A DNA stretch of 64,000 nucleotides from Candidatus Gastranaerophilales bacterium (GTDB lineage Bacteria > Cyanobacteriota > Vampirovibrionia > Gastranaerophilales > Gastranaerophilaceae), in the NCBI GenBank assembly GCA_944326115.1, contig CALVCQ010000002.1, forward strand, positions 1 to 64,000, given 5' to 3'. The notes below the pieces were generated by a model. The model was not told the DNA's origin. It made no database searches and saw nothing but the letters and a program-made list of their open reading frames with translations. Made by a program: the position numbers and the translations under genes. Of this stretch, positions 1 to 64,000 are shown one piece after another (position 1 is the stretch's first letter; every line of letters starts with the position of its first letter).

Positions 1-2609
1 AAGTACCCGAAGATCATCAGGCTAATATATTTACACAAAAGCCGCAGGAGCTGCAGCAGTCTGTGGAGACCTCATCAAATGCAGCACAGGGAAAAGTCTC
101 TGACACTCCGGAGGCAGTACAGGAAATAAATGGTGATAATACAGGCAAATCAAGTGTTATCGGAAGATTGTATGATAATGCAGTTCACACGGGAAGAAAA
201 ATTATTGCCGGTTTTTCTTCAACAAAAAAATTATTAAATGCAAGCAATCGAGAGGCTCACTTAAAATTATTATCAAGCCTAAATGATGTTAATGGTAAAC
301 CTAAATTCACAAAAACAGAGATAAACAGAATATTGGATAATTTGCCAAAAGATATTGATGTTAAAGGTAGAGACATGTATGCTCTGATGACTTTACCGGA
401 GATATCCGTAGATAATGCAATAGCAATATTGTCAAAAATTGATAGTCCTGAAAAACTAGAAGTTTTAAATATTCTAACTGATATCGATGGTCGTGTTTGG
501 CATTTTTTACACAAAATACCAAATCCTCCTGATAATGAATTAAATTCTTTTGAAATAGAAAACATATTAGAAAATTTAAAGGATAGCAAAGTTTCTTATA
601 TGGATATATTATTCAAAAAAGCTATTGATTGTTCATACAAATTTGAGGGCAATGCATCATTATCTTCTTTCTTAAATTCCGTGAGCTATTATATAAAAAC
701 CGATGAACAGAAGGAAGCATTCTTTGTAATTTCAAATACAGTAAATCCTGCCGATGATGACTTACAAATGCATTACAATGACTTATTTGACATAATTCGA
801 AAAATCTCAAACAAACAAGACTTGCAGATTTTAGAAGATTCTTTTTATAACGCAGACAGATTCGATTGTGCAAAGATTACATTCCAAAATATTATGAAAA
901 GTTCGGATGAAGATAAGCAATTCTTAAGTTCGGTTCTTCGTACCTTAAGAAAAAATGATACGAGACCAACTACATACCAAGTTTATCAACTCATAAATGA
1001 TCTTTCATCTGGCAAGAATAATACAAATATAACTAATCAGATGATACTTAATATGGTTGAAAATAAAGTTGAGGTAACAGATATTTCAACATTAGTCCAA
1101 ATTTCTAATGCTGACCCGTCCCATCTTATATATGAAAGATTAAATAATGGGAAATTTGATTATGATTTGGGGGCTCTTGCAGAAATTAAATATGATAATG
1201 ATTTTCAAAAACAAGCCTTTTCTATTTTGCTTGATGCAAACAGCGGAAATAGATTTGAAGCTCTTGCAATAAAGGATATTATAGAAAATATAAAAGACGA
1301 AAATTCCATAAATTTATTAAATAAACTATTGCAAAATAAGAAAATTGGAACTCACGCAATAATCGAATCATTACGGTCAGGTAAAGTTATTGAACAACCA
1401 TCAGGCAAACTTAGAAGTTCTGATGGTGCTGCAGATAGAAAAGTTATGGAACAACAGATTTTAGAAATGCTTGGTCTAAACAAATCAGATTCTTGTACGG
1501 ATGGTAGCAACAACTCAATTACTGATTATATGGATAATTTGGTTAAATTAAATACTGCATCACCAAAACGATTTAAAAAGATGGTAGACAGCGGCTTATT
1601 CGATTTAATAAAAGAAGGCAAAATTGATGCGAGTATCCTCAAAAATTTAGATGATAATACATTCCTTTCAAATAGAACATTAAGTGATATAAGAAAAATT
1701 CGAGACGGTGAACCTCTAATTAAAACACTTTCTTCTCAAACTGATTTGACAGATATTTCAAAACATGTTGCAAATGGCGATGTTTGTGAGCTAAATGGTA
1801 AACTATATGTAAACGAGAATGGCACTGCAACTGAAATTAAATTGTCTAAAGAAAAATTTGAAGAATTATTCCCTACGCTCACAAGAGTAAGTTTTAAACA
1901 GGGATCGTTGGGTGATTGCTGGTTCGTAAGCACATTGGACAACTTTATGGATTTACCAAATGGCAGAACTTCATTATATAAATTATTTGAGCAACAGGGT
2001 GATGATATATTAATAAAATTCCCAAATGGAACTAATCCTATAAAATTTGAAGGCGGCAAAGTTTTAGATGCAAATGGCAAGCAAATTCAAGGTTTATCAC
2101 AAAATGAACTTCCAACAGGAATCAGAATGATTGAACAAGCGTATGCAATTCATAGATATAGAAGATATGATGATTATGCACCTGTAACAGATATAGCTGC
2201 TCATGCAACGAATGTTCCCGCCTTAATGAAGGAACTAATAGGCGGTTGGCAATATCATGCTGTTAATGAAATTTTAGGAGATTATACTGCATCTGTTGAT
2301 TCCTATGGAGTTAATTTACAAAACAGAAATAAAATGAAAGAATATATTCAACAGTATGCAAATGATGAAAATGTATTAACATTCTTTGCAACAAAGGATA
2401 TTCCGGGAGGTGATTCTAATATGATTGCCGAAAAATATGATTTGGCAGGCGGACATGCATATTCAATAAAAGGCTATGATGAAACGACCGGTATGGTATA
2501 TATTACAAATCCATGGCATACTTCAGTTATTACAGAAGTTCCTTTGTATGAACTTATAAAATACATAGACGATGTAAATTTTGCACATTTCAATAAAAAA
2601 AGGGTATAA
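1..2609 (+). CDS. Calpain-like (C2 family) cysteine protease, 5' partial
   Basis: The reading frame is open to the left edge of the window, so the true start probably lies outside; the first in-window candidate is a GTG at 63 (848 residues, used for numbering). The last third carries a calpain-like catalytic core: QGSLGDCWF with Cys619, GGHAYSI with His798, and NPW with Asn816. This is the Cys-His-Asn order of peptidase family C2. About 600 residues of charged, mostly helical sequence precede it and match no domain I recognise. A short segment just before the Cys (GKLYVNENG, then FEELFP) is shared with the second calpain-like protein at 56272-58284. No membrane segment is visible. The substrate is unknown, and bacterial calpain-like proteases are poorly studied. 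A small gene follows two bases after the stop codon, suggesting co-translation. Confidence 0.75.
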   Translation, partial: VPEDHQANIFTQKPQELQQSVETSSNAAQGKVSDTPEAVQEINGDNTGKSSVIGRLYDNAVHTGRKIIAGFSSTKKLLNASNREAHLKLLSSLNDVNGKPKFTKTEINRILDNLPKDIDVKGRDMYALMTLPEISVDNAIAILSKIDSPEKLEVLNILTDIDGRVWHFLHKIPNPPDNELNSFEIENILENLKDSKVSYMDILFKKAIDCSYKFEGNASLSSFLNSVSYYIKTDEQKEAFFVISNTVNPADDDLQMHYNDLFDIIRKISNKQDLQILEDSFYNADRFDCAKITFQNIMKSSDEDKQFLSSVLRTLRKNDTRPTTYQVYQLINDLSSGKNNTNITNQMILNMVENKVEVTDISTLVQISNADPSHLIYERLNNGKFDYDLGALAEIKYDNDFQKQAFSILLDANSGNRFEALAIKDIIENIKDENSINLLNKLLQNKKIGTHAIIESLRSGKVIEQPSGKLRSSDGAADRKVMEQQILEMLGLNKSDSCTDGSNNSITDYMDNLVKLNTASPKRFKKMVDSGLFDLIKEGKIDASILKNLDDNTFLSNRTLSDIRKIRDGEPLIKTLSSQTDLTDISKHVANGDVCELNGKLYVNENGTATEIKLSKEKFEELFPTLTRVSFKQGSLGDCWFVSTLDNFMDLPNGRTSLYKLFEQQGDDILIKFPNGTNPIKFEGGKVLDANGKQIQGLSQNELPTGIRMIEQAYAIHRYRRYDDYAPVTDIAAHATNVPALMKELIGGWQYHAVNEILGDYTASVDSYGVNLQNRNKMKEYIQQYANDENVLTFFATKDIPGGDSNMIAEKYDLAGGHAYSIKGYDETTGMVYITNPWHTSVITEVPLYELIKYIDDVNFAHFNKKRV

Positions 2610-2611
2610 TA

Positions 2612-2953
2612 ATGATTAAGATGAACAACGCAGCAGAAAGTTTTTTTAACAGATTACAACAACAGATAGAAAAAGCAGAATTAGAAAATAAACCCATTCA
2701 GGGACTTGTAAAACAACAAATAAAATTATTACAAGAGGCTCATGATGAATTTATATCTACGGCAAAAAGCAAAGGATATGATTTATTAAATCCACAAGTT
2801 GGTGAAATTGAAATTCGTCAGTATTCCGCAATGAAACAACTCGCTCAGAAAATCGGCTTGCCTGTTGAAGAATATGACGAACTAATAAAGAGTGTAAAAA
2901 TAAGAGTCTTTGGCGAAGAAAATTATAAAAGATTTTTTGAAAATAACAAATAG
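2612..2953 (+). CDS. Small helical protein following the calpain-like protease
   Basis: This is a 113-residue protein whose ATG comes two bases after the protease stop codon, so the two genes are almost certainly one transcript. The sequence is charged and glutamine-rich (RLQQQIEKAELENK near the N-terminus) and looks all-helical. It has no cysteine, signal peptide or membrane segment. I do not recognise the family. The tight coupling suggests a partner, chaperone or regulator of the protease, but that is only inference. It ends about 50 bases before the convergent uvrC stop. Confidence 0.7.
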   Translation: MIKMNNAAESFFNRLQQQIEKAELENKPIQGLVKQQIKLLQEAHDEFISTAKSKGYDLLNPQVGEIEIRQYSAMKQLAQKIGLPVEEYDELIKSVKIRVFGEENYKRFFENNK

Positions 2954-3002
2954 CTTGACACTATTGTTTATATAAGTTTTTCCGGGCTTGTTTTTGATTG
3001 CA

Positions 3003-4859
3003 CTATATGTCTATCTGTACATTAGGATTAAAAAAGTTATACACGGCTTTTGCCGCACGTTTGTGGATTTTTTCGCACAAAGTTTCAAAATCAGCCTGAG
3101 AGATTTTTTTGATATCCTTAAATTCTTTGATAAGTATTTCTTTGTTTGCCTTAGAAAGTCCTTTTATTTCATCCAGCACTGATTCTGTTGCTTTTTTGCC
3201 TCTGAGTTTTCTGTGATAAGTGATTGCAAATCTGTGAGCTTCGTCTCGTATTCTCTGAAAAAAGTATAAAGCAGGTGAATTTATAGGGAAGACTACAGGT
3301 TTTGATTCATGCGGTTTAAAAACTTCTTCAAGTTTTTTAGCCAGAGATACAACATCCGGATTAAAATTGTGCGCATTAAAAATTTCCAGAACTGATGACA
3401 GCTGTCCTTTACCGCCGTCAATAATTATCAAATCCGGCTCGGGTAAGGATTCGGATAATTTGCCGAAGTATCTTCTTTCAACAACCTCCTGCAAAGATTT
3501 AAAGTCATCGGGCTTGGATTCAGTTGAACGTACTTTAAATTTTCTGTAACGGGATTTTTTAGGCATTCCATTTTCAAAAGTAACCATTGAAGCAACTGTA
3601 TTTGTACCCTGAATATGAGAAATATCAAAACATTCCACAATATAAGGAAATTTTCTCAAATTTAGTTTTTCCTGAATATATGAACCCACTTCGTTATAAT
3701 CCCGCTGGATTTCGGTCAGTTTTTCCAGTTTAACTTTTTCAAAATAGAATTTTGCGTTTTTCTGTGCAAGATTTAAAAGCTCAATATTGCGTTTTGTCGG
3801 AGAATCCGTTATTTTTACTTTCTTTTGAGCCTGTGAAGCCAGCCACTGTGTATAAAGTTCTTTGTCTTCTTTCTCAAGCAGCCCGGGAAGGACAATTGCA
3901 GAAGGAATTTCAGATTCAGATGCCATTGTATAATATTCTTTTAAAAATGTTGTCAATACTTCGTAATCGCCTGACAGATTGAGGTTTGAAAACTGGAAGT
4001 CTTTTTTATCGGTAAGTCTTCCCTGCCGAATCTGGAGCAGAGATATAACAAAAAGGTTTCCTTCGTTATATATTCCGACAATATCCTGATTTATATTTGT
4101 ATTTTCAAATACAACCTTCTGATGTTCCATTGTTTTTTGAACATCAAGCCAGCTGTCACGGTATCGTGCGGCTTTTTCAAAATCTTCTTTAGCAGCAAAT
4201 TTTTCCATTTCCTTTTTTAGGGCATCAACAAGCTCTTTTTGTTTACCCGTCAGAAAAAGCTCTACATTTTTCAAAACTTGTTTGTATTCCTCCGGTGTAA
4301 CAAGTCTCTGACAGGGTGCCATACATCTGCCTATATGGTAATACAGGCATGGACGGTCTTTGAACTTCGGGTTTTTGCATTGTTTTAGGGGAAAAAGTTT
4401 TTTTATCAAATCAAGAGTGGCATACATTGCTCTTGAATCTGTATATGGACCGAAATATTTTCCTTTAATCTTATTTTTGTTAGCTTTTCTTGCAACAATT
4501 ACTCTGGGATATTCTTCTTCCGTAATTACAAAATAAGGAAATTTCTTGTCATCCTTTAACAAAACATTGTATTTTGGCTTGTGTTTTTTTATAAGATGCG
4601 ACTCGAGAATAAGCGCTTCGACTTCGCTGTCAGTTACAATAAACTGGATTTTAGCGATTTGCGGCACCATAACACGGAGTTTCGGTGAATCATGGTGTTT
4701 GTTAAAATAGCTGTAAACACGCTTTTTAAGATTTTTTGCTTTTCCCACATAGATAATTTCACCGTCTTTATCAAAATACTGATAAGATCCGCTCAACTCA
4801 GGTATTACAGCAAGAGTCTGTTTTACTTCTTTTGGCAAATTGGAACACTGTGTAGACAT
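3003..4859 (-). CDS. uvrC: UvrABC excinuclease subunit C
   Basis: UvrC makes the dual incisions around bulky DNA lesions in nucleotide excision repair, acting on UvrB-DNA complexes in the cytosol. The 618 residues match the usual family length. In order: an N-terminal GIY-YIG nuclease domain (SGSYQYFDKDGEIIYVGKAK, with GSY in place of the more usual GVY or GIY, then NLKKRV); a central UVR helix pair (KEDFEKAARYRD) that contacts UvrB; the RNase H-like endonuclease half (ECFDISHIQGTN, LIIIDGGKGQL); and a C-terminal helix-hairpin-helix stretch (LDEIKGLSKANKEIL). The ATG at 4859 suits the conserved N-terminus. It stands alone, convergent with the protease pair. Confidence 0.97.
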   Translation of the reverse strand: MSTQCSNLPKEVKQTLAVIPELSGSYQYFDKDGEIIYVGKAKNLKKRVYSYFNKHHDSPKLRVMVPQIAKIQFIVTDSEVEALILESHLIKKHKPKYNVLLKDDKKFPYFVITEEEYPRVIVARKANKNKIKGKYFGPYTDSRAMYATLDLIKKLFPLKQCKNPKFKDRPCLYYHIGRCMAPCQRLVTPEEYKQVLKNVELFLTGKQKELVDALKKEMEKFAAKEDFEKAARYRDSWLDVQKTMEHQKVVFENTNINQDIVGIYNEGNLFVISLLQIRQGRLTDKKDFQFSNLNLSGDYEVLTTFLKEYYTMASESEIPSAIVLPGLLEKEDKELYTQWLASQAQKKVKITDSPTKRNIELLNLAQKNAKFYFEKVKLEKLTEIQRDYNEVGSYIQEKLNLRKFPYIVECFDISHIQGTNTVASMVTFENGMPKKSRYRKFKVRSTESKPDDFKSLQEVVERRYFGKLSESLPEPDLIIIDGGKGQLSSVLEIFNAHNFNPDVVSLAKKLEEVFKPHESKPVVFPINSPALYFFQRIRDEAHRFAITYHRKLRGKKATESVLDEIKGLSKANKEILIKEFKDIKKISQADFETLCEKIHKRAAKAVYNFFNPNVQIDI

Positions 4860-5011
4860 AATAATAGTATAGCATAATGAATATACACAAAAATGAACCG
4901 TATTTGAGTTTTATGAAAAAAATAAAGAATTGTAACAATATTTTTTTTATCTGAAAAAATTTTTAATAAAGGTTTTTATTATAATTAGAAAGTAATAATT
5001 CAGGTATTATT

Positions 5012-5404
5012 GTGTCAGGAATATCATCAAATTATCAAATTCACCATATCCCCCGTACCAATCAAAGCGCAGGGGCAAAAATTGCTGAAATAAAAATGGA
5101 AATTTCAAAAATAAAGCAGCAAGCCAGAGCAGGACTGATATCACTGGAAGAAGCACAGCAGAAAATTGCCAAGCTTGAAGCGAAATTAGTCCGGCTGGAA
5201 AGCAATCCGTCAGAAGACGATAAACAATTTGTACCACTGCCTGTTGATTCAGCTTCAAATAGCGAGGTAAAACCGCTGGAGAACAGCGAGAAATCTCATA
5301 ATGAAAACAGCAATGAAAACACCGATACGCAGCAAAGACAAGATTCTAGTAACGCATATTTTGAAGCGCAATCAATTAATAACAGAATTTTTCATCAGGT
5401 ATAA
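5012..5404 (+). CDS. Small coiled-coil protein of unknown function
   Basis: This 130-residue protein most likely starts at a GTG; an in-frame stop lies 30 bases upstream and only a weak AGG Shine-Dalgarno is seen. Residues about 22-64 form a clear heptad-like helix (IAEIKMEISKIKQQ, then EEAQQKIAKLEAKLVRLE), followed by an acidic, Ser/Asn/Gln-rich tail of low complexity. There is no signal peptide, membrane span or known domain. It is monocistronic and convergent with the next gene. Proteins of this type are common unknowns in related genomes, so no function is offered. Confidence 0.6.
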   Translation: MSGISSNYQIHHIPRTNQSAGAKIAEIKMEISKIKQQARAGLISLEEAQQKIAKLEAKLVRLESNPSEDDKQFVPLPVDSASNSEVKPLENSEKSHNENSNENTDTQQRQDSSNAYFEAQSINNRIFHQV

Positions 5405-5429
5405 AAATTTTATACACATGTATAATGTC

Positions 5430-6035
5430 TTACCAGTCGATATTGTTAACTATTGAATCATAAGCAGCCTGAGCGTCTGTGCTCGAAATAACTTTTATCT
5501 GTCGTTTAGGTCCGTTAATAATGCATGCATTCTGAGAACAATTCTGGAATAGAAAGTTTTGTATACAATCAGTAGTTCCGGGAGTCTGGCATACGACAGC
5601 CGTACTGGAGCCCTGCGGATCAGGGTAGTAATAATATTTTGTTCTTAAATCAGTATTTTGTGCCATAAGATTTTGAAGATTTTGCAAAAAATTTCTTGAT
5701 TCGGCACAAGAACCCGGATAAGCATAATAAATAACCTTTTTATCAGCATAAAGAACATTTGCAAGCTTATCTGTTCTCACTGTATTGTCGACAACATTTT
5801 TTGGAATGTCAAAAGCCATGGGAATATTTTTTATTTTTAATAACCTAAATCCCTGAATTCTGCTAAAATTTGGATTTTTCCTCATATAATCAATATTGCT
5901 CGTAAATAAAGAGATAAAGATAAATATCATCGCAGCAATAAGTATAATGCCGGTATACGGACTTTCTACTTCGTCATCGTTATTACGATAGACTCTTTCA
6001 TTATCGTTTTCTTCTTCTAATAAATCAGGTGTCAT
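5430..6035 (-). CDS. Single-pass membrane protein with Cys-rich outer domain
   Basis: This 201-residue protein has an acidic cytosolic N-terminus of about 25 residues, one strong membrane span (roughly residues 28-46, GIILIAAMIFIFISLF) and a soluble C-terminal domain of about 150 residues. The domain begins with a YYAYPGSCAES stretch that could resemble the first strand and helix of a thioredoxin-like fold, but there is no CxxC. Four more cysteines follow (VVCQTPGTTDC, QNCSQNAC), which may form disulfides outside the cytoplasm. I do not recognise the family. It is divergent from the phosphate-uptake pair. Confidence 0.65.
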   Translation of the reverse strand: MTPDLLEEENDNERVYRNNDDEVESPYTGIILIAAMIFIFISLFTSNIDYMRKNPNFSRIQGFRLLKIKNIPMAFDIPKNVVDNTVRTDKLANVLYADKKVIYYAYPGSCAESRNFLQNLQNLMAQNTDLRTKYYYYPDPQGSSTAVVCQTPGTTDCIQNFLFQNCSQNACIINGPKRQIKVISSTDAQAAYDSIVNNIDW

Positions 6036-6230
6036 CTCTTACTCCGAAGACAAATACTTTTGTATAATTTAACACTTTTTTTGTTTTTATTCAATTGTAA
6101 TAATTTCTTTACTTTATGATTTTAATTTACCATGACTAAAATTTTTTTATGGTAGAGTTGTTGTGTGTGCCTTTGGTAGTGACAGGTAAAATTTGTACAC
6201 AAAACAAAACTATATGTGAAAGGGATTAAG

Positions 6231-6872
6231 ATGAGTAAATTCAATTTATTAGCATACATTCTGCCGCCTGAGGAAAAAGTTTTTTATACTCTTTTTGAAG
6301 AAAGCGCACAGGTTTGTCATGATGTAGCAAATCTTTATAAGGAAATTGTAACTGCAACGCTAACAGAAGACCATGTGATTAATGCAAAAAGATTGAAACA
6401 CAAAAGCAATGACCTTTTAAAAGAAACATTGCATCAATTGAATGTTACCTTAATTACACCAATTGACAGAGAAGATATTCAGGCTATTGCATCTTTGTTG
6501 AATAAGATTACAAAAAGAATAGTTAAAGCTTCTTTAAATTTAAAAGTTTACAGACTTGAAAATTTTACAGAAAACATGAAAAAACAGGCAGAAACTCTTT
6601 ACAGAGCAACAGAGGAATTAAAAATTATTATCCATAACTTTAAAAAATCAAGTTCAATAAAAGAAATGACAGAAACAAACCTGAAAATGAAAGAAATAGA
6701 ATCCCACGGGGATGAAATCCACTATCACGCCATAGACGAACTGTTTTCAGGAAAATATGATGCTTTAACTGTTATAAAACTGAGAGATATCCACAAAGAT
6801 ATCGAAAATGCACTGGATAGCTGTTTTTCTGTATCTGATGCGGTTGTTAACGTTGTATTAAAACAATCATAG
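6231..6872 (+). CDS. DUF47/PhoU-like phosphate transport regulator
   Basis: Members of the DUF47 (YkaA/PhoU-like) family are helical cytosolic proteins encoded next to PiT phosphate transporters, and are thought to control them. This 213-residue copy has the typical motifs: FYTLFEESA near the N-terminus, a central DREDIQAIASLLNKI segment, and EIESHGDEIHYHAI with LRDIHKDIENALDSC near the C-terminus. The start chosen is the ATG at 6231, which has a GAAAGGGA ribosome site; a GTG 15 bases upstream falls inside that site. The Pit transporter follows 36 bases downstream. Confidence 0.92.
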   Translation: MSKFNLLAYILPPEEKVFYTLFEESAQVCHDVANLYKEIVTATLTEDHVINAKRLKHKSNDLLKETLHQLNVTLITPIDREDIQAIASLLNKITKRIVKASLNLKVYRLENFTENMKKQAETLYRATEELKIIIHNFKKSSSIKEMTETNLKMKEIESHGDEIHYHAIDELFSGKYDALTVIKLRDIHKDIENALDSCFSVSDAVVNVVLKQS

Positions 6873-6908
6873 TGTTGTTAAAGCAGGATTGAGGGAAAGA
6901 AAAAGAAT

Positions 6909-7925
6909 ATGACAGTTTCTATAATATTGCTTGTACTGGTAGTCGGCGGAGCGCTTGTATTTGAATATATAAACGGCTTTCATGATGCTGCAAATGCTAT
7001 TGCAACAGTCGTTTCAACAAAAGTACTAACTCCCCGTCAGGCGGTTATCTACGGTGCGGCACTGGAGTTTACCGGAGCACTTACAGGCACACACGTTGCA
7101 AAAACAATAGGCGCAGGCATTGTAGACCCTTCGACAATAACTTTACATGTAATATTCTGTGCCTTGTGTGCGGCAATTATATGGAATTTGATTACCTGGT
7201 TTTTCGGACTTCCGTCGAGTTCTTCCCATGCCTTAATAGGCGGGCTTATAGGTGCTTCCGTAGTAAATGCCGGCTGGGGCTGCGTAAGATTTATGGAACT
7301 TGTTGACAAAGTAGTTGCACCGATGTTTATGGCACCTGTTATCGGATTTGTTACAGGGCTTATTGTAATGGCTGTTTTGCTCAGAATTTTTTACAAAGCA
7401 AACCCTGACAAAGTAAACAGACGATTCAGAAGATGCCAGATATTTTCAGCAGGGTTGATGGCATTGAGCCACGGCTCCAACGATGCTCAAAAAACAATGG
7501 GTATAATTACACTGGCGCTTTTAGCCGGCGGTATTGTAAAACACAATGCGCAGGGCAGTTTTGACATCCCTGTTTATGTAATTTTAGCCTGTGCTACGGT
7601 AATGAGTCTGGGTGTAATGTCAGGCGGATGGAAAATTATCCGCACAATGGGCAGCAAAATTATTAAACTGAAACCGATAAACGGTTTTGCTGCAGAAACC
7701 TCAGCCGCATCAATAATCCTTGCTGCATCGCATTTTGGAGTTCCTTTAAGCACAACCCACGTAATCTCTACAGCAATAATGGGTGTTGGTACTACGTACA
7801 AAGCACATGCCGTAAAATGGGGAGTTATCGGCAATATTGTCTGGGCTTGGGTTTTGACGATACCTATCTGTATAATAATTTCAAGTACAATATATTTTCT
7901 TTACAGAGCTTTTATTATTAATTAA
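6909..7925 (+). CDS. pit: PiT-family inorganic phosphate transporter
   Basis: This low-affinity phosphate:cation symporter sits in the inner membrane. The 338 residues give about ten hydrophobic spans. Both PiT signatures are present as an inverted pair: GFHDAANAIATVVSTK near residue 24 and ALSHGSNDAQKTMGIITLAL near residue 190, plus the GLPSSSSHALIGG and PLSTTHVIS loops. It is somewhat short for the family because the central cytosolic loop is small. It is co-transcribed with the DUF47 gene upstream, the usual arrangement. No Pho-box-like repeats were recognised in the 180 bases before the pair. Confidence 0.95.
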   Translation: MTVSIILLVLVVGGALVFEYINGFHDAANAIATVVSTKVLTPRQAVIYGAALEFTGALTGTHVAKTIGAGIVDPSTITLHVIFCALCAAIIWNLITWFFGLPSSSSHALIGGLIGASVVNAGWGCVRFMELVDKVVAPMFMAPVIGFVTGLIVMAVLLRIFYKANPDKVNRRFRRCQIFSAGLMALSHGSNDAQKTMGIITLALLAGGIVKHNAQGSFDIPVYVILACATVMSLGVMSGGWKIIRTMGSKIIKLKPINGFAAETSAASIILAASHFGVPLSTTHVISTAIMGVGTTYKAHAVKWGVIGNIVWAWVLTIPICIIISSTIYFLYRAFIIN

Positions 7926-8014
7926 AAATTTTTTAAAATTGCTTTTTATTTAAATTTAAAAATTAGCAAAAAAATTTTTTATTTGTTTTTATCCTAAAAA
8001 AGGCGATATAAAAT

Positions 8015-8329
8015 ATGCAGATAACAACAAATAATAGAATTTCTTTTTCCGGACTAATACCAATTAAAAATCACAAAGGTCCTTTATTAAAATTAGATAA
8101 AAACGAAGCGGAAAGAATTTCTGTTCTGCAGGAAAATATTGTACAATTAGAATGTGAGATATATAATTTTTCAAAATATTATACCGGAAGAAGATTGAGC
8201 TCTGATGAAATTGATTATTATTCGGATAAAATGTATAAAATCGAAACACAATTAAAATATTTAAGAAGGCTCATTAAAGATATAAAAACTAACAGATACA
8301 GACAGCAAATAGCAGAAGAAATAAAATGA
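8015..8329 (+). CDS. Small unknown protein with N-terminal SFSG motif
   Basis: This 104-residue protein opens with MQITTNNRISFSGLIPI, and the rest is a charged helical region (ERISVLQENIVQLECEIYNF, then KMYKIETQLKYLRRLIKDIK) that may form a coiled coil. The opening resembles that of the unrelated protein at 43415 (MQINNSTPSFGKIHI), suggesting a shared short N-terminal tag. No known domain, membrane span or cleavable signal is visible. The gene lies alone between pit and another unknown gene. Confidence 0.6.
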   Translation: MQITTNNRISFSGLIPIKNHKGPLLKLDKNEAERISVLQENIVQLECEIYNFSKYYTGRRLSSDEIDYYSDKMYKIETQLKYLRRLIKDIKTNRYRQQIAEEIK

Positions 8330-8389
8330 ATATTAAAAAATAATATATTAAACGGATTTAAAATTTTTGATTATTTATATTATTAAAAT

Positions 8390-9100
8390 ATGAAAAAGAT
8401 TAAGGTACAATCAAGAACCCCCTTTATTTGTTTAATATTATTTACCGTAGTTTTAATTACCATAGCATTCTTTATTTTAAAAAGCGTGTGGTTTGATAAC
8501 GATCTAAGTTTCCGGCTGCGAAGCGACAGTATTGTATGCGTTTATGCTATTTTTGCTTTCCTGCCGTTTTTATATAATTCCCTAAAAGATAATAAGGAAT
8601 ATGTGAGTGATATTATAATTAAAGATAACAATCTTTTTCTTGTATATAAAGTAAAAAACAAAACAATAAGAAAAGAGAAAATATTTTTAGATGATATAAA
8701 AAAATTTGAAATATATGCAAACTTATATCAAGTTCCTTTGGGCAAATCAAAAATATTAAAAGCTGAAATTACTACCAGAATAACAAAGAACAATGAAGAA
8801 GTTGTAATGTTTAATAACAACTCCGATGTAAAAATTTTGGGCTGTGTTTATCAATACATATTAGATATTCAAAAAATTTCTTCTGTTTTACCGGGTTTCA
8901 AAATTCATCTTAAGGGTCGAGACGAATATGCAATAGCAAACATAAATTATTTTCAAAAATTCAAAAAAAAACTGCCGCTTTGGTATAGAATTAAACACCA
9001 GTTCAAATTAATGCAGAAGTATGAAAAAATAACTTTAGCTGTTGCATTTTTAATGTTTATAGTATTCTGTATACTTTTTACATATTTTTCATTCGGCTGA
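8390..9100 (+). CDS. Unknown membrane protein with possible PH-like domain
   Basis: The 236 residues hold two hydrophobic spans near the N-terminus (about 11-31 and 47-62), a soluble middle of about 140 residues rich in beta-type sequence (VSDIIIKDNNLFLVYKVKNK, then LDDIKKFEIYANLYQVPLGK), and a C-terminal span (LAVAFLMFIVFCILFTYF). The pattern of two helices, a beta-rich region and a final helix recalls bacterial PH-domain membrane proteins, but I see no diagnostic motif. It converges on the broken nitroreductase gene, with two bases between the stops. Confidence 0.6.
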   Translation: MKKIKVQSRTPFICLILFTVVLITIAFFILKSVWFDNDLSFRLRSDSIVCVYAIFAFLPFLYNSLKDNKEYVSDIIIKDNNLFLVYKVKNKTIRKEKIFLDDIKKFEIYANLYQVPLGKSKILKAEITTRITKNNEEVVMFNNNSDVKILGCVYQYILDIQKISSVLPGFKIHLKGRDEYAIANINYFQKFKKKLPLWYRIKHQFKLMQKYEKITLAVAFLMFIVFCILFTYFSFG

Positions 9101-9101
9101 T

Positions 9102-9899
9102 TTACCATTTGCCGTAATGTATTTTTTGTTTTGCACAGTATTTAACCTGTTCAATTGAAACATTATTCGCAGCGGGATAGCCTAGGCCTATGTAGCACGG
9201 CAGCAAATAGTCGTCAGGTGCACCGACTGTCTTTGCGGCGTTTATCCCCTCATCTGCGACAGGAATTCTCATCGAACAGGCTAGTCCTTCCGCTGTCGCA
9301 GACAGAAAAATATTTTCTATCACGCACCATATAGAAGATAAAGGGTTTAATGAGCTTACGGAAGAAGGATGCATTACTGCAGAATTAGCCTTAAAAAACG
9401 GCAATATTATATGAGAAGCGCTGAACAGCATAGAGTACTGTTTTGGCATTGCATCCGCATACATTTTTTGCTGGGGAGTTCCGTCTGTAAGTATTTGTTT
9501 TAGAATTTCAAGCTGCGGTTTTACACCGTTTTTTATAAATTGAAGCGCTTTTTCTTTATCGTTTTTCATATTGTCAACTGACTCCGACTACTTGTTGAAC
9601 CTGTGCAATAAGCAAGTTCAATATTTAACAATAAGTCCGGCACAGTCAACAAGCGCATGGGGTCACTTCCGTAAAATGCTAGACTCGGCGCCACTCGCAC
9701 TCCGTGTACCACTCCTACAAGCGAGGTCCCACTCAGACATTTTCTCCTCAAGTATTACAAACTCCCAGTTTCTTAAATGATCGTGAGTTGGGGCTTGCAG
9801 CCCGGCATTTATAATTTTTTCAACAATATCAGCAGAAACTTTTCTGTCTTCAAAATCTCTTGTTATGTGTCTTCTGTATATTGCGTCGTATAATTCTAT
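9102..9899 (-). pseudogene. Nitroreductase-family gene interrupted by a 172-bp repeat
   Basis: The two halves of an FMN-type nitroreductase lie either side of a repeat element. The N-terminal half (9899-9740) reads IELYDAIYRRHITRDFEDRK, then LQAPTHDHLRNWEFVIL; the C-terminal half (9569-9102) carries SSIWCVIENIFLSATAEGLA and APDDYLLPCYIGLGYP. Removing the element plus one copy of the flanking 5-bp repeat (177 bp in all) rejoins them in frame as LEEKNDKEKAL, giving about 206 residues, normal for the family. As it stands, the reading frame runs into the element and stops at a TGA (9665-9663). The expected start codon is ATA, eight bases after a good GGAGG, so the start may also have decayed. The gene is divergent from the TolC-like gene. 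Confidence 0.85.
9568..9739 (+). mobile_element. 172-bp MITE-like repeat, copy 1
   Basis: The same 172-bp sequence occurs at 18263-18434 and, inverted, at 58640-58811; I find no difference by eye. It begins ATATTGTCAACTGACTCCGA, ends GAGGTCCCACTCAGACA, and is visibly richer in G+C than its surroundings. The two ends share only a short inverted TGTC/GACA. This copy sits inside a nitroreductase gene and is flanked by TTTTC on both sides (9563-9567 and 9740-9744), which fits a 5-bp target duplication. A 55-codon open frame runs through it but ends in whatever DNA follows, so I do not treat it as a gene. No transposase is encoded. Confidence 0.85.
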
Positions 9900-9960
9900 T
9901 GTCTTTTCCTCCGGTTATTTATTTTTTATATTGTAACATGTCTGGAATTATAAAAAATAA

Positions 9961-10002
9961 AAGGCTGCAGGAGAAAGATTAGCAGCCTTCACCAAAGGTG
10001 AA
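9961..10002 (-). terminator. Tandem hairpins, possible terminator on the minus strand
   Basis: AAGGCTGC (9961-9968) pairs with GCAGCCTT (9982-9989). On the minus strand it is followed by a U-rich run (TTATTTTTTAT), as in an intrinsic terminator. A second small hairpin (TTCACC, AAA, GGTGAA) lies at 9988-10002. It stands upstream of the broken nitroreductase, so it could be a leader attenuator or end a short minus-strand RNA. Confidence 0.45.
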
Positions 10003-10039
10003 TTATGGTATTGGTCTAATGAAAGTTTTTATTAATATT

Positions 10040-10055
10040 GTTAGCTTAAACTAAC
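10040..10055. promoter_or_regulatory. Operator-like site GTTAG-N6-CTAAC
   Basis: GTTAGCTTAAACTAAC lies between the divergent nitroreductase remnant and the TolC-like gene. A partial second copy (TGCTAAAACTAAC) is at 10071-10083. The same arms and spacing occur in the perfect palindrome at 14771-14794. The pattern suits a dimeric MarR-type repressor, but none is encoded in this window. Confidence 0.4.
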
Positions 10056-10192
10056 TATATTACAAGAGTATGCTAAAACTAACAATTTGTCAAGCATTTA
10101 TTAATACAAATATTTAACCGACAGGCTATGAGAATTTTTATGATTTTCAAATAAGCTTTCTTATGTGTATAAAATTTTGAAAATCGGGGATT

Positions 10193-11668
10193 ATGAAAAA
10201 ATTCTTGATATTTATATTTATAAATCTGATAAATTTATTGCCTGCTTTTTGCGAAGATTATGATGAGCTTATATGGGATTACCATCCGGATAAGTTTCTT
10301 GAAACAATAAAAGACGGCAAAGGGCTTTATGACGAAAAAACACAAAAAGATCTGGATAACCAAATAAAAGAGAGATTACACATTACCTTGCTGCCTATAG
10401 ATCTGGAAACATGTATTTATGTTGCTATGAAAAATAATTACGACATAAAAATTGCCGGTACCCAAACGGAAGAAACAAAATGGAACTATGCAAACTCATA
10501 CGCTGACTTACTTCCGGATATCTATTACGGATACAGAATACAGGCGCTAACCGGTGAATTTTTAGTCGGCAACATCTTACCGAGAGTTATCAGGCAAAAT
10601 CCTATCTATAACGGCATAACCATTGATTATCCGATAGGCAACGGCAGCACATTTTTTACCATTGCAAGTTCAAAAAATTTATATAAAGCGCAAAAGCATA
10701 AATATCAATACACGCAAAGCGAGCTTCTTTTAAAAACAACAAACTATTACTATGATCTTTTGGAAGCAAAATTCAATATAGAAGTATTATTGTCAAATTT
10801 AAGAGACCGGCATGAACAGTTAAAGCTCATGATAGCAAGATATCATATAGGTATAGGTTCGAAATATGATATTCTAAGAGCAGAAGCCCAGTATGCGGAT
10901 GCCAAACAAGAACTTATAAGTGCACTTAATTCTCTCAGACTGCAGCAGTCAAAACTGGCAAATGTTATGGGAATAGAGGTTACATTAACGTTGTATCCTT
11001 TTGAAACAGGGGCTAGACCAAGAGAGCTTGTAGCAAAGACAAACAGTATAGACTGTCTTTACAATGTTGCATTGCAATCAAGAGAAGACATTAAAGCCAA
11101 AAGAGCTGAAATTCGTTCTCTGATAAATTTGAAAAACAGAAATTATACGGATTTTGCACCATATATAGAACTTACTTACGAGTTTGCAAAAGTAGGTGTT
11201 ACAGGAAATACCAGTCTTAGCCCGAATCACACCTGGAGCCTTAATGCTGTCTTGCCTCTCGGAAAAAAACTCGGGGTAGATACACTTACTCAAAAAAATG
11301 CCGATCTTGCAAAAGTAAAGACTGCGAGATTTGAACTTACAAATTTAGAACGCAGTGTGAAAGAAAATATAGTAAGCTCGTATTACAGTTCAAAAACAGC
11401 TCTGGAAAGAATCGAAGCTAACAAAAAGCAGGTGGAATCCGCTGATGAAGGCTTAAAATTCTCGCTTGTCGGTTTTGATGTCGGGCAAAATACATTTATA
11501 GATGTTTTGACCTCTCAAACTGAAAAAACCAGGGCACGACAACAGCTTATCCAATCTATAATAGAATATAACAAGGCTCAAACACAGCTGCTTTTTGACA
11601 CAGGTATAATAAGTCCCAAAACAATTCTGTTAAATTATAAAGGAATGAAAAGTTATATTAAAAAATAA
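10193..11668 (+). CDS. TolC-family outer membrane efflux channel
   Basis: TolC-type proteins are trimeric outer-membrane channels with long periplasmic helices, used by efflux pumps and type I secretion. The 491 residues start with a signal peptide (about 1-20, ending PAFCE). Two TolC-type repeats follow: LPIDLETCIYVAMKNNYDIK near residue 65, and a second set of long helices (YHIGIGSKYDILRAEAQYAD near 220; FDVGQNTFIDVLTSQTEKTR near 430). The YHIGIGS/FDVGQN and T/AEAQ patterns are typical. No adaptor or pump gene is adjacent. An operator-like site lies 140 bases upstream, shared with the divergent nitroreductase remnant, so control by a MarR-type regulator is possible. Confidence 0.9.
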   Translation: MKKFLIFIFINLINLLPAFCEDYDELIWDYHPDKFLETIKDGKGLYDEKTQKDLDNQIKERLHITLLPIDLETCIYVAMKNNYDIKIAGTQTEETKWNYANSYADLLPDIYYGYRIQALTGEFLVGNILPRVIRQNPIYNGITIDYPIGNGSTFFTIASSKNLYKAQKHKYQYTQSELLLKTTNYYYDLLEAKFNIEVLLSNLRDRHEQLKLMIARYHIGIGSKYDILRAEAQYADAKQELISALNSLRLQQSKLANVMGIEVTLTLYPFETGARPRELVAKTNSIDCLYNVALQSREDIKAKRAEIRSLINLKNRNYTDFAPYIELTYEFAKVGVTGNTSLSPNHTWSLNAVLPLGKKLGVDTLTQKNADLAKVKTARFELTNLERSVKENIVSSYYSSKTALERIEANKKQVESADEGLKFSLVGFDVGQNTFIDVLTSQTEKTRARQQLIQSIIEYNKAQTQLLFDTGIISPKTILLNYKGMKSYIKK

Positions 11669-11670
11669 TG

Positions 11671-12309
11671 TCATATATAGATGCTTATTGCGCCCTTTAG
11701 CTGAGAGGAAGTCACTGTCTTATAATCCTGTATTTTATCTTCTCCGTAATAAGAATCAGGTTTTATTGTAGATTTTGTTTTGCTTTTGTCTATACAGTTA
11801 ACTACTTCGCTTACTGTGTCTTCTGACAGGTTATCTATAAACTGAACAATAGCTATTGTTTGAGCTGTTTCCATCCCGTACATTTCAGCAAGTTCCGATG
11901 AAATATTTAAATTTCCTTCATTTAATAATTGCTTTAATGCAGGACTTTTTGAGAGTGTTTGTGCAACTGAAAACTTTATTGCACCCACAAAATCAGACTG
12001 TGTAATATAATCACCGTCTGAAGATAAATTTCCGAATTTATTTAAAACAGTAGACACAAGAACATAAGCATTTTTTTGTGTCATATTTTCATTTTCGAGA
12101 AGTGTTTTTAAATTATTCAATCCCTCTTTGCTTAATCCGTTATCATTTGCACCGGTCAGCAACGACAATGATTGGTACACAAGCTGTGATATAGATTGCA
12201 TTGCATTTTGCATCTGTTTAAATGCTGACAGCACAGAACTGTCTGACACAGCAGATGCATTTATATGTGTATTTTTATTTATATTTATAGAATCTATTGA
12301 ATTAATCAC
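11671..12309 (-). CDS. Unknown helical protein
   Basis: This 212-residue protein has a polar N-terminus rich in Asn, Ser and Ile, followed by predicted helices (LSAFKQMQNAMQSISQLVYQ, then LNNLKTLLENENMTQKNAYV) and a C-terminal YYGEDKIQDYKTVTSSQLKG segment. SSDGDYITQSDFVGAI (about residues 95-110) loosely resembles an EF-hand loop. There is no signal peptide, membrane span or known domain. It converges on the TolC-like gene with two bases between stops and lies downstream of the rpsA terminator, so it is probably transcribed alone. Confidence 0.6.
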   Translation of the reverse strand: MINSIDSININKNTHINASAVSDSSVLSAFKQMQNAMQSISQLVYQSLSLLTGANDNGLSKEGLNNLKTLLENENMTQKNAYVLVSTVLNKFGNLSSDGDYITQSDFVGAIKFSVAQTLSKSPALKQLLNEGNLNISSELAEMYGMETAQTIAIVQFIDNLSEDTVSEVVNCIDKSKTKSTIKPDSYYGEDKIQDYKTVTSSQLKGAISIYI

Positions 12310-12360
12310 TACAACCCTTGTAACAAATTACTGATAAAATAATCAAAAACTTATATAATA

Positions 12361-12410
12361 AAATATTGCCCTAATAATAAATTTTTCATTTAATTATTAG
12401 GGTAATATTT
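12361..12410 (-). terminator. Long hairpin downstream of rpsA
   Basis: An 18-bp stem (AAATATTGCCCTAATAAT at 12361-12378 with 12393-12410, one G-U pair) closes a 14-base loop just after the rpsA stop codon. The sequence on both sides is AT-rich but lacks a long clean U run, so it may act as a terminator or as a 3'-end stabiliser. Confidence 0.6.
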
Positions 12411-12434
12411 ACAATTATTTACTTTTTATAAAAT

Positions 12435-13490
12435 TTAATCGCCTTCGATACTCAAGCTGATTCTTCGGTCGTCGGGATTGAATCTTATAATTGTTGTCTG
12501 AATTTTGTCTCCTGCAGAAAGTATGCAGCTGTTTTTGTTCTGGTATTCAACGACTTCATTATTAGGAAGAAGCGCTTCCACACCCGGGAATACTTCAACA
12601 AATGCACCGAAGTGTTTGATTCTGGTAACGTTTCCTTCAACTTTATCCCCTTCTTTAATTTTATTTTTTGCTTCTATCCAGGGATCTGCCTCCAGATTTT
12701 TTAAACTGAGACTTACACGTTGTTTATCGTGGTCAATACCTATAATTTCAACTTTAATAGTGTCTGCAACTTTTAGAATATCCGACGGATGATCAACCCA
12801 TCTCCAGGACATTTGAGACAAAGGCAGCAATCCGTCCATTCCGCCTATATCGATAAATGCACCAAAATCAGTGATTCTTACAACTTCACCTTCTACAACC
12901 TGTCCGACTTCTAGATTGGTAAACATATTTTCTTTTGTTTCTTCAAGCGCATCGGAATAAACCTTTTTATTAGACAATATAAAGTTATTTTGCGCAGGAT
13001 CAATAGACAGAATCTTCAATTCAATTTTTTCTCCGACAATACTGTCTGTATCTTTTGCTCTTAAATGACTGGATGGAACAAAACCTCTGACACCTTTTAC
13101 TTCTACAAGTATACCGCCTTTTACAACAGAAACAACAGTTCCTTCTACAGTTGCATCTTCTTCTTTTAGTACTTCAAGCTCTTTCCACGCATAAGCCATT
13201 GCAACTTTTTTATAAGAAAGCATAAACTTGCCGTCTTCATCCTCTTCTCTTATTATTAAAAACTCGTATACCTGACCTTTTTCAAGCGTCTCACTTACTG
13301 TTTTTGATGTATCTACCCGTGCTTCTCTGTCTGGACAAACAGCAGAAGTTTTTGCTCCTATATCTACAATAACGCCTTCGGAATCATAACCACAGACAAT
13401 ACCTTTTACCAGATCACCTTTTTGAAATTTATAATCATACTGTGTCATTAATGACTCAAATTCGTCATCGGTGTAAGCTTTAGCGACCAT
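12435..13490 (-). CDS. rpsA: 30S ribosomal protein S1
   Basis: S1 binds single-stranded mRNA and helps load it on the 30S subunit. The 351 residues contain four S1/OB repeats. The first two are diverged (KGDLVKGIVCGYDSEGVIVD; EGTVVSVVKGGILVEVKGVR). The last two are canonical (EGEVVRITDFGAFIDIGGMD near residue 200, and EGNVTRIKHFGAFVEVFPGV near 285), each ending with an RVSLSLK/RRISLSIE strand. This is shorter than the six-repeat enterobacterial S1 and close to the size seen in cyanobacteria and other deep bacteria. The ATG at 13490 follows a GGAGAAAA ribosome site. It is monocistronic, with a hairpin after the stop. Confidence 0.95.
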   Translation of the reverse strand: MVAKAYTDDEFESLMTQYDYKFQKGDLVKGIVCGYDSEGVIVDIGAKTSAVCPDREARVDTSKTVSETLEKGQVYEFLIIREEDEDGKFMLSYKKVAMAYAWKELEVLKEEDATVEGTVVSVVKGGILVEVKGVRGFVPSSHLRAKDTDSIVGEKIELKILSIDPAQNNFILSNKKVYSDALEETKENMFTNLEVGQVVEGEVVRITDFGAFIDIGGMDGLLPLSQMSWRWVDHPSDILKVADTIKVEIIGIDHDKQRVSLSLKNLEADPWIEAKNKIKEGDKVEGNVTRIKHFGAFVEVFPGVEALLPNNEVVEYQNKNSCILSAGDKIQTTIIRFNPDDRRISLSIEGD

Positions 13491-13674
13491 TAGTTTTCTC
13501 CATTAAATAATATCCTCATTTTCACTATCCTTTATAATATTAAATTTATATGAATTTTGTCAAATAAAAAATTATCAAACTTTAATAAATCTCAATGTTT
13601 GAGGCTAATTTTTTTTGTATAAATATTGGTTACTACTACACAAAATTTTCTGAAATTCGGAAATATTAAAAAAA

Positions 13675-14751
13675 TTAATTTCTGTATCCTATGCCTGCTC
13701 TGTATCCGGAAATAAAATACATTAACGGCAAAGCCGGTTCTATCCATTTAAATCCTGATAAAACTCCGGCAGTTGCAATATCATCTGCATGCAGTGCAAT
13801 ATCCGTTAATTCAGGATGCCGTTCATCATATATGCTTTTATGCGATATATTTTTCCCTTTGTTAAATATCGGGTCAATAATTTTTTGGCTCATTTTATTT
13901 GCAATATAACTTCCGCCGATGATTCCTGTAGAAGCAATGCCGCTTATAATCACGAGCATTTTTTTTGCCGGTGAAAGCGGTTTTATTTTTCCTGATTTTT
14001 GCAGACCTTCCGCTATAAACAATGCTGCGCAGGCTCCGACATTGCATAAAAATATATTTGCAAAATATTGATAAAACCCTTCTTTTATTTTATTGGCGAT
14101 AGATTTTTTTGAACATTCAGAGATAACTTTATCGGCTGCTATTCCGCCAAGTACTCCTCCGGTAACAGGAATAGCACCTAAAAGAGACAATCGTCCTATC
14201 TCAGAAAAAATATCTCTTGCTTTTAAGTTTTTAGGTTCAGGCAAAATTGTATTAAACAGAACTTTTTTATTTTTATCCTCAGGCAAAATTTTTGTCAGGC
14301 AGTCAATCTCTGCCGGCGAAAGCGGCTTGTTTTTTGCTTTGTTTAAAAGCAGCAAAACTTTTTCATTTTCGGGTTTTGTTTGAGAAATGTATGCGGTGAT
14401 AGAATCTGTCTGTTTTTTGATAATATCTTTTTTTGATGAAATCGGAAGCAAAGCCGGAATAATTTGCTTTTGTGGAATATTGAAAAAATTTTTACCTAGT
14501 TTGAAATTTATTTCTCTGGTTTTTATTCCTCTTGCTCCTATCCATGAAGCAGCTATAGCGGCAGCGGTAATTATAGAATTTTTCAGTACGATTTTCTTTT
14601 TTTTGTTATTACTTTTATTTTTTACGGATTTATATGTGTCATAAATACCGTAAACACAGCCGGCTCCTACTAACAATATCGGCATTCTTTTTTCAATTTT
14701 ATTTAATACCAAAGGCTGGTCAACGTATTGTGCAATAGATTTAATATTCAT
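13675..14751 (-). CDS. Unknown polytopic membrane protein
   Basis: The 358 residues contain about six hydrophobic, glycine-rich segments, near residues 24-38, 60-75 (SIITAAAIAASWIGARG), 188-207 (LSLLGAIPVTGGVLGGIAAD), 230-250, 266-286 (MLVIISGIASTGIIGGSYIA) and 335-350. Lysine-rich soluble stretches separate them. The family is not recognised. The first residues (IKSIAQYVDQPLVLNKIEK) are polar, so there is no cleavable signal. A perfect 24-bp palindrome lies 20 bases before the ATG, which strongly suggests repressor control. The second half looks like a compact helical bundle rather than a transporter with a known signature. Confidence 0.65.
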   Translation of the reverse strand: MNIKSIAQYVDQPLVLNKIEKRMPILLVGAGCVYGIYDTYKSVKNKSNNKKKKIVLKNSIITAAAIAASWIGARGIKTREINFKLGKNFFNIPQKQIIPALLPISSKKDIIKKQTDSITAYISQTKPENEKVLLLLNKAKNKPLSPAEIDCLTKILPEDKNKKVLFNTILPEPKNLKARDIFSEIGRLSLLGAIPVTGGVLGGIAADKVISECSKKSIANKIKEGFYQYFANIFLCNVGACAALFIAEGLQKSGKIKPLSPAKKMLVIISGIASTGIIGGSYIANKMSQKIIDPIFNKGKNISHKSIYDERHPELTDIALHADDIATAGVLSGFKWIEPALPLMYFISGYRAGIGYRN

Positions 14752-14770
14752 TATATTTCCTTTAAATACA

Positions 14771-14794
14771 ATAAGTTAGTCATGACTAACTTAT
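14771..14794. promoter_or_regulatory. Perfect 24-bp palindrome, candidate operator
   Basis: ATAAGTTAGTCA is followed directly by its exact reverse complement. It starts 20 bases upstream of the start codon of the unknown membrane protein, next to a TATATA box on that strand. The GTTAG/CTAAC arms match the site at 10040-10055, so one dimeric repressor may bind both. Confidence 0.6.
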
Positions 14795-14951
14795 ATAAAA
14801 AAATAATAATTGTCAATACGATAATGTTGTAGTTCGGTTTTACATAACTTTACATACAGTATGTTTTTTTTAAAGTTTTTTGATTATGTGCCGATAAGAT
14901 AAATATAACAGCCAGAATTAATATCAGTTACACACATAAAAAACAACAGGG

Positions 14952-15122
14952 ATGAATATGGATTTTTACAACGAAGAAAATAATGAATACGAAAGACAGA
15001 CGGAAATACAGAACAATCTTATCAGATTGATTAAAGTTCTTGATGAATGTTTGGAAAATATTGACAGTTTTTATTGTTATACATTGAAAAAACAAATGCT
15101 TGCAGGTTCAAACCAGAACTAA
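14952..15122 (+). CDS. Small acidic protein, 56 codons
   Basis: An ATG at 14952 (or 14958, which has the better-placed AGGGA ribosome site) opens a 56-codon frame: MNMDFYNEENNEYERQ, then NNLIRLIKVLDECLENI, ending in LAGSNQN. The sequence looks like a short amphipathic helix with one Cys pair region (DECLENIDSFYCY). I do not recognise it. It has codon use like its neighbours and stands between the palindrome-controlled gene and argS, 83 bases before the latter. It may simply be the first gene of the argS transcript. Confidence 0.5.
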   Translation: MNMDFYNEENNEYERQTEIQNNLIRLIKVLDECLENIDSFYCYTLKKQMLAGSNQN

Positions 15123-15205
15123 CATCAGCTTTTGGCTGCCCTGTCTTTTCTTCTTATCTTGTTTTAACTATAATTTTTGTAGATTAAGATTTACAAAGGT
15201 GAAGT

Positions 15206-16960
15206 ATGTTAAAACAATATATTACTGATGTTACAGTACAGGCAATAAAAGAAGCTCTTAAAAACAAAAAACTCGGAGAAATGAGCTGTGAACAAGAATA
15301 TACTTTAAATGCAGAAACCCCGAAAAACGAAGAATTCGGTGATTTTGCTGTTAATGTTTCTTCTTTAGCCAGATATGCCAAAATGGCACCCCCTGCAATT
15401 GCGCATGCTGTAGCCGAATTTATAAATATTAATGATATAGAGGTAAATACTGTTGCAGGTTTTATAAATTTTAAACTTGGTAAATCATTTTTAAATACCG
15501 TAGTAAAAGACATAATGAACTTGAAAAACGAATACGGTTCAAACAATTTTGGAGAAGGACAAAAAGTCATACTTGAATATGTATCAGCTAATCCTACAGG
15601 ACCTTTTCATATAGGGCACGGACGCTGGGCAGCAATGGGAAGTGCGCTTGCTAATTTATTAAAATTTGCCGGATACAATGTTTATCAGGAGTTTTATATA
15701 AATGATGCCGGCAATCAGATTAAAAATCTCGGACGTTCTCTTCATGTACGAGTATTGCAGGAAATCGGTGAAAAGATTGATTTTCCTTCCGATGAAACAC
15801 AAAGGAAGTCATTCTACCCGGGAGAATATCTTGTTCCTGTTGCAAAAGAGTTTGTAAAAGACAATCCGGAGTTTGTAAAAACGCTGACTAAAGATTTAAC
15901 AAACGAACAGCTCGAAATTCTAAGCGGTTATGCAAAACAAAAAATGCTTGAAGCGCAAAAAACGCTGTTGAATAAATTTCATACTCATTTTGACAATTTT
16001 TATTCTGAGACGGATTTGCACAAATCCGGTAAGGTTGAACAATGTCTGAAAAAGCTTGAAGAAAAAGGTATGTTGTATGAAAAAGACGGCGCATTGTGGT
16101 TTAAGTCATCAATGTTTGGCGACGATCAGGACAGGGTACTAAAAAAAACAGACGGTTCAAATACATATTTGACTGCAGATATTGCCTATCATCACGATAA
16201 GATACACAGAGGCTTTGATAAACTTATAAATATCTGGGGTGCCGATCATCACGGATATGTAGCAAGAATGAAAGCTTCAATAGAGGCACTTGGCGACAAT
16301 CCTGATAAACTGGAGGTTCTGCTGGGACAGCTTGTCAATATAGTATTAAACGGCGAAGCAATGCGTATGGGCAAACGCAAAAACATGGTCACACTGGAGG
16401 ATTTGATAGACGAAGTCGGCGTCGATGCAACAAGATACTGGATGATAATAAGAAGTATTGATACAACTCTGGATTTTGATATAGAACTTGCTAAATCAAA
16501 AACTGATGACAATCCGATATTCTATGTTCAATATGCACATGCAAGAGCCTGTTCAATACTTAGAAACGCCAAAACAGAACGTATAAACATAGAAACTAAA
16601 GAGAAAACTGCTCCGATTTTTGAAGAAAAAGAATTAGATGATGCAATAATGAATGCGGATTTGAATCTTTTATGGACAACAGAAGATGAAAAATCCTGTA
16701 TTTCTGCAAAAAAATTAATATTAAAATTAGAAGAATTTAATTTTATAATCTTTATGGCTGCGAAAAACAGAGCACCGTATTTAATATGCAAATATTTGCA
16801 GGAGCTTGCAGGGAGCTTCCATCAGTTCTATACTTTTTCAAGAGTATTGACGGAAGACAAAAAACTTACAGCAGCGAGACTTTCTCTTGTAAAATCAGTT
16901 TCTATCGTAATAAAAACAGCATTGGATTTGCTTGCTGTGGATGCTCCTGAGCGAATGTAA
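15206..16960 (+). CDS. argS: Arginyl-tRNA synthetase
   Basis: This class I synthetase charges tRNA-Arg with arginine in the cytosol. The 584 residues match the family. An N-terminal Add-1 domain (about 1-110) is followed by the catalytic Rossmann domain with the HIGH-type motif in SANPTGPFHIGHGRWAA (about 130-147), NDAGNQIKNLGRS, and WGADHHGYVARMKA (about 348). A KMSKS-like loop appears as RMGKRKNMVTLEDL. The anticodon-binding DALR domain closes the protein (FSRVLTEDKKLTAARLSLVK, then ALDLLAVDAPERM). As in many ArgS proteins the KMSKS lysines are not canonical. The ATG at 15206 follows AAGGTGAAG. Confidence 0.97.
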   Translation: MLKQYITDVTVQAIKEALKNKKLGEMSCEQEYTLNAETPKNEEFGDFAVNVSSLARYAKMAPPAIAHAVAEFININDIEVNTVAGFINFKLGKSFLNTVVKDIMNLKNEYGSNNFGEGQKVILEYVSANPTGPFHIGHGRWAAMGSALANLLKFAGYNVYQEFYINDAGNQIKNLGRSLHVRVLQEIGEKIDFPSDETQRKSFYPGEYLVPVAKEFVKDNPEFVKTLTKDLTNEQLEILSGYAKQKMLEAQKTLLNKFHTHFDNFYSETDLHKSGKVEQCLKKLEEKGMLYEKDGALWFKSSMFGDDQDRVLKKTDGSNTYLTADIAYHHDKIHRGFDKLINIWGADHHGYVARMKASIEALGDNPDKLEVLLGQLVNIVLNGEAMRMGKRKNMVTLEDLIDEVGVDATRYWMIIRSIDTTLDFDIELAKSKTDDNPIFYVQYAHARACSILRNAKTERINIETKEKTAPIFEEKELDDAIMNADLNLLWTTEDEKSCISAKKLILKLEEFNFIIFMAAKNRAPYLICKYLQELAGSFHQFYTFSRVLTEDKKLTAARLSLVKSVSIVIKTALDLLAVDAPERM

Positions 16961-17098
16961 TTACATATAGCCGCAACAAATCAAATACTTTATAAAATAG
17001 TGTGCTATAAAAATCATATTAAATTTATAAAAAAGTAATTTGCTTTGTACCAGACAAACCTGAAACGAAAATAAAAAGAAATAACAGGAAATTTATAA

Positions 17099-18181
17099 AT
17101 GCCATTTACAAGTAATGAAAAATTAAATATTAGAGAACAACAGGAGCAAAAAGAGCTGAATGAACTCAGCCCTTTTGCCGCAAAAAGTGTTCTGTCAAAA
17201 GGGAGAGCAAAAGAAGAAGAAAAATGTCCTCTGCGTACAGAGTACCAGCGAGACAGAGACAGAATAATACATTCAAAGGCATTTCGCCGTTTGAAGCATA
17301 AAACACAAGTTTTCTTTTCTCCGACAAATGACCATTTCAGAACACGAATGACGCACACATTAGAGGTTTCTCAAATTGCAAGAACAATTACACGTGCATT
17401 AAATTTAAATGAAGATTTGGCGGAAGCAATTGCACTCGGACATGATCTGGGGCATACGCCTTTCGGGCACAGCGGCGAAGACGTATTAAACGAGATTATG
17501 GATTCCGGTTTCCGACATGCACAACATTCGGTAAGAGTGGCAACAATTATTGAAGATCTTAATCTTACAAAAGAAACCCTTGACGGAATATTGTATCATT
17601 CAGGCTCTTTAAAGAAAGAAAGTCAGGCATACACGCTGGAAGGGAAAATTGTTAAGCTATCCGATAAGATTGCATACATAAATCATGATATTGATGACGC
17701 AATGAGAGCCGGTATTATAAAAGAAACAGATCTTCCTCATGATTGTATTAAATATTTCTCTGTTGACAGGAGCGAACGTATAACAAAGATGGTTATGGAT
17801 ATTGTACAAAACTCCATGGGCAAAGATCATATCTGTATGTCGGATGATGCGTTTTACCATATTGATAAATTAAGAACATGGATGTTTAAAAATGTTTATA
17901 CCAATTCTCTTGCAAAAAAAGAAGAGTCAAAGGTAAAAGGCGTTGTATACGGATTGTTCAATCATTATGAGGCATTTTTAAAGCAGAAACTGCCTAACCT
18001 GAACGAAGAAGAGATAAAAAGAACGGTTTGCGATTATATTGCAGGTATGACTGATCGCTATGCCATTCAAAAATATAAAGAATTCTACATACCCCAATCA
18101 CTTCAAAACATTTCCAATGATGATTTTTTGTTTACTCTGGCAAAAATCAATAATCACAGCATTCAATTGACTGTTATATAA
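17099..18181 (+). CDS. dgt: dGTPase-like HD-domain triphosphohydrolase
   Basis: Members remove the triphosphate from dGTP or other dNTPs and so tune nucleotide pools. The 360-residue protein has the family pattern: RDRDRIIHSKAFRRLKHKTQ near residue 50, the first HD-domain histidine in RTRMTHTLEVSQIARTI, and the metal-binding GHDLGHTPFGHSGED near residue 120. A further conserved aspartate lies in LSDKIAYINHDIDDAMRAG. It is the shorter, EF1143/cyanobacterial type rather than the 500-residue E. coli Dgt. It follows argS by 138 bases and may be co-transcribed. Confidence 0.93.
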   Translation: MPFTSNEKLNIREQQEQKELNELSPFAAKSVLSKGRAKEEEKCPLRTEYQRDRDRIIHSKAFRRLKHKTQVFFSPTNDHFRTRMTHTLEVSQIARTITRALNLNEDLAEAIALGHDLGHTPFGHSGEDVLNEIMDSGFRHAQHSVRVATIIEDLNLTKETLDGILYHSGSLKKESQAYTLEGKIVKLSDKIAYINHDIDDAMRAGIIKETDLPHDCIKYFSVDRSERITKMVMDIVQNSMGKDHICMSDDAFYHIDKLRTWMFKNVYTNSLAKKEESKVKGVVYGLFNHYEAFLKQKLPNLNEEEIKRTVCDYIAGMTDRYAIQKYKEFYIPQSLQNISNDDFLFTLAKINNHSIQLTVI

Positions 18182-18218
18182 AAGATTTTGATTTGATTAC
18201 AGGTCAATAAAGACTGTC

Positions 18219-18245
18219 AGAGCGGGACTCACCTGGAGCTGCGGG
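18219..18245 (-). repeat. Possible remnant of a repeat-element end
   Basis: TGTCAGAGCGGGACTCACC resembles the inverted right end of the 172-bp repeat (TGTCTGAGTGGGACC) and of its short variant (TGTCTGAGAGGGACG). It lies about 20 bases before copy 2. The match is short and the assignment is weak. Confidence 0.3.
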
Positions 18246-18262
18246 CATCCATAATTATTTTC

Positions 18263-18434
18263 ATATTGTCAACTGACTCCGACTACTTGTTGAACCTGTG
18301 CAATAAGCAAGTTCAATATTTAACAATAAGTCCGGCACAGTCAACAAGCGCATGGGGTCACTTCCGTAAAATGCTAGACTCGGCGCCACTCGCACTCCGT
18401 GTACCACTCCTACAAGCGAGGTCCCACTCAGACA
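18263..18434 (+). mobile_element. 172-bp MITE-like repeat, copy 2
   Basis: This copy reads the same as the one at 9568-9739 over its whole length. The left flank is again TTTTC (18258-18262), but the right flank is ATATC, so no 5-bp duplication is visible. It lies about 80 bases after the dGTPase stop, in an intergenic region. Confidence 0.85.
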
Positions 18435-18530
18435 ATATCAAACACGTTATCAAACAGGTTATAAAAAAGCTGCCCCTAAAGAATGTTACAAAAATTTACA
18501 CACCTCTGAAAGCCTGATATAATCTCTTAT

Positions 18531-18550
18531 AGGATAGGATAGGATAGGAT
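18531..18550 (+). repeat. Tandem AGGAT repeat (four units)
   Basis: Four perfect AGGAT units are followed by a run of T. The tract is about 80 bases upstream of the EF-hand-like gene. Changes in copy number could alter promoter spacing, but no promoter boxes are evident around it. Confidence 0.7.
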
Positions 18551-18632
18551 TTTTTTCACTTTTTTCATTTAAGTATTTATAAATTATGCCGATTAGTTCC
18601 ATGTAATGTGTAAGTAATAGAAAGGTGTTTGT

Positions 18633-20198
18633 ATGGGCAAGCTTAAAGTCGGCGAAGGTCAAAAATTTGATGCAACTCAAGTTTCTGCGGAAGGACTTTC
18701 TGCGCAGGAAATAGCAGAGATAATCAAAAAAAATAATAAATTTATAAATATTTATAACGCATATAATACTGACGGGAAAGAGGGGTTGACCCAAATTGAA
18801 CTGGCTGCTGCCATGGATGATTTTTTGAAAACTTCCGGCGATGACAATAAGATTTCCAGAAGAGACTTCAATAAAATGGCGGAAGAGTTTAACAGAACTC
18901 ACGGGCTTTCCGGTGATAAAAAAGTAAGCGGCGGAGATTTAAAAGGATTTTTTAAGTCTGTAATAGAAGTAACAAGAAATGACGAAAAAGTTTCCACACA
19001 GCAGGTTCTGGATGAGCAAAACCGGCGTTATGAACAAATGTTGAAAGAAATGCAAGAAGATATGCAAGCACGTGAACGTCAGCAGGAAATTGACCAAAAT
19101 GCATTCAATAGTGCAAAAGAGAAATTTGACGAAGTTAAGGAGACAATTGATATTGATGAAATACCAAAAGAAACACAGCAAGAACAGCAGGATGAACAAG
19201 AAGTTGCAAGACTGAAAGAACTGCAGACGCCTAAGGACTATACCGTACAATTGAACGATTCTTTCAGAGGATTGATTAAAAAATCTCTCAAATCTCAAGA
19301 TATAGAGATTACAGAGGAGAATATGAATAAAGCAATAAAAGAGTTTAAAAAGAATAATCCCAATGCTGTACACAGCCAGAACGGTGTTGAATACCTCTAT
19401 GCGGGCGCTGTTGTAAAAATTGCGGGAAATCTTACAAATAAAAACAATGCTGACGATGTAATAAAATCTTATCAAGAAGCAATTGGCGGTAATAGTAGCA
19501 GACATGAGACTCCCAATGAAAAGAAAACTCCAGCTGAGCAGGAACCGGTTGTTAAAGAAAATCCTCCTGCTGTCACAAATCCTGAACCCAGAGTCTATCA
19601 TGTAGCTGACGCTGATCCAACTACGGGAAAATTTAATAATGCGGATTTTGTTTTATTTAACGATAGTGTTATGACTAAATATGACCCTGGTAAAAAAGGC
19701 TATGTAGCGTATACAGGGCTACGTGATGGTAAATATTATGAAAACGGGAAAACAATTCAACTTGCTCAAAAGAAACTTGTTGACTATGATAAGGAAAAAT
19801 TTGGAAAAAATTATAATACGCCTGAATACAGAAAATATTACACGTATAGCTATTATAATAATAATAGCACCGCAACATTAACTCCAGCGCAGGAAGACCC
19901 GACCTATGATTCCAATGTTCAAATTAAGATAGGCAGCAAAACTTTTGAATTGGAAAGAAAACTTACTGTAAATTTGGCAGGCTCCAGCTATGATTATAAT
20001 GACTTTATAGAAGATTTTGTTGATACAGAGACAGGCACAATCAGTGCCAAAGAAATTTCTAATGACAGTTATTTCTTAACCTCCGGTAAGGAAAGATACA
20101 ATGTTACCATAGACAAGGAAACAGGCGCTCTTATGGTAGAGATTAACGGTAAAAAGGTCGATTTAAATGACCTTATGACAGGCAAGGCGACAATATAA
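18633..20198 (+). CDS. Unknown modular protein with EF-hand-like and LysM-like segments
   Basis: The 521-residue protein has no signal peptide or membrane span. Residues about 45-110 hold three degenerate EF-hand-like loops (NTDGKEGLTQIE, TSGDDNKISRRD, GLSGDKKVSGGD), each with acidic residues at loop positions 5/12 or 3/12. A Gln/Glu-rich coiled coil follows (about 125-200, EQNRRYEQMLKEMQEDMQAR). Next is a LysM-like stretch that begins YTVQLNDSFRGLIKKSL and ends in YLYAGAVVKIAG (about 205-268). Then come a Pro/Glu linker and a Tyr/Asn-rich C-terminal region. It could be a surface or cytoskeletal protein; the family is not recognised. A clear terminator follows. Confidence 0.65.
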   Translation: MGKLKVGEGQKFDATQVSAEGLSAQEIAEIIKKNNKFINIYNAYNTDGKEGLTQIELAAAMDDFLKTSGDDNKISRRDFNKMAEEFNRTHGLSGDKKVSGGDLKGFFKSVIEVTRNDEKVSTQQVLDEQNRRYEQMLKEMQEDMQARERQQEIDQNAFNSAKEKFDEVKETIDIDEIPKETQQEQQDEQEVARLKELQTPKDYTVQLNDSFRGLIKKSLKSQDIEITEENMNKAIKEFKKNNPNAVHSQNGVEYLYAGAVVKIAGNLTNKNNADDVIKSYQEAIGGNSSRHETPNEKKTPAEQEPVVKENPPAVTNPEPRVYHVADADPTTGKFNNADFVLFNDSVMTKYDPGKKGYVAYTGLRDGKYYENGKTIQLAQKKLVDYDKEKFGKNYNTPEYRKYYTYSYYNNNSTATLTPAQEDPTYDSNVQIKIGSKTFELERKLTVNLAGSSYDYNDFIEDFVDTETGTISAKEISNDSYFLTSGKERYNVTIDKETGALMVEINGKKVDLNDLMTGKATI

Positions 20199-20233
20199 CG
20201 TTATAATTTTTGTTAAAAAAGAATATTGCAACT

Positions 20234-20270
20234 AAAAAGGCAGGGTGTATTTTTAACTCCCTGCTTTTTT
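20234..20270. terminator. Intrinsic terminator, usable in both directions
   Basis: AAAAAGGCAGGG and CCCTGCTTTTTT flank a 13-base loop, giving a GC-rich stem with a U run on the plus strand and the reverse on the minus strand. It serves the gene ending at 20198. A separate small hairpin (TGAGGC at 20300 with GCCTCA at 20333, enclosing TGTGC/GCACA) lies nearby, before the rubrerythrin stop. Confidence 0.8.
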
Positions 20271-20372
20271 AGTTTTCAAATTGTTTAACTGATTAAAACT
20301 GAGGCGCTCTGGTTTGTGCCATGCACAGGATAGCCTCAATAAGTCTATTACTGAATAATTTTATTTTATCTT

Positions 20373-20954
20373 TTAGAAATCTGCCTGTGTTTCAACAAAA
20401 TATTCTCTCGGATGTTTGCAAAACGGACAGTTTTTGGGCGGTTCTGTTCCTTGAAATCTATAGCCGCACTTTGTACATTCCCATAATACGCTATCTTCTT
20501 TTTTTAAAAGTGTTTTTGTTTCTATATCCTTAATAAGGGTGTTGTATCTTGTCATGTGCATTTTTTCTATTGTTCTTATTGTTTCAAACAGAGATGCTAT
20601 TTTGTCAAAACCTTCTTCCCTTGCTTCGTCTGCAAATTTTGCGTACATATCTTGCCATTCATAATTTTCGGTTTCAGATGCTGTTTTAAGATTATCTATT
20701 GTTTTGGGTATTTTTCCTCCGTTAAGAAGTCTGAACCAGATTTTACCGTGTTCTTCTTCATTGCAAGCCGTCTCATCAAAGATGTCAGCAATATGGATGT
20801 ATCCCTCTTTTCTAGCCTGTTTGGAGAAAAAAGCATATTTATTTCTTGCCTGTGATTCACCGCAAAAAGCCTCCTTTAAATTCTTTTCCGTTCTTGTACC
20901 TGATAAACTTTTGTTAATAAAATTAGAAAAATCATCTTCATCAGTAATGCTCAT
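20373..20954 (-). CDS. rbr: Rubrerythrin
   Basis: Rubrerythrin reduces hydrogen peroxide in anaerobes using a diiron site fed by a rubredoxin-type iron. The 193 residues contain a ferritin-like four-helix domain with EAFCGESQARNKYAFFSKQA near residue 28 and FDETACNEEEHGKIWF near residue 60. A second helix pair (FADEAREEGFDKIASLFETI, then IEKMHM) completes the diiron ligand set. The C-terminal rubredoxin domain has CTKCGYRF and CPFCKHP (about residues 160-182), giving the Cys4 iron site. An AGGAG ribosome site precedes the ATG. It indicates oxidative-stress defence in an anaerobe. Confidence 0.96.
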   Translation of the reverse strand: MSITDEDDFSNFINKSLSGTRTEKNLKEAFCGESQARNKYAFFSKQARKEGYIHIADIFDETACNEEEHGKIWFRLLNGGKIPKTIDNLKTASETENYEWQDMYAKFADEAREEGFDKIASLFETIRTIEKMHMTRYNTLIKDIETKTLLKKEDSVLWECTKCGYRFQGTEPPKNCPFCKHPREYFVETQADF

Positions 20955-21063
20955 CTATTACTCCTTTCCTGATTTGTTATTTTTTTTTAACATAAATTAC
21001 CGCTTTATCTTTAATACTTAAAGGCTAATACAATACGGCTAATTTTTTATATATTTATTAAAT

Positions 21064-21097
21064 AAAAAAGCCTCTGTCTAAAAGACAGAGGCTTTTT
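21064..21097. terminator. Intrinsic terminator after rpoC2
   Basis: AGCCTCTGTCT pairs with AGACAGAGGCT around an AAA loop, with A and T runs on the two sides. It ends the rpoB-rpoC1-rpoC2 transcript and could act on either strand. Confidence 0.9.
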
Positions 21098-21115
21098 GTG
21101 TTTATACTTTATAAA

Positions 21116-24100
21116 TTAATTATCACCGACTGTAAAGTCAGGAGCGCCGAACATACCCTCAATCTCTTCCAAAATAGCGGAAGGTTTGCGTGCATTGTTC
21201 TTTTGAGCTGCTCTTCTTTGCGCTTCTTTGTCTTTTTCTTCAGAAGCGTGAGTCAAATGATAGTAACCTGTACCGGCAGGAATCAATCTACCGATGATTA
21301 CGTTTTCTTTCAACCCTCTCAAAAGGTCTTTCTTACCGTCTACAGCAGCTTCTGTAAGGATTCTTGTAGTTTCCTGGAAGGAAGCCGCAGAGATAAAGCT
21401 TTCTGTGTTCAAAGAAGCTTTTGTAATACCGAGCAGTACCGGTTCGTATGTAGCCGGCTGTCCGCCTGCTTCTTCAACAGCTTTATTTTCGATTTCAAGT
21501 GATTGAATTTCAATCAACTCACCCGGCAAGAGTTTTGTATCGCCTGATTCAACAACTTTTACCTTCTTAGTCATCTGACGAACAATAATTTCTACGTGTT
21601 TATCAGCAATTTCTACACCCTGTGAGCGATAAACTCTTTGTACTTCGTCCACAAGATACTGCTGAGCAGCTTCAATACCGTTCAATCTGATAACGTCATG
21701 CGGGTTCAAAGGACCGCTTGTTAACGGCTGACCAACATGAATCTGTTGTTTATCCTGAACAATGATGTTGGAATCAATAGGATATTTGATTTCAGTTCTG
21801 CCGTTTTCATTTACCAGATATAATCTCGGTACATCATCTTCGATTTCGATTTCAGCAACTGCATCAAACTCTGCAAGAATAGCAGAATCTTTAGGCTTAC
21901 GGCCTTCGAGCAATTCTTCTACTCTCGGAAGACCCTGTACGATGTCGCCGGTTTTTTGTCTTTCAAATACAAGGTTTGCAAGCATATCGCCTCTGAGTAC
22001 CAGAGAACCGGAATCTACCTGTAACATTGTACCGGGGCTGATTAAGTACGGACGACCGATTCTTATTACAACGGAATCTTTATTAACTGCAACTACCTGA
22101 CCTGATGTCGGAGTAGTTTCGCCGCTTTCAGATATTACGCCGTCACGTCTTACAAAATCGCCTTCTTTAACAACTGGTTTTGTTTTAAGTTTAACAGTCT
22201 GCTCTACGTTATCAGAGATAAGAAGCAGTCTTCTTAAATCCTCTTTGTCTGATTTAATACTTGCAACACCGTCATTTACTGCAAGAACCTGAGTTTTTGC
22301 AACAGGCTCTTTCGGAGCAATCACCTGTCCGTTTTCAACAAGAAGTTCTGTTTGAAGAGAAGATTTATTTGTCCCTTCAACTTCACGTCTTACGATTAAT
22401 GTTTCGAGAACAACGACCTTGAGTTCGTTCTCATCTTTCATTTCAACCATACCTTTGAGATGACTCAAGTATCCCTGCATTTGAAGGACTAAACTTGTTC
22501 TTGTAAGTGTAGAACCATCAAGGTTTCTAACTCTTGCACCGTCTTTGTACTGCAATTGTGTAACAGGAACAATGCTTATTGCCTCATCTGTACTTTCAAA
22601 CTCAATACTTACAGATTTCGGTTTGATATCAAACTGCTGTACAGGTCTTACAAGAATCTGGATAGGTTTGTTGTCCATAGATTCTTCATCTAGAGAAGTT
22701 ACATCAATTTCTTCATCCAGATCATCTATTTCAAGATTATCATTTTCTGACTCAAGAATTGTTACGATAGAAGTTTGTTTTGCTTTAATCTTAGGAGCAA
22801 TTGTTGTACCGGCTTCAACTACTTCACCTTCTTCTACCTTCAAATCACCGATAGAATCAAGTGTATAAATTTCACCCGGTCTTACAACAACCTCGTGAAT
22901 AATATCGTTAAATTCTTTGATTTCAACAATACCGTCAATGTGAGTATAAAGATCTTTTACAACCTCAGTACCTGCAGTAACGAATGTATTGTTTTCAACC
23001 ATTTTCAACGTTACATCTTTGTTAATCTGGTGAACTTCTTCAGGAATAAAGATTACAGAACCGGGCTTTGTAATAATTTGATTTTCATCAACTTCAATAC
23101 CCTGATATCTGATTTCACCTGAAGATTGAACAGCATACTCGTCATCAATCAACTCGGCAATAATCATACCGTTTTCAACTGTTGTATCAGCAGGAGACTT
23201 AACAATGTATTTTTCGCCTGTTGAGTCAACTGTCCAGAATTGTTCTTTTTTAGTAGTTTCAAAAGTAGCATTTGACGGAGCAATAGAAGCGATAACGATT
23301 GTCAATTCTTTACCCTGAACAATCTTTTTAATCTTTTTGCCGTCAAATTTAACTTCTTCAACAACCAAATTGTCACCGACTCTCACTTCACCGCCGTGTT
23401 CAGATGAAATGTGAGTCTCTGCAAGTTTTTCACCTGTTTTAATTTTCTGACCGTCTTTAACAAGAATCTTAGAACCGCCGGGAAGGTTGTAAACGTCGCC
23501 GCCTAAAACCCATACAATACCGTTTTTGTTTGCGGTTCTTGAGATGTTACCCTGTCTGTCTTTCTTTTCATCAGCAACAAAGTCTTCAAAGAATACTTCA
23601 CCTGACAAATCAGAGTTAATATCTTTTGTAGCTTTTTCCGTCAAACGGCTGCCGTCACCGGATGAAGCGGGCTCAAACTCGGCAATCTGGTCGCCTTTTT
23701 TGAGTTTCATACCGTTTACGACAAACATTTTTGCGCCTGTCGGAATGTGATATTTTCTGGTCATTTTAGCGCCTTTTAATTCAAGGTCGCCTTCTTGAAT
23801 ATTGACCTGTACGATATCACCGTGACGAGTTCTCATTTCTTTTGTTCTGAGTTTAGAAATAATTTCACCGTCAATATCTGCATCAATGTGCTTCATAGCA
23901 CCGGAACCTTTGAATACACCGCCTGTGTGGAATGTTCTCATTGTAAGCTGTGTACCGGGTTCACCGATTGACTGAGCAGCGATAATACCGATAGCCTCGC
24001 CTGTATCTACCATTTTTTGAGTAGTCATTGCCCAGCCGTAGCACTTGCGGCATACACCGTATTCCAAAGCGCAAGTCAATGCGGAACGAACTTTGAGTTC

Positions 24101-24958
24101 GTGGAGTTCGATTGCATCAATTTTCTTGATGTCATCTCTATCCATTGTTGTACCTGCTTTTACAAGTACGTTGCCGTCTGCGTCTTTGATATCTTCTGCT
24201 ATTGTTCTTCCCAAAAGTCTTTCTTTTAAAGGAACAACAATTTTTTCGCCATCTCTGATATCAGTCATTGTGATTGATTTTGTAGTATGACAGTCATCTT
24301 CTCTGATGATAACGTCCTGTGCTACGTCAACAAGACGTCTTGTTAAGTAACCCGAGTCGGCTGTTTTTAACGCTGTATCTACAAGCCCCTTACGTGCGCC
24401 GTATGAGGAGATGATGTATTCTGTAACAGACAAACCTTCTTTAAAGTTTGATTTAATAGGCAAGTCGATGATTTGCCCCTGTGCGTCTGCCATCAAACCA
24501 CGCATACCAACAAGCTGTGATACCTGTGATAAGTTACCTCTTGCACCGGAGAATGCCATCATATACACCGGATTTAATCTGTCAAAGTTTTCTACAACCT
24601 GCTCTGTCAATTTTGCAGTTGTTTCAGACCAGGTGTCAATTACCTTTGTATATCTTTCTACTTCGGTGATTTCACCTTTTAGATATCTGTTGGTTGATTT
24701 TTCGATTTCAGCTTCTGCTTCAGCCAAAAGTTCTTTTTTAACAGGAGGTACGCTCAAATCGCTGATAGATATTGTTGTACCTGATAAAGTAGCATATTTA
24801 TAACCGAGGTTTTTTAAGCTGTTAGCCAGAGTAGCTGCCTTTGACCCGCCGTATTCCAGATAAACCTGAGCAAGAAGGTTATTCAATGCTTTTTTGTTCA
24901 CAATCTGGTTTATGAACTCCATTGTTTTTTTATGATGTGGTTGAATTAATGTATCCAT
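21116..24958 (-). CDS. rpoC2: RNA polymerase beta' subunit, C-terminal part (cyanobacterial-type RpoC2)
   Basis: The second half of the split largest subunit, 1280 residues. Residues about 1-340 cover the bridge-helix side (YMMAFSGARGNLSQVSQLVG, then LADAQGQIIDLPIKSNFKEG), a Cys4 zinc site (EDDCHTTK with CALEYGVCRKCYGW) and the first half of the trigger loop (SIGEPGTQLTMRTFHTGG). About 650 residues of beta-rich insertion follow, with repeated hairpin-type units (LVKDGQKIKTGEKLAET and similar), before the conserved sequence resumes at GLPRVEELLEGRKPKD near residue 1005. Cyanobacterial RpoC2 carries a similarly placed insertion (SI3). The start aligns with cyanobacterial RpoC2. It lies 73 bases after rpoC1 and ends at a strong terminator. 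Confidence 0.97.
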   Translation of the reverse strand: MDTLIQPHHKKTMEFINQIVNKKALNNLLAQVYLEYGGSKAATLANSLKNLGYKYATLSGTTISISDLSVPPVKKELLAEAEAEIEKSTNRYLKGEITEVERYTKVIDTWSETTAKLTEQVVENFDRLNPVYMMAFSGARGNLSQVSQLVGMRGLMADAQGQIIDLPIKSNFKEGLSVTEYIISSYGARKGLVDTALKTADSGYLTRRLVDVAQDVIIREDDCHTTKSITMTDIRDGEKIVVPLKERLLGRTIAEDIKDADGNVLVKAGTTMDRDDIKKIDAIELHELKVRSALTCALEYGVCRKCYGWAMTTQKMVDTGEAIGIIAAQSIGEPGTQLTMRTFHTGGVFKGSGAMKHIDADIDGEIISKLRTKEMRTRHGDIVQVNIQEGDLELKGAKMTRKYHIPTGAKMFVVNGMKLKKGDQIAEFEPASSGDGSRLTEKATKDINSDLSGEVFFEDFVADEKKDRQGNISRTANKNGIVWVLGGDVYNLPGGSKILVKDGQKIKTGEKLAETHISSEHGGEVRVGDNLVVEEVKFDGKKIKKIVQGKELTIVIASIAPSNATFETTKKEQFWTVDSTGEKYIVKSPADTTVENGMIIAELIDDEYAVQSSGEIRYQGIEVDENQIITKPGSVIFIPEEVHQINKDVTLKMVENNTFVTAGTEVVKDLYTHIDGIVEIKEFNDIIHEVVVRPGEIYTLDSIGDLKVEEGEVVEAGTTIAPKIKAKQTSIVTILESENDNLEIDDLDEEIDVTSLDEESMDNKPIQILVRPVQQFDIKPKSVSIEFESTDEAISIVPVTQLQYKDGARVRNLDGSTLTRTSLVLQMQGYLSHLKGMVEMKDENELKVVVLETLIVRREVEGTNKSSLQTELLVENGQVIAPKEPVAKTQVLAVNDGVASIKSDKEDLRRLLLISDNVEQTVKLKTKPVVKEGDFVRRDGVISESGETTPTSGQVVAVNKDSVVIRIGRPYLISPGTMLQVDSGSLVLRGDMLANLVFERQKTGDIVQGLPRVEELLEGRKPKDSAILAEFDAVAEIEIEDDVPRLYLVNENGRTEIKYPIDSNIIVQDKQQIHVGQPLTSGPLNPHDVIRLNGIEAAQQYLVDEVQRVYRSQGVEIADKHVEIIVRQMTKKVKVVESGDTKLLPGELIEIQSLEIENKAVEEAGGQPATYEPVLLGITKASLNTESFISAASFQETTRILTEAAVDGKKDLLRGLKENVIIGRLIPAGTGYYHLTHASEEKDKEAQRRAAQKNNARKPSAILEEIEGMFGAPDFTVGDN

Positions 24959-25031
24959 TCTTTATATTTCCCTTTAGTTTGTATTTAGTTCTACTGCCAA
25001 GGTTTTGTCCTGCACCGAAATTCTTCAATTT

Positions 25032-26750
<1,719 letters not shown>

Positions 26751-26793
26751 TTATCTCCTTATTTTATTATTTCTAAATTATATTTTTATATTT

Positions 26794-26878
26794 TGTCATT
26801 CCGAACTGTTTCAGAATCTTTCCAAATTAGAAGATATTTCAAAAGTTGGATAGATGCCGGAGAATATCCGGCATGACA
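26794..26878. repeat. TGTCAT/ATGACA-bounded palindromic repeat between rpoB and rpoC1
   Basis: The segment begins TGTCATTCCGAACTGTTTC and ends with an 8-bp hairpin, ATGCCGGA-GAATA-TCCGGCAT, followed by GACA. Sequences of this pattern are a known class of small dispersed repeats in many bacterial genomes. Here it occupies most of the 139-base spacer inside an essential operon. Confidence 0.55.
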
Positions 26879-26886
26879 ATCCAATT

Positions 26887-29800
26887 TTATTCTTTAAAAG
26901 TAGTCGGTGTTTCAAAGAAGTTGATATTCAACAGCTCTGAATCAATGTCAGACAGTGTTCTTTTTGCAGAAGATTTTCTTAAATCATCCGTGTCTGACAT
27001 AAGGTCAACTTCTTCACCGCCTTTTTTAGCAACAGTAATATCCAAACCGATGGATTGAAGTTCTCTAACCAGTACTTTAAATGATTCAGGAATACCCGGT
27101 CTCGGGATATTGTCACCTTTAACGATTGCTTCATAAGCTCTTGAACGTCCGTTAACGTCATCTGATTTGATTGTTAACATTTCTTGCAGAGTATAAGCAG
27201 CACCGTAAGCTTCAAGCGCCCAAACCTCCATCTCACCGAATCTCTGACCGCCAAATTGAGCTTTACCGCCCAAAGGCTGCTGTGTAACAAGTGAGTACGG
27301 ACCTGTGCTTCTTGCGTGAATTTTATCATCTACAAGGTGAACAAGTTTCAATATATATGTCAAACCAACGGCAACAGGTCTGTCAAACGGTTCACCCGTT
27401 CTTCCGTCAATCAATCTGACTTTACCGTCTTCACCTACCCAGTCAACGCCTGTAGCCTTAATACCTTTCAAAAGTTCTTCTTTTGTAACTTTTTCAGACA
27501 TACCGCCGCCGTACATTTCATCGAATGACGGAGCTTCATAGTACTCTTTATTAAGGTATGCAGCCATACCGAGAAGGTTTTCATAAGTTTGTCCAACGTT
27601 CATACGGGAAGGTACACCAAGAGGGTTCAAAACTACATCAACAGGCGTTCCGTCAGGCAAGAATGGCATATCTTCTTTTGGAAGAATTCTTGAAACAATA
27701 CCTTTGTTACCGTGGCGACCTGAAAGTTTATCACCTACAGATACCTTACGTTTTTGAGCAATGTATACTCTGATAACCGTGTTTGCTCCCGGAGGCAGTT
27801 CGTCTCCTTTTTCACGGTCAAATACTTTAACGTCGACTACACGACCGCCTTCACCGTGAGGAACTCTAAGAGAGTTATCTTTTACATCTCTTGCTTTTTC
27901 AGCAAAGATTGCTCTTAACAGTTTTTCTTCCGGCGGATGTTCTGATTCACCTTTCGGTGTAACTTTACCTACCAGAATATCGTCAGCATAAACTCTTGCA
28001 CCGATTCTTACAATACCTCTTTCATCAAGGTGGCGCAATGAATCTTCAGATACATTCGGAACTTCTCTTGTAATTTCTTCAGGTCCGAGTTTTGTCTGAC
28101 GTGCGTCTATTTCTAATTTTTCAATGTGTACTGATGTGAAGATGTCATCATGAACGCATCTTTCTGAAAGCAAGATAGCATCTTCGTAGTTATAGCCTTC
28201 CCATGGCATATAAGCAAGAAGCACGTTCTTACCGAGAGAAAGTTCACCGCAGTGAGTAGAAGCACCGTCTGCAATAACATCACCGGCTTTAACTTCGTCA
28301 CCGTCTCTTACAATCGGTTTTTGGTTAATGCAGGTATCCTGGTTGCTTCTTACATATTTCATCAGCTGATATCTGTGAAGTTTGTTAGCTTTATCTCTGA
28401 TATAGATTTCTTCGCCCACAACTTTTTCAACAGTACCGTCAACATCTGATACCACAACCATGCCGGAGTCTTTAGCAGCTCTCTTTTCAAGACCTGTACC
28501 AACAACAGGACGATCTGTGATAAGAAGAGGTACTGATTGACGCTGCATGTTAGAACCCATCAATGCACGGTTCGCGTCATCGTGTTCGATAAACGGAATC
28601 AACGAAGTAGCAACAGAGAAAATCTGAATCGGAGAAACACCGATGTAGTCTACTCTGTTAGCCTCTGACATTGTAAACTCTGATCTGTAACGAACAGGTA
28701 CAAACGGGAACTTGATGCTTCTGTCTTCATTCAACTCAAGGTCAGCAGGAGCAATACGCAAGTTATCCTCTTCGTCAGCTGTGAGGTAATGTACTTCGTC
28801 AGTAACAACACCGTCTTTAACAGCAAAGAACGGAGATTCGATAAATCCGTAATCGTTAACTTTAGCGTGAGTAGCCAATGAACCGATAAGACCGGCGTTC
28901 GGACCTTCAGGAGTTTCAACGGGACAGATACGTCCGTAGTGAGAAGGGTGAATATCACGAACAGCGAACCCTGCTCTTTCTCTAACAAGACCGCCGGGTC
29001 CTAAAGCTGAAATACGTCTTTTGTGAGTAAGTTCAGCTAACGGGTTAATCTGGTCCATGAACTGTGACAGCTGTGAAGAACCAAAGAACTCTTTTAATGA
29101 AGCAACTAACGGTTTAGTGTTCAAAAGATTCAACGGGGTCAAAGTGTCAGAATCTTGCAGAGTCATTCTTTCTTTAACGATTCTTTCGATTCTTGAAAGA
29201 CCTACTCTAAACTGGTTCTGCAGCAACTCACCAACGGAGCGGATTCTTCTGTTTCCGAGGTGGTCAATATCGTCTACGGAACCTTCGTCATAAGTCAGGT
29301 TAATTAAGTATTCGATAGAAGCCACCAAATCCTGAACAGTGATTGTTCTTTGAGTTTCAGGAAGGTTAAGCCCCAGTTTTTTATTCAATTTGTAACGACC
29401 TACACGACCGATATCGTATTTCTTTTCATCAAAGAAACGTGCTTCCAGTATAGAACGTCCGCCTGCAGCAGAAGCAGGATCGCCCGGTCTTAATTTCTTA
29501 TAAATTTCAATTAAAGCATCATCTGTAGTTTCTGTTGTATCTTTATCAAGAGTCTTTTTCAGGAATTCTGCGTGTGTAAACAGAGTTTCCATCTCAGAAA
29601 CAGTAATACCCAATGCTTTAAGTAAAGTTGTTGCAAGGATTTTTCTGTTTTTATCAATCTTAACGTAGATAACATCGTTTGCATCAGTTTCGATTTTTAA
29701 CCATGCACCTCTGTTAGGAATCAAAGTGGCATTGTACAAACGTTTACCGGTAGGAGATATTTCACGTTTAAAATATACACCCGGTGAACGTACAATTTGT

Positions 29801-30201
29801 GAAACGATTACACGTTCAGCACCGTTTACAATAAAAGTACCCTTGTCAGTCATTGTCGGAATATCACCGATATAGACTTCCTGCTCTTTTATTTCACCTG
29901 TGTCACGGTTTACAAGTCTGACCATAACACGGAGCTGTTTTGCATAAGTAGCATCGTGGATACGTGCTTCTTCGATAGTATACTTCGGATTATCAAAAGT
30001 ATAGTTAGGAAGGAAGTGCAGTTCCAAACGACCTGTATAGTCTTTTATAGGAGAAAACGAAAGTAACTCCTCCTTTAATCCTTCTTTTAAAAACCATTCA
30101 AAAGAATTCTTTTGAACTTCAATAAGATCAGGTAAATCATCCAATCTGGTACTTGGAATACCCATTGGTGTTACTCTGGTTGCTTGATTTGTTGTCGACA
30201 T
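26887..30201 (-). CDS. rpoB: RNA polymerase beta subunit
   Basis: The beta subunit of RNA polymerase, 1104 residues, close to cyanobacterial length and without the large lineage insertions of proteobacterial RpoB. It shows the rifampicin-region sequence [20 protein letters not shown] followed by [10 protein letters not shown] (a sensitive-type sequence), [16 protein letters not shown], and the C-terminal core [15 protein letters not shown] and [20 protein letters not shown]. The ATG at 30201 is preceded by GCGAGGT. The rplJ-rplL genes that usually precede rpoB are absent: the next gene upstream is the divergent ribD, so the rpo genes here have their own promoter. Confidence 0.98.
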
Positions 30202-30557
30202 TATTTACCTCGCTAAATGTGGCGTACTACATTGTTTCTTGTGTAAACTGTTGTTATTAAATTTTCGGGCATAGCCGAGCCCAACGCCCCGCTATTTATA
30301 AATATTTGTAATTACAATACTTTTTTACTTATATCTAACCATTCTACTATCTTATTCACTAAAACATGCCCGTCAAGAAAAAACAGATCTTTTTAATTTT
30401 TAATGAAATATTTTTTTACAATACTAAACAAAATTGTTACATTTAAATAAAAATATCAGCTATAATTGGAAAATTTTGTCAAGTGCTGCATCTTATTCAG
30501 TTATTATTATAAAAATTATTTCTTGAATCAAAATATACTGCTAATTAAAATAATCTT
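30202..30557. promoter_or_regulatory. Divergent promoter region of rpoB and ribD
   Basis: This 356-base spacer holds the starts of two divergent transcripts. On the plus strand, TTACAT (30437-30442) and TATAAT (30461-30466), 18 bases apart, make a plausible ribD promoter. On the minus strand, a GC-rich patch near 30268-30292 (GGGCATAGCCGAGCCC) can form a small hairpin in the rpoB leader. I see no conserved FMN-riboswitch sequence and no other gene here. Confidence 0.45.
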
Positions 30558-31664
30558 ATGTCCAAAATCTACAAAAAATATATGAAAAGATGTATTGCAT
30601 TAGCCAAAAAAGGAGAAGGCAAAGTATCGCCGAATCCTCTGGTCGGTGCTATAATCCTCGATAAAAAAGGAAATATTGCAGGATTCGGCTGGCATAAAAA
30701 GTTCGGGAAAGCCCATGCTGAAGTTAATGCGGTAAAAATGGCAGATTATAACAAAATCGATATTGAAGGCGGCACAATAATAGTAAGTCTTGAGCCTTGT
30801 TCTCATTACGGAAAAACACCGCCATGTTCTGATTTGATTATAGAAAGAGGAATAAAAAAAGCCGTTATAGGTTGTGTTGACCCGAATCCGCTTGTATCCG
30901 GCAGAGGAATAGAAAAGCTTACAAATGCAGGGATTGAAGTTATTCAGGGGATTCTTGAAAAAGAGTGCAAATCCCTAAATGAAATATTTATAAAAAACCA
31001 AATTGACAAAACACCATTTATTGCAATAAAAACAGCGGTGACTCTCGACGGAAAAATTGCCTCAAAAACAGGTTCATCAAAATGGATTACCGGTGAAAAA
31101 GCACGAAATTATGTTCAAAGATTGAGAAACAAATATGATGCAATACTGACAGGTTCGGGCACGGTTATTGCTGACAATCCTTCTCTCACCTGCAGAATGA
31201 AAAACGGAATCAATCCGGTCAGGGTAATAATAGACTCAAAAGCAGTTTGCGGTTCTGATTCAAAAGTGTTTAATGACGACGGAACAAGAGTTTTCTGGAT
31301 TGTTTCTGAAAACATCGATGCTGAACATGAAAATAAAAATGTCGAAGTAATAAAATGTCCTCTTAATAAAAAATCCGGAAAGATTGATTTAAATTATCTT
31401 ATACAACTGCTTTATGAAAAGGGAATAAGAAGCATTCTGGTTGAAGCGGGAGGAAAATTAAACGGTGCAATTATAAAACAAGGTCTTGCCGATAAACTTT
31501 ATCAATTTTGTGCACCAAAAATACTTGGCGACAAAGAAGGCATAAACTTTACGGAAGGATTTGATATAAATGATATCAATGATTGTATAAAACTAAAAAT
31601 TAAACGTGTAAAAAAGTTTGATCCCGATGTTTTGATAGAAGCTTCCTTTGTAAAGATTTTATAA
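30558..31664 (+). CDS. ribD: Bifunctional riboflavin biosynthesis deaminase/reductase
   Basis: RibD carries out the second and third steps of riboflavin synthesis: deamination of the pyrimidine intermediate, then NADPH-dependent reduction of its ribosyl chain. The 368 residues have both domains. The N-terminal zinc deaminase domain shows AHAEVNAV and LEPCSHYGKTPPCSD (about residues 52-95). The C-terminal reductase domain contains KTAVTLDGKIASKTGSSKWI, SGTVIADNPSLTCR and LVEAGGKLNGAII. The other rib genes are not in the window. No riboswitch is seen in the leader. The ATG at 30558 is the first in frame, with no strong ribosome site. Confidence 0.95.
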   Translation: MSKIYKKYMKRCIALAKKGEGKVSPNPLVGAIILDKKGNIAGFGWHKKFGKAHAEVNAVKMADYNKIDIEGGTIIVSLEPCSHYGKTPPCSDLIIERGIKKAVIGCVDPNPLVSGRGIEKLTNAGIEVIQGILEKECKSLNEIFIKNQIDKTPFIAIKTAVTLDGKIASKTGSSKWITGEKARNYVQRLRNKYDAILTGSGTVIADNPSLTCRMKNGINPVRVIIDSKAVCGSDSKVFNDDGTRVFWIVSENIDAEHENKNVEVIKCPLNKKSGKIDLNYLIQLLYEKGIRSILVEAGGKLNGAIIKQGLADKLYQFCAPKILGDKEGINFTEGFDINDINDCIKLKIKRVKKFDPDVLIEASFVKIL

Positions 31665-31731
31665 AGGACAGCTCTGGCAGTGGTAAAATTAGAAAATAGA
31701 TTAAGGAAAGTATGAGGAAAAGGAGATTTAT

Positions 31732-32856
31732 ATGATTCCTATAGTTGATTTAAAAAGACAGTACAAACAAACAGGTGCTGAAATTGAAAAAGCCGTAGTG
31801 GACGTATTGCGTTCAGGTGCTTATATTCTGGGACCTAACACAAAAGCGCTTGAACAGGAATTTGCACAATACCTTGGTACAAAACATGCTATAGGTCTGA
31901 ACTCCGGTACGGATGCACTTCATCTTGCTTTGAGAGCTCTTGATATAGGCAAAGGCGATGAAGTTATAACAGTTGCATTTACATTTGTTGCAACAACCGA
32001 ATCTATTGAAATTGTAGGCGCAACACCGGTATTTGTTGATATCGATCCTGATACATTCAATATGGATGTTACACAGATTGAATCAAAAATTACACCGAAA
32101 ACAAAAGCAATCATGCCTGTACACCTGTACGGACAACCTGCAAATATGGAAGTAATTATGGATATAGCAAAACGCTATAACCTGTATGTTATAGAAGACT
32201 GCTGTCAGGCTATCGGTGCGGAATTTAAAGGCAAAAAAGTCGGTTCATTCGGAGATATCGGATGCTACAGCTTCTTCCCGACCAAAAATTTAGGAGGTAT
32301 GGGTGACGGAGGTATGGCTGTTACAAACAGTGATTATTTAAAAGACAGAATGACAGCTTTAAGAAACCATGGAGGTGCCGTAAGATATCACCATGATGAA
32401 ATAGGTGTTAACAGCCGTCTTGATGAAATTCAGTCAGCTATACTGCGAGTAAAGATGAATTATATTGACGAATGGAATAAAATGAGAAGAGAAGTTGCTC
32501 ACAGATATACAGAGCTTTTCAAAGGCTATGAAGATGTGCAGACACCGAAAGAACTTGCTGATACGTATTGTGTTTACCACCAGTACACAATCAAAGTTCC
32601 AAACCGTGATGAAGTACAAAAAATGCTTCAGGAAAACGGCGTTGGCGCAATGCTTTATTATCCTATTCCTCTTCACATGCAAAAAGTTCATGCTCACCTC
32701 GGATACAAAATGGGTGATCTGCCAAAAACAGAATATGACACACAGCATGTTATGAGTTTGCCAATGTTTGCAGAATTAACTTTTGAAGAACAAAAAGAAA
32801 TTGTTCAAAAAGTTAAAGATGCAATTGAAAAATGCAAAACAGCTGCTAGCTGCTAG
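31732..32856 (+). CDS. DegT/DnrJ/EryC1-family PLP aminotransferase
   Basis: Enzymes of this family transfer an amino group to keto-sugars, usually nucleotide-linked, for glycans or LPS. The 374 residues carry the family hallmarks: IPIVDLKRQYKQTGAEIEKA at the N-terminus, GLNSGTDALHLALRALDIGK, PVHLYGQPANMEVI, IEDCCQAIGAEF, and the PLP lysine Lys185 in SFFPTKNLGGMGDGG. RNHGG and NSRLDEIQSAIL follow. The substrate cannot be deduced, since no sugar dehydratase or glycosyltransferase lies beside it. The start has an AAGGAGA ribosome site. It follows ribD by 67 bases and ends at a strong terminator. Confidence 0.93.
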   Translation: MIPIVDLKRQYKQTGAEIEKAVVDVLRSGAYILGPNTKALEQEFAQYLGTKHAIGLNSGTDALHLALRALDIGKGDEVITVAFTFVATTESIEIVGATPVFVDIDPDTFNMDVTQIESKITPKTKAIMPVHLYGQPANMEVIMDIAKRYNLYVIEDCCQAIGAEFKGKKVGSFGDIGCYSFFPTKNLGGMGDGGMAVTNSDYLKDRMTALRNHGGAVRYHHDEIGVNSRLDEIQSAILRVKMNYIDEWNKMRREVAHRYTELFKGYEDVQTPKELADTYCVYHQYTIKVPNRDEVQKMLQENGVGAMLYYPIPLHMQKVHAHLGYKMGDLPKTEYDTQHVMSLPMFAELTFEEQKEIVQKVKDAIEKCKTAASC

Positions 32857-32883
32857 AAAAAAAATTGCAAAATAAATCAGATG

Positions 32884-32917
32884 AAAAAAGACAGGAATAA
32901 ATCATCCTGTCTTTTTT
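32884..32917. terminator. Intrinsic terminator after the DegT-type gene
   Basis: AAAAAAGACAGGA and TCCTGTCTTTTTT form a perfect 13-bp stem with an 8-base loop, 28 bases after the stop codon. Confidence 0.92.
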
Positions 32918-32981
32918 ATTAAAATTTTCTTATATATCTAATCCGGTATAACAGATGAATCATAATTACTATACGGCACGC

Positions 32982-33294
32982 AGATACTTCGTATCTGACA
33001 TTGCACCTCTCATAAAAGCAACATTTAGTTGCTTTTATTCGGCAGAGTCACCATTCAAAACGTGCCACAGGCACCTTTCGTTCGGAGTCCTTGGCTCGCA
33101 AAAGCTATGCCTTTGACTTAGCTCCTCTCATAAATGCAACATTTATTTACTTTTATTTTGCAGGTTTCTATCTCGAATTAACATTTGCTCGATTCCCGAC
33201 AGAGCTCTTATTAACGTCATTTCCCTCTTAAAAAACAATTTACGGATTGTTTTATTCGGCAGGGTCTTATCACGAATTTTCTCAAAGAGAAATT
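32982..33294. repeat. Array of variable-stem hairpins in three imperfect repeat blocks
   Basis: Three imperfect ~44-bp blocks (33006-33049, 33124-33168, 33224-33267) share CCTCT(C/T)ATAAA-like starts and two share TTCGGCAG(A/G)GTC ends. Perfect hairpins lie in and between them with unlike stems: AGATAC/GTATCT (32982-32996), ATAAAAGCAAC/GTTGCTTTTAT (33012-33038), GTGCC/GGCAC (33062-33074), AAATG/CATTT (33132-33144) and AAAACAAT/ATTGTTTT (33232-33253). A bulged hairpin lies at 33274-33294. No gene is seen between 32857 and 33366, and I cannot name the element. Confidence 0.6.
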
Positions 33295-33365
33295 TAATTC
33301 TTTATTTAAACTTTTTTTATGTCTATAATAAAGATTAAAGTACAATGTATAAAAAGGAACAATAA

Positions 33366-34043
33366 ATGCAAGCAAGACGAGCTGCAAGAGAACTGGCATT
33401 AATATTATTTTCTCAATTTGATAAAAAAATTACACAGTATAATCAAGCAGAATTTGAAGATATTATATTGAAATCAGTAAGAACACTTACTAACAATGCA
33501 TTAGAGGAGTTAAAAGTCTCCGTCGGCGCAATAAATGCAATGAAAGAGTATGTCGACACATACGAAGCAGAAAATCCTGAAAATCTTAGCCGACCAATGC
33601 ATGCTACAAACATACCTATTGCACTGCCAATGACATCAGACCTTAGAGGCAGACTTGAAGAATTATTGAACATTAGTGAAAAAATCGTTCTTGCTTTAGA
33701 AATTGCAGAAATGACAGCACTGGAACATACAGGCGAAGTTAAAAATTATGTAATACAAATAGCAAATACTTTTAAAGAAAATTCTCAAGAAATTGACTCA
33801 TTAATCCAAAAATTTGCGCACGGCTGGGATATTGACAGACTTGTGAAAATAGACAAAGATATTTTAAGAATAGCTATAGCTGAACTCTTATTTATTGATG
33901 AAGCACCGGTAAAAGTCGTTGTAGACGAAGCGTTAGAACTGGCAAAAAAATATTCAACAGACGATTCTTCTTCCTTCATAAACGGCATACTTGGCAAAGT
34001 TATTGATGAAAAAAAAGCAAGAGATAAAGAAAAAATTAAATAA
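33366..34043 (+). CDS. nusB: Transcription antitermination factor NusB
   Basis: NusB, with NusE (S10), binds boxA RNA and supports antitermination of rRNA transcription. The 225 residues start with ARRAARELALILFSQFD, as NusB proteins do, and end with the core helices (IDRLVKIDKDILRIAIAELL, then PVKVVVDEALELAKKYST and SSFINGILGKVIDE). A middle section of about 80 residues makes it longer than the 140-residue E. coli form; cyanobacterial NusB is also long. The stop codon overlaps the ATG of ftsY. The nusB-ftsY order is also found in cyanobacteria. Confidence 0.94.
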   Translation: MQARRAARELALILFSQFDKKITQYNQAEFEDIILKSVRTLTNNALEELKVSVGAINAMKEYVDTYEAENPENLSRPMHATNIPIALPMTSDLRGRLEELLNISEKIVLALEIAEMTALEHTGEVKNYVIQIANTFKENSQEIDSLIQKFAHGWDIDRLVKIDKDILRIAIAELLFIDEAPVKVVVDEALELAKKYSTDDSSSFINGILGKVIDEKKARDKEKIK

Positions 34044-35026
34044 TGTTTGATTTTTTTAAGAAAAAAGAAGAAAACAAAATACAGACAGAGTCCGAAAAAG
34101 AAACCGATGAGAAAAAAAACTTTTTTTCTCTTACTTTTGAGTCTTTAAAAAAAACAATTGAAAAGACAAGCGAGTCACTCGTCGGGAATATTGTTCAAAA
34201 AATTGAAAAAGAAGAAGAGTTTGATGAATTCATCTTGGACGATATGGAAGAACTGTTAATTAAGGCTGATTTAGGAGTCAGTACGGCATCTTTTATAGTC
34301 GATAAATTAAGAAAAAAGAGCAATATGAAGCCTTCACAGGTAAAAGAATATCTGCAGCAAGAATTTACCAATATACTAAATGCAGCCGGCTCAACAGAAC
34401 TTAATTATAAAGAAAACGAGTTGAATATTTATTTTATTGTTGGAGTTAACGGAGCCGGTAAAACTACGCTGATAGGAAAACTTGCAAACAGATTCCGTCA
34501 GCAGAACAAAAAAGTTCTGGTTGCGGCAGGTGATACTTTCCGTGCGGCTGCAGAAGAACAGCTTGATATTTGGAGCAAAAGAGCAGGTGCTGATATCGTC
34601 CGTAATGACGGTGCAGATCCCGCTTCTGTTGTGTTCGATGCAATAAAAAAAGCTAAGAATGAAAATTATGATGTGATTCTCGTAGATACAGCCGGAAGGT
34701 TGCAAAATAAATTTAATCTTATGCAAGAACTTTCAAAAATAAAATCTGTTATTGATAAAAATGCAAGCGAAGCACTGAGAGAATCAATACTTGTATTAGA
34801 TGCAAATACAGGGCAAAACGGACTTTCTCAGGCAAAAGTCTTTACTGAATGCGTAAATCTTACATCAGTTGCACTGACAAAATTGGACGGCTCAGCCAAA
34901 GGCGGTATCATAATATCAATTGCAAAAGAAATGAATTTGCCTGTAAAACTTATCGGTGTAGGCGAAAAAATGGAAGATTTAAAAGATTTCATTCCTGATG
35001 ATTTTGTAAAAGCATTATTTGATTAA
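34043..35026 (+). CDS. ftsY: Signal recognition particle receptor FtsY
   Basis: FtsY docks SRP-ribosome complexes at the membrane for co-translational insertion. The 327 residues comprise a charged N-terminal A region (about 1-40), the four-helix N domain (about 45-110), and the G domain with GVNGAGKTTLIGKLANRFR (P-loop), AAGDTFRAAAEEQL, VDTAGRLQNKFNLMQEL and TKLDGSAKGGIIISI. The closing GVGEKMEDLKDFIPDDFVKA is typical. It overlaps nusB by one base and shares four bases with the convergent sigma-factor gene at its 3' end. Confidence 0.96.
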   Translation: MFDFFKKKEENKIQTESEKETDEKKNFFSLTFESLKKTIEKTSESLVGNIVQKIEKEEEFDEFILDDMEELLIKADLGVSTASFIVDKLRKKSNMKPSQVKEYLQQEFTNILNAAGSTELNYKENELNIYFIVGVNGAGKTTLIGKLANRFRQQNKKVLVAAGDTFRAAAEEQLDIWSKRAGADIVRNDGADPASVVFDAIKKAKNENYDVILVDTAGRLQNKFNLMQELSKIKSVIDKNASEALRESILVLDANTGQNGLSQAKVFTECVNLTSVALTKLDGSAKGGIIISIAKEMNLPVKLIGVGEKMEDLKDFIPDDFVKALFD

Positions 35027-35751
35027 GTAAGATTGTTTTTTTCCAGCTCTTTTCTTATTTTGTTCAATCCTGATTGTATAATTCTGGAAATTCGTGAAGG
35101 AGAAATATTAAAATCTACGGATAATTCTCTCAACTTTTTATCATAAAAGAATTTTGCTTCTATTAGATCATGCTCTCTTTGCGGAAGTTTTTTCATTGCT
35201 TCTTTTATAGCTGCACTTATTTCATTAAAAGTTACCAGTTCTTCCGGTGTTCTTGCATTATCTTTAATCTGTGTCGGATTTTCAGCATCAGCCATTTCAT
35301 CAATAGAAAGAATTGTTTTATATATAGCCTCTCTTATATCATTATTGGCTTCTTCAGCTTCTTTCTGTGTTAAATTAATGTTATCATTTTTAGTTTTTTG
35401 AGAATACCATTTATATCTTCTTCTTACTTCATTTCTTATTGCCCATTTAATAGCTGTAGAAATATAAGAATTATTGAATTTTGTAATATCTGTTGTTGTA
35501 CAAAAATGATGTACAACCTGTGTGCCTATATTTACCAGCTCTGAAAAATCTATCAAATACGAAGAAGACAGCTTTTTAAATTCTATTTTTGCAATAGTTT
35601 CTATAAGTTCGTTGTACTGTGACAAACATTTTCTTATATCCGCTTTTGTCTTGATGTCCAATTTTAAACTCGCTTTAAAAAACTTTTTACCTGTATAACA
35701 GCAAAACCGTTTAATATAATTGTAAATTAAAAATAAAAAACTGTAAAACAT
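35023..35751 (-). CDS. Alternative sigma-70 family factor
   Basis: This 242-residue protein has sigma region 2 (SELVNIGTQVVHHF, then NNSYISTAIKWAIRNEVRRR) and a strong C-terminal region 4 helix-turn-helix (MKKLPQREHDLIEAKFFYDK, then LSVDFNISPSRISRIIQSGL). The spacing suits a small group 3 factor of the sigma-28/SigF type rather than the primary sigma. The start is uncertain: the ATG at 35751 adds about 30 hydrophobic residues before the conserved part, and a TTG at 35661 is an alternative. It is divergent from the cell-wall hydrolase, with 81 bases between the starts, and converges on ftsY. Confidence 0.85.
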   Translation of the reverse strand: MFYSFLFLIYNYIKRFCCYTGKKFFKASLKLDIKTKADIRKCLSQYNELIETIAKIEFKKLSSSYLIDFSELVNIGTQVVHHFCTTTDITKFNNSYISTAIKWAIRNEVRRRYKWYSQKTKNDNINLTQKEAEEANNDIREAIYKTILSIDEMADAENPTQIKDNARTPEELVTFNEISAAIKEAMKKLPQREHDLIEAKFFYDKKLRELSVDFNISPSRISRIIQSGLNKIRKELEKNNLT

Positions 35752-35786
35752 TTATAAACTTTTGTAATTGTTTAATAAAAATTTAG

Positions 35787-35801
35787 CAATATTCAATATT
35801 G
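35787..35801. promoter_or_regulatory. 15-bp palindrome between sigma factor and hydrolase genes
   Basis: CAATATTCAATATTG is a perfect odd palindrome in the 81-base divergent spacer. It could be an operator shared by both genes. No clear promoter boxes were assigned. Confidence 0.35.
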
Positions 35802-35832
35802 ATATTTTTTTACAGTTACGGATGGTGAACAA

Positions 35833-37893
35833 ATGAAAATTTTTAATAACAAACCTTTAATAAAAACTGAATTAACAAATAATAAGCAGCAGCGTGTTGA
35901 AGAAAAAAAAGTGAAAAGACCGGCATCTGCGCCTATTGATATAAATAATTTGCCTAAAATAAGAAATTATGCAATTGCAGCTTTATTTTTGCTGCCAACA
36001 TTGGGGATTGTAAAGAATTGCAGCTGCAGTAATGTTTCAAATAATCAAGGCGAAACACCTCAGGAAATAATAATTGAAGGTGAACCGGCAGATACTACTT
36101 ACCGTGCAATGTATACAGACAAAACAGATATGCTGCTTTATACGGTAAAAAAAGGTGATACACCGTCAGGCATAGCTGAAAAACATAATGTATCAACAAG
36201 ACGATTGCTTGATGTAAACGGATTGAATAAAAAGTCTGTTATTTATCCGGATGAAACATTGATTATACCTGAATCTTACAGGGTAAAAAATATACGGACA
36301 GCCGAAGATGTTGCAAAGATGCTCGGATTAAGTACTGATTATATTGAATTTTTACAGAACATAGAAGAGAAATATGACACTGTCTATGAAGACAGAAATA
36401 AAAAACAAACAATAGGTGTAGGTCATTTAATATTGCCGAAAGAAAAAGCTTTCTATAAAAATAAAAAACTGGATGACAAAGAAATTTATACTCTTCTTGC
36501 TCAGGATATTTTAAATATAGACTTGGATTTAAAAACAGTCATAAATGAAAATGCTTATAAAAATATGCCACGGAATTTAAAAGAATCCGTAATAGATCTT
36601 GCTTTTAATAAAGGAATAGGTGCAATAAGCGATAATACAATATTAAACAAAGCATTAAATGATGAGGATTACGTAACAGCTGTTGCCAATCTTACACAGG
36701 ATTATTCAGTAATTAACAATAATAAAGGTGAAAAAATCAAAAAGCCTGCTGCAGGACTAAGTAAAAGACGCTTGTATAATATTGCAAACGCAAATCAAAT
36801 ATTCAAAAACGGAATACCGGAAGTTGTTACAGATTCAGCTGCAGCAGTGTATCGCAGAGGTTTAAAATACCTGGAAGCAGAAAAAAACAGAGGCGAATTA
36901 ACAGAAAACGAATACAAAGGTGTGCTTAAAGAATTTGATTACATTGCTGATGAACTGTTTGAAGGAAAAATCAAAGATAATTCGTCAAACAGAGTTGTTA
37001 AGATAAAAAGAAGATTTACGGATAATCAAATCGGAAATAATACAGCCGCAAACAGTTCACAGGTTATTTACGTAAACGGGCAAAAAACAAACTGGACAGT
37101 AAGCTCTCTTTATGAGGACTGGAATAAAACGGCTAAAAGAAATCTCAGACCCCAGAAACGACCTCTTCCGCAGGTTGATAAAAACGGAAATATAAAAGCT
37201 CTTGTAAAAATTTATAAGCCAACAGGCGAAGGTTTATTGTCAGGGAAAACAATAATAGTAAATCCCGGTCACGGCGGAGCAATGAACAAAGTGGAAAAAA
37301 ACGGAAAATTAAACGTAAATTTCGACCCGGGTACAAGTAACGCTGTTATGAGCAAAAGAAATCCGAATATAGAGACAAAAAGCTTCATCGGAAACGGCGG
37401 CATAGCACTGGAAGAATGGGTTGTCAATCAGAATATATCAGATGAATTAACAAAACTGATAAATAAAGCAGGCGGCAAAGTTATTTATGTACAGGGTTCC
37501 GTTTACAGCGCAATGGAAGCTATTAGAGAAATAGAAAACACTAATAAAATAGATCTGCTGGTAAGTCTTCACAGTAATTCTATCGGAGCAAAAAGAGGGA
37601 TATATGTTATTTCTAATAAACGAAACGGTACAGATGAAGAGGACAAAACTCTGGCAGACTCAATTACAACTAATTTAAATCAAAATAGCTGGTTTAAAGG
37701 AATCACACACCAAAAAGAACAATCACTGGGTGTTTTATCTTCAAGTTCAGAAGAAAGTTCTCCAATACCAGGAGTTTTGATAGAAACAGGAAATTTGAAA
37801 AACAAAGATGATGTTGCTAATCTTGCATCACAAACTTTTAAAAATAAGTTGGTTGAATCAATTCTTAACGGTATTACAGATTATTTACATTAA
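35833..37893 (+). CDS. Membrane-anchored LysM-lysozyme-amidase cell-wall hydrolase
   Basis: This 686-residue protein joins three wall-active modules. A basic N-terminus and one membrane span (about residues 45-62) suggest anchoring with the rest in the periplasm. A LysM domain (about 100-147, YTVKKGDTPSGIAEKHNVST) binds peptidoglycan. A phage-type lysozyme domain follows, with Glu, Asp and Thr in T4-lysozyme spacing (IEEKYDTVYEDRNKKQTIGV, then GHLI; about 174-330). The C-terminal Amidase_3 domain (about 472-686) has all expected zinc and catalytic residues: His480 (NPGHGG), Glu527 (ALEEW), His580 (SLHSNS) and Glu651 (LIETGN). It should cut both glycan strands and stem peptides. The divergent sigma factor may regulate it. 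Confidence 0.9.
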   Translation: MKIFNNKPLIKTELTNNKQQRVEEKKVKRPASAPIDINNLPKIRNYAIAALFLLPTLGIVKNCSCSNVSNNQGETPQEIIIEGEPADTTYRAMYTDKTDMLLYTVKKGDTPSGIAEKHNVSTRRLLDVNGLNKKSVIYPDETLIIPESYRVKNIRTAEDVAKMLGLSTDYIEFLQNIEEKYDTVYEDRNKKQTIGVGHLILPKEKAFYKNKKLDDKEIYTLLAQDILNIDLDLKTVINENAYKNMPRNLKESVIDLAFNKGIGAISDNTILNKALNDEDYVTAVANLTQDYSVINNNKGEKIKKPAAGLSKRRLYNIANANQIFKNGIPEVVTDSAAAVYRRGLKYLEAEKNRGELTENEYKGVLKEFDYIADELFEGKIKDNSSNRVVKIKRRFTDNQIGNNTAANSSQVIYVNGQKTNWTVSSLYEDWNKTAKRNLRPQKRPLPQVDKNGNIKALVKIYKPTGEGLLSGKTIIVNPGHGGAMNKVEKNGKLNVNFDPGTSNAVMSKRNPNIETKSFIGNGGIALEEWVVNQNISDELTKLINKAGGKVIYVQGSVYSAMEAIREIENTNKIDLLVSLHSNSIGAKRGIYVISNKRNGTDEEDKTLADSITTNLNQNSWFKGITHQKEQSLGVLSSSSEESSPIPGVLIETGNLKNKDDVANLASQTFKNKLVESILNGITDYLH

Positions 37894-38747
37894 ACTGATT
37901 CAAAAGTTTCAAAAGCTTTGTAAGAACTTCTTACAAGCCCTGATGCAACAATATGTTTTATTCCTGCTTTATGTGCAAGGTCTTGTACTATTATAAAATC
38001 ATCTTCCGTATAATATTTTACAACTTCAAGATGTTTTTTAGAAGGCTGCATATACTGACCTACTGTTACAATATCACAGTTTACGGACTTAATATCCTTA
38101 AAAGTTTCGTAAAGTTCTTCAAATGTTTCACCAAGCCCGACCATAAGACCTGTTTTGGTAATCATTTTTTTATCACGTTCTTTTATATGCCTTAAAAGAT
38201 TTAAAGAACGCTCATAATTTGCAAGAGGTCTGGCTTTTGCATAAAGCTTTTTAACAGTTTCAATGTTATGGTTAAAGACATCCGGTTTGGCATCAATTAC
38301 GATATCTGCCAGATCATCTATTCCTTCAAAGTCAGGAGTCAAAACTTCTATTTTTATATCAGGTATAAGCTTTCTTGTTTCGATTATAACTCCGGCAAAT
38401 ATATCCGCCCCCTGAAGAGGTAAATCATCCCGTGTAACAGATGTTATAACAGCATATTTTAACCCTAGTTCTTTTATTGCCTGTGCTACTTTATACGGCT
38501 CCCTGCGATCAGGAAGCAAAGGTTTTCCACCTTCTATATTGCAAAAACGGCAGTTTCTTGTACAAATATTGCCCAAAATCAAAAATGTTGCAGTGTTTTT
38601 TGCATAACATTCCGCTTTATTCGGACATCTTGCTGCTTCACAAACTGTATTCAGACATTTATCTTTCAGAATTGAACGCACTAATCTGGTTTTGTCAGTG
38701 TCAATAATTCCTCTTTTCAGATAATCAGGTAATCTTTTTCTTTCCAT
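37890..38747 (-). CDS. lipA: Lipoyl synthase
   Basis: LipA inserts two sulfur atoms into octanoyl groups on E2/GcvH proteins using two iron-sulfur clusters. The 285 residues show the N-terminal auxiliary-cluster cysteines (CLNTVCEAARCPNKAEC), the radical-SAM motif CTRNCRFC, and the C-terminal VRSSYKA whose serine ligates the auxiliary cluster. PDFEGIDD and NHNIETVKKLYAKARP are also typical. It shares four bases at its 3' end with the convergent hydrolase gene. No lipB or dehydrogenase genes are adjacent. Confidence 0.96.
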   Translation of the reverse strand: MERKRLPDYLKRGIIDTDKTRLVRSILKDKCLNTVCEAARCPNKAECYAKNTATFLILGNICTRNCRFCNIEGGKPLLPDRREPYKVAQAIKELGLKYAVITSVTRDDLPLQGADIFAGVIIETRKLIPDIKIEVLTPDFEGIDDLADIVIDAKPDVFNHNIETVKKLYAKARPLANYERSLNLLRHIKERDKKMITKTGLMVGLGETFEELYETFKDIKSVNCDIVTVGQYMQPSKKHLEVVKYYTEDDFIIVQDLAHKAGIKHIVASGLVRSSYKAFETFESV

Positions 38748-38805
38748 ATTATTATTTTACTAAATTATAAATTATAAATACAGAATCTTAACCTCAAAAA
38801 CTTTG

Positions 38806-40074
38806 TCAATCTAATTCCTCAGGAGAAGCAATTCTTCCGAGAACGGCACTGGCAGCAGCCACTGCAGGAGAAGACAAGTAAACTTCACTGTCGACATGCC
38901 CCATTCTTCCTACAAAATTTCTGTTTGTAGTAGAAATACATTTTTCTCCTTGTGCAAGTATTCCTGCCCAACCGCCGAGGCAGGGTCCGCACGTCGGTGT
39001 GGAAACAGCGCCTTGGGCTTCTATTATTGTTTCTATATATCCAAGTTTTAATGCCTCCAGATAAATATCCTGAGTCCCCGGAAAAACTATCAAACGTACG
39101 TCAGGATGAACCTTTCTTCCTTTTAGGATTTCAGCTGTTATTTTTAAATCTGATAATCTTCCGTTTGTACAGCTTCCGATAACAGCCTGATCTATTTTTA
39201 CATTACCGGCTTTTGAAACAGGTTTTGTATTCTCCGGAAGATGAGGAAAAGCAACCGTAGGTTCTATATTTGACGCATCATAAACCAGCTCTTTTTCATA
39301 TTCTGCACCGGTATCACTGTTATAAAAAACAGGTTTTCTGACAGAACGGCTTTCAAGGTACTGTCTTGTAATATTATCAGGAACAATTATTCCTGATTTT
39401 GCACCGGCTTCTATTGCCATATTACAAATTGTCAAACGACCGTCCATTTCCATATTTTCTATAGCACTGCCGCCTATTTCCAGAACTTTATACAAAGCCC
39501 CGTCTACACCGATATCCCCGATAAGATGAAGTATCAGATCTTTTGCGCTAACCCATTTATTTAGTTTTCCACGAAATTCAACTTTGATTGAAGAAGGAAC
39601 TTTAAACCATGTTTCTCCTGCCGCCATAGCACAGGCAAGGTCAGTAGAGCCGACACCAGTAGAGAAAGCACCTAAAGCGCCGTAAGTACAGGTATGCGAA
39701 TCTGCACCTATTATCAAATCGCCTGCAGTAACAATACCCTTTTCCGGCAAAAGAGCATGCTCTATGCCCATTCGTCCGACTTCAAAATAGTTTTTTAAAT
39801 TCTGTTCTTTTGAAAATTCTCTGACCATTTTTGCCTGCTGTGCCGATTTAATATCCTTATTCGGTACAAAATGATCGGGAACAAACACAACCCTGCTGCT
39901 GTCAAAAACTTTTTCAACACCTATTTTTTTGAATTCTTTTATTGCAACAGGACCAGTAATATCATTAGCCAGTGTAATATCTATTTTTGCCGTTATAAGC
40001 TGTCCTGGTTTTACCTCATCCAATCCGGCATGCGCTGCCAGTATTTTTTCCGCAATATTCATTGGTCTTGTCAT
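38806..40074 (-). CDS. leuC: 3-isopropylmalate dehydratase large subunit (LeuC/homoaconitase family)
   Basis: With LeuD this enzyme isomerises 2- to 3-isopropylmalate in leucine synthesis. The 422 residues match the shorter LeuC type found in archaea, thermophiles and many anaerobes. It has [20 protein letters not shown] near residue 120 and the cluster cysteines in GSCTNGR and TCGPCLGG. The related homoaconitase and dimethylmalate enzymes cannot be excluded by motifs alone. The small subunit leuD is not in the window. An AAGGAG site precedes the ATG. About 40 bases before the start is a strong minus-strand terminator hairpin, which may attenuate this gene. Confidence 0.88.
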
Positions 40075-40113
40075 AAAAAACTCCTTTATTTTAATTTTAT
40101 TACAAAATATTGA

Positions 40114-40149
40114 AATAAAAAAAAGCTATGGACTTGTAGGTTCATAGCT
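40114..40149 (-). terminator. Terminator-like hairpin in the leuC leader
   Basis: On the minus strand a 10-bp stem (plus-strand AGCTATGGAC, loop TTGTAG, GTTCATAGCT at 40124-40149, one G-U pair) is followed by eight U residues. It lies between any upstream minus-strand promoter and leuC. No minus-strand gene lies to its right that it could terminate, so attenuation of leuC is the simplest reading. Confidence 0.6.
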
Positions 40150-40317
40150 ATTAGATTAGGGATATGCGTATCGTCGTCTTTATTTAAGGAGTATAGTGTT
40201 ATTCTACACATACTTTAGTTGCAGAAAATCATACATTGTTATGAATAAATTTTTAAGTTTTCATCTGTTTATCTGATTAATACATGACTTATGCAAAAAA
40301 AACATTAATAAAAAAAC

Positions 40318-40416
40318 ATATCGGCTATAATATAGCGGATTCAATACAGAAAACAATTCAGTCGTATAGATGATTTGTTGAAAAATAATTGAATCCGGGG
40401 TAATTTATGCCGATAT
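40318..40416. promoter_or_regulatory. Nested inverted repeats around the TPR-gene promoter
   Basis: The outer arms ATATCGGC (40318-40325) and GCCGATAT (40409-40416) enclose the inner arms CGGATTCAAT (40336-40345) and ATTGAATCCG (40388-40397). A TATAAT box sits at 40326-40331, so transcription would begin near the inner arm and the mRNA leader would open with a long-range stem. Confidence 0.5.
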
Positions 40417-40450
40417 CGATGGTAGGGCAAATTATCAAGGGTGTTAAAAT

Positions 40451-41902
40451 TTGTATAACAGTATTTATCCGGTACAAATAAAACCATACGTGCCGCCTCA
40501 GACCAAAAAGCAGGTCAATGGCAATGACGGGGACAATGAGTCCTCTCAATCGTCTGACTTAAACAGGGAAAGCCGTTCAAAGTCTAATACAACAAGCCCG
40601 TATAATCCGGTTAATCCCGACGGAAAAAGCTCTTACACAAGACATGAATTTCCGGACGGAACAAAATCTGCCATTGATTATTCAAAGTCTAAAGTAAATA
40701 TTGCCCAGATTCTTACCGATTTTAAAAATACAGCACTAGCAATAGGCTCACCGCCTAATATTTTGCAAGAAGTTGAACAGTACCTGTCTCTTGCAGACAC
40801 AGAATCAAAGAAAAATGAGCCGGACAAAAAAATTATACAGTCTAATTTAAAAAATGCCTCGACAGTGCTGGATAAATTTATTTCAGTAACACTGGATAAA
40901 AAGTCCAATGTTGTAGAAAACTGGATAGATGCACTTTTCTTGCAGCAGGTAAACTACAAATCGGATCCGACAACTATCAATGAAGATTTTCTTGTAAAAT
41001 TACCTGACAAAGAAACAGGCGATATGAAGCCTATTTCTCAAAATCTCGTACAATCCGATAAATCGGAGACTCAGAAAGAAATACAGGAAAAAACTGCTCA
41101 AAATTCAATTCAAAATCAACAGCAAACACACAATGTTTATATTCCTGCTGATGAAAATGTAAAAAGAGCAATTTTGCAGGGTAAAAAATTTGCTGCAATA
41201 AATCAGTCACAGAAAGCAATTGATGCATTTAAAGAAGCTATTAAAAAATCAAAAGAAATTGGAGACAACAATGCAGAAGGTATTGCCTGTTTTGAGCTGG
41301 GACAGATTTATGATAAAGATGATAACCTTGAAAATGCCCTAAGATATTACTATCAAGCCCACAATGCTTCTGATGACAGCAATCTTAAAGCAAGAGCCTA
41401 CTATTCAATGGCAGAAATTTATAACGATGTTGTATACTTCGAACCTGCAATGAAACACTATTATGCAGCTATTTCCCATGCGGGACAGGCTGATAATCTG
41501 AAGGTACAAACAAAGGCTCTATCAGAAATTGCTGATATGTATGCAGAAAGATATGATATAAAAAACACTTACTCGTATTACGGAATTGCAAAAGATATAG
41601 CAAAAGAAACAAACAGCAATAAAGTTATGGGTGCAATATGGTCACGCTCCGGAGATTCACTTGCAATGCTCAATGAAAACGTCAATGCCCTGAAAGATTA
41701 CAAAGCTTCCGCCCAATTCTATCAAAACTCTGATTCTGATTTAAAAATGGCAAAGAATTTTGAAAAAGCTGCAACAGTAATGCTTAAGCTTGGAAACAAA
41801 TCAAAAGCGCATTCTCTGTTAGAGCAGGCTCAAAACATAGCGCTCAAAATTGATGATATCGGATACGCACAGATACTTGAAAAACAATTGAATGTAATTT
41901 AG
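40451..41902 (+). CDS. Tetratricopeptide-repeat protein
   Basis: The 483-residue protein starts at a TTG: an in-frame stop sits four bases upstream, no other start occurs in the first part, and AAGGGTG provides a ribosome site. The first 75 residues are polar and disordered-looking (Ser/Asn/Pro-rich). From about residue 235 to the end there are about six TPR-type helix pairs (AINQSQKAIDAFKEAIKKSK, EGIACFELGQIYDKDDNLEN, LRYYYQAHNAS, ARAYYSMAEIYNDVVYFEPA, and so on), a scaffold for protein contacts. There is no signal peptide. The partner is unknown. Nested inverted repeats surround its promoter. Confidence 0.8.
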   Translation: MYNSIYPVQIKPYVPPQTKKQVNGNDGDNESSQSSDLNRESRSKSNTTSPYNPVNPDGKSSYTRHEFPDGTKSAIDYSKSKVNIAQILTDFKNTALAIGSPPNILQEVEQYLSLADTESKKNEPDKKIIQSNLKNASTVLDKFISVTLDKKSNVVENWIDALFLQQVNYKSDPTTINEDFLVKLPDKETGDMKPISQNLVQSDKSETQKEIQEKTAQNSIQNQQQTHNVYIPADENVKRAILQGKKFAAINQSQKAIDAFKEAIKKSKEIGDNNAEGIACFELGQIYDKDDNLENALRYYYQAHNASDDSNLKARAYYSMAEIYNDVVYFEPAMKHYYAAISHAGQADNLKVQTKALSEIADMYAERYDIKNTYSYYGIAKDIAKETNSNKVMGAIWSRSGDSLAMLNENVNALKDYKASAQFYQNSDSDLKMAKNFEKAATVMLKLGNKSKAHSLLEQAQNIALKIDDIGYAQILEKQLNVI

Positions 41903-41961
41903 TGTGTTTTGTTGTATTATTCCTTATATAAAAAGGTATCCCTACACAGGAATTATATTGT

Positions 41962-42849
41962 ATGAAAGATTTTAAGTCCGGATTTGTAGCTGTAATCGGT
42001 CGTCCTAATGTCGGTAAATCCACACTTTTGAATACGATAATAGGACAAAAAATTGTAATTGCTACAGACAAAGCCCAGACAACAAGAAAAAGAATTAAAG
42101 GTATTTTTACTAATGAAGAAGGTCAGATTGTCTTTGTAGATACGCCGGGTATACACAAACCTGTCGACAAGCTCGGCGAATTTTTGATGGATGAAGCGAA
42201 ATGCGCTATCCCTGATGCTGATCTGATTTTATTCATCGTTGATGTTTCTGAACCAGCAGGAGCCGGTGACAGATGGATTGTTGAAAATCTTTTAAAAAAA
42301 ACAGACATACCGGTAATTATTGTACTTAATAAAGTTGATAAACTGAAAGACCCGATAATAAAAGAACAAAACCTTTTAACTTACAAACTGCTCTTTGATA
42401 AAAATATGCCTACAGCAAAAATTTCAGCAAAAACAGGAAGAAATACTGATACCCTTATTTCAACAATTATGAGAAAATTGCCGGCAGGAGAACTGATTTA
42501 TGCTGAAGATGATTTGACTGATGAAAGCATGAGATCAGTTGCACAAGAGATAATAAGGGAAAAAATTCTTTTGAATACAAAAGATGAAATCCCTCACAGT
42601 ACAGCTGTTATCATAGATAAATATGAAGAAAAACAAGATATTGACAGAATTTTTGCACAAATCCATGTGGAACATGAAAGCCAGAAAGGCATTATGATTG
42701 GTAAAAAAGGTCTTATGCTCAAAACAATAGGTATGCAGTCCCGAAAAGAGCTGGAAAAAATTCTGGATAAAAAAGTTTATCTTGAACTTAATGTAAAAGT
42801 TTCAAAAGATTGGCGCAAAAAAGCTCCGGATCTTGAAAATTGGGTGTAA
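41962..42849 (+). CDS. era: GTPase Era
   Basis: Era binds the 3' end of 16S rRNA and assists assembly of the 30S subunit. The 295 residues have the G domain (GRPNVGKSTLLNTIIG, DKAQTTRKRI, VDTPGIHKP, LNKVDK) and a C-terminal KH domain with HVEHESQKGIMIGKKGLMLK and LELNVKVSKDWRKK. The length is normal. It follows the TPR gene by 59 bases. The common partners ybeY and recO are not adjacent. Confidence 0.96.
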   Translation: MKDFKSGFVAVIGRPNVGKSTLLNTIIGQKIVIATDKAQTTRKRIKGIFTNEEGQIVFVDTPGIHKPVDKLGEFLMDEAKCAIPDADLILFIVDVSEPAGAGDRWIVENLLKKTDIPVIIVLNKVDKLKDPIIKEQNLLTYKLLFDKNMPTAKISAKTGRNTDTLISTIMRKLPAGELIYAEDDLTDESMRSVAQEIIREKILLNTKDEIPHSTAVIIDKYEEKQDIDRIFAQIHVEHESQKGIMIGKKGLMLKTIGMQSRKELEKILDKKVYLELNVKVSKDWRKKAPDLENWV

Positions 42850-42862
42850 GCAGCATATATTC

Positions 42863-43246
42863 TTAAATCAGATAATCATGCTTATTATTGTTCTGCTGTG
42901 AGGGATTTGTATAATTGTCATACAGATCAATAACAGTTTGAGCATTATCTTTTATATCATCGGTATTGTAACGGTGAGGTTTTGACAAATATTTTTCAAG
43001 CCACTCATCAAAATACTTTGTTAAATTCTTTACTGTTTTGGCGCTGGGCGCACAAAGATATCTTGCAGAACCGAGTCTTTGTTCCTGCAATCTTTTATAA
43101 TCCTCATCAGAAATTTCTTTTCCTCTTTTTTCCGGGGGAACGCTGTCATTATCCGCATAACAGATTCTCGATGTCCTGCCCGGAATATCAGATTTGTTAA
43201 AATTTTGAGGATAATAATATCCATAATTTACTGAATAACTTGTCAT
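42863..43246 (-). CDS. Unknown small protein, Tyr/Asn-rich
   Basis: The 127-residue protein has a Tyr-rich N-terminus (SYSVNYGYYYPQNFNKSD), a charged middle (EKRGKEISDEDYKRLQEQRL) and a polar tail (YTNPSQQNNNKHDYL). There is no signal peptide, membrane span or known domain. The start at 43246 has no strong ribosome site, although the frame and codon use look genuine. It converges on era and is divergent from another unknown gene. Function unknown. Confidence 0.55.
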   Translation of the reverse strand: MTSYSVNYGYYYPQNFNKSDIPGRTSRICYADNDSVPPEKRGKEISDEDYKRLQEQRLGSARYLCAPSAKTVKNLTKYFDEWLEKYLSKPHRYNTDDIKDNAQTVIDLYDNYTNPSQQNNNKHDYLI

Positions 43247-43414
43247 AAAGAATAAACCTTCATTTACCTACATATAAATAAAGTATTTTTTTTGAAAAAT
43301 TTTGATTAATTTTTATAAATTGTAAAAAAATTTTAATATTTTATTTTTGATTAGCAAATATTTTTTATTACAAACTATTAATGACTAGACATAGTAAAAA
43401 TACAGGAGAAAAAT

Positions 43415-43936
43415 ATGCAAATCAACAATTCTACACCATCTTTCGGAAAAATTCACATTAACTCATCAGAAATGACTAGCAGACAAAACAATATCTCAAA
43501 TTTGGTCTTAGACAGACTGGATTATAAAGATGAATATTTAAAAGCTGATGAAAATGACGTTGATTTGTATTTTATGCCGGCATCTAATCAATCGGTAAAA
43601 GTATACTGCGTTGATGTTAACAGCCAGCAAATTATAAAAAATAAAAACAGCAAAGATTTAACACACACATTTAGCCTTGATAAGGGTTTTGGTAATTTAT
43701 ACACAAAAATCAATGCTCTTTTGAAATCGTTGGATAAAATTAACAAAAAAGAGATAAAAAGACCACAGGTTAACACAGATTTAATAGCAAATGCACAAAC
43801 TGATGTGGCACGTTTAAGACCGGAAGTATACGAAGAAATAAAAGACCTCAAAAGAACATTCCCTGATGATAATGAAACAATATCAACTATTTTTGTAGAT
43901 GAATACAAAACAACGAATGAAACAGATAATTTTTAG
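43415..43936 (+). CDS. Unknown protein with N-terminal PSFG motif
   Basis: This 173-residue protein begins MQINNSTPSFGKIHINSSE, comparable to the opening of the protein at 8015. The remainder looks like a small mixed alpha/beta domain (YLKADENDVDLYFMPASNQS, then LDKGFGNLYTKINALLKSLD) with a charged C-terminal part. No signal peptide, membrane span or catalytic motif is seen. An AGGAG ribosome site precedes the ATG. It overlaps the convergent LptA-like gene by four bases. Confidence 0.65.
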   Translation: MQINNSTPSFGKIHINSSEMTSRQNNISNLVLDRLDYKDEYLKADENDVDLYFMPASNQSVKVYCVDVNSQQIIKNKNSKDLTHTFSLDKGFGNLYTKINALLKSLDKINKKEIKRPQVNTDLIANAQTDVARLRPEVYEEIKDLKRTFPDDNETISTIFVDEYKTTNETDNF

Positions 43937-44904
43937 AAATTGTCTTTATTATTTTGAACATTTCGTATAACTGTTTTTACATTACCCTCTGCAAAGAAAT
44001 TTTTAGGATTGATATACATCTTTATACGGTCAGCTTCAATCGATCTCATTTGTTCGGTTATTGTTGACCGTCCTAAAAATACAATTTCATTAGGCTTGTT
44101 GGTTTTAGGATCAGGATATACAGTTGCTTTAGGACCTTTTGCATCATAATCCTTGTAAGTTACATGGACTTTCCCCGAGGCTTGAATAATATTATTCGCC
44201 CTGTAATATTCCTGTCTGTCAGACCAGACATTTATTCTTGTGCCATCCATATCTACATCACTGTGTGCAGATCCTAGACCGTATGCAATTTCTGAAACAG
44301 CATCATAAATAAACTTGTCTGCTGTAATGACACTATCCTTTTGCTTTAATCTTCCATGCCCGCTGAGAGTAATTTTTTGCAAATCACCGTTTTTATTTAA
44401 ATTTGCCACAGCTGAATCTGAAAAAGTTTCTACATCCTTATAATAAATAATTACATTTCCGTTGGCTGTTAAAGTCTTTGTATTGGTATCATATTCCTGA
44501 ACATCAGCAGTAATTATAACAGCCGGTTTCTGGGCGTTTGTTTCCGTAACAGTTGTCTGGGTATTGCCTTCGGCTTTAATTTTTTTATTTAACAGAGACA
44601 TCTTTAATATATTTGCTTTAATTTCATTTTTTTTGTCTGTTTTCACCTGTACAACATAAGGCTGATCATACATTACTGCATCAGTTAGCTGTTTTGATTT
44701 CGGATCTATAAAAACTTCAGCTCTTGGCGCAGTTGCTTTTATATCATCCATTTTTACTCTGACATTACCTTCAAATTTAGCTTTATTTTCCTCCATTTTG
44801 AAGGTTTGTTTATCTGATTCTATTGATAAATCTGCAGCAAGTGCAATACCTGCAGCCAGTAAAATCATTGGTATTATCATTAAAATTTTAAATTTTTCCA
44901 TCAA
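43933..44904 (-). CDS. LptA/OstA-like periplasmic protein
   Basis: OstA/LptA-fold proteins form the periplasmic bridge that carries LPS from inner to outer membrane. The 323 residues start with a signal peptide (about 1-23, ending GIALAAD) and continue with repeated beta-jellyroll units of the OstA type, each with a GNV-like turn (KAKFEGNVRVKMDDIKATAP, TLTANGNVIIYYKDVETFSD, IQASGKVHVTYKDYDAKGPK, FFAEGNVKTVIRN). This is longer than the 180-residue proteobacterial LptA and suggests a multi-repeat bridge. It overlaps the upstream lptC-like gene by 17 bases, and that pairing supports the assignment. Confidence 0.85.
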   Translation of the reverse strand: MMEKFKILMIIPMILLAAGIALAADLSIESDKQTFKMEENKAKFEGNVRVKMDDIKATAPRAEVFIDPKSKQLTDAVMYDQPYVVQVKTDKKNEIKANILKMSLLNKKIKAEGNTQTTVTETNAQKPAVIITADVQEYDTNTKTLTANGNVIIYYKDVETFSDSAVANLNKNGDLQKITLSGHGRLKQKDSVITADKFIYDAVSEIAYGLGSAHSDVDMDGTRINVWSDRQEYYRANNIIQASGKVHVTYKDYDAKGPKATVYPDPKTNKPNEIVFLGRSTITEQMRSIEADRIKMYINPKNFFAEGNVKTVIRNVQNNKDNF

Positions 44905-45469
44905 AATTCCCCTTGCTGTACAGCTCTGTTTTTGAACGACCTTTTATACGGATTGTTGTCATTTTATTGCCGAGTATTGCTTCATTGCTGTAGGTTTTTA
45001 CTTCGCCTTTTTTTCTTATAACTACATTACCCTGAGCGGTAATATCCTTATCATTGCCCTGCCATACAAACCTGTCTGCACGAACATCAGTGCCGTCTTT
45101 GTATATAAAATATGTATTGTCATAAAGTACAACTTTTTTTGTATCTTCGCTAAAAGTACCTTTTGTTGAGGTCATACTCAAGACAACCTCATCATTATCA
45201 TAAAAATTGCCGATAACATTATACAAAATAGCTACTTTATTCTGGTTGTCATAGTATCCTGATTCTGCATACAATTCCCAGTATTTTTTATCCTCTTTTG
45301 TTTCCGTAATTATCAGATTTTGAATATTTAGTTCCTGCTTTTGACCAGCATCTTTAAGGAGCTCTTTTTTAAAATTTTTAGTAATAACTCCTGCTGCTAT
45401 AAATGCCCATGTGCACCCTATAACAATAGCTGCGAGTATAATTATATAAGCAATTTTTCGTTTAGACAT
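44888..45469 (-). CDS. lptC: LPS export protein LptC
   Basis: LptC is a single-pass inner-membrane protein that hands LPS from LptBFG to LptA. The 193 residues show one N-terminal membrane span (about 7-30, IAYIIILAAIVIGCTWAFIA) and a periplasmic beta domain with LIITETKEDKKYWELYAESG, typical of LptC, then TSTKGTFSEDTKKVVLYDN and ADRFVWQGNDKDITAQGNV. It is the first gene of an lptC-lptA pair with overlapping reading frames. lptB, F and G are elsewhere. Its presence argues for an LPS-bearing outer membrane. Confidence 0.88.
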   Translation of the reverse strand: MSKRKIAYIIILAAIVIGCTWAFIAAGVITKNFKKELLKDAGQKQELNIQNLIITETKEDKKYWELYAESGYYDNQNKVAILYNVIGNFYDNDEVVLSMTSTKGTFSEDTKKVVLYDNTYFIYKDGTDVRADRFVWQGNDKDITAQGNVVIRKKGEVKTYSNEAILGNKMTTIRIKGRSKTELYSKGNFDGKI

Positions 45470-45600
45470 GCGTTAATTTTAACACAAATTGTACAGATGT
45501 AACAAAATATTTCATTTTTTAAAAATAAAATTTTTAGATGACAAATTTTTTTGTTTATGAATTTATTAATTAGTAAGATATTACAAAAAACAGGTATAAA

Positions 45601-47028
45601 ATGCTAAAATTAAATCCGCTGAATTTTATTTCGACACAATATATTCCCGCCTTTAAAAAGCAGCAGGAATCAGCTGTTAATCAGTTACAGACAAACCCTC
45701 TGGAACGTTCTCCCGAAACCGACACTTTTGTATCAAAAACAAAAGATGTAAACAGTACAAAAATAACATCAAAAGATTTTGCCAGCAAAAAGCAATTGAT
45801 TGAAGATTACAACACGGTTTTAAAAGAAAACATGTTCGGAGATGAGATTAATTATCTTTTAAAACCCAAAATGAATGCTGCCGGAGAAATAACCTTTACA
45901 AAAAAACAAGCAAGAATAATAACAATGGCGGCAAAAAAAATATCATTTTACAAAACCGTTGCAAAAAAAATGGAACAGGATGGTAATGAAGCAATTGAAC
46001 CGGCATTGAAACAGCTAAAAAAAGTTTTCGGCGGAGAAAAAGAATTCGGTAAGTATTTAAAAGCAAGAGAAAAAGACGGACAGCCCGTATCAAAAGATTC
46101 TGTCTCCATTTATAACAAATTAATCAAAGAATATAAAAACGAATATATAGATGGTGATGTATTAAACAGCTTTGCAAAAGTGTTTGATAAAAAAAATTAT
46201 AAACAACTGGATAAAGAAGAAAAAGCACTTATTAAAATATTTATAGAAAATGGAGAATTAAAACTCGATACCAGAGGATACAATGCACTGGAAGAATCAT
46301 TAAAAACTTCTGCAAAAGATTATAAAAAAGCAGTCAGCTGGATAAAAGATTTAATCGGAATAAGGCTTGTTCTGCCCGACAATGCTGATATGAAAAAAGC
46401 AGAAGAATATCTTACAAAAGCTATTTTGCAAAATACCATAAAAGTTACAAGAGTCAGCAACTACCATTCCAATCACATTTATCCTTATATCAGTAAAGAT
46501 ACTGCAAAATTATGGCAGCAGTCCTTGCCCGGAATGCAGGTACTCAATAATTCAGCAGTAAGAAAGAAAAATGGTTATACAACAACTCAACTTAATATTG
46601 AGTTTGAATTCAAAGACAAAAACGGAAAAACAAAAAACGCTCTCGGTGAATTACAAATAAGAAGCGAAAAATTAAACTATTTAGGACAAATAGAACACCT
46701 TATTTATGATATTCTTGCAAAAAAAGATATAGGAAAGGGAATACCTGAACTTCAGGACTACTTTGACTCCACAGGTATAGTAGATGCAGTAAATGAAGTA
46801 TTCAGTGATCCCATAAAGGAAAATGCTTACCTTGAATATGAAAAAACAACGTATGCACAAATTAGAAACAGCGAAACAAAAAATAAACACATATATATAG
46901 AAGATAAAGACTATCCGTTATTAGCTGATTTCGGATTGGGACAGTATGAAGTTTTAAGTTTTGAATCTTTAGACTTAATTGATAAAAAAGCAAATTTAAT
47001 AAAGAAAAAATACGGTCCAAAACATTGA
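45601..47028 (+). CDS. Divergent RelA/SpoT-fold protein (possible alarmone synthetase)
   Basis: RelA/SpoT synthetase domains move pyrophosphate from ATP to GTP, GDP or another acceptor. In this 475-residue protein, residues about 235-375 show the core pattern in order: a basic SLKTSAKDYKKA helix, DLIGIRLVL with Asp250 (the DIAGIR motif), RKKNGYTTTQLNI (321-333, the KxNGYxSxH motif with Gln in place of His), and GELQIRSEKLNYLGQIEHLI with Glu350 (the EIQIRT...LEH motif). There is no HD hydrolase, TGS or ACT domain. Instead there is an unknown N-terminal region of about 230 residues opening with LNPLNFISTQYIPAFKK. A small gene follows 27 bases later. The fold is fairly clear; activity is inferred. 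Confidence 0.7.
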   Translation: MLKLNPLNFISTQYIPAFKKQQESAVNQLQTNPLERSPETDTFVSKTKDVNSTKITSKDFASKKQLIEDYNTVLKENMFGDEINYLLKPKMNAAGEITFTKKQARIITMAAKKISFYKTVAKKMEQDGNEAIEPALKQLKKVFGGEKEFGKYLKAREKDGQPVSKDSVSIYNKLIKEYKNEYIDGDVLNSFAKVFDKKNYKQLDKEEKALIKIFIENGELKLDTRGYNALEESLKTSAKDYKKAVSWIKDLIGIRLVLPDNADMKKAEEYLTKAILQNTIKVTRVSNYHSNHIYPYISKDTAKLWQQSLPGMQVLNNSAVRKKNGYTTTQLNIEFEFKDKNGKTKNALGELQIRSEKLNYLGQIEHLIYDILAKKDIGKGIPELQDYFDSTGIVDAVNEVFSDPIKENAYLEYEKTTYAQIRNSETKNKHIYIEDKDYPLLADFGLGQYEVLSFESLDLIDKKANLIKKKYGPKH

Positions 47029-47055
47029 TAACATAATAACCTGGAGAATATAAAT

Positions 47056-47487
47056 ATGAAAACAGATTTTTCAACAATTCGAAAAACGGTTGCCACAACC
47101 AGCCAGATTTTTCCTAAAAATCAAACACAAAAACTGGAAGCTGCTTTTAAAGAGCTTCAGCAAAAGTTTTCCAAAATTCCGGAAATAGGAAAATTTAAAG
47201 CAATTAAAGTAACTCTGGAAAATCCGATAGCAGGTTCAATAGTAAAAAAAGCAGCTATAGTTGTTGAACCACTTGCTGACAAAAATGATTTTAGAACAAG
47301 AGTGCTGACTTTTATTGCACAGTCTCCTTTTGACAAAGACACAACTTATACTCTTTCACCGGCAAACGGAAATAAATTTTCCATAGACTCTGCATTGAGA
47401 AATCCAAAAATAAAAACTCTTTTTAAAAATTTTATAAAGTCAGCTGAACAAACGTTTGAAATACAGAATTACACAAATCTACTTTAA
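47056..47487 (+). CDS. Small unknown protein downstream of the RelA/SpoT-like gene
   Basis: The 143-residue protein begins 27 bases after the RelA/SpoT-like gene with its own GGAGA ribosome site, so the two are very likely co-transcribed. Its sequence is helical at first (KLEAAFKELQQKFSKI), then beta-like (FKAIKVTLENPIAGSIVKKA, AIVVEPLADKNDFRTRVLTF), and it has no cysteine or membrane span. The family is unknown. An antitoxin or regulatory partner of the upstream protein is possible, given known toxic small alarmone synthetases with paired genes, but nothing in the sequence proves it. Confidence 0.65.
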   Translation: MKTDFSTIRKTVATTSQIFPKNQTQKLEAAFKELQQKFSKIPEIGKFKAIKVTLENPIAGSIVKKAAIVVEPLADKNDFRTRVLTFIAQSPFDKDTTYTLSPANGNKFSIDSALRNPKIKTLFKNFIKSAEQTFEIQNYTNLL

Positions 47488-47490
47488 TTT

Positions 47491-48528
47491 TTATAAATTT
47501 CTGAATCTGAACCCAAAGCCGGAAGCTATTATACGACCACGATTTTTAATTTTTAACATAATGCTTCTGTTATATTCATCTGCAGTATTATTGAGACCGG
47601 CTTTCCCCGGATAAATAGTATATTTATGTTTGCATTCTTCATCAGTAATATTCGGCATAACAACATTCGCTCCGCTTTGCAAAGCTTTCAGCCTTCCGTC
47701 AGGATCAAGGGTCTCCATTGCCGTAGTTGCAGGTATATTTATATCCGGTAACAGCAGTCTTGTTAGAGCCATCACTTTTAAAGCCATTGTCAGTGTACCG
47801 CCGTCTTCTGTTTCGAGAGGAGTGTCAGGGGCAGGGATAAAAGGTCCGAGACCTATCATATCAGCATCAAGTTCTTTAAAAAACAGTATATCATGAGCCA
47901 GCGACTCTATGCTCTGTTCAGGCAAGCCGACAAGGCATCCGGTACCTGTTTCATAGCCGAGTTTTTTTAAATCTTTAAGACATCTTATCCTGTTTTCAAA
48001 AGACATATCAGGATGCATTTTTTGATACAAATTTTTATCAGTTGTTTCTATTCTCAAAAGATATCTGTCAGCACCGGCATCTTTGTATTCTTTATATTCT
48101 TCATAAGTTTTTTCACCGATACTTAGTGTGAGAGCAAAGCCCATATCTTTTATCTTTTTTATAATTGATACCATTTTTTCTTTTGAAAAAAAAGAGTCTT
48201 CTCCGGATTGAAGAACAATAGTCTTATATCCGTATTCTTTTGCCTTTTGTGCAAGCGCAAAGATTTTTTCTTCCGTCATTCTATATCTTTGTACGAGAGT
48301 ATTTTCTTTTCGAATCCCGCAGTATTTGCAGCTGCATTTACAGATGTTTGAAAATTCAATCAAACCTCTTAAATGAACTTCATTTCCGACATATTTTTCT
48401 CTTACCTCATCAGCAGCGGAAAACAAAAAATCGTTTATTGAATCATCCTTCAAAATATCGATAATTTGAGCTTCTGAAAGTACGTGAGAGTCTGTTGCGG
48501 TTATTATTAATTTTTTTAAATCAGTCAA
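47491..48528 (-). CDS. hydE: [FeFe]-hydrogenase maturase HydE
   Basis: HydE is a radical-SAM enzyme that, with HydF and HydG, builds the 2Fe subcluster of [FeFe] hydrogenase. The 345 residues contain the SAM-cluster motif in FSNICKCSCKYCGIR, followed by LQSGEDSFFSKEKM, RIETTDKNLYQKMHPDMSFE and GLGPFIPAPDTPL, all typical of HydE rather than BioB or PylB. IPATTAMETLDPDGR is also characteristic. The gene overlaps the end of mnmA by eight bases. HydF, HydG and the hydrogenase are not in the window. It implies hydrogen metabolism by fermentation. Confidence 0.92.
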   Translation of the reverse strand: MTDLKKLIITATDSHVLSEAQIIDILKDDSINDFLFSAADEVREKYVGNEVHLRGLIEFSNICKCSCKYCGIRKENTLVQRYRMTEEKIFALAQKAKEYGYKTIVLQSGEDSFFSKEKMVSIIKKIKDMGFALTLSIGEKTYEEYKEYKDAGADRYLLRIETTDKNLYQKMHPDMSFENRIRCLKDLKKLGYETGTGCLVGLPEQSIESLAHDILFFKELDADMIGLGPFIPAPDTPLETEDGGTLTMALKVMALTRLLLPDINIPATTAMETLDPDGRLKALQSGANVVMPNITDEECKHKYTIYPGKAGLNNTADEYNRSIMLKIKNRGRIIASGFGFRFRNL

Positions 48529-49582
48529 TCCAGCCTCCGCCTATAAGATGATTATCATTTACATCATAAAATACAGCAGCCTGACCTGAAGTAACAGAGG
48601 TAACCGGCATTTCAAATACAATTTTTCCAGTTTTGTTTTTATAATCCAAAGCAATTTGCGCTTTTTGCGCCTGCATATTATATCTTATTTTTACATTTGC
48701 GCTAAATTGAGACTTATCAAAAGGATACTGAAATTTTATATCATGTATAGTAAGTTCATTTTTTAGCAAATCTTCTTTTGTTCCGACATATACAATATTT
48801 TGCGGCGCATCGAGCTTTACTACATATAAAGGCTCTTCCCATGCAATGCCTATACCTTTCCTCTGACCTATTGTATATTGATAAAATCCGTCGTGAGTCC
48901 CGATTTTTTTATTGCTTTTTATGTATACAAAATCTCCTTTTTTATGTCCGAATTTTTCCGTAATATATTTTTTTGTTGTCATAGGTTTTGTTATAAAGCA
49001 AATATCCTGACTTTCTTTTGAAGACCTGGATGGCAAATTGTTTTCTAGCGCAATTTTTCTTATATCATCTTTTGTGTAATCGTTCAATGGAAACATTATC
49101 CTGTTAAGATGGGATTGATTCAGCTCAAACAAATAATACTGCTGGTCTTTTTGTAAATCTTTTGCCGGATACATTTTTTTAATCCCGTTGTCATTGATAA
49201 TTCTTGCATAATGTCCGGACGCAACATAATCACAGCCCAGATTATTAATTGCAAAATCAAAAAGCTGTCCCCATTTTATTGTTCTATTGCAGAGGATACA
49301 CGGGTTTGGAGTTTGTCCGTTTCTGTAAGAATTTTCAAAATAATCAATAACATCTTTTTTAAATTCTTTGCTTACATCAATAACGTAATGAGGTATAGAG
49401 AGTTTATCGGCAACTTTTTTTGCATTATTTACGATCTGTTCAAATTTTGCATCATCCACCATTTTTGCAGTAACAGCAACAACATCATAGCCCTGTTTTT
49501 TCAGTAAAAAGCAAGTTACACTGCTGTCCAGCCCGCCTGATAGGGCAACCGCTACTTTGATATTTTTGCTTTGTTTATCCAT
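48521..49582 (-). CDS. mnmA: tRNA-specific 2-thiouridylase
   Basis: MnmA makes the 2-thio group of U34 in tRNAs for Lys, Glu and Gln. The 353 residues have the PP-loop ALSGGLDSSVTCFLLKK, the first catalytic cysteine in TPNPCILCNRTIKWG and the second in ESQDICFI, plus VASGHYARI and YYLFELNQSHLNRIMFPLND. TIGQRKGIGI appears in the C-terminal part, and the protein ends with GGGWID. A TATAAT box ends six bases before the ATG with no room for a Shine-Dalgarno, so the mRNA may be leaderless. hydE overlaps its end. Confidence 0.95.
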   Translation of the reverse strand: MDKQSKNIKVAVALSGGLDSSVTCFLLKKQGYDVVAVTAKMVDDAKFEQIVNNAKKVADKLSIPHYVIDVSKEFKKDVIDYFENSYRNGQTPNPCILCNRTIKWGQLFDFAINNLGCDYVASGHYARIINDNGIKKMYPAKDLQKDQQYYLFELNQSHLNRIMFPLNDYTKDDIRKIALENNLPSRSSKESQDICFITKPMTTKKYITEKFGHKKGDFVYIKSNKKIGTHDGFYQYTIGQRKGIGIAWEEPLYVVKLDAPQNIVYVGTKEDLLKNELTIHDIKFQYPFDKSQFSANVKIRYNMQAQKAQIALDYKNKTGKIVFEMPVTSVTSGQAAVFYDVNDNHLIGGGWID

Positions 49583-49588
49583 ACAAAT

Positions 49589-49619
49589 ATTATAATCAAA
49601 AATTTTTTCATATAGTCAA
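49589..49619 (-). promoter_or_regulatory. Promoter of mnmA, possibly giving a leaderless mRNA
   Basis: On the minus strand TTGACT (49619-49614) and TATAAT (49594-49589) are 19 bases apart. The TATAAT ends six bases before the mnmA ATG, so the start site would fall at or next to the start codon. Confidence 0.5.
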
Positions 49620-49694
49620 ACGCTTTCTGTTAAGTTCGGATTTTTGACCCTTATAAATGAATTGTCTGCATTTCGTGCGAAGCGATGAAATTTC

Positions 49695-49813
49695 ATACAG
49701 TCAACTGACACAGATTATTTCTTGGATTCTCTTCACACTCGGAAGTTTCCAATCTTTATACAATCCGTACGCATCAGGATACCCTCGGGCACAAGCGGCG
49801 TCCCTCTCAGACA
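49695..49813 (+). repeat. Short, diverged relative of the 172-bp repeat (119 bp)
   Basis: Both ends match the 172-bp family: TTTCATACAGTCAACTGACA on the left against TTTCATATTGTCAACTGACT, and ACAAGCGGCGTCCCTCTCAG on the right against ACAAGCGAGGTCCCACTCAG, each then reaching ACA. The interior is shorter and diverged, with one similar patch (AAGTTTCCAATCTTTATACA). The end of the inverted gene cassette begins three bases further on. Confidence 0.65.
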
Positions 49814-49816
49814 TCT

Positions 49817-50132
49817 TTTACAACAAGCTGAAACCGATAACACAGTATGTTGAGAAAACTTAAAGCAAAAACAAGCAAAACCTTTGTGTATACTGCGGTT
49901 TTGCTTGTAATCAATTTTAAATTAAGAAAACTAAATTAATCTTAATCAGAATTCATATCCCATACCCTTGATACCTTCTTTGACTTTTTCTTTAAAAATA
50001 TCAATGAGCTTGTCAGAGTTAACGGTATATGAATTAAAATTAGAAGTGGAAGAATCCTGCCCGTCATCAAGATTGCCGAAAGTATAATCAGTAGCAGTAG
50101 CAGATTTATACCCGAGATTGAGGGTGTCTATA
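49817..50132 (-). pseudogene. Inverted, internally deleted copy of the 549-aa gene's 3' part
   Basis: Read on the minus strand, 50132-50042 matches 51088-51178 of the 549-aa gene. It then jumps to 52261 and matches through 52486, covering the last 31 codons, the stop, the terminator and 50 bases beyond. I see no mismatch. The jump falls at CTTCCACTTCT, which occurs at both 51168-51178 and 52251-52261, and removes 1083 bp (361 codons), keeping the frame. The copy has no start codon of its own. It could be dead, or a silent cassette that becomes expressed by inversion. Confidence 0.85.
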
Positions 50133-50142
50133 ATTTTCTTTA

Positions 50143-50345
50143 GATACTTTTCTTTCTTTTATTGTGACGAAAAGAAAGAAAAGTATCACAAAAGAAAGAA
50201 ACACACTTGTTCAAAAGAAACAGTAAAGTGTTTTATCAAAGATTTTGCATCCACAGGGGCTGTCAAAATCTTCTCAAAACACAACTGTTTCTAATCAAAG
50301 TTACAACAGGGGCGTGCCGCCCCCGTACCCCCTGCCTGCACTTTA
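50143..50345. repeat. Multi-hairpin intergenic repeat
   Basis: A perfect 18-bp stem (GATACTTTTCTTTCTTTT at 50143-50160 with 50170-50187, 9-base loop) is followed by a nested stem. In the nested stem, GTGTTTT and AAGATTTTG near 50228-50247 pair with CAAAATCTT and AAAACAC near 50264-50281. A GC-rich hairpin GGGGCG-TGC-CGCCCC follows at 50309-50323. I see no gene between 49583 and 50708. The texture is that of dispersed structured repeats seen in many bacteria. Confidence 0.5.
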
Positions 50346-50560
50346 AAAACTGTTATTATGAAGCGTCAGACAGTCCTTGCGGAAAGAGCGGGTGTGTTCA
50401 GAATCTTTTCGATTTGATAATTAATGACAAATTTGGTAAGCTCTTGAGCTCGAAATGCTCCTCGGGGTCACACTTATATAATTTAAAGTATAGACGTATA
50501 ATGCTCATCAAACTGTATTATAAAAATTTTTGTTTAGAAAACCTATATATATTAAAATTC

Positions 50561-50604
50561 CCGGCGAATCCGGTCGGATATTGCGACCGGATTCGCCGGT
50601 TTTT
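50561..50604 (+). terminator. Very strong intrinsic terminator
   Basis: A perfect 16-bp GC-rich stem (CCGGCGAATCCGGTCG, 7-base loop) is followed by TTTTT. It insulates the 549-aa gene from transcripts entering from the left. No gene is evident immediately before it. Confidence 0.9.
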
Positions 50605-50707
50605 ATTAATTTTTGTAACATTTAATTAACAAATTAAAAAATTCTCTAAAGTTGAGTTATAAAACTACCGATATAAAACATGCAGTAAAAAAAGAACAGG
50701 AGATAAC

Positions 50708-52357
50708 ATGGTTGAAGGTATTGGTGGAACAACTTATTCATTAAGCGGATTAAGTATTTATAATATTTATTATTCAGAGTATCAAAATTATGTGAAAAAC
50801 AATGATACAACGCTTTCTTTTGAATCTTATTTACGTATGAAAGGAAGACTGGAGTATTTCAATCAACAACTTGAAAATTATCTTGAAACCGGAAATGCAT
50901 ATCGTGGTGATGGTATTGACGGCAATACCATAAATGATGCCAGACATGTAGTAAACGGAAATAAAACAATATACCAGTCACCTGATGAAGAGACTTTCTA
51001 TGAATTTGACTTTGAAAAAGGAACATACCGGATTATCGAGGGCAACGAAGAAGTTGCACAGGCACTGGGATTTTCATCAGACACTGATATAGACACCCTC
51101 AATCTCGGGTATAAATCTGCTACTGCTACTGATTATACTTTCGGCAATCTTGATGACGGGCAGGATTCTTCCACTTCTTATCTTAATTCCGGTTACGGCA
51201 ATGTTGCTTATGTTAATCAGGAATTCGATATTCATTATATCCTCAATGCTTTATTAATGAATCCTAATGATCCTCAATATCAAATTGCCGAAGGCATTTT
51301 TAATGATTTAGTTGACAATCTCTACCAGTGGTGTCCTCAATCTGATATTGATGCTCTTGATGAGATTGCAGCTCAATACGGTACGGAATCTGCTGAATAT
51401 AAGGATAAGTTAAAGGAAGTTTTGCTTGCTAACCTTGATCAAGCTAACGAGTGGGTCGAAGATCATGCGCATGTTGAATTTGTTCAGGACTCTACTTTTA
51501 CACAGCCTTCTGACGATTCTTCTGATTCCTCTGATTCCGTCAATCCTGAGGATAAGGTTCCTGAGTATGATAGAGCTAATGCTGCTGCTAGTGCAGGTCT
51601 ATCAACTGAGTATGGTAGTAACGTAAAGGTAGAAACAGGAAAACACTGGGAAGATGACCACGAAATAGAAAATGCAATCGCTGATGCAAAAAGTCAGGCA
51701 GGTGGTTATTTAGACCGGCTCATAGCCGGTATGCAAGCAGAACTTGGTGAAAACTTTACGGAAACAATGCGGACATATTTGAATAAGGCTAAAATAGAAG
51801 TACTTAATAAATATAATTTTCAATATGATGAAGGTCGTAAATTCTTGTCCGGTTGTTATGCAACTGCATGGTTTCATGTTGGAGACTTGGCAAATATGTT
51901 TTATGATGAATTCGACACACTTTGCGCCAATGACGGTAAGTCTTCTGCCGAGGTAGAGGCTGAAAGAAAAGCGGAAGAAGAACGTAAAGCCAGAGAAAAA
52001 TCCGATTACCAGTCTCTCTACAACATGGACTTTAACTCTGCTGCCGATGACGCTGGAGTTCCTGATACCATCACGGTTGTTCCGACTGGTTCTAATCAGT
52101 ATGCACAAATTCAGGAGCGGGCTGAGCGTGACATCCTGGATCCTTTAAAATCAAAAATCAAGTCTCAATATCCGAATATTACGGAAGAAGATCTTGATTA
52201 CATTCTTGATTGGGCTGCGGATGAAGCTCTCTCCAATCCGGACAAATGGGCTTCCACTTCTAATTTTAATTCATATACCGTTAACTCTGACAAGCTCATT
52301 GATATTTTTAAAGAAAAAGTCAAAGAAGGTATCAAGGGTATGGGATATGAATTCTGA
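50708..52357 (+). CDS. Large acidic protein of unknown function
   Basis: The 549-residue protein starts at an ATG with an AGGAGAT ribosome site. It has no signal peptide or membrane span. The sequence is strongly acidic, with Asp/Ser-rich linkers (SDDSSDSSDSVNPEDK near 270), a charged helix (EVEAERKAEEERKAREKSD near 420) and a C-terminal DKLIDIFKEKVKEGIKGMGY. Only three cysteines occur, and no known domain is recognised. Part of the gene (from codon 127) is repeated in inverted orientation upstream with a 361-codon in-frame deletion. Inversion across the shared 91 bp would replace the long C-terminal half by the short tail, giving a protein of about 188 residues. Confidence 0.7.
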   Translation: MVEGIGGTTYSLSGLSIYNIYYSEYQNYVKNNDTTLSFESYLRMKGRLEYFNQQLENYLETGNAYRGDGIDGNTINDARHVVNGNKTIYQSPDEETFYEFDFEKGTYRIIEGNEEVAQALGFSSDTDIDTLNLGYKSATATDYTFGNLDDGQDSSTSYLNSGYGNVAYVNQEFDIHYILNALLMNPNDPQYQIAEGIFNDLVDNLYQWCPQSDIDALDEIAAQYGTESAEYKDKLKEVLLANLDQANEWVEDHAHVEFVQDSTFTQPSDDSSDSSDSVNPEDKVPEYDRANAAASAGLSTEYGSNVKVETGKHWEDDHEIENAIADAKSQAGGYLDRLIAGMQAELGENFTETMRTYLNKAKIEVLNKYNFQYDEGRKFLSGCYATAWFHVGDLANMFYDEFDTLCANDGKSSAEVEAERKAEEERKAREKSDYQSLYNMDFNSAADDAGVPDTITVVPTGSNQYAQIQERAERDILDPLKSKIKSQYPNITEEDLDYILDWAADEALSNPDKWASTSNFNSYTVNSDKLIDIFKEKVKEGIKGMGYEF

Positions 52358-52395
52358 TTAAGATTAATTTAGTTTTCTTAATTTAAAATTGATTA

Positions 52396-52436
52396 CAAGC
52401 AAAACCGCAGTATACACAAAGGTTTTGCTTGTTTTT
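52396..52436 (+). terminator. Terminator of the 549-aa gene
   Basis: CAAGCAAAACC and GGTTTTGCTTG make an 11-bp stem with a 14-base loop, followed by TTTTT. An inverted copy of the same terminator is at 49867-49907. Confidence 0.85.
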
Positions 52437-52496
52437 GCTTTAAGTTTTCTCAACATACTGTGTTATCGGTTTCAGCTTGTTGTAAATAGTAAAAGA

Positions 52497-53183
52497 TTAC
52501 CATTGAATAACAACCATTCCCGAATGTCCGCTCTGTGATTTTGCACTGGAATCAGAAGAATGTATGTTTACCTGCCCGCCAGCACCTTTTTTGGTTGATT
52601 TTGGAATATCATACAAATAATGATATCTGTCAGGTATATGATAATCAGCTAAAACCGGCTTGTGCCCTGTCGGAGTCATTCTTGTGGACTTAGACCCCCC
52701 TAAGGCAATAATATTGATATCCTTAATTACCGTTGAATAACCGTCCTGCGCATCTATAAATGTTCCATCCTGTGCAACATAAGTTCCATGTCCGCCTTTA
52801 CCAATTTTTATTGTTATAACAGGAGAATTAATATATTTATATTTTGAAACAACCTGTCCGGGTTTTCCGCTTTCATACGGAGTTGCACCGCCGCCGCCTC
52901 CTATTGCAAAGACAAAAAATCCTGCATTTATTTTTGGTTTAGAAAATATACAGCAGTTACTTACGGTAGTTTTTACAAGATGTTTTTCACCGTTTTTTAT
53001 CCTGTACAAATTTCCGACGTGCTTACCGTCTTTATCAAGTGTACAAGTATATTGCCCCCTTGCATATTTTTTTGCAAGTGTAATATATTTCACCATTATT
53101 ACAGGTTTTATTACAACGAGAAATAATGCAATAAGCAGAATAATTATAAATATAACTGCAAAAAACTTTTGAAGACCTGACAT
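52497..53183 (-). CDS. Membrane-anchored glycine-rich protein
   Basis: The 228-residue protein has one N-terminal membrane span (about 6-30, FFAVIFIIILLIALFLVVIK) and a probable outer domain. The glycine-rich motifs FAIGGGGGATP, IKIGKGGHGTYVAQDG and a final GHSGMVVIQW recall the glycine-rich domain found in some phage tail and surface proteins. A short N-terminal helix before a beta-rich body also recalls pseudopilins, but there is no prepilin cleavage site. Cys residues in CTLD and SNCCIF may form disulfides. Function unknown. It converges on the 549-aa gene. Confidence 0.6.
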   Translation of the reverse strand: MSGLQKFFAVIFIIILLIALFLVVIKPVIMVKYITLAKKYARGQYTCTLDKDGKHVGNLYRIKNGEKHLVKTTVSNCCIFSKPKINAGFFVFAIGGGGGATPYESGKPGQVVSKYKYINSPVITIKIGKGGHGTYVAQDGTFIDAQDGYSTVIKDINIIALGGSKSTRMTPTGHKPVLADYHIPDRYHYLYDIPKSTKKGAGGQVNIHSSDSSAKSQSGHSGMVVIQW

Positions 53184-53232
53184 AATTTATCCCGTAAAAT
53201 TTTTATTTTATTCTAATCTTTTTAACAGTCAA

Positions 53233-53262
53233 TTGCAACAGAATTTGAAAACCTGTTATAAT
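53233..53262 (+). promoter_or_regulatory. Promoter upstream of ppiC
   Basis: TTGCAA (53233-53238) and TATAAT (53257-53262) are 18 bases apart, 30 bases before the ppiC start codon. The transcript could also extend into the structured RNA that follows ppiC. Confidence 0.55.
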
Positions 53263-53292
53263 TTAGCGGTAAACATAAAAAAGGAACACATC

Positions 53293-53574
53293 ATGACAAC
53301 AGAAGTAAGAGCAAGCCATTTGCTTGTTAAAACAGAAGAAGAAGCAAAAAAACTCAGAGAAGAAATACTGAACGGCAAAAAATTTGAAGATGTTGCCGCA
53401 GAAGTTTCCCTTTGCCCGTCAGGCGCAAACGGCGGGGATTTAGGCTTCTTCGGTAAAGGCGTTATGGTTAAAGAGTTTGAAGATGCAGCTTTTTCCATGA
53501 ATGTAGGCGATTTGTCAGAACCGATTCAGACACAGTTTGGCTGGCATTTGTTATATTTGACGGATAAAAAATAA
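53293..53574 (+). CDS. ppiC: Parvulin-type peptidyl-prolyl isomerase
   Basis: Parvulins speed cis-trans isomerisation of prolyl bonds during folding. The 93-residue protein is a single rotamase domain without signal peptide, so it is cytosolic like E. coli PpiC. It shows RASHLLVKTEEEAKKLREEI, LCPSGANGGDLGFFGKGVMV, FEDAAFSMNVGDLSEPIQTQ and FGWHLLYL, including the conserved His pair and Cys of the active site. The ATG at 53293 has an AAGGAAC ribosome site; an upstream TTG would add 20 unconserved residues. Confidence 0.93.
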   Translation: MTTEVRASHLLVKTEEEAKKLREEILNGKKFEDVAAEVSLCPSGANGGDLGFFGKGVMVKEFEDAAFSMNVGDLSEPIQTQFGWHLLYLTDKK

Positions 53575-53592
53575 AATTATATTTAAACTTTT

Positions 53593-53812
53593 AAATACAT
53601 AGTTAAAAAAGAAAACTTTTTGCGCAATGACTTACAAAAACGGCTTGAACAATAATTAGTTCCATCTGTCCGAGGCATTGGAAATTATTTTACTGGTTGT
53701 GTATGTCGGCTTTAAATTTACGTACAAATTAAAATGCCGGGTTATGGAACTCCGGTGAAAACCTGTTTTTGTAGGAATGAAGCATCAAGTTTGACTTTTT
53801 AACTATGTATTT
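53593..53812 (+). ncRNA. Rod-like structured RNA, candidate 6S RNA
   Basis: Five helices nest in order over 220 bases: AAATACATAGTTAAAAA with TTTTTAACTATGTATTT (53593-53609/53796-53812, perfect), CTTACAAAAAC with GTTTTTGTAGG (53631-53641/53765-53775), GTTCCAT with ATGGAAC (53659-53665/53744-53750), GGCATT with AATGCC (53674-53679/53733-53738) and TGTATGT with ACGTACA (53700-53706/53720-53726). A large internal loop (17 and 14 bases) lies between the second and third helices, as the central bubble does in 6S RNA, which binds RNA polymerase. The strand follows the neighbouring genes; the fold alone would allow either strand. It lies between ppiC and the M24 peptidase gene. Confidence 0.55.
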
Positions 53813-53858
53813 GAAATTAGAAGTTTCATTAAATTTATTCATAAGGCTTTGTATAAAT

Positions 53859-55496
53859 ATGATTAAAAAACTAAGAAAATATTTAGAAGAAAACAAACTG
53901 GATTATCTTCTCATCAATACAACCGATGAATTTCTGGTTGAATACAATGAACTCTGCAACTGCGCAAGATACTTTGTAACAGGCTTTTCGGGTTCAACAG
54001 GAGATGTGCTTCTGTCAAAAGAAAATGTCCGGCAATTCGTGGACGGAAGATATCACGAACAGGCAGACGAAGAGGTTGACCATAAAACAACAGAAGTTGT
54101 TAAACTGCAGCTAGGTCAGATATATTCAACTGAACTTGCTGCCAGAATAAAAGACAACAGCTCAATTGGTGTTGTCGCAAAAAAAATCTCTCTAAATTTT
54201 TATAAAATATTAAAATCAAAGCTTGATAAAAAAAGATGCAATTTAAAGGCTCTTGATATTGACCCTGTTTCATTGTTTGCTGACCTGAAACCGAGTGACA
54301 ACGGCGAAACAGTAAAACAAATTGATATTTCTATATCAGGAATAAGCGCTGATGAAAAGTTTAAAAAGATAGCAAAAAAACTGAAACAAGATGAAGTGTA
54401 CCTTGATACCAATCTTGAAAATATTGCATATTTAACCAATTGCAGACAATACAAAACACCTTTTTCTTCAACATATAAAGCAAAAACGGTTATTACAAAA
54501 AATGGTGCATTAATATTCAGTAACGAAAAATTTGATACAAATATCGGTGATAGTTTCAAAATTCTGCCGTTGAATGATTTTGACAAATCAATAAAAAATT
54601 TTAAAACAATACTTTTTAACCCCGAAAGCATAAACTATTATGACTTTAAACTTATAAAGCCAAAAGCGAAAGAATCACCAAAAGACTATTTAAAAGAGAT
54701 GAAAGCAATTAAAAATGCTGCGGAAATAAAACATTTTAAAAACAATTATAAACGGACGGATAACGTAGTCAACAAAGCGTATGAGCTGATACAAACAAGA
54801 AACAGTCTGTCAGAACTGGAGCTTTCTGATGCAGTGGAAAAAGAATACATTAAACAAGGCGCTAAACAGCTGAGTTTTAAAACTATTCTTGCTGCAGGTG
54901 CGAACTCGTCCGTAATTCATTATTCACATCCGTCAAAAGAGGTCAAAATAAAAAACGGCGATTTTGTACTGCTGGATTGCGGCGGACATTTTGAAGGCGG
55001 TTATTCTACAGACATTACAAGAACATTTGTAAAAGGCAGCCCGACGGATTTACAAAAAAAGGTTTATACAACTGTTTTAAAAATGTTTTTAAATGCTTAT
55101 CACTATGAAATAACGCCAAGAACAACAGGGTATACCTTAGACTGCATTGCCAGAAAAATCCATAAACAATCAGGTTTGGATGATTTTAATTTTAACCATG
55201 GGCTCGGGCATGGTGTGGGAATAAATGTACACGAAAATCCGCCGTCTATCTCCTGCGGATTATCCGGAAAACGAATACTTAAAGAAAATATGGTGTTTAC
55301 AATAGAACCCGGACTTTATAAAGCAGGCTTCGGCGGTGTGAGACTGGAAAATTCAGTATATTTAACAAAAGTAAACGGCAAACTAAAAATACAGTCGCTG
55401 TCTTCTGTTCCGTTTCAGGAGGAGGCTATTGACTACAGTCTCTTAAATAAACAGGAAAAACAGTGGCTCAAAGATTGGCAGGCGGGGAAATGTTAG
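53859..55496 (+). CDS. pepP: Xaa-Pro aminopeptidase (M24B family)
   Basis: This metallopeptidase removes N-terminal residues before proline. The 545 residues start at MIKKLRKYLEENKLDYLLIN; an upstream in-frame TTG would read into the structured RNA and is rejected. Two creatinase-type N domains (about 1-300) precede the pita-bread catalytic domain. The dimetal ligands are visible: two Asp in LLDCGGHFEGGYSTDITRTF, His in NHGLGHGVGINVHENP, Glu in MVFTIEPGLY and Glu in GGVRLENSVYL. The length fits the longer aminopeptidase P type. Its last seven bases overlap the following methyltransferase gene. Confidence 0.93.
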   Translation: MIKKLRKYLEENKLDYLLINTTDEFLVEYNELCNCARYFVTGFSGSTGDVLLSKENVRQFVDGRYHEQADEEVDHKTTEVVKLQLGQIYSTELAARIKDNSSIGVVAKKISLNFYKILKSKLDKKRCNLKALDIDPVSLFADLKPSDNGETVKQIDISISGISADEKFKKIAKKLKQDEVYLDTNLENIAYLTNCRQYKTPFSSTYKAKTVITKNGALIFSNEKFDTNIGDSFKILPLNDFDKSIKNFKTILFNPESINYYDFKLIKPKAKESPKDYLKEMKAIKNAAEIKHFKNNYKRTDNVVNKAYELIQTRNSLSELELSDAVEKEYIKQGAKQLSFKTILAAGANSSVIHYSHPSKEVKIKNGDFVLLDCGGHFEGGYSTDITRTFVKGSPTDLQKKVYTTVLKMFLNAYHYEITPRTTGYTLDCIARKIHKQSGLDDFNFNHGLGHGVGINVHENPPSISCGLSGKRILKENMVFTIEPGLYKAGFGGVRLENSVYLTKVNGKLKIQSLSSVPFQEEAIDYSLLNKQEKQWLKDWQAGKC

Positions 55497-56248
55497 AAAT
55501 AACCAGCGTAAACAACGACAAAATAAAAGAAACAGCAAAACTTCAGCAAAAAAAATACAGAAATGAAACAGGCTTATTTTTGATAGAAGGATACAAGCCT
55601 GTTTTTGAAGCATATAATGAAAAAGTTGAAATTCAGACAGTTTATACAACACAAAAATATCTTGAAAAATTTTCATTTATAAAAGAAAAAATCGTGCCTG
55701 TCACAGAACCTGTTCTAAAAAAGCTTTCTACAACCTCTTCTGTCTGTGAAGCAGTTGCGGTTGCTAAACAAAAAAACATAACCATTGAGCAGATTAAAGA
55801 CAAAAAAAGAATAGCACTAATTGAAAATATAAAAGACGCAGGCAATCTCGGCACCCTTCTGCGATCTGCAGCGGCATTTAATATTGAGGCGATTATTCTC
55901 TCAGGGGATACAATTGACCTGTACAATCCCAAAGTCGTACGCTCTGCAGTAGGTGCACTTTTTAAAATTCCTGTTGTAAATGTAGATTTAAAAGAAGTTA
56001 GAAAACTTTTTAAATCACACAATTTTATTGCGACTGTAGTTAATCATAATGACATAGTTAATCCCGCAACAATAAACTATACAAAGCCTTTTGTAATAAT
56101 GCTCGGAAGCGAAGCGGACGGATTGACTAAAGAATCTATAGAAACAGCTGATATAAAAACGACAATACCAATACAAAAAAATACGGAATCGCTGAATTTG
56201 AGCATTGCCGGGTCAATAATGTTTTATATTGCTGCAAGTACTTGTTAA
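55490..56248 (+). CDS. SpoU/TrmH-family RNA 2'-O-methyltransferase
   Basis: These SAM-dependent enzymes with a trefoil knot methylate ribose 2'-OH groups in tRNA or rRNA. The 252 residues open with ITSVNNDKIKETAKLQQKKY and FLIEGYKPVFEAY, an N-terminal L30e-like RNA-binding domain. The knot domain shows the three SpoU motifs: ENIKDAGNLGTLLRSAAAFN, MLGSEADGLTKE and IPIQKNTESLNLSIAGSIMF. The pattern is closest to RlmB/TrmH-type rRNA enzymes; the target base cannot be told. The ATG at 55490 lies inside the end of the peptidase gene with a GGCGGGG site; an upstream in-frame start at 55463 is less likely. Confidence 0.9.
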   Translation: MLEITSVNNDKIKETAKLQQKKYRNETGLFLIEGYKPVFEAYNEKVEIQTVYTTQKYLEKFSFIKEKIVPVTEPVLKKLSTTSSVCEAVAVAKQKNITIEQIKDKKRIALIENIKDAGNLGTLLRSAAAFNIEAIILSGDTIDLYNPKVVRSAVGALFKIPVVNVDLKEVRKLFKSHNFIATVVNHNDIVNPATINYTKPFVIMLGSEADGLTKESIETADIKTTIPIQKNTESLNLSIAGSIMFYIAASTC

Positions 56249-56271
56249 TCTGATTTTTTTACATGCAATTA

Positions 56272-58284
56272 TCACATAAAACGAGTAACAATAATGGAAT
56301 AAATATCTTTTAATAGACTATTTAATGGAACTTTTTCTTCAATACCGGAGCAGTAAGGGTCTATTACAGTTACGGTTTTGCTTTCAGGCTCATATCCTTT
56401 AATGGAAACAGCATGACGGCTGTTTCTGCCGGTTAAAAAAGTTTCATTAATCATATATCTGGGGTTCTGACCGAAATTTTCCAAAAAGCTTTGAATTTTT
56501 GTTTTATCTTTAATGGTCTGAACAACACAGCGTCCGTCAACTATTAAATCAGACAGCAATTCTGCCAGAACATCCTTTGGATTTCCACCGAATATTCTTC
56601 TTTGCAGGTAATCCAAATTATCTGATGTTAGCGGGTCTTCACTATTAGCGATTTTCATATGACAGGCATCTCTGAAAGAAGTTTTTGCAAATGCTCTTTC
56701 AAGCATTTGAACGTTTTTAGCCGCATCAGCACTATAAAGATGAGGTTGTATTTCGCCGTCAGAAAATTTAATTGCACCTCCATAATTTTTATAAGCCGGT
56801 ATTGTAACAAAAATATCGTTTCCCTTTTGTTCAAACATTTTATAATAGCTGCCTCTGGTTTTGGGATTATAATAAAGGCTGTTTAAAACGGATATTAGAT
56901 AGCAGTCTTCTCTTCCCTGCAATGTTGAAAATCTGTCAACAAGAGGAAATAACTCATTGAATTTTCCCTCTGACATATTCCAGTTTTCCGGTTTGCCATT
57001 GTTATTTATGTATAACTTTCCTTTAACTGATGCCACATCTCCGGGAGATGTATTTTTTATAATATCCCTTACAGAGTCAAATTTTTTAATCAAACTTTCT
57101 CCGTTTAACAATTTGTAGACATCGGATAGAATTTCCGGCGTAAGTTCACCGGTGCGGCTGCATTGCGTTAAAATCCTCGGATTAATTCTTTCCTGCAGCA
57201 CTAAATCTAAAATCTTTGAATCCTCCAGTTTTTTAAAAGCTTCAGGGTTTTCAAATTTCATTTTGACTATGTCCCCTACAATAAAATCACATTCTTTTGA
57301 AGAAGGAGAATGTTTTTTAAACACTTTTAACAAGGGACGAAACAGCTTTTCGCATATTACGTCAAGTTGATTTTCATAATCAGAATTTATTCCCATTATT
57401 TTTAATTTAAATAGAGATTCGACATCTAATGTTTCGTTATTCAAGCATTTTTTCAAATAACCAATATTCTTTTTATTTGTAAAGAAAGCTATACGGGTGA
57501 AAGCATCATAATTTTTTGTTTTAATTGTTTTTTCAAAAATCTCCTTTAATAATTTTTCATCTGTTCCTTCTTTTGATAAAAAAGAATTTATATCTATCAA
57601 TGTTGACGGGGTGCAGCATTGAGGATAATTTTTTGTCAAGCTTAAATAATATTTAAATACTTCGTCAGTTATTTTAGAATCTTCTTTGTCAAGTAAATTT
57701 ATTGCAGTACCTATGGTAAAAGGTGAAGCATTTTGTATCTGGAGTGATTTTTTTACGATATCCGGTGATTTTTCGCATATATCAAGAATATTTAAAAATT
57801 TGTCTTTTGTAAAAGTAAAATTATCTTCTGTAAGTTCAAATTTATTTAAAAATTCATTTATCAATTCAGGATTTTTAGCTTTTTCCAATCTTGTAATATA
57901 GTCTTCTAAAACTTTCGGGTTTTTACAAATTTCCTCATCAGCCAGTTTTATAAATTTGTTTGCTGCTTCAATATCAATACCTGATTTAACCAGTCTTTCA
58001 TTTGTTGAATTTTCAATATTTTCAAAAAGTTTGTAGAAAAAATTATCGTCAATATTATCCAATGGTTTTATATCTTTTAAATATGAAAAATTTAATCTTT
58101 TTGCAAGAATTTCGTCAAATCCTGCAGAACCAATAAGCGCTTTGAAACTTTTTTTATTGAATAAACTCATCAATGTTAAGTTTATAGTAATTTTATTTTT
58201 TTCGTATAAATTCCGGCATAATACATTTTTTAAAATAGAGTTTAATTTTCCTGCAGACTTTACAAAAGTATTGTAATTTTTCAT
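56272..58284 (-). CDS. Second calpain-like cysteine protease homologue
   Basis: This 670-residue protein shares its C-terminal third with the protease at the left edge of the window. Corresponding segments are GKLYINNNGKPENW and FNELFPLVDRFS, then QGREDCYLIS with Cys461, SRHAVSIKGY with His624 and VIDPYCSG with Asp642. The His-to-third-residue spacing is 18 in both proteins, but here Asp replaces Asn, so activity may differ. About 400 residues before it form helical repeats (LLDKEDSKITDEVFKYYLSL, LNKFELTEDNFTFTKDKFLN). No signal peptide or membrane span. The ATG at 58284 lacks a strong ribosome site. It follows a small gene by 54 bases and converges on the methyltransferase. Confidence 0.75.
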   Translation of the reverse strand: MKNYNTFVKSAGKLNSILKNVLCRNLYEKNKITINLTLMSLFNKKSFKALIGSAGFDEILAKRLNFSYLKDIKPLDNIDDNFFYKLFENIENSTNERLVKSGIDIEAANKFIKLADEEICKNPKVLEDYITRLEKAKNPELINEFLNKFELTEDNFTFTKDKFLNILDICEKSPDIVKKSLQIQNASPFTIGTAINLLDKEDSKITDEVFKYYLSLTKNYPQCCTPSTLIDINSFLSKEGTDEKLLKEIFEKTIKTKNYDAFTRIAFFTNKKNIGYLKKCLNNETLDVESLFKLKIMGINSDYENQLDVICEKLFRPLLKVFKKHSPSSKECDFIVGDIVKMKFENPEAFKKLEDSKILDLVLQERINPRILTQCSRTGELTPEILSDVYKLLNGESLIKKFDSVRDIIKNTSPGDVASVKGKLYINNNGKPENWNMSEGKFNELFPLVDRFSTLQGREDCYLISVLNSLYYNPKTRGSYYKMFEQKGNDIFVTIPAYKNYGGAIKFSDGEIQPHLYSADAAKNVQMLERAFAKTSFRDACHMKIANSEDPLTSDNLDYLQRRIFGGNPKDVLAELLSDLIVDGRCVVQTIKDKTKIQSFLENFGQNPRYMINETFLTGRNSRHAVSIKGYEPESKTVTVIDPYCSGIEEKVPLNSLLKDIYSIIVTRFM

Positions 58285-58338
58285 ATTTTCAAAAATTGTA
58301 CCGATTATCTTCTCATCATCACAATGAGTAACTAATAC

Positions 58339-58599
58339 TTAAATAAAAGACTCATTATTTTCAAATATTTTCGGATTATTTTTTTGTCGTGAAAATTGCA
58401 GGATTCTATTTCGCAAATTAGAAATTAGTTCTTTAATTTCTCCCGAGTATCCGTGATATTTTGCGTTTGGAGCTAATTTATTTTGCAAATCAGTCGCCAA
58501 ACTGCAAAGTTTTGAAGAAACTTTTTCGGTGATATTTTGCGTATTATTTTCACTGATTGTTTTGACTGCTGAGTCTATGACTTTTGATATTTTCATCAT
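58339..58599 (-). CDS. Small helical protein upstream of the calpain-like gene
   Basis: Starting at the ATG at 58599 this encodes 86 residues (an ATG at 58626 would add nine). It is an all-helical-looking polar protein (MMKISKVIDSAVKTISENN, VSSKLCSLATDLQNKL, IKELISNLRNRILQFSRQKN) with no signal or membrane span. It sits 54 bases before the calpain-like gene on the same strand, so the two are probably one operon. The third copy of the 172-bp repeat ends about 40 bases upstream of the start, where the promoter would be expected. Function unknown. Confidence 0.6.
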   Translation of the reverse strand: MMKISKVIDSAVKTISENNTQNITEKVSSKLCSLATDLQNKLAPNAKYHGYSGEIKELISNLRNRILQFSRQKNNPKIFENNESFI

Positions 58600-58639
58600 A
58601 TTTACATTATCTTTTCTATATAACATACAGCTATAACAT

Positions 58640-58811
58640 TGTCTGAGTGGGACCTCGCTTGTAGGAGTGGTACACGGAGTGCGAGTGGCGCCGAGTCTAG
58701 CATTTTACGGAAGTGACCCCATGCGCTTGTTGACTGTGCCGGACTTATTGTTAAATATTGAACTTGCTTATTGCACAGGTTCAACAAGTAGTCGGAGTCA
58801 GTTGACAATAT
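58640..58811 (-). mobile_element. 172-bp MITE-like repeat, copy 3 (inverted)
   Basis: This is the reverse complement of the copies at 9568 and 18263, with no difference seen. Read in element orientation, the left flank is again TTTTC and the right flank is ATGTTATAG, so no target duplication is visible. It lies directly upstream of the small gene and calpain-like gene and could carry or displace their promoter. Confidence 0.85.
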
Positions 58812-59009
58812 GAAAAATTAAACTCTTTACAAAATTAAAAATTGCTCTAAATGTCCGGCAATATACTTTGTTCTTTTCATTTTCGTTACAAAGATTAATA
58901 TCCTGCTTGGCTATTTGGTAATTTTTTTAACTTATTATTTATATTTTTGATACAATTATGTCATAGATTTTAAGACTTATAATTTTAAGGGGTATAAGAG
59001 AGGCAAAAA

Positions 59010-60320
59010 ATGAAAAACAAAAAATTATTATTGTTCTGGGGGATTATACTGCTTGTTATAGTTTGTATTATTGTAATCATCAAAAAACCTACAAGACTCG
59101 GGCTTGACCTTGTCGGAGGTTCCAGAATTGTGCTCGAGGCACAAACAACCGATACAATTGCAAAAATCACACCTGATATGATGAGCAGTCTGCAATTTGC
59201 AATCGAAAACAGAGTCAATGCGCTGGGTGTTGCAGAAACAGTTGTTCAGCAGACAGGTGAAAAACGTTTATTAGTAGAAATCCCTAACATTTCAGATCCT
59301 GCTAAAGCAAAAGAATTCTTGGGAGAAACAGCAGAACTGGAATTTAAAAAACCATTGGACGGAAAATACGGTGCTACAGGCTGGGCTTCTACAGGATTAA
59401 CAGGTAAAGATGTAAGAAAAGCTCTTATATCTACAAACCCTGGCGGGCAGTGGGTTGTTGCATTGGAATTCAATGATAAAGGAACAAAAAAATTCGGTGA
59501 GTTGACTCAACAGCTTGTCGGAAAGCCGATGGCAATATTTTTTAACGGCGAATTACAATCCGCTCCGGTTATTCAAGAACCTATCTTAGGCGGTCACGCT
59601 CAGATTTCAGGCGGTGACTCGGGTTTTGCCTATGAAGAAGCGAAGAAAATGGTAGATTTACTTAACGCCGGTGCTTTGCCGGTTCCCGCAAAAATCATAG
59701 AAGAAAGCTTAGTCGGACCCACACTCGGTGCTGACAGTATTGCAAAAAGTAAAACAGCAGGCATTATCGGTATCGGGCTTGTTATGATATTTATGCTTTT
59801 ATACTATCGCTTGCCCGGTTTTATTGCGGATATTGCATTGATAATATATTCAATCATTGTATTTGCAATATTCAAGATAGTTCCAGTTACATTGACACTT
59901 GCCGGTATTGCAGGTTTTATCCTGAGTATAGGCATGGCGGTTGATGCAAACATCCTTATATTTGAAAGAACAAAAGAAGAATTAAAAGCCGGAAGGACAA
60001 TGTTTACCGCTATTAATGCAGGTTTTGACAGAGCGTTCACTTCAATATTCGACTCTAATATGACGACAATTATCACCTGTGTGATTTTGTACTTCCTTGG
60101 CACAAGTATTGTAAAAGGATTTGCGCTTACTTTGATTATAGGTGTTTTAATCAGTATGTTTACTGCAATCACGGTAACAAAAAACTTTATGCACCTTTTA
60201 TTCGGTGCCGGACAATTAAAACACCCTGGCTGGTTCGGTATCAAACAGTCTGAAATAGGCAAAGCCTATGAAGCAACCGAAACAAAGAAAGAAAAAGCTA
60301 AATTCGGTATACTTGATTAA
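59010..60320 (+). CDS. secD: Protein translocase subunit SecD
   Basis: SecD works with SecF to pull exported proteins through SecYEG using the proton gradient. The 436 residues have an N-terminal membrane span (about 5-25), the D1 motif RLGLDLVGGSRIVLEAQ, the periplasmic head (LEFKKPLDGKYGATGW, VALEFNDKGTKKFGELTQQL) and five C-terminal spans. These contain DSIAKSKTAGIIGIGLVMIF, SIGMAVDANILIFERTKEEL and FDSNMTTIITCVILYFLG. It is shorter in the periplasmic region than E. coli SecD, as in cyanobacteria and Gram-positives. AAGAGAGG precedes the ATG. secF follows. Confidence 0.96.
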   Translation: MKNKKLLLFWGIILLVIVCIIVIIKKPTRLGLDLVGGSRIVLEAQTTDTIAKITPDMMSSLQFAIENRVNALGVAETVVQQTGEKRLLVEIPNISDPAKAKEFLGETAELEFKKPLDGKYGATGWASTGLTGKDVRKALISTNPGGQWVVALEFNDKGTKKFGELTQQLVGKPMAIFFNGELQSAPVIQEPILGGHAQISGGDSGFAYEEAKKMVDLLNAGALPVPAKIIEESLVGPTLGADSIAKSKTAGIIGIGLVMIFMLLYYRLPGFIADIALIIYSIIVFAIFKIVPVTLTLAGIAGFILSIGMAVDANILIFERTKEELKAGRTMFTAINAGFDRAFTSIFDSNMTTIITCVILYFLGTSIVKGFALTLIIGVLISMFTAITVTKNFMHLLFGAGQLKHPGWFGIKQSEIGKAYEATETKKEKAKFGILD

Positions 60321-60410
60321 TTTATTTAAAAGGTGAAAATCTGCAGACTCAATATAACAGCCTGCAGCCGTTACACCGGATATACAAAAAAACTAAGGAG
60401 AGATAATATA

Positions 60411-61406
60411 ATGAGTGAAACAGTTTTACATCAACACAAATGGATTGATGTCGTAAAATACAGATGGGTCTGGTTTGGTCTGTCGCTTTTATTGATAGTA
60501 CCCGGTATAGTTGCTATGGGTTATTTGATTTTTAATTCTCCCCAGCATTTACCGGTAAAAGTCGGTATTGACTTTACAGGCGGTACAATTACACAGTATT
60601 CTGTAGCAAAAGATGTTTCTAATACAGAAGTTGCAAAAATAAGAGACAATCTTGTTAAGACAGGAATAGAAAATCCCGTTATACAAGTATTGAAAGCAAA
60701 TAACACTATCTCAAAAGCAGAAAACATAAAACCTTCTACTGTTATTTCCGTAAAAACAGCTTTTAAAAGCAATGATAAAACCTCGGAGCAGAAAATAGGA
60801 AATGTTATAAGGGCAGATTACCCTGCAGCAGAGCTTGTTCAGGTCAGTTCAATAGGCCCTTCTTTAGGTAAAGAATTGTTTATCAATTCAATGTATGCTC
60901 TGGCACTGGCATTTCTGGGTATTGTTGTATATCTGTCCTTCAGGTTTCAGGTCGATTATGCTGTAATTGCTTTAATATCACTTGCTCACGATGCGTTTTT
61001 TGTCCTGGGATTTTTTGCAATTTTAGGTATTTTCTTTGATGTACATATAGATGCACTGTTTATTACTGCCGTTCTTACGGTAATAGGTTTTTCAAACCAC
61101 GATACAATTGTTGTGTTTGACAGAATCAGAGAAAACTCAAGATTCCTTGCAAAAAAAGCCACATTCCCGCAGATTGTTAATGCCAGTGTAAACCAGACTC
61201 TTGCAAGAAGTATCAATACTTCTTTGACAACACTGATTACACTTTGTGCATTATACTTTTTCGGCGGAGAAACAACAAAAGAATTTGTACTGGCAATGAT
61301 TGTAGGTATCGCAATAGGTACATATTCAAGTATATTCTTTGCTTCCACATTGCTTGACTGGTGGAGAGAAAAACAGGATGCAAAAATTCACGGAGTAAGA
61401 GCATAA
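60411..61406 (+). CDS. secF: Protein translocase subunit SecF
   Basis: This is the partner of SecD. The 331 residues start at the ATG at 60411, which has an AAGGAGAG site; an in-frame start at 60333 would add 26 unconserved residues. One N-terminal span is followed by VGIDFTGGTITQYSVAK (the FTGG motif), a periplasmic loop, SSIGPSLGKELFINSMYALA, then five spans with SLAHDAFFVLGFFAILGIFF and FSNHDTIVVFDRIRENSRF. INTSLTTLITLCALYFFGGE closes the conserved part. It lies 90 bases after secD in the same operon. Confidence 0.96.
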   Translation: MSETVLHQHKWIDVVKYRWVWFGLSLLLIVPGIVAMGYLIFNSPQHLPVKVGIDFTGGTITQYSVAKDVSNTEVAKIRDNLVKTGIENPVIQVLKANNTISKAENIKPSTVISVKTAFKSNDKTSEQKIGNVIRADYPAAELVQVSSIGPSLGKELFINSMYALALAFLGIVVYLSFRFQVDYAVIALISLAHDAFFVLGFFAILGIFFDVHIDALFITAVLTVIGFSNHDTIVVFDRIRENSRFLAKKATFPQIVNASVNQTLARSINTSLTTLITLCALYFFGGETTKEFVLAMIVGIAIGTYSSIFFASTLLDWWREKQDAKIHGVRA

Positions 61407-61407
61407 A

Positions 61408-61827
61408 ATGACGCAGCAAAAAGCTTTAGCTCAATTTGTATCTGAAACAAGAGAAAAATTAGGATTATCACAGACAGGGCTGGCTAAAAAGTCAGCTCTG
61501 CCTCTAAAAATGATAGAAGATATAGAATCCGGTCAGGAACTATTTCTTGCTTCCACAATTCGACAGAAACTCGCAAACGGTTTAAAATTAAAACCGGCAG
61601 ACATAAAACAATATGAAAAGCACCCTGATTTATCATTGCTTCCAGATAATGAAATTACATTGTTTATAAAAAATCAAATTCTTGCGCATGATATTGAAAA
61701 TCTCGAGTGTCCGGTATGCGGATCAAAACTCATAACAAGAATTGCAAAAATGTATGATTTGGAAGACAACCTTGTTCTTGTCCCAAAAGCCAGATGCACA
61801 AAATGTCCTTTTCAAATTAAAGGATAA
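61408..61827 (+). CDS. XRE-type helix-turn-helix protein with zinc ribbon
   Basis: The 139-residue protein begins one base after the secF stop and is certainly co-transcribed with secDF. Its N-terminal half is a lambda-repressor-type fold (FVSETREKLGLSQTGLAKKS, then LKMIEDIESGQELFLASTIR). The C-terminal part has two CxxC pairs (CPVCGSKLI and CTKCPFQIKG, about residues 103-135), a zinc-ribbon pattern. It could be a DNA-binding regulator or a protein-binding adaptor. I know of no named family with this combination linked to secDF. Confidence 0.8.
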   Translation: MTQQKALAQFVSETREKLGLSQTGLAKKSALPLKMIEDIESGQELFLASTIRQKLANGLKLKPADIKQYEKHPDLSLLPDNEITLFIKNQILAHDIENLECPVCGSKLITRIAKMYDLEDNLVLVPKARCTKCPFQIKG

Positions 61828-61828
61828 A

Positions 61829-63199
61829 TTAAATATTGTTTTCTGTAACCGCTTTTATCGCTTTATAAGCAATAGTTGTCATTTTTTCAATTTCATCTTC
61901 GGAAATAATCAAAGGCGGCATAAAATATATTACATTCCCGATAGGACGTAATATTGCACCTAGCTGCATTGCCTTTAAAAAGACTTTATGACCGATTCTT
62001 TCAACAAATTCGTACGGTTCTTTTGTTTTTCTGTCTTTAACGAGTTCTACAGCACCAATCATACCGATGTGTCTAATATCTCCTGCATGCTCTAACTGTT
62101 TGAATTTTTGAAGAGACTGTCTGAAGGCTTCGATTTTAAATGTTAAATTATCTATAATTTTAGCCTCTTTCATTATTTTCAAAGTTTCAACAGCAACCGC
62201 ACATGCAATTGGATTACCTGTAAAGCTGTGTCCGTGATAAAAAGTTTTTAGTTTTGAAAAATCATCATAAAAAGCATTATATATTTTATCCGTTGTAATA
62301 GTAGCAGCAAGAGGTATATATCCTGCTGTTATTCCTTTTGCAACACAGAATATATCCGGCTTAATTTTTGCATGCTCAAAAGCAAAATACTTGCCTGTTC
62401 TGCCAAAAGCCATTGCAACTTCATCATCTATCAATAAGATATTGTATTCATCACATAAAATTCTTAGTCTTGTCAGATATTCCGCAGGATATACTCTCAT
62501 GCCGGCAGCTCCCTGAACAAGAGGTTCAACAATTATCGCTGCAATTTCATTGTGTTTTTCTTTAAAAAGTTTTACTACATCTTTAAGACAATCAATATTG
62601 CAGCTGCTCTTGTTACAACCTTTAGGACATCTGTAACAGTACGGAGCAGAGACTTTTAATGTCTCAAACACAAGCGGATTAAATATTTTTTTGTAAATAT
62701 CAATCCCTCCTACAGATACAGAACCCAACGTGTCTCCGTGATATGAATCTGTCATTGAAACAAAATATCGTTTTTGGGGCTGTCCTTTCTGATACCAGTA
62801 TTGATATGCCATTTTTATTGCAACTTCTACAGCCGTAGATCCGTCATCAGAATAAAAAACTTTTGAAAAAGGTTTTCCTGCAAGATTAACAAGTCTTTCC
62901 GCAAGTTCAATCGCCGGTCTGTGAGTAAAATCAGCAAGCAATACATGTTCAATTTTATTTGCCTGCTCCAAAAGAACCTGATTCAGTCTGGGTACACAGT
63001 GTCCGAGTGTATTTACCCACCATGAAGAGACCGCATCTATATATCTGTTTCCGTCAGAATCAATAACGTATATCCCATCGCCTCTTTCAATAAGAGTCGG
63101 TTTATAATTTGCACCTTCATACTGCTTCATCTGTGTATCAGGATGCCAAACGTATTTTAAATCTTTTTGTATTAATTTGTCTTTTTCTTTTATATTCAT
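61829..63199 (-). CDS. bioA: Adenosylmethionine-8-amino-7-oxononanoate aminotransferase
   Basis: BioA makes 7,8-diaminopelargonate in biotin synthesis, using S-adenosylmethionine as amino donor. The 456 residues match class III aminotransferases of the BioA type: KYVWHPDTQMKQYE, IDAVSSWWVNTLGHCVPRLN, FYSDDGSTAVEVAIKMAYQY, DSYHGDTLGSVSVGGID, LIDDEVAMAFGRTGKYFAFE and the PLP lysine in FCVAKGITAGYIPLAAT. The cysteine-rich YCYRCPKGCNKSSCNIDC insert is common in many BioA proteins. The ATG at 63199 is six bases from the end of the ABC permease, so read-through is likely. Other bio genes are absent. Confidence 0.94.
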   Translation of the reverse strand: MNIKEKDKLIQKDLKYVWHPDTQMKQYEGANYKPTLIERGDGIYVIDSDGNRYIDAVSSWWVNTLGHCVPRLNQVLLEQANKIEHVLLADFTHRPAIELAERLVNLAGKPFSKVFYSDDGSTAVEVAIKMAYQYWYQKGQPQKRYFVSMTDSYHGDTLGSVSVGGIDIYKKIFNPLVFETLKVSAPYCYRCPKGCNKSSCNIDCLKDVVKLFKEKHNEIAAIIVEPLVQGAAGMRVYPAEYLTRLRILCDEYNILLIDDEVAMAFGRTGKYFAFEHAKIKPDIFCVAKGITAGYIPLAATITTDKIYNAFYDDFSKLKTFYHGHSFTGNPIACAVAVETLKIMKEAKIIDNLTFKIEAFRQSLQKFKQLEHAGDIRHIGMIGAVELVKDRKTKEPYEFVERIGHKVFLKAMQLGAILRPIGNVIYFMPPLIISEDEIEKMTTIAYKAIKAVTENNI

Positions 63200-63205
63200 A
63201 GGATT

Positions 63206-64000
63206 TTATCCTTTCACGGCACCGTCATTTTCTCCGGAAATAAAATATTTTTGCATTGCTATAAAGAATATCAAAATAGGGATTGTTGCAATAATAGAAC
63301 CTGCTGCAATATATCTCCAGTTTGCGCTGAACATTCCCTGAAGGTCATTTACTCCGACAGGAAGTGTATATAGAGTCTTTTTTGTTAAAACAATACTCGG
63401 CCACAAAAACTCGCCCCAGGAACCGATAAAAGTAAATATAGCAAGTACGGCAAGAGTCGGTTTCACCATAGGCAAAAGGATTTTCCACCATATTTGAAAA
63501 ACATTGCATCCGTCGACAAATGCTGCTTCTTCCATTTCTTTCGGTATTGAAAGAAATGCCTGTCTCATAAGAAAAATTCCGAAGGCATTTACGGCAAAAG
63601 GCAAAATTAAGCCTAAAAAACCCATAAAATTGTTTACGGAATCAACCATTTGAAGTTTCAGAATAATAAGATATACAGGAAGCATTATTGCCTGAAAAGG
63701 TATCATAATTGTGGCAAGTGTTGCATAAAAAACAGTTTTTTTACCTTTAAATTCCATTCTTGCAAGCGGATATGCGGCAAGAGAAGAAAGAATCAGGTTT
63801 AAAACGACCGTAAAACCTGCAACAATCATACTGTTTATAAAATAAAGAATAAATGGAATCTGGTTCCAAACACCTTTAAAGTTTGCCCACGTAGGCTGCT
63901 CCGGGAAAAACACAGGCGGATACTGAAAGATGTTTTCATCCGGACCTTTCATCGCTGTAGATATAAGCCATATAAAAGGGAATACGGAAAGTAATGACAC
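63206..64000 (-). CDS. Carbohydrate ABC transporter permease (MalG/UgpE type), 5' partial
   Basis: This is the inner-membrane subunit of a sugar or glycerol-phosphate importer. The frame runs off the right edge, and only about 264 residues are seen. There are about six spans and the EAA loop that contacts the ATPase (EMEEAAFVDGCNVFQIWWKI, then LLPMVKPTLAVLAI). The N-terminal FPFIWLISTAMKGPDENIFQ and the NSMIVAGFTVVLNLILSSLA and YPLARMEFKGK stretches are typical of MalG-like permeases. The substrate cannot be deduced. The companion permease and binding protein are probably beyond the edge. Confidence 0.93.
   Translation of the reverse strand: MSLLSVFPFIWLISTAMKGPDENIFQYPPVFFPEQPTWANFKGVWNQIPFILYFINSMIVAGFTVVLNLILSSLAAYPLARMEFKGKKTVFYATLATIMIPFQAIMLPVYLIILKLQMVDSVNNFMGFLGLILPFAVNAFGIFLMRQAFLSIPKEMEEAAFVDGCNVFQIWWKILLPMVKPTLAVLAIFTFIGSWGEFLWPSIVLTKKTLYTLPVGVNDLQGMFSANWRYIAAGSIIATIPILIFFIAMQKYFISGENDGAVKG

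Follow-up and report, generated by a model that had tools for sequence, protein, structure and literature searches.

We find that an orphan 549-codon gene in the window (the whole 64,000-nt stretch of Gastranaerophilales DNA analysed here) is preceded by an inverted, shortened copy of its own 3′ end, which probably represents a real and recent partial duplication, a recombination by-product lying beside a mosaic gene that changes place. The gene has been relocated in this genome, and two-tail arrangements are present in two relatives. Such a by-product is a more likely explanation of the copy than a working on/off switch.

An inverted copy of the gene end

The copy spans 316 bp and consists of the inverted 3′ end of the gene together with 129 bp downstream, identical to the parent sequence at 316 of 316 bases and lacking 1083 bp (361 codons) relative to it. 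The deletion lies at an 11-bp direct repeat, CTTCCACTTCT, found twice in the gene and once in the copy. The features of the locus, with positions in the window, are as follows.

49604–52490, no strand assigned: insertion, compared with the related genomes G001 and G014, that separates mnmA from a glycine-rich-domain gene (boundaries ± about 10 bp)
49690–49813, forward: dispersed intergenic element(s), present as a diverged copy whose end is 3 bp away from the inverted copy
49817–50132, reverse: inverted partial copy of the gene 3′ end (residues ~128–157 and 515–549, stop, terminator)
49817–50052, reverse: outer arm on the copy side, 236 nt, 100% identical to its partner at 52251–52486
50042–50132, reverse: inner arm on the copy side, 91 nt, perfect, partner at 51088–51178
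50042–50052, reverse: 11-bp deletion joint CTTCCACTTCT, common to both arms
50134–50358, no strand assigned: dispersed repeat element(s) bearing a terminal hairpin and beginning 2 bp past the inverted copy
50561–50599, T-tail on the forward strand: terminator-like hairpin with a 16-bp stem between copy and gene (z −7.3)
50708–52357, forward: orphan 549-aa gene, mosaic (N-terminal part 50708–51475, variable part 51566–51898, C-terminal part 51899–52354)
51088–51178, forward: inner arm in the gene
51168–51178, forward: 11-bp direct repeat, first copy
52251–52261, forward: 11-bp direct repeat, second copy
52251–52486, forward: outer arm comprising gene end, stop, terminator and spacer, stopping ~10 bp before the next gene
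52395–52432, forward: terminator hairpin of the gene (z about −4), also present in the copy, at 49871–49908

Compared as an inverted repeat, the outer arms are identical at 236 of 236 positions and delimit a 2670-bp unit exactly (49817–52486), and the inner arms extend over 102 nt at 98% identity (50031–50132 and 51088–51189) around the perfect core of 91 of 91 positions. In coding terms, residues ~128–157 are fused to residues 515–549, followed by the stop and terminator, and residues 158–514 are absent. A start codon is missing from the copy, whose frame is open and which still has the TGA stop and terminator hairpin, bearing out the original prediction of a startless copy that keeps its stop and terminator; the mismatch-free inverted 3′ copy with a 361-codon deletion at the 11-bp repeat, also predicted, proved exact to the base. 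Such a copy is far beyond chance, and we infer that it is silent. The earlier argument that perfect arms point to a recent event is upheld, in the form of a recent duplication or conversion. By eye, a similar hairpin-like sequence also seems to be present in G001 (L047, about 5805–5835), at the position matching the hairpin between copy and gene in the window.

An orphan family with an exchanged central region

Searches of the protein and its relatives against Pfam, PHROGs, NCBIfam and PDB sequences returned no credible family, Foldseek searches against PDB and BFVD gave no match at E ≤ 0.001, and Rfam gave no match in the window. The predicted structure (mean pLDDT 81, pTM 0.43) comprises an N-terminal domain at residues ~8–245, a low-confidence linker at 246–282 and a mostly helical C-terminal half. 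The gene occurs in 21 of the 23 genus genomes examined, the window genome included, and a family-wide search showed it to be sparse outside the genus, with a few genomes of other genera carrying it. Two candidate descriptions were set aside: strict restriction to the genus was dropped, since two further genera contain relatives that are full-length or long, and a phage origin is unsupported, zero relatives being present in IMG/VR and phage records. In a genome of another genus (G069, L164:2435–3784), the protein ends at residue ~434, without the C-terminal domain, and has a middle resembling that of G055.

To describe the mosaic structure, we compared the N (residues 1–256), V (287–397) and C (398–549) regions separately. 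Pairwise identities of N and C tend to covary, while V behaves independently (Spearman coefficients of 0.62 for N–C and 0.19 for N–V). Some pairs combine near-identity at the two ends with unrelated middles: L016 and L022 share 93% identity in N, 30% in V and 90% in C, and L015 and L017 share 82%, 28% and 92%. The reverse is seen in distant species with a common middle, where L012 and L022 have identities of 61% (N), 84% (V) and 57% (C), and L011 and L027 of 52%, 81% and 48%. The same steps in identity along the gene appear in DNA windows, and in approximately unbiased (AU) tests of maximum-likelihood trees the data of each region reject the trees inferred from both others. These comparisons indicate that the central region (residues ~287–397) is exchanged between species by recombination, and that the N-terminal part largely follows the lineage. 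N and C are also discordant, more mildly, indicating that the tail recombines too.

Repeated relocation of the gene

Where flanking sequence suffices, most species of the genus have the gene next to one for a 586-aa protein, and where seen, a uracil-DNA-glycosylase gene also adjoins it. At this usual locus, one N-tree clade has the gene pointing one way, and elsewhere it points the other; the opposite orientation relative to the 586-aa neighbour (L047–L066) apparently reflects a single flip in the usual place. In the window genome, the usual locus is without the gene, with 157 bp between its neighbours, and the gene instead separates mnmA from the gene for a glycine-rich-domain protein; these two are immediate neighbours in G001 and G014. 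In a further genome, G007, it lies between aspS and a fur-like gene, a pair that are not neighbours in three relatives tested. These new places in the window genome and in G007 indicate that the gene moved more than once in the clade. The genes scanned around its present position (45.6–55.5 kb) encode a RelA/SpoT-domain protein, a radical SAM protein, MnmA, the glycine-rich-domain protein, a PPIase and an M24 peptidase.

Second tails in related genomes

G001 carries an inverted tail upstream of the gene with 216 open codons, identical to the gene at 570 of 653 bases (87%). Between tail and gene, dN is 0.06 and dS 0.5 (dN/dS about 0.13), and 53 of 82 differences fall at third positions, a pattern that implies constraint at the protein level in one or both copies after they separated. 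A 74-bp run of identity within the tail suggests conversion, and this second tail may derive from the active gene of another species. In G014, the end of contig C4 (L065) and the start of contig C8 (L067) have exactly 99 bp in common and from there lead to different tails, next to the 586-aa gene in one case and next to gltX in the other, the shared upstream part being missing from the bin. This looks like a branch in the assembly graph in which one upstream sequence leads into two tails, representing two genes or two orientations, and each tail may be part of a full gene of its own.

The clade might possess a two-tailed invertible locus, at which the promoter and N-terminal half flip between two inverted, diverging tails, such as the intact second tail of G001 and the two tails on one upstream sequence in G014, and feed the variable region that is exchanged across species; the window copy would then be a collapsed tail marking the ‘off’ position. 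We consider this reading as a whole unlikely. Of the 21 genomes of the genus that carry the gene, only 3 have a second tail, and none of the other loci examined has one, so the pattern is not general.

Origin of the inverted copy

Inversion between the inner arms would join residues 1–157 to 515–549, and the predicted product of about 188 residues proposed earlier follows arithmetically (549 − 361 = 188). The 157|515 joint falls inside a predicted strand (154–159) of the predicted N-terminal domain, and the product would retain neither linker nor variable region and would lose most of the C-terminal half; judged by the structural model, it is probably non-functional. Inversion between the outer arms would flip the whole gene and leave the protein unchanged. 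The original prediction had raised a possible switch by inversion between the 91-bp arms. An active switch of this kind would alternate proteins of 549 and 188 residues (in effect on and off), and the 236-bp arms would flip the gene as a whole. The arms are perfect, in frame and long enough to invert in principle, since at pneumococcal spnIII inversion takes place at 85-bp and 333-bp repeats without a site-specific recombinase or RecA, reaching 16.8% within a colony on the 333-bp repeat and 1.5% on the 85-bp repeat (PMC6620402). Arms of such size can invert, so low-level inversion may occur, and G001 has a similar layout with an intact alternative tail under apparent purifying constraint. This much of the prediction stands; however, the short product is cut at residue ~157 inside a predicted domain, the recombinase expected of a site-specific inverton is missing among the neighbours scanned (45.6–55.5 kb), and all 18 full-length relatives that we aligned have the long form, answering the check on short or long forms that had been suggested. 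A dedicated switch is not supported in the window, and an active one is improbable. Less likely still is that the gene moved as a transposon-like unit bounded by its 236-bp perfect inverted repeats. The outer arms bound the 2670-bp unit exactly, and the gene has been relocated in the window genome and lies elsewhere again in G007; however, these arms are the gene's own 3′ end and not ends shared with other copies or relatives, the relocated gene in G007 is without them, no transposase occurs among the neighbours scanned (45.6–55.5 kb), and a clear target duplication was not seen.

The remaining alternative is that the copy arose by misassembly, strain mixture or amplification. The source genome, 2.15 Mb in size, is a draft of 92 contigs, and repeats flank the copy on both sides. 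Rearrangements produced by multiple displacement amplification are, in >85% of cases, inverted joins with an intervening deletion (PMC1855051). The copy, too, is an inverted sequence with a deletion, lying at a short common repeat, so the form of the copy alone cannot decide against an artefact. As a control, we examined 468 kb of the same genome, drawing on about 392 kb of additional sequence from it, in 20–24 kb blocks for inverted repeats of ≥70 bp and ≥96% identity. The two arms of the copy were the sole pairs to pass, and the remaining repeat pairs were all direct, apparently mostly dispersed elements, which makes systematic chimerism unlikely. An artefact would also require three independent novel joints, at 49816/49817, 50042–50052 and 50132/50133, of which two coincide with ends of elements, and a lone case with three joints differs from what amplification would be expected to leave. 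Moreover, the diverged inverted tail in a related species, from a separate assembly, is impossible as such an artefact, and the usual locus without the gene in this genome is consistent with the gene's present place. Named originally as the main alternative, an artefact is weakened by the uniqueness of the copy in 468 kb and by its three joints, and now appears unlikely.

For a real, recent partial duplication, the joints suggest a course of events. The whole gene moved to its new place in the window lineage and, during or after this move, an inverted copy of its 3′ end would have been made beside a dispersed element; the 1083 bp would have been lost by a jump at the 11-bp repeat while copying, or by a later slippage deletion there. 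The position of the copy would be explained by a break where an element ends and its repair with the adjacent gene end as template, and we infer this copying mechanism from the joints. On this reading, the arms are an accident-prone recombination substrate, not an evolved switch.

Comparison with known systems

The hsdS loci (SpnIII/SpnD39III) share with the window a truncated inverted gene copy beside an expressed gene and in-frame 3′ exchange on inversion, with perfect internal arms of 85 and 333 bp there and of 91 and 236 bp here, above the 20 bp of perfect arm common to the expressed gene by which we recognised this type. In contrast, the silent hsdS copies are functional, with alternative recognition domains, and the protein is unrelated, whereas the window copy is identical to its parent and has no variable region, and no recombinase was seen; a silent copy with a different functional variable domain is found in part in G001.

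Conversion of the pilS/vls type draws on several diverse silent copies carrying the same variable region. The window resembles these systems in that a 5′-truncated copy accompanies an expressed gene made up of variable and conserved blocks, and the diverged intact tail of G001 could serve as a donor; unlike an array of cassettes, however, the window genome has one degenerate copy, without the variable region. In the Ureaplasma MBA/UU172 system, inverted repeats also lie within coding sequence and inversion can yield chimeric genes (PMC3047005), but there the inverted repeats are specific and alternating expression of membrane proteins has been demonstrated, whereas the arms in the window are long and homologous.

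Of more interest than the copy itself is the wider family, in which middles are swapped and inverted second tails occur now and then. It points to a modular, fast-evolving protein in uncultured gut Gastranaerophilales, with a central domain swapped between species and a gene that moves and gains second tails. A full-text search of the open-access library found no paper on phase variation in Gastranaerophilales; if the two-tail inversion were active, it would constitute a phase- or antigen-variation system in this group.

Dispersed elements

Dispersed elements like those flanking the copy are numerous in these genomes. Among them is a 177-bp intergenic element with at least 15 full-length copies, 100% identical, in 456 kb of the window genome, including three in the window (9563–9739, 18258–18434 and 58640–58816). 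It has no Rfam match and its fold is not clearly better than that of shuffled sequences. A stretch related to it is ~91% identical to one in G001. With weak terminal inverted repeats (TGTC..GACA), the element is MITE-like, and is recently active or homogenised.
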